Origin: Candidatus Cloacimonadota bacterium
GTDB taxonomy: Bacteria; Cloacimonadota; Cloacimonadia; Cloacimonadales; Cloacimonadaceae
Assembly: GCA_028703735.1 (NCBI GenBank)
Contig: JAQVMI010000026.1
Coordinates: 1 to 11,790 of the forward strand
Direction: 5' to 3'
DNA length: 11,790 nt
The position numbers were made by a program, and so were the translations under genes. Below, in pieces: positions 1 through 11,790 of this stretch (its first letter is position 1; each line of letters starts with the position of its first letter). The notes under the pieces are model-generated. The model saw only the letters and a list, made by a program, of their open reading frames with translations. It searched no databases and had not been told where the DNA came from.

Positions 1-812
1 CCCGCAAGGATGAATACCCTAAGGAAATACATAAAGCATTGCGCTATAGTGTTTTTGCCGGAGGAAAGCGTTTAAGACCCTATCTTACTATGCTTGCCTT
101 TCAGCTATATAATCCGGATGTAGAGCTAATAACTCCCGTTGCCGCTGCCATAGAGATGATTCACACCTTTTCTTTGATTCACGATGATCTTCCGGATATT
201 GATGATGATGAATACCGCAGAGGGAAAAAATCCTGCCATGCAGTTTTTGGAGATGGAGTAGCTCTTCTTGCAGGTGATGCTTTGCTAATTAGTGCTTTCG
301 AATTGGTTACCATGGCAGAAATTGAGGCAGAAATCCGCGTGCAATTTATCAGAGAGCTGGCAAACGAAGTAGGAATTAAAGGTCTTATTGCAGGACAAAT
401 GGTGGATATAGAATCCGAAGGCAAAAAAATAGATAAAAAAACCCTCTCCTTTATCCACGAGAATAAAACAGCCCGTTTGATAAATCTTAGCCTTAGGTTT
501 GGAGCCATTGCCGGTGGTGCTCCTGCCAATGAACTGGCTATCATAGAAGAATACGGCAACCTGATCGGCTTGGTTTTCCAAATTGTGGACGATCTACTGG
601 ACATAGAAGGAACTCAGGAAGAATTGGGTAAAAGCATCGGCAAAGATGCCTCTGTGGAAAAAGCAACCTTTCCTTCAGTGTATGGAGTAGCAGAATCCCG
701 TAACAAAGCTGTGGAATTAACCGAAAAAGCCAGACATGTAATTGCTCCCTTGGGTAATAAAGCTTTGAAGCTGGATATATTGGCAGAATATCTGTTGAAC
801 CGTAAATCATGA
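1..812 (+). CDS. ispA: Polyprenyl (farnesyl/geranylgeranyl-type) diphosphate synthase, 5' truncated by window edge
   Basis: Cytosolic trans-prenyltransferase that condenses isopentenyl diphosphate onto allylic diphosphates to make C15-C20 precursors for quinones and undecaprenyl carriers. The reading frame is open from base 3, reading RKDEYPKEIHKALRYS just before the conserved FAGGKRLRP, so the true start lies upstream and the TTG at 39 is not the start. The first Asp-rich motif is DDLPDIDDD (nt 183-209), followed by RRG. The second is DDLLD (588-602), followed by the family's GKSIGKD...K.TFPSVYG stretch. The long spacer in the first motif (DDxxxxD type) fits the bacterial IspA class. The stop overlaps the dut start as ATGA (809-812), which implies translational coupling. 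Chain length (FPP versus GGPP) cannot be fixed from sequence alone. Confidence 0.92.
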   Translation, partial: RKDEYPKEIHKALRYSVFAGGKRLRPYLTMLAFQLYNPDVELITPVAAAIEMIHTFSLIHDDLPDIDDDEYRRGKKSCHAVFGDGVALLAGDALLISAFELVTMAEIEAEIRVQFIRELANEVGIKGLIAGQMVDIESEGKKIDKKTLSFIHENKTARLINLSLRFGAIAGGAPANELAIIEEYGNLIGLVFQIVDDLLDIEGTQEELGKSIGKDASVEKATFPSVYGVAESRNKAVELTEKARHVIAPLGNKALKLDILAEYLLNRKS

Positions 813-1243
813 AGATAAACATTCAGAAATTAACAACGTCAGCTATGCTGCCACAACGCATGTCTATCAACGCATCGGGTTATGATATCTTTGCGGATGT
901 GCTTAGTCCCGTGCAGATTGCTCCAGGAGAGTATGTAGCAATTCCCACAGGTTTTGCCCTGGAAATTCCCTCTGGTTATGAAGCACAGATTCGCCCCAGA
1001 AGCGGTTTGGCAATAAAGCGGGGTTTAAGTGTGTTAAATAGTCCCGGCACAATTGATGCAGATTATCGTGGTGAAGTGAAGGTAATATTGATAAATCACG
1101 GTGCCAGCAGCATCGTCATTCAGCCCCAAATGCGCATAGCACAGATGGTTTTCTGCCCTGTGCTTATGCCCGAATTATGTGTTTCGGATAGCCTTGCGGA
1201 AACCGAAAGACACACGGGTGGCTTTGGACATACGGGATTGTGA
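809..1243 (+). CDS. dut: Deoxyuridine 5'-triphosphate nucleotidohydrolase (dUTPase)
   Basis: Hydrolyses dUTP to dUMP and diphosphate, keeping uracil out of DNA and feeding dTMP synthesis. It is a trimeric cytosolic enzyme. All five dUTPase motifs are visible in the 144-residue product: motif 1 around NASGYDIFAD (21-30), motif 2 PRSG (63-66), motif 3 GTIDADYRGEV (80-90) with the catalytic Asp at 83, motif 4 RIAQMVF (109-115), and motif 5 RHTGGFGHTG (134-143). Motif 5 carries HT where many relatives have G-x and a His in place of the usual Ser, a mild deviation. The length is typical. The start overlaps the ispA stop by 4 bases, and nadA follows 10 bases after the stop. Confidence 0.97.
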   Translation: MKINIQKLTTSAMLPQRMSINASGYDIFADVLSPVQIAPGEYVAIPTGFALEIPSGYEAQIRPRSGLAIKRGLSVLNSPGTIDADYRGEVKVILINHGASSIVIQPQMRIAQMVFCPVLMPELCVSDSLAETERHTGGFGHTGL

Positions 1244-1253
1244 AAGGGATTTT

Positions 1254-2156
1254 ATGCAGCAGCTTATAGATAAGATTAAACAACTTAAAGCAGAAACAGG
1301 TGCGCTGATTCTGGCGCATAACTATCAAAGTGTGGAGATTCAGGATTTGGCAGATTTCCGGGGTGATTCTTTGCAATTAGCAATTCTGGCGCAACAGACC
1401 GAAGCAGAACTAATTGTATTTTGCGGGGTTAGGTTTATGGCAGAAACAGCAGCAATATTAAATCCCGCTGCCACTGTTTTATTACCTGCTTCAGAAGCCG
1501 GATGCCCTATGGCAGATATGATCGATGCCTCTCAATTAGCTGCTTTCAAACAGAACTATCCCGGTTCGCCTGTGGTATGCTATGTAAATTCCTCGGTGGA
1601 AGTAAAAGCAGCAAGTGATATCTGCTGCACCTCTGCCAATGCGGTGAAGGTAATGCAATCCCTTCCTTCAGATAAACCGATTCTCTTTGTACCGGATCGC
1701 AATTTAGGCACTTGGGCTGCCAAACAGGCAAATAGGGAAGTGATAACTTGGGATGGCTTTTGTCCGGTTCACCAATGGGGATTTACCGAACAACATGTTT
1801 TGGATATCAGATCTAAATATCCCGATTTCAAGCTGCTGGCTCATCCAGAATGCGATCCTGCTATTATTAAACATGCCGATTTTGTGATATCCACTGGTGG
1901 AATGATGAAATGGGTGGAAAAAGAAGACAAGGCTATAATTGCCACAGAAAGAGGCTTAACAGACTATTTATGCCACATCTATCCCCAAAAGCAGATTATT
2001 CCCCTTTCCCCTTTGGCAGTATGTAAAAACATGAAAAAGACCACTCTGGAGCATTTGTATCTGGCATTGTTACACAAACAGCATAAAACAGTTGTAGATC
2101 CCATCATCGCAGAAAAAGCCAGACTTAGTATTAGCAGAATGCTGGAGCTTTCCTAA
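1254..2156 (+). CDS. nadA: Quinolinate synthase A
   Basis: [4Fe-4S] enzyme that condenses iminoaspartate with dihydroxyacetone phosphate to quinolinate, the precursor for de novo NAD. The frame is open back to 1179, inside dut, but ATG 1254 is preferred: it has AAAGGGA at 1244-1250 and begins MQQLIDKIKQL, the usual NadA N-terminus. This gives 300 residues. The three expected cluster cysteines are C84 (EAGCPMADM), C170 (DGFCPVH) and C257 (LAVCKNMKKTT), matching the spacing known from the short Thermotoga-type NadA. AHNYQ (21-25), the YVNSSVEVKA stretch and HPEC (197-200) are also present. No nadB or nadC is visible here, so the other pathway steps must be encoded elsewhere. Confidence 0.97.
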   Translation: MQQLIDKIKQLKAETGALILAHNYQSVEIQDLADFRGDSLQLAILAQQTEAELIVFCGVRFMAETAAILNPAATVLLPASEAGCPMADMIDASQLAAFKQNYPGSPVVCYVNSSVEVKAASDICCTSANAVKVMQSLPSDKPILFVPDRNLGTWAAKQANREVITWDGFCPVHQWGFTEQHVLDIRSKYPDFKLLAHPECDPAIIKHADFVISTGGMMKWVEKEDKAIIATERGLTDYLCHIYPQKQIIPLSPLAVCKNMKKTTLEHLYLALLHKQHKTVVDPIIAEKARLSISRMLELS

Positions 2157-2164
2157 GCAACTTT

Positions 2165-2809
2165 ATGAAGTGTAATGCAGATAGCCTGTCTCTTGACCAA
2201 ATCAGTTTCCCTGGTGTGGCAATGCTTCAAGATAGCAGCTCTTTGGGTGCAACATCTTCCACAGCAGCACTTTATGCTTATGTGTCCCGCATGTTTTGCT
2301 GCCCTCAACTGCGGATACTGGAAGCAGGTAGCGGAAGTGGAATTCTGTGTATAATGCTTGCTTTGGCTAATCCGGAGTGGGATATTTCGGGGATAGAGAT
2401 TCAGCCCCAACTTTGTGCACTTGCAAACGAAAATGCGTTAAGGCTAAACCTGAAGGTGCATTTTACAGAGGCAGATATAAGAGATTACGCAGAAGCTAAG
2501 CCCTATGACCTTATAGTCTCTAACCCTCCCTGGCAGAAGCTGAATTCTGGTTTGCAAAGCCCCAATCCCCAAAGGGCAATTTGCCGCAGCGAAGTTTTAT
2601 GCACCATGCAGGATGTTTTTGGCTTACTAAGGCGTAATCTTAGCGATTCTGGAACAGCTATATTGCTATATCCCAAATCCCGCAGCGATGAGGTTTACAC
2701 CTTTGCAGAAGCGATCTTCGATAGTGTTGTAACTCACGAAACCGAGGACAAAAACTGTTTGCTGTACCACCTTTCTTCACCTATAAAACCAATATTATGC
2801 GAGCAATAA
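2165..2809 (+). CDS. Small SAM-dependent N6-adenine methyltransferase, TrmN6 (tRNA1Val A37)-like
   Basis: A 214-residue Rossmann methyltransferase. SAM-binding motif I is LEAGSGSGI (52-60), the acidic residue after strand 2 is in GIEIQ (E78), motif III is EADIRDY (102-108), and catalytic motif IV is NPPW (120-123). The NPP[YFW] signature marks methylation of an exocyclic amino group or a glutamine amide. After it comes ...SPNPQRAICRSE, resembling the NPPYF...R..ARHE segment of YfiC/TrmN6, which modifies A37 of tRNA1(Val). That is the best guess, but a protein-Gln methyltransferase or another tRNA enzyme is possible. It starts 8 bases after nadA with only a weak ribosome site, so it is probably translated by coupling within the operon. 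Confidence 0.65.
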   Translation: MKCNADSLSLDQISFPGVAMLQDSSSLGATSSTAALYAYVSRMFCCPQLRILEAGSGSGILCIMLALANPEWDISGIEIQPQLCALANENALRLNLKVHFTEADIRDYAEAKPYDLIVSNPPWQKLNSGLQSPNPQRAICRSEVLCTMQDVFGLLRRNLSDSGTAILLYPKSRSDEVYTFAEAIFDSVVTHETEDKNCLLYHLSSPIKPILCEQ

Positions 2810-2819
2810 GGATGTTTTT

Positions 2820-3683
2820 ATGAAGACCCGTTTTATGCTAATAATTGCTATGCTGATCGTCCTCTTTGGAGCTTGGCTGTATCTTTCGTATCAGATAAGC
2901 CGAAGCTATCAGGCAAAATTGGATGATCTTAGCCAACTTCCCGTTTATGCATATATTTCCGATACCACGAAAGTGGCAATAATTCTGCAAGAACTGCAAC
3001 CTATTACAGCTATTGAAAGTGTGGTGCATGAAACTGCCGCAGAAGCATCTTCCGAATTGCTGGAAGCCTATGGATTGCCTCTGAATGAGGATATGATAAG
3101 GGATTACAGTTTCCCCGATATTATCACCATCACCTTAAAACCTATAAATGAATCCTTGCAAGCAAAAGCCACCATCCTTAGAACTCTGCGAGCCCACGTA
3201 ACGGAAGCAGAAATAGATAGCCAAGCCAGTGCATACAGCAATGTGGCAGAAGAATTAAAGCTGATAAACCGCCAAAGCCTGCTTGCAAACATCATTATTG
3301 CCGTGCTGTTTCTGCTTATCTTTGTTTTTAGCCGCACCAGTTTCGAGCTGCACGTATTGCTAACCCGAAAGGGTAAAACCATTAGCGTTGTGGATAAAAT
3401 TCGCCATGCCAAACAGGGGATATGGCATACCTGGACTATGCTGCTGATTCCTTTACCACTATGCATTGCCGGGTATTTTATTCTGGTGTATTCTTTAAAA
3501 CTTCCGTATTTACTTCCTTATTGGGTTTTTGGAGCTCAATTTGCTGCTGCACTTATAGGCACTTTAATTACTCACTTCACCTTGCATACTTTTGAGCACG
3601 AAGCGGCTTACCTGGATAATCCCATAAGAGTAATCTCTTCCGAACCAATAATTGGAGAAAGCGATGAAACGCTGGATACCTAA
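2820..3683 (+). CDS. FtsX-like four-helix membrane protein
   Basis: 287 residues with the topology of FtsX. TM1 is at about 5-23, followed by an extracytoplasmic domain of about 130 residues. TM2 (154-172), TM3 (205-225) and TM4 (235-257) are hydrophobic, and the C-terminus is short. The external domain has the FtsX-ECL feel: a VAIILQELQPITAIESV stretch, an Ala-rich helix ending LLEAYGL, then a DIITITLKP strand. Known FtsX partners with the ATPase FtsE to activate cell-wall hydrolases at the septum. No ftsE is in the window, although one could lie upstream. The N-terminal cytoplasmic helix common in FtsX is missing. The gene overlaps pgsA by 20 bases. The assignment rests on topology and weak motif similarity only. 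Confidence 0.5.
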   Translation: MKTRFMLIIAMLIVLFGAWLYLSYQISRSYQAKLDDLSQLPVYAYISDTTKVAIILQELQPITAIESVVHETAAEASSELLEAYGLPLNEDMIRDYSFPDIITITLKPINESLQAKATILRTLRAHVTEAEIDSQASAYSNVAEELKLINRQSLLANIIIAVLFLLIFVFSRTSFELHVLLTRKGKTISVVDKIRHAKQGIWHTWTMLLIPLPLCIAGYFILVYSLKLPYLLPYWVFGAQFAAALIGTLITHFTLHTFEHEAAYLDNPIRVISSEPIIGESDETLDT

Positions 3684-4218
3684 TTCTTTAACCGTTCTCC
3701 GGTTTTTATTGGTTCCGGTGTTTTTGTATTATGTGTTTGTGTCGGTTGATCCGCAAAGGGTTTCTGTGGCTCTGCTTGTTTTTGTGATAGCCTCTTTTAC
3801 AGATTATCTGGATGGCATGCTGGCACGCAGGCTTAATGTGGTAAGCGATTTTGGTAAGATTATGGATCCCCTTGCAGATAAACTGCTGGTGCTATCTGCT
3901 TTGGCAGGGTTATGCTGGTTACCCCCTTTTTACATTAGTAAGCTTGTGTTTTTTATTATTCTGTTTCGAGAGCTGCTAATTACCATTTTGCGCGAATTAT
4001 ATCACCGCAAGGGTATTGTGGTGGCTGCAGATGTTTTTGGCAAAGTGAAAACCGTGATGCAAATGACCGGTATAATTGCCGCTTTTGCTTTATGGGTGTT
4101 CATGGCGGAAATCCCCAGCTATATTCATTTAGCAGTTGATATCTGGTTTGCAATAGTTGCGGTTGTAACCTTGGCAAGCGGCATTAACTACATAAAAGTG
4201 ATTTTTAAGAGGAATTGA
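3664..4218 (+). CDS. pgsA: CDP-diacylglycerol--glycerol-3-phosphate 3-phosphatidyltransferase (phosphatidylglycerophosphate synthase)
   Basis: Integral membrane enzyme that makes phosphatidylglycerol phosphate from CDP-diacylglycerol and glycerol 3-phosphate, the committed step to phosphatidylglycerol and cardiolipin. The CDP-alcohol phosphatidyltransferase motif D-x2-DG-x2-AR-x8-G-x3-D-x3-D is complete: D47, D50, G51, A54, R55, G64, D68, D72. The N-terminus PNSLTVLRFLLVPVF is typical of PgsA rather than of phosphatidylserine synthase. ATG 3664 is chosen over the in-frame TTG at 3652 because GGAG (3654-3657) sits 6 bases before it. This yields 184 residues, the usual size. The start lies inside the end of the FtsX-like gene. 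Confidence 0.92.
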   Translation: MKRWIPNSLTVLRFLLVPVFLYYVFVSVDPQRVSVALLVFVIASFTDYLDGMLARRLNVVSDFGKIMDPLADKLLVLSALAGLCWLPPFYISKLVFFIILFRELLITILRELYHRKGIVVAADVFGKVKTVMQMTGIIAAFALWVFMAEIPSYIHLAVDIWFAIVAVVTLASGINYIKVIFKRN

Positions 4219-4221
4219 AAG

Positions 4222-5286
4222 ATGCGTAGAGTATTGTTTTGTGCCACAGTAATTTTGTTTGCTTTGGCAGGTTGCTTCAAAGGCGGTGAAAAAGCAGACC
4301 GCTACACAATTTTCGATAAGCTCTTAGATCATGGAAAACCTCTTGCCATGGGTGACGACAGGGATGTATATGTATTTTGCGATGCAGCAAACTGGAAAAC
4401 CCTGGAACCCTTTATCCGCAGCGGTATAGAACGTGAGGTTCCAATTGTATATCCAGAGAAATATTTCAATCTGATCTTAGCGGATGTGAAGGAAGCCAAT
4501 ACCCTGGTGAAATACAAAAACATCCTTTACATTGGTGATCTGGCAAGCACTTCTCCCGTTTCAATGCACATGAAAAGTGTTCTGGCACAGGATTTTGTAA
4601 GCCGCGTGAACTCCAGCGGGGGGGATTTGTTTGTAGCCAAAAACCATAGCTCGCGGGATCAGGTAATCCTGTTTCTTTTAGGAAAGGATGCCATTAGCTT
4701 AAGCAAGATTGGTGCATTGCAGGCAGATCCTATATTTTCCCTGCTGCTTCGCAGGCTTACCGAACGCCAGGGATATTATGCTTATCAGGGCAAGGTTTTA
4801 CCGGAAGATTTCTTTGCGCCATATCCTTACAGCCTAAAGATTCCAGATACATATAGGGTTTATTCAAACGATCAGCAGGGCAATTTCCTCAGCTTTTTAT
4901 ACCGTGCCAAGATGCAGAATAGGGAGATCCCGGATAAATACATATCGGTTTATCATGAGGCAATGCCAGAAAACAAAGTAGATATTGCCTGGACTATTGC
5001 CAAGCGTAAGGAACTGGGAAACAAGTATTTTGAAGGGGACGAGTTTGATGCGGAACTTATCAGGCAAGAGCCTTTCCGCTTAGGTTCGCAAAATGGTTAC
5101 CGCCTTATGGGAGCGTGGAAGAATATGAAACATGCCATAGGAGGCGGGTTCCAGAGCTTTTCTTTTTGGGATGAGAACACCAAAACTGCCTATATTATAG
5201 ATAACATCGTATATTTTCCCGCAGGAGATAAACTTCCCATCCTTGTAGAACTGTATGCTATCTCAAATTCTTTGAAGATTAAATGA
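4222..5286 (+). CDS. DUF4837-like lipoprotein
   Basis: 354-residue predicted lipoprotein. A positively charged start (MRR), a hydrophobic stretch and the lipobox ALAGC put the lipidated Cys at 18. The mature part starts with a segment resembling DUF4837: a VYVFCDAANW strand (49-58), a charged helix, then ...YPEKYFNLILADV and NILYIGDL. Further on are an IPDTYRVY segment (about 208-214), GGGFQSFSFWD (about 307-317), and a final VYFPAGDKLPILVELYAI stretch. DUF4837 proteins are mostly known from Bacteroidota and have no established function, so no activity is assigned. The gene begins 3 bases after pgsA and overlaps the next lipoprotein gene by ATGA (5283-5286), so the two are probably co-translated and may work together at the envelope. 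Confidence 0.6.
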   Translation: MRRVLFCATVILFALAGCFKGGEKADRYTIFDKLLDHGKPLAMGDDRDVYVFCDAANWKTLEPFIRSGIEREVPIVYPEKYFNLILADVKEANTLVKYKNILYIGDLASTSPVSMHMKSVLAQDFVSRVNSSGGDLFVAKNHSSRDQVILFLLGKDAISLSKIGALQADPIFSLLLRRLTERQGYYAYQGKVLPEDFFAPYPYSLKIPDTYRVYSNDQQGNFLSFLYRAKMQNREIPDKYISVYHEAMPENKVDIAWTIAKRKELGNKYFEGDEFDAELIRQEPFRLGSQNGYRLMGAWKNMKHAIGGGFQSFSFWDENTKTAYIIDNIVYFPAGDKLPILVELYAISNSLKIK

Positions 5287-7043
5287 AGCTACGTAAAGCT
5301 ATCAAATTCATCCTGCCTTTATTGGTCTTGATTCTGGCTTCAGCTTGCTCTGCCCCACTGCAAAATGCCAAAAGCAATCCGCCGGATCCATCGCGTCCTA
5401 CCATGGAATCCATCTATTATTATTGCACAGCTTCGCTTATGCATTACGAGGGTGATTTTGCCCTGGCAAGTGTGCTGTATAAACATGCAGAAGATGAAGA
5501 TCCTTACAGCCCTCAGATTAAGAAACAGACCCTGATAAATAATGCGCATGCCTTTCTGAACAATCAAAAGAGTTCCGAAAGCATCGTGGCAGATTTTAAT
5601 TTGGCACGGGAATCCCTTACTTTCGATGAAGACCTGCTAAGTGCTGCCTATTCAGTTTATAGCCAGGCAAAGGATGAAGCTGGGGTACAATGGACTGTTG
5701 ATCAAGGGGTTACCAATTTTCCCTCTACACGCTCTTACCTGCAAAAGTTTTATTACGATTTCTCCCGCAAGGGTATTAAGGACACTGAAAGCTTAAATAC
5801 CGCATATAAACTTGCTAAAAACAACGCAGATGATTTATTGCTTACGGCTCGCATGTATGCCTTTATAGATATTCCCCGCAGCATCCAGATATTGACCGAA
5901 GCTAAACAAGCAGAACCAAAACCTGATATCGACAGGTTTCTTACCGAACTACTGTTGCAGTTTAATCCCCCAAAAGCCAGAGAGCATTTCCTTAGCTTTA
6001 GCTATCCCGAGGATAGCTCGCAGATGTTGCATTTCTTACAAATTGCCAATCAGCATAAGGCTTTGGCTGCAATTTTGGAATTAAGCGAAGCCATATTTGC
6101 TACGCATGATCCAAATCTGCTGGCAGAGCTTGCTTTTGCCGCATATATGAATGACGATAAAAGCACTTTAGCCAGGCTAAGCGAAATTGTTATTACTATG
6201 AATCCCGTAACGGAAGAATACACCAGAATTGCTACCTGTCTTCTAGTTGATGCAATGTTTACCGAATCCTCTATTCATGCCCAAAGGTATGCAGATATGC
6301 TGTATAGCGTTCAGGATGTGGACGATATGTTGCTATATAGAACCATGCGCCTTACCTTTGCAGCACCCACAGATACGATTGGTGCCGAATCAGAATTCTC
6401 CCGCTTTATGCAGGATATGGAATTTAATAAGCTTGATACCAGCCCACTTTTAGATTATCTTTTGGCAGTTTCACATGCTACGGCTGTGAATGATTCCACT
6501 TTAACCGATTCCAGAATAAAGCTTTGCGAGTATTTCACAAATATTAACCGTGGTTATGAGGTAGATTGGAGTTTGTTGCTTACCTATTATCACCAAACCG
6601 GCTTGATAAACCAAAAAATACCCATGCTACGCCGTGCAATAGAAAGATTCCCCAATAACCCTCTGTTCTTAAATGATCTTGGCTATAGTCTGTTGGATTC
6701 CCCAAATTCCTATGCGGAAGCAGGGATTCTTATTACAAGAGCCACCGCCTTGGAACCCGAAAATGGCTATTATCAGGATAGCATGGCATGGTATTATTAC
6801 CTGGTGCAGGATTATGAAAATGCCCTGAAACACATTGCCATACCCATGCGAATGAGCAACCCTCCCTCCGAAATATCTTACCATATTGGCATGATCCTTA
6901 TCGCAAATAGCAATAACGAAGCAGCAATCCCATTTTTACAGGCTGTTTTGAGTGATGCCACCAGCAAAGCATATCAGGAGAAAGCCAGGGAAGCTTTAAA
7001 GAACCTTGAGGTAAAACCAGATTCTTCCAGCTCCGTAGATTAA
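5283..7043 (+). CDS. Large TPR-repeat lipoprotein
   Basis: 586 residues. The N-terminus MKLRKAIKF, a Leu-rich core and LASAC give a signal peptide with probable lipidation at C22. The lipobox has Ala rather than Leu at -3, so it is less certain than in the upstream gene. The +2 Ser is compatible with outer-membrane sorting in species using a Lol-type rule. The whole body is alpha-helical. Clear TPR units lie at about 430-555, with P-N-N-P-LFLNDLGYSL, then A-LEPENGYYQDSMAWYYY (about 488-505), then SYHIGMILIANSN. This LNDLGY...DSMAW arrangement is shared by many outer-membrane TPR lipoproteins. It likely acts as an envelope scaffold, but the partner is unknown. It is the last gene of the block, and no hairpin plus T-run follows directly. 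Confidence 0.8.
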   Translation: MKLRKAIKFILPLLVLILASACSAPLQNAKSNPPDPSRPTMESIYYYCTASLMHYEGDFALASVLYKHAEDEDPYSPQIKKQTLINNAHAFLNNQKSSESIVADFNLARESLTFDEDLLSAAYSVYSQAKDEAGVQWTVDQGVTNFPSTRSYLQKFYYDFSRKGIKDTESLNTAYKLAKNNADDLLLTARMYAFIDIPRSIQILTEAKQAEPKPDIDRFLTELLLQFNPPKAREHFLSFSYPEDSSQMLHFLQIANQHKALAAILELSEAIFATHDPNLLAELAFAAYMNDDKSTLARLSEIVITMNPVTEEYTRIATCLLVDAMFTESSIHAQRYADMLYSVQDVDDMLLYRTMRLTFAAPTDTIGAESEFSRFMQDMEFNKLDTSPLLDYLLAVSHATAVNDSTLTDSRIKLCEYFTNINRGYEVDWSLLLTYYHQTGLINQKIPMLRRAIERFPNNPLFLNDLGYSLLDSPNSYAEAGILITRATALEPENGYYQDSMAWYYYLVQDYENALKHIAIPMRMSNPPSEISYHIGMILIANSNNEAAIPFLQAVLSDATSKAYQEKAREALKNLEVKPDSSSSVD

Positions 7044-7175
7044 TATACTTATCTATCCACTTAAATTTCCAGAAAACCACCCCAATCCACCCCTTTATAG
7101 GATGAATTTCATACAGTACAGCAAAACAATCTCCCTCTCCTGCATGAAGAAATCTCGGCTAAAAACCTTGTGATT

Positions 7176-7225
7176 CCCTCGTGAATCCCTCGTCCCACCT
7201 GGGAATCACGAGGGAATTACGAGGG
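7176..7225. repeat. CCCTCGT-rich palindrome
   Basis: CCCTCGTGAATCCCTCGT (7176-7193) pairs with ACGAGGGAATTACGAGGG (7208-7225): 16 Watson-Crick pairs, one G-U and one mismatch in 18, around a 14-base loop. Each arm is itself a direct double of CCCTCGT. A second register is possible, because GTGATTCCC (7170-7178) is complementary to GGGAATCAC (7201-7209). No T-run follows, so it is not a standard terminator. It is probably a small palindromic repeat element. Confidence 0.7.
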
Positions 7226-7270
7226 CATTAGCTGCGATTGCACCATGGAAGAATAGGATTTATCCACCCA

Positions 7271-7354
7271 TGCAAGTTTGGAGTGAATAATGCCCTTCCT
7301 ATCTTTAAAGCTACCTATATCCTTGCGGCATTATGGACTTCAACGTCTCCCCTC
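7271..7354 (+). repeat. 84-bp direct repeat, copy 1 (intact)
   Basis: Begins TGCAAGTTTGGAGT and is followed directly by copy 2. It aligns with copy 2 over all 84 bases with no gap once the inserted element and one target duplication are removed. The period is a multiple of three, and this frame reads CKFGVNNALPIFKATYILAA..., without a stop. Most differences between copies change amino acids, so coding function is doubtful. Confidence 0.85.
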
Positions 7355-7437
7355 TGCAAGTTTGGAGTCGATGATGCCCTTCCTATCTTAGAAGCTGCTT
7401 ATATCTGGCTCTCTTTCAAAGCGAGTGGGTAACTTTT

Positions 7438-7463
7438 GTCATTCCGGACTTGATCCGGAATCC
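7438..7463. repeat. REP-like hairpin arm, left (GTCATTCC...GGAATCC)
   Basis: ATTCCGGA (7441-7448) and TCCGGAAT (7454-7461) form a perfect 8-bp stem with loop CTTGA, in the frame GTCATTCC...GGAATCC. It is present in inverted orientation relative to the right arm. From memory, hairpins of this GTCATTCC/GGAATCC type are dispersed in many unrelated bacterial genomes. Confidence 0.8.
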
Positions 7464-7540
7464 AGTTTTTACAAACCACCTTGTGTAAATGCTGTAATAT
7501 GTTGGTTAACAGCATGTTATCATTGTAACAATTCTAAATT

Positions 7541-7565
7541 GGATTCCTGCCTTCGCAGGAATGAC
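7541..7565. repeat. REP-like hairpin arm, right (GGATTCC...GGAATGAC)
   Basis: ATTCCTGC (7543-7550) and GCAGGAAT (7555-7562) form a perfect 8-bp stem with loop CTTC. It mirrors the left arm's outer GTCATTCC and inner GGAATCCA, but the stem core differs (CTGC versus CGGA). The outer sequence is therefore conserved while the stem centres changed in a compensated way. Confidence 0.8.
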
Positions 7566-7775
7566 AAGCAAAAAAAACCTCTACCCACTTAGTTTGAAAG
7601 AGAGCCTATATCTTAGCGGCATCATGGACTACAACGCCACCCAACTAATAATCCCATAACATTTACCCTATAACCTGTATATTGCCACCGCTGAAGTCCT
7701 ATCTGCTAAAAGAGATAGCAAAATGTGCATAGATTTATAAAGCAGATACAACTCCAGACTAAATTTTATCACCAC

Positions 7776-7807
7776 CGCCTCTGCTGTCTGCACACGAGGC
7801 GTGTGCA
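7776..7807 (+). promoter_or_regulatory. Two mutually exclusive hairpins
   Basis: TGCACACG (7789-7796) and CGTGTGCA (7800-7807) form a perfect 8-bp stem with a 3-base loop. CGCCTC (7776-7781) is also complementary to GAGGCG (7796-7801), which overlaps that stem, so only one can form. It lies about 120 bases before the synthetase-like gene but upstream of the proposed promoter. It could therefore act as RNA only on a longer transcript, or as a DNA palindrome bound by a regulator. Function is unknown. Confidence 0.4.
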
Positions 7808-7873
7808 ATTACGATTATACAGTAAAATCTGGAAACTATAATTCTCTATATTCATCTCATTTTCATAAACTTA

Positions 7874-7902
7874 TTGACAAAATAGGCTTATGTGTTTATC
7901 TT
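7874..7902 (+). promoter_or_regulatory. Sigma70-like promoter for the synthetase-like operon
   Basis: A perfect -35 box TTGACA (7874-7879), a 17-base spacer, then TATCTT (7897-7902, 4 of 6 to TATAAT). Transcription would begin near 7908-7910, leaving a leader of about 20 bases that holds AAGGAG. This short leader leaves no room for a T-box or riboswitch. Confidence 0.6.
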
Positions 7903-7930
7903 AGTAAGCAGAAAGAGATAAGGAGAGATG

Positions 7931-9217
7931 ATGGCAATGGAATCCCTTCGCTTTCATGAATTCATGCCTGACAAGGTGTGGAAGTGGAAGATTTTGGAAG
8001 AACGGGTGGAAAAAGTTCTATCCCTACACGATTATCAGGAAATCCGTCTTTCTGTATTGCAGGATTATCAGGTTCTGCACACCGGAATCACTGCTTTGAT
8101 GCAAGGTTATGAGGCAGATAATGCTGTGAAATCCGTGCTGTCTTTATCGCTTCCGGAAAGTAAACTAAGCCTGCTAAGCTTACGTCCGGAAGGAACTATT
8201 AGCGTTTTGCACCACACTGCCAGAATTATTAACGATGGTGAGGTGCACAGGTTTTACTATATGGGACCAATGTTTCGCAAAGCAGAAGCAATTAATCAAA
8301 TGGAATTCTATCAATTAGGGGTGGAGCTTCTGGGCAGCGAAAGCATACTATCCGAAAACGAAGTAATTAGTTTGGGAATGAAAATCTTTCAGGAGCTGGG
8401 TCTTAATGGCGTCCATCTGGAATTAAATTCCTATGGCTGTTCGGAATGCAGGATAGCTTTTTTTGAAGACCTGCGGGAATACCTTAAAAACCACACCACA
8501 GATTTTTGTAAAAGCTGCTATGAAGAGCTTTATGCAAATCCCTTCAGCGAAACCCAATGTATGGATGCTGCTTGCAAACATTCCCTAAAACAGGGACCTC
8601 AGATAGGGAACTATCTGTGTAAAACCTGTAAGGCTAATTTTGACAAAGTGAAAAAAATCCAAGCCAACTTAGGGAACAGTTACAAGGTTAATCCTCATCT
8701 TTTTAAGAACTTTGCCTATTATAACGAAACTGTTTTCGATTTCATGGTAACACACGAAGGAAAAGAGCTTGTTATAGGAGGTGGCGGACGTTATGATTAC
8801 CTTTCTACACGAATAACAGGCAAGCAAATACCCGCTGTGGGGTTTTTTATAAATCTGGATGTTCTATTCGAAATTATGGAATCCAAACGGATGTTTAGGG
8901 AAAAAGAAAATGATTTCAAGGTATATCTATGTTCCGAAAGCGAAAATTTGGAGATGATGACCTTGCAAATAGCTCAGGAATTGCATGGCAATGGAATTAA
9001 AACTATTATTTCGCCCGAAACTACCGATACAAAGACAGAAATAAAACAGGCAATAGCCAAACAGTGCTCCCTTATGCTGATAATTAGGGATGATAACATA
9101 CGTGAAGGTAAGATATTGATGCGAAATCTGATGAAAGAACATCAGGATTATATTCCCCTAAAAGATACCCTGCCTGCCGTACTCTTGGCAAGAAAAGCCA
9201 TGAAACAAGAAGGCTAA
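7931..9217 (+). CDS. Histidyl-tRNA synthetase-like paralog (HisS/HisZ family) with altered catalytic motifs
   Basis: Class II synthetase fold of the HisRS family, about 428 residues. Numbering below counts from an upstream ATG at 7928. That ATG is only 2 bases from AAGGAG (7920-7925), so ATG 7931 (5 bases) is the better start, with 7937 a third option. It keeps RPEGT (86-90), FR of motif 2 (116-117), a YYNETVF stretch (264-270) and GGGRYD (285-290), plus four Cys pairs (171/174, 194/197, 211/216, 231/234) as in the zinc-type insertion of many bacterial HisRS. However, the ERPQ segment of motif 2 reads AEAI, and the histidine-specific LVRGLDYY reads LFKNFAYY, replacing the catalytic Arg by Lys and the Asp by Ala. 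A degenerate anticodon-binding-like domain follows (330-429). It may be HisZ, an amino-acid-activating paralog, or a divergent HisRS. It heads a three-gene operon. Confidence 0.75.
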   Translation: MAMESLRFHEFMPDKVWKWKILEERVEKVLSLHDYQEIRLSVLQDYQVLHTGITALMQGYEADNAVKSVLSLSLPESKLSLLSLRPEGTISVLHHTARIINDGEVHRFYYMGPMFRKAEAINQMEFYQLGVELLGSESILSENEVISLGMKIFQELGLNGVHLELNSYGCSECRIAFFEDLREYLKNHTTDFCKSCYEELYANPFSETQCMDAACKHSLKQGPQIGNYLCKTCKANFDKVKKIQANLGNSYKVNPHLFKNFAYYNETVFDFMVTHEGKELVIGGGGRYDYLSTRITGKQIPAVGFFINLDVLFEIMESKRMFREKENDFKVYLCSESENLEMMTLQIAQELHGNGIKTIISPETTDTKTEIKQAIAKQCSLMLIIRDDNIREGKILMRNLMKEHQDYIPLKDTLPAVLLARKAMKQEG

Positions 9218-9258
9218 GCATCCTTACCATGCTTTCCAAACCTAAATAAGGAGATACA

Positions 9259-9630
9259 ATGCAATCAGTTATGACACACAGGGCTCCCGCCGCAATAGGT
9301 CCCTACTCTCAGGCAATAATGAAAAATAACACTTTGTTTATCAGCGGTCAATTGGGGATAGATCCCAATACCTCTGCCATGCCTCCAACTTTTGAGGAGC
9401 AAACAAATCTGGTATTTAGCAACATCAAGGCAATTCTGGACGCTGCGGGAATGGGGCTTACTCATATAGTAAAAGTAACTGTGTTTTTGAAGGATATGAA
9501 CGATTTTGCTAACCTGAACGAGATTTATGCCCGTCATTTCAGTGCACCTTATCCCGCACGTGAAGCTGTGCAGGTGGCACGCTTACCAAAAGATGGACTG
9601 GTGGAAATCTCTGTGATAGCCATGAGGTAA
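9259..9630 (+). CDS. ridA: RidA family 2-iminobutanoate/2-iminopropanoate deaminase
   Basis: Small cytosolic trimeric enzyme (YjgF/YER057c/UK114 family) that hydrolyses reactive enamine/imine intermediates released by PLP enzymes such as threonine dehydratase. The 123-residue product has the family hallmarks: IGPYSQA (13-19), LFISGQLGIDP (26-36), and the YPAREAVQVARLP segment with the substrate-carboxylate-binding Arg at 101, followed by VEIS with Glu at 116. AAGGAG (9248-9253) precedes the ATG by 5 bases. It lies 41 bases after the synthetase-like gene and 4 bases before the adenosyltransferase gene, so all three are probably co-transcribed. Confidence 0.95.
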   Translation: MQSVMTHRAPAAIGPYSQAIMKNNTLFISGQLGIDPNTSAMPPTFEEQTNLVFSNIKAILDAAGMGLTHIVKVTVFLKDMNDFANLNEIYARHFSAPYPAREAVQVARLPKDGLVEISVIAMR

Positions 9631-9634
9631 CCAG

Positions 9635-10177
9635 GTGAGCATAACCACAAAAGGCGGTGACAAGGGTAAAACTTCACTTTATTCCGGTGAAAGGATTTGG
9701 AAAGATGATTTGCGTGTGGATGCTTATGGAAGCCTGGATGAATTGGATGCTAACTTGGGTGAAGCAAAACACTTGGTGGATAATCCGGCAATTTACGATA
9801 TTTTGATCTCTGTGCAAAACACTCTGTATCGGGTGATGGGTCAGCTTGCCACAATAAGCAGCGAATATCCCTATCCCTTGTGTGAAAGCGATGCAGAAGG
9901 TATTACAGGTATTATTCACGATTATGAAACACGGGTGCAGCTTACAGGCTTTGTGATTCCCGGATCTACGCTCCCTTCTGCCAAACTGGATATCTGCCGA
10001 ACTGTTGCCCGAAGAGCGGAAAGACGGGTTATAGCCCTGTCTCGTACCGAAACCGTTTCACCTTATTTACTTAGCTATGTAAACCGGTTGTCCGATTTGT
10101 TTTTTATTCTGGCTCGATCTGTGGAACATGAAAAGGGAAAGCTTACCTATAAAACTAAGCCGGAACATGGATGTTGA
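9635..10177 (+). CDS. PduO-type ATP:cob(I)alamin adenosyltransferase
   Basis: Transfers the adenosyl group of ATP to cob(I)alamin to make coenzyme B12, needed by adenosylcobalamin enzymes such as methylmalonyl-CoA mutase. The 180-residue protein shows the N-terminal ATP-binding stretch TKGGDKGKTSLYSGER (5-20), YGSLDELDANLG (31-42), RTVARRAER (122-130) and NRLSDLFFILAR (150-161), all typical of PduO/MMAB. It starts with GTG, and GAGGT (9624-9628), which overlaps the ridA stop, serves as ribosome site 6 bases upstream. The final tail TKPEHGC is short. No B12-dependent enzyme or cobalamin biosynthesis gene is in the window, so its customer is elsewhere. Confidence 0.94.
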   Translation: MSITTKGGDKGKTSLYSGERIWKDDLRVDAYGSLDELDANLGEAKHLVDNPAIYDILISVQNTLYRVMGQLATISSEYPYPLCESDAEGITGIIHDYETRVQLTGFVIPGSTLPSAKLDICRTVARRAERRVIALSRTETVSPYLLSYVNRLSDLFFILARSVEHEKGKLTYKTKPEHGC

Positions 10178-10190
10178 GCTGTTATTTTTA

Positions 10191-10254
10191 GGTGGAAAGG
10201 TGGAAAGGTGTAAAGGTGGAAAGGTGGAAAGGTGAAATGGTGGAAAGGTGAAAC
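10191..10254 (+). repeat. 8-bp tandem tract (GGTGRAAN) x 8
   Basis: Eight consecutive 8-base units, mostly GGTGGAAA with variants GGTGTAAA and GGTGAAAT, ending in GGTGAAAC. It begins after TTTTTA only 13 bases past the adenosyltransferase stop. The 8-base period breaks any reading frame. The final GGTGAAAC then AAGCRGATAGATAT is the same junction seen twice at the window end. Confidence 0.9.
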
Positions 10255-10294
10255 AAGCGGATAGATATTGTTGCAATGGATTAACTAATGTTTT
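10247..10294 (+). repeat. Dispersed repeat, diverged copy of the unique block
   Basis: Shares GGTGAAACAAGC, GATAGATAT, TTGCAATGGATTAACT and ATGTTT with the two copies at 11581 and 11695, with only a few differences over about 48 bases. Similarity is lost after that point, where the other copies continue with CGGTA-CTCATTTCAAGG. It is therefore a truncated or recombined copy. Confidence 0.85.
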
Positions 10295-10359
10295 GGGAAA
10301 TCGATTTGCAATAAACCTATACGATCGGCAATTTCCCCTAAACTCAAGCTTCAAACCTG

Positions 10360-10438
10360 GTTTCACCTTTCCACCTTTCCACCTTTTCACCTTTTTACGG
10401 AGGATCGGAATCCTCCGCTACCTTTCCACCTTTTCACC
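10360..10438 (-). repeat. Inverted 8-bp tract (GGTGRAAN family, minus orientation)
   Basis: Units GTTTCACC, TTTCCACC, TTTCCACC, TTTTCACC (10360-10391) and, after an interruption, TTTCCACC, TTTTCACC (10423-10438) are the reverse complement of the tract at 10191-10254. The interruption holds a perfect hairpin, CGGAGGAT (10398-10405) / ATCCTCCG (10410-10417) with loop CGGA. The array ends about 20 bases before the gpmA ribosome site. Confidence 0.88.
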
Positions 10439-10470
10439 CCAATGATTAACAAAATTAAAGGAGAAATAGA

Positions 10471-11217
10471 ATGTATAAAATAGTTTTAATCCGTCATGGA
10501 GAAAGCATCTGGAACAAAGAAAATCTCTTCACCGGCTGGACTGATGTGGATTTATCCGAAAAAGGATTAACCGAAGCCCACACAGCCGGAAAAAGGCTAA
10601 AAGAAGAAGGCTTTGTTTTCGATGAAGGATGGACATCTGTGCTAAAACGTGCCATCCGGACAATGTGGATAACTTTGGACGAAATGGATAGCATGTTTAT
10701 ACCCATTCATCACGATTGGAGGCTGAATGAACGCCATTATGGGGCATTGCAAGGTTTGAACAAAGCAGAAACAGCCGCAAAATATGGTGAGGAACAAGTG
10801 AAAATCTGGCGTCGCAGTTTCGATGTTCCACCTCCGGCTATGGAAATAAACGATCCCCGCTATCCAGGCATAGATAAACGCTATGCAAATCTTGCAGCAG
10901 AGCAGATTCCGCTTTGTGAATCACTGAAAGATACCGTTGCCAGAACCATGCCTTTTTGGAATGAAGTGATCCTTCCCAGGCTATCCGCAGGTCGCAAAAT
11001 GATTGTTTCTGCACATGGGAACTCCCTTAGAGCAATAGTTAAAAACCTAAATCACATCAGTGATACCGATATCGTTAGCCTCAATATTCCCACAGGAATT
11101 CCCCTGGTTTACGAATTTGACTCAATGCTAAATCCCATAAAAAACTACTACCTTGCAGATGCAGCAGAAGTAGCAGCAGCAGAAGCAGCAGTTGCAAACC
11201 AAGCCAAGGCAAAATGA
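10471..11217 (+). CDS. gpmA: 2,3-bisphosphoglycerate-dependent phosphoglycerate mutase
   Basis: Glycolytic/gluconeogenic enzyme interconverting 3- and 2-phosphoglycerate through a phosphohistidine. The 248-residue product has the RHGES motif with the nucleophile His at 9, R60, E87 in LNERHYG and the second catalytic His at 182 in SAHGNSLRA. It also has the [13 protein letters not shown] stretch specific to dPGM. Length is typical of the family. The last 18 or so residues are Ala/Glu-rich, coded by GCA/GAA runs, a variable tail often seen in this enzyme. AAGGAG (10458-10463) lies 7 bases before the ATG. I see no clear promoter in the repeat-filled gap upstream, so its transcription start is undetermined. 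Confidence 0.97.
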
Positions 11218-11243
11218 TCAACTTAAATGCAGCCATTTTTAGC

Positions 11244-11271
11244 TTGACTAATACTAAGCAAAATATAGAAT
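11244..11271 (+). promoter_or_regulatory. Sigma70-like promoter for the ferredoxin gene
   Basis: TTGACT (11244-11249), a 16-base spacer and TAGAAT (11266-11271, 5 of 6 to consensus) lie in the 80-base gap between gpmA and the ferredoxin. The predicted leader is about 20 bases and contains AAAGGAG. The ferredoxin can therefore be transcribed alone as well as by read-through from gpmA. Confidence 0.6.
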
Positions 11272-11297
11272 AGCACAAAACACAAAGGAGTTACACC

Positions 11298-11468
11298 ATG
11301 GCAGTAAAGATTGATAAAGAAACATGCATTGGATGCGGCGCATGCGTAGATGTTTGCCCCGTTAATGCACTTAGCATGGAAGATGGAAAAGCAGTTTGTG
11401 ATGAAGGTTCTTGCATCGATTGTGGTGCTTGCATTGCAACCTGTCCTGTGCAAGCCATTTCCGAATAA
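11298..11468 (+). CDS. 2[4Fe-4S] ferredoxin, clostridial type
   Basis: 56-residue electron carrier. Two full cluster motifs C-x2-C-x2-C-x3-CP are present: C10, C13, C16, C20 and C39, C42, C45, C49, in the classic pseudo-twofold arrangement, each followed by P-V-x-A-[LI]. An additional Cys at 34 lies outside the motifs. Such proteins shuttle low-potential electrons for pyruvate or 2-oxoacid:ferredoxin oxidoreductases, hydrogenases or Rnf in anaerobes, which supports an anaerobic host. AAAGGAG (11284-11290) lies 7 bases before the ATG. It has its own promoter and terminator, so it is probably a monocistronic, highly expressed gene. No oxidoreductase partner is adjacent. Confidence 0.97.
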   Translation: MAVKIDKETCIGCGACVDVCPVNALSMEDGKAVCDEGSCIDCGACIATCPVQAISE

Positions 11469-11500
11469 TTCTCAGAAGCACACAAACAATATTATTGTGG

Positions 11501-11529
11501 AAGGGAAGGTGTAGTGCCTTCCTTTTTTT
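11501..11529 (+). terminator. Intrinsic terminator after the ferredoxin gene
   Basis: GGAAGG (11504-11509) pairs with CCTTCC (11517-11522) around a 7-base loop, and the stem can extend outward by A-T and G-U pairs. Seven T residues follow (11523-11529). It sits 32 bases after the stop codon. It is the only clear hairpin plus T-run in the window. Confidence 0.85.
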
Positions 11530-11534
11530 GTTTA

Positions 11535-11588
11535 GGTGGAAGGTGGAAGGTGGAATGGTGAAAAGGTGGAAAGGTGGAAAGGTGAAAC
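11535..11588 (+). repeat. 8-bp tandem tract (GGTGRAAN), 7 units
   Basis: Two 7-base units GGTGGAA are followed by five 8-base units: GGTGGAAT, GGTGAAAA, GGTGGAAA, GGTGGAAA and a terminal GGTGAAAC. It starts right after the terminator's T-run, following TTTA as in the tract at 10191. The shortened first units suggest slippage or decay at the outer edge. Confidence 0.88.
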
Positions 11589-11790
11589 AAGCAGATAGAT
11601 ATAGTTGCAATGGATTAACTGATGTTTCGGTATCTCATTTCAAGGATGGGGCAAGTAGTATCTTTGGGAAGGTGAAAAGGTGGAAAGGTGAAAAGGTGAA
11701 ACAAGCAGATAGATATAGGTGCAATGTATTAACTGATGTTTCGGTAGCTCATTTCAAGGATGGGGCAGGTAGTATCTTTGGTAAGGTGGG
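11581..11790 (+). repeat. 114-bp tandem repeat, two copies, second cut by window end
   Basis: Copy 1 is 11581-11694 and copy 2 starts at 11695 and is still running at 11790. Each unit is GGTGAAAC, a unique block of 82 bases (AAGCAGATAGATAT... to ...TATCTTTGGGAA) and, in copy 1, three more 8-base units. The copies differ at only about five or six positions over 96 bases, so the duplication is recent or homogenised. No ORF of note is present. More units may continue past the window. Confidence 0.9.

Follow-up and report, generated by a model that had tools for sequence, protein, structure and literature searches.

A 200-bp miniature element with ISL3-type ends in a tandem repeat of a Candidatus Cloacimonadota genome

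When the 11,790-bp stretch of Candidatus Cloacimonadota DNA analyzed here (the window, which is contig C162 of G000, a 2.5-Mb draft genome of 472 contigs and 80.8% completeness) is compared with its own genome and with related genomes, a likely origin emerges for the repeat at positions 7407-7606. This 200-bp, non-coding, multicopy sequence is a miniature inverted-repeat element (MITE) with ISL3-type ends, and from the sequences compared, an ISL3 transposase supplied in trans very likely placed it in the second of two 84-bp tandem units. The ends, the further copies, the flanking duplications and the shared transposase remnants can all be seen in these genomes; that an ISL3 transposase mobilized the element follows, with some confidence, from the matching ends and the length of the duplications. 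In the route that we propose, an older repeat unit, made of two opposed dRS3-like palindromes around 75 bp, was probably taken up as cargo between ISL3 ends. The inverted repeats of the resulting element would be cut and joined in trans by a transposase of the ISL3 family, the element would enter the second tandem unit, and about 8 bp of AT-rich target would be duplicated by the insertion.

An initial reading of the DNA (the first-pass annotation) described a 200-bp MITE-like element with perfect 14-bp terminal inverted repeats lying in a tandem repeat, and this description holds. The element occupies 7407-7606 on the + strand, and in an inverted-repeat comparison its left arm (7407-7431, + strand) and right arm (7582-7606, - strand) pair at 22 of 25 positions, including every one of the outer 14. 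It is short, present in many copies and devoid of a transposase gene, with no open reading frame of 80 aa or more inside it. The only coding trace is a run of codons, S-T-H-L-V-stop (TCT ACC CAC TTA GTT TGA; 7580-7597, + strand), that overlaps the right inverted repeat and reads as the residual C-terminus of a transposase. Between the arms, the motif listing places palindrome A (GTCATTCC..GGAATCCA; 7438-7464, + strand) and palindrome B, inverted relative to A (7540-7565, - strand), on either side of a 75-bp core (7465-7539, + strand) that recurs in the 200-base consensus built from the copies. The element is bordered by TATATCT at 7400-7406 and at 7607-7613 (both + strand). Of the tandem units, all on the + strand, the first is uninterrupted (7271-7354) and the second is split into a part left of the element (7355-7406) and a part right of it (7614-7645). 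The whole arrangement lies between a gene for a 586-aa protein with weak TPR matches below the Pfam cut-offs (5283-7043, + strand) and a histidyl-tRNA synthetase-like gene (7928-9217, + strand) that matches PF13393 and whose best NCBIfam model, hisS, scores 258.2 bits against a cut-off of 286.75. Just upstream of the 84-bp units, at 7138-7252, there is also an imperfect 52-bp inverted repeat with CACGAGGGAAT motifs.

A search for the ends, as the first-pass annotation had suggested, returned many other copies. Allowing two mismatches, the 14-bp end occurs 85 times in G000, compared with 14 times for the reversed control, and the full element gives at least 53 blastn matches there, a count that rests on 40 scored candidates out of 118. 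Among those scored, the copies nearest to the window element, on C280, C371 and C13, are 99%, 98% and 97% identical to it over 199 bp, and the 99% identity of some copies suggests that the element has moved recently. From 61 stretches of G000 (the window and 60 that were fetched), 28 copies, including that of the window, could be aligned over at least 150 bp. It had been foreseen that the interpretation would fail if no other copy shared these ends, or if all copies lay in identical long flanks devoid of target duplications; instead, sister copies exist, their flanks differ, and about half of the candidate end pairs show target duplications of their own. Beyond G000, when up to the best 20 candidates per genome were considered, the element had matches in 13 of 39 other genomes, and among those listed none was longer than 39 bases and all were end-only or interior-only. 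No copy was found in phages and plasmids at E 1e-5, and viral contigs gave no match to the right end and a single distant locus related to ISL3 (22% identity).

The ends had at first been left without a recognized named family, and they can be assigned to ISL3. In the most telling case, all 14 of their outer 14 bp are matched by an element of 214 bp in G063 (L117:1501-1714, minus strand), which carries perfect GGCTCTCTTTCAAA at both ends. Its reading frame opens with MDRPLEVQICEDLLELQGFFSS, resembling the start of the transposases P0017 and P0024, and after a deletion it ends MEGLTHSV-stop; its flanks show no matching duplication. On these features it derives, by internal deletion, from an ISL3 element whose outer ends are exactly those of the window copy, and it is thus the bridge between insertion sequence and MITE. 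P0017 and P0024 themselves start MDRPLEVQICE(D/E)LLELQG and, together with the ISL3 transposase P0018, end in THLV, just as the right end of the window element reads STHLV-stop. This ending is shared by nine full-length proteins (413 aa) among 120 listed homologues. With the NCBIfam ISL3 model (cut-off 180), P0024 scores 239.5 bits and the G057 transposase 253.7 bits.

Remnants of ISL3 genes are also found adjoining the window-type ends in G009, G017 and G029. The decayed C-terminus of an ISL3 transposase in G009 leads directly into TTTGAAAGAGAGCC, which is the exact outer right end, and at a contig edge in G017 there are 31 C-terminal residues (84% identity) with GLTHSV-stop inside the exact right end. 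A similar truncated copy in G020 retains 23 C-terminal residues, whose GLTHLV-stop again falls within the exact right end. In these elements the ISL3 reading frame stops at the right end or within it; that of G057 finishes GLTHYN-stop. Right ends that carry GLTH-type codons, at up to two mismatches, were detected in 15 of 124 genomes of the phylum; the genome of the window is not among them.

Two elements with intact genes show what a complete member looks like. That of G057 is 1,346 bp long, with an open 413-aa transposase gene, ends that agree with each other at 21 of 25 positions and a duplication matching at 7 of 8; that of G115 is 1,345 bp long, with an intact ISL3 gene, ends that agree at 19 of 25 and an exact 8-bp duplication. 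The outer 14 bp of the window element match the ends of the former at 10-11 positions and those of the latter at 8-9. In the search for a full-length insertion sequence bracketed by these ends, which the first-pass annotation had suggested, an ISL3 deletion derivative and gene remnants were found to carry the ends; the intact elements of G057 and G115 match at 8-11 of 14. We retrieved no intact transposase gene bordered on either side by exact GGCTCTCTTTCAAA; where both ends are exact, the copies are deletion derivatives or fragments. When named genomes were scanned with a 14-transposase alignment, 13 loci emerged, two of them full-length (L216 and L217) and 11 partial; neither of the two full-length loci, whose ends were delimited, had exact ends. 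In G025, G032 and G047, the ISL3 loci showed no end within two mismatches.

Of 49 genomes from the family, 5 have matches to Pfam ISL3 (PF01610), one of these being the decayed transposase of G009. Within G000, no ISL3 transposase was detected with PF01610, the G057 protein or P0024 as probes, nor was there any match to a right end with GLTH codons. This absence carries little weight: the draft is incomplete, and the nine THLV-ending transposases sit on contigs of which the longest span 1,348-1,704 bases, the metagenome contigs of P0017, P0018 and P0024 measuring 1,355-1,558 bases. Such lengths are as expected of repeats that were assembled alone, and of a size that a draft can lose; short contigs may be missing from this one.

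Another kind of transposase could in principle have acted on the element. IS1595 members can have GGCTCT-like ends and 8-bp duplications, so that the resemblance to ISL3 would be convergence, and the shortness of the end sequences, together with the failure to find an intact ISL3 gene with exact ends, leaves some room for such a driver. We nevertheless judge it very unlikely, since the ends bracket ISL3 coding remnants in G063 and adjoin others in G009, G017 and G029, and since the right end in the window still encodes ISL3 C-terminal residues. IS1595 itself was rejected as the driver, PF12762 having matches in none of 30 genomes.

The target-site duplications agree with mobilization by ISL3. 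They were assessed at 29 candidate end pairs in the 61 stretches, at least three of which are alternative pairings of one element. Exact 8-bp duplications were present at 3 pairs, duplications with at most one mismatch at 10 and with at most two at 14, compared with means of 0.18, 0.61 and 2.04 (maxima 2, 4 and 6) when partners were shuffled 500 times; 15 of the 29 have no 8-bp duplication within two mismatches, and one copy shows an exact match of 10 bp. Exact 8-bp duplications also flank four elements in G020. The duplications of sister copies are 8 bp long and AT-rich, and against this background the 7-bp duplication TATATCT proposed for the window element is indeed present at both sides but is atypical. 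It is exact over 7 bp, it has six mismatches when compared as 8 bp, and it is the only duplication of exactly 7 bp among the 29 pairs. The sequence seen would result if one T dropped out of an 8-bp duplication, either TTATATCT or TATATCTT, and we infer that this is most likely how the 7-bp form arose. An element in G029 has a 7-bp duplication too, located within an A-run.

The interior of the element has a wider distribution of its own. The motif GTCATTCC-N10/11-GGAATCCA occurs 112 times in G000, with no occurrence of the reversed control. Of 49 genomes from the family, 21 contain it. In the window its two instances take the form ATTCC..GGAAT, with spacers of 11 and 10 bases and in opposite orientation around the 75 bp, and they fail the strict dRS3 pattern ATTCCC(N8)GGGAAT. 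Given such abundance, and given that the palindromes also occur without ISL3 ends, as in C321, the ISL3 ends might be passive, with the element spreading through its internal dRS3-like (NIME-like) repeat by recombination or by a site-specific recombinase. This appears highly improbable: many sister copies have the ISL3 repeats as their limits, with 8-bp duplications directly adjoining these repeats, which largely refutes the idea, and MITEs in G020 and G003 combine the same or nearly the same ends with different interiors. These ISL3-ended MITEs (L058, L059 and L064 in G020; L069 and L070 in G003) have lengths of 196 and 244 bp, and the same loci hold longer elements of 452 and 717 bp; the palindromic repeats they contain differ from those of the window.

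Mobilization through the ISL3 ends is therefore our preferred reading, and it can be extended, tentatively and with rather low expectation, to a view of these ends in Cloacimonadota as packaging that can be reused for intergenic palindromes, with the MITEs of each lineage bearing its own set. The dRS3-like pair would then be a second, independently mobile unit, and the window element a two-layer structure served by two recombinases; it is an equally doubtful part of this extension that other inverted-repeat elements take up the pair as cargo too. Few loci bear on this view. If it were true, ISL3 ends could be a principal means of spreading intergenic palindromes through these genomes.

Several further arrangements of the palindromes were encountered. 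On C321 (L177, about 530-660), a dRS3-like pair without ISL3 ends adjoins an ISL3 MITE with a different interior. On C452 (L168, about 556-870), an inverted-repeat element with ends GAGACTGTGCGAAAAC takes the place of the interior in an ISL3 MITE, giving nested elements, and this inner element itself holds a dRS3-like pair. Tandem arrays of the dRS3-like palindrome occur in G000 at C7:531-692 (period 34 bp, 5 copies) and at C137:4112-4398 (period 87 bp, 4 copies).

When the element and one TATATCT are removed, the second tandem unit (7355-7406 joined to 7614-7645) aligns with the first (7271-7354) without a gap, as the first-pass annotation had stated, and 69 of 84 positions are identical. In a register test in which 0-13 bases were removed to the right of the element, only removal of 7 restored the register, with 25 of 32 matches after the junction; the other 13 lengths gave 3-13 of 32. 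The further claim, that the element was caught inserting with its empty site preserved alongside, goes too far, since the neighboring unit is an 18%-diverged paralogue and not a pre-insertion allele. With 15 of 84 positions different between the units, and 99% identity between the element and its nearest sister among the copies scored, the tandem duplication seems to be older than the insertion. Precise excision that left one target copy would yield an identical empty sequence, so the first unit might be thought an excision product instead of an uninterrupted sister unit, in which case the locus would record no insertion into unit 2; but the same contrast, 15 of 84 differences between the units against about 1% between the element and its closest sister, indicates that the units probably separated well before insertion, and we give this idea almost no credence.

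Insertion into the second of two older units thus remains the preferred reading of the locus. The comparison of orthologous loci that had been proposed yielded no empty site: the 84-bp repeat had no match in 7 other genomes of the genus, and in 6 congeners, read by eye, the orthologous histidyl-tRNA synthetase-like gene is preceded by a different stretch that is occupied by other genes. Upstream of the orthologous gene in G005 (L207, within about 600-1500) there is a standalone TTCCCGC..GCGGGAA palindrome pair.

How does the element relate to systems already described? TIMEs are Tn3-derived miniature elements, non-autonomous, with inverted repeats and mobilized in trans, and they have Tn3-type ends and 5-bp duplications. 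Compared by description only, the window element is like them in being non-autonomous, in its inverted repeats and in its proposed mobilization in trans, and unlike them in its ends and in the length of its duplications. With the ISL3 family (NF033550, PF01610), as represented by the Cloacimonadota examples, it shares the layout of the 25-bp ends (which in G057 include an inner GTGGGTA), the 8-bp duplications and a transposase reading frame that stops at the right end or within it; it departs from ISL3 insertion sequences in having no transposase gene, only the last codons being left.

The closest parallel is a MITE of Microcystis aeruginosa. Passages of PMC11448079 describe it as 187 nt long with ends GGCTCTTCG and 8-nt duplications, assign it to ISL3, and report an inserted copy seen between laboratory isolates. 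Set beside those passages, the two elements are alike in their length, in ends that start GGCTCT, in 8-nt target duplications, in an inferred ISL3 driver with no transposase encoded, and in stem-loop potential (PMC11448079). They differ in phylum and interior, and the Microcystis ends are 9-nt and imperfect whereas those of the window are 14 bp and perfect; the Microcystis genome, as those passages present it, also holds a partner transposase with matching ends, unlike the result of our search in G000 (PMC11448079). The neisserial intergenic mosaic elements covered in parts of PMC3898611 are similar in their palindromes of about 20 bp and short inverted ends, and the dRS3 repeats in their abundance in intergenic DNA, where they are combined with short core repeats. 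Neisserial dRS3 is defined there as ATTCCC-N8-GGGAAT (PMC3898611), unlike the ATTCC-N10/11-GGAAT of the window, where the pair is enclosed by ISL3 ends, and the likeness is one of form.

An ISL3-driven MITE is thus already known from Microcystis, and the window element is a further example from another phylum. In the open-licence literature we found no account of a miniature inverted-repeat element in the phylum Cloacimonadota or in the genus, and none of this element, judged by title, among works on insertion sequences or transposases of Cloacimonadota. The assignment supplies a likely driver family for an unrecognized repeat of a phylum whose named records, as far as we met them, are metagenome assemblies. 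As the MITE, deletion derivatives and ISL3 elements with intact genes all occur in one phylum, the path from insertion sequence to MITE becomes readable stepwise.

Finally, we considered whether the element has features of a structured RNA. A search of Rfam at the gathering threshold gave no match, and a promoter and terminator scan made one terminator-like prediction, on palindrome A, where 0.5 would be expected by chance. The single copy folds strongly (z -9.9 versus shuffles), which is expected of any long inverted repeat. The consensus was built from 25 of the 28 copies, one that is cut short and the two most divergent being left out, and in it only local hairpins remain, with changes on both sides in 1 of 20 pairs and 10 of 500 cells unpaired; there is thus no case for a conserved, selected RNA fold. 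Elsewhere in the window, 8-bp tandem repeats of the AGGTGGAA type flank both sides of the gene at 10471-11217, and a 114-bp tandem unit lies at the contig end; together these repeats occupy 10190-10250, 10361-10395, 11534-11584 and 11552-11788.
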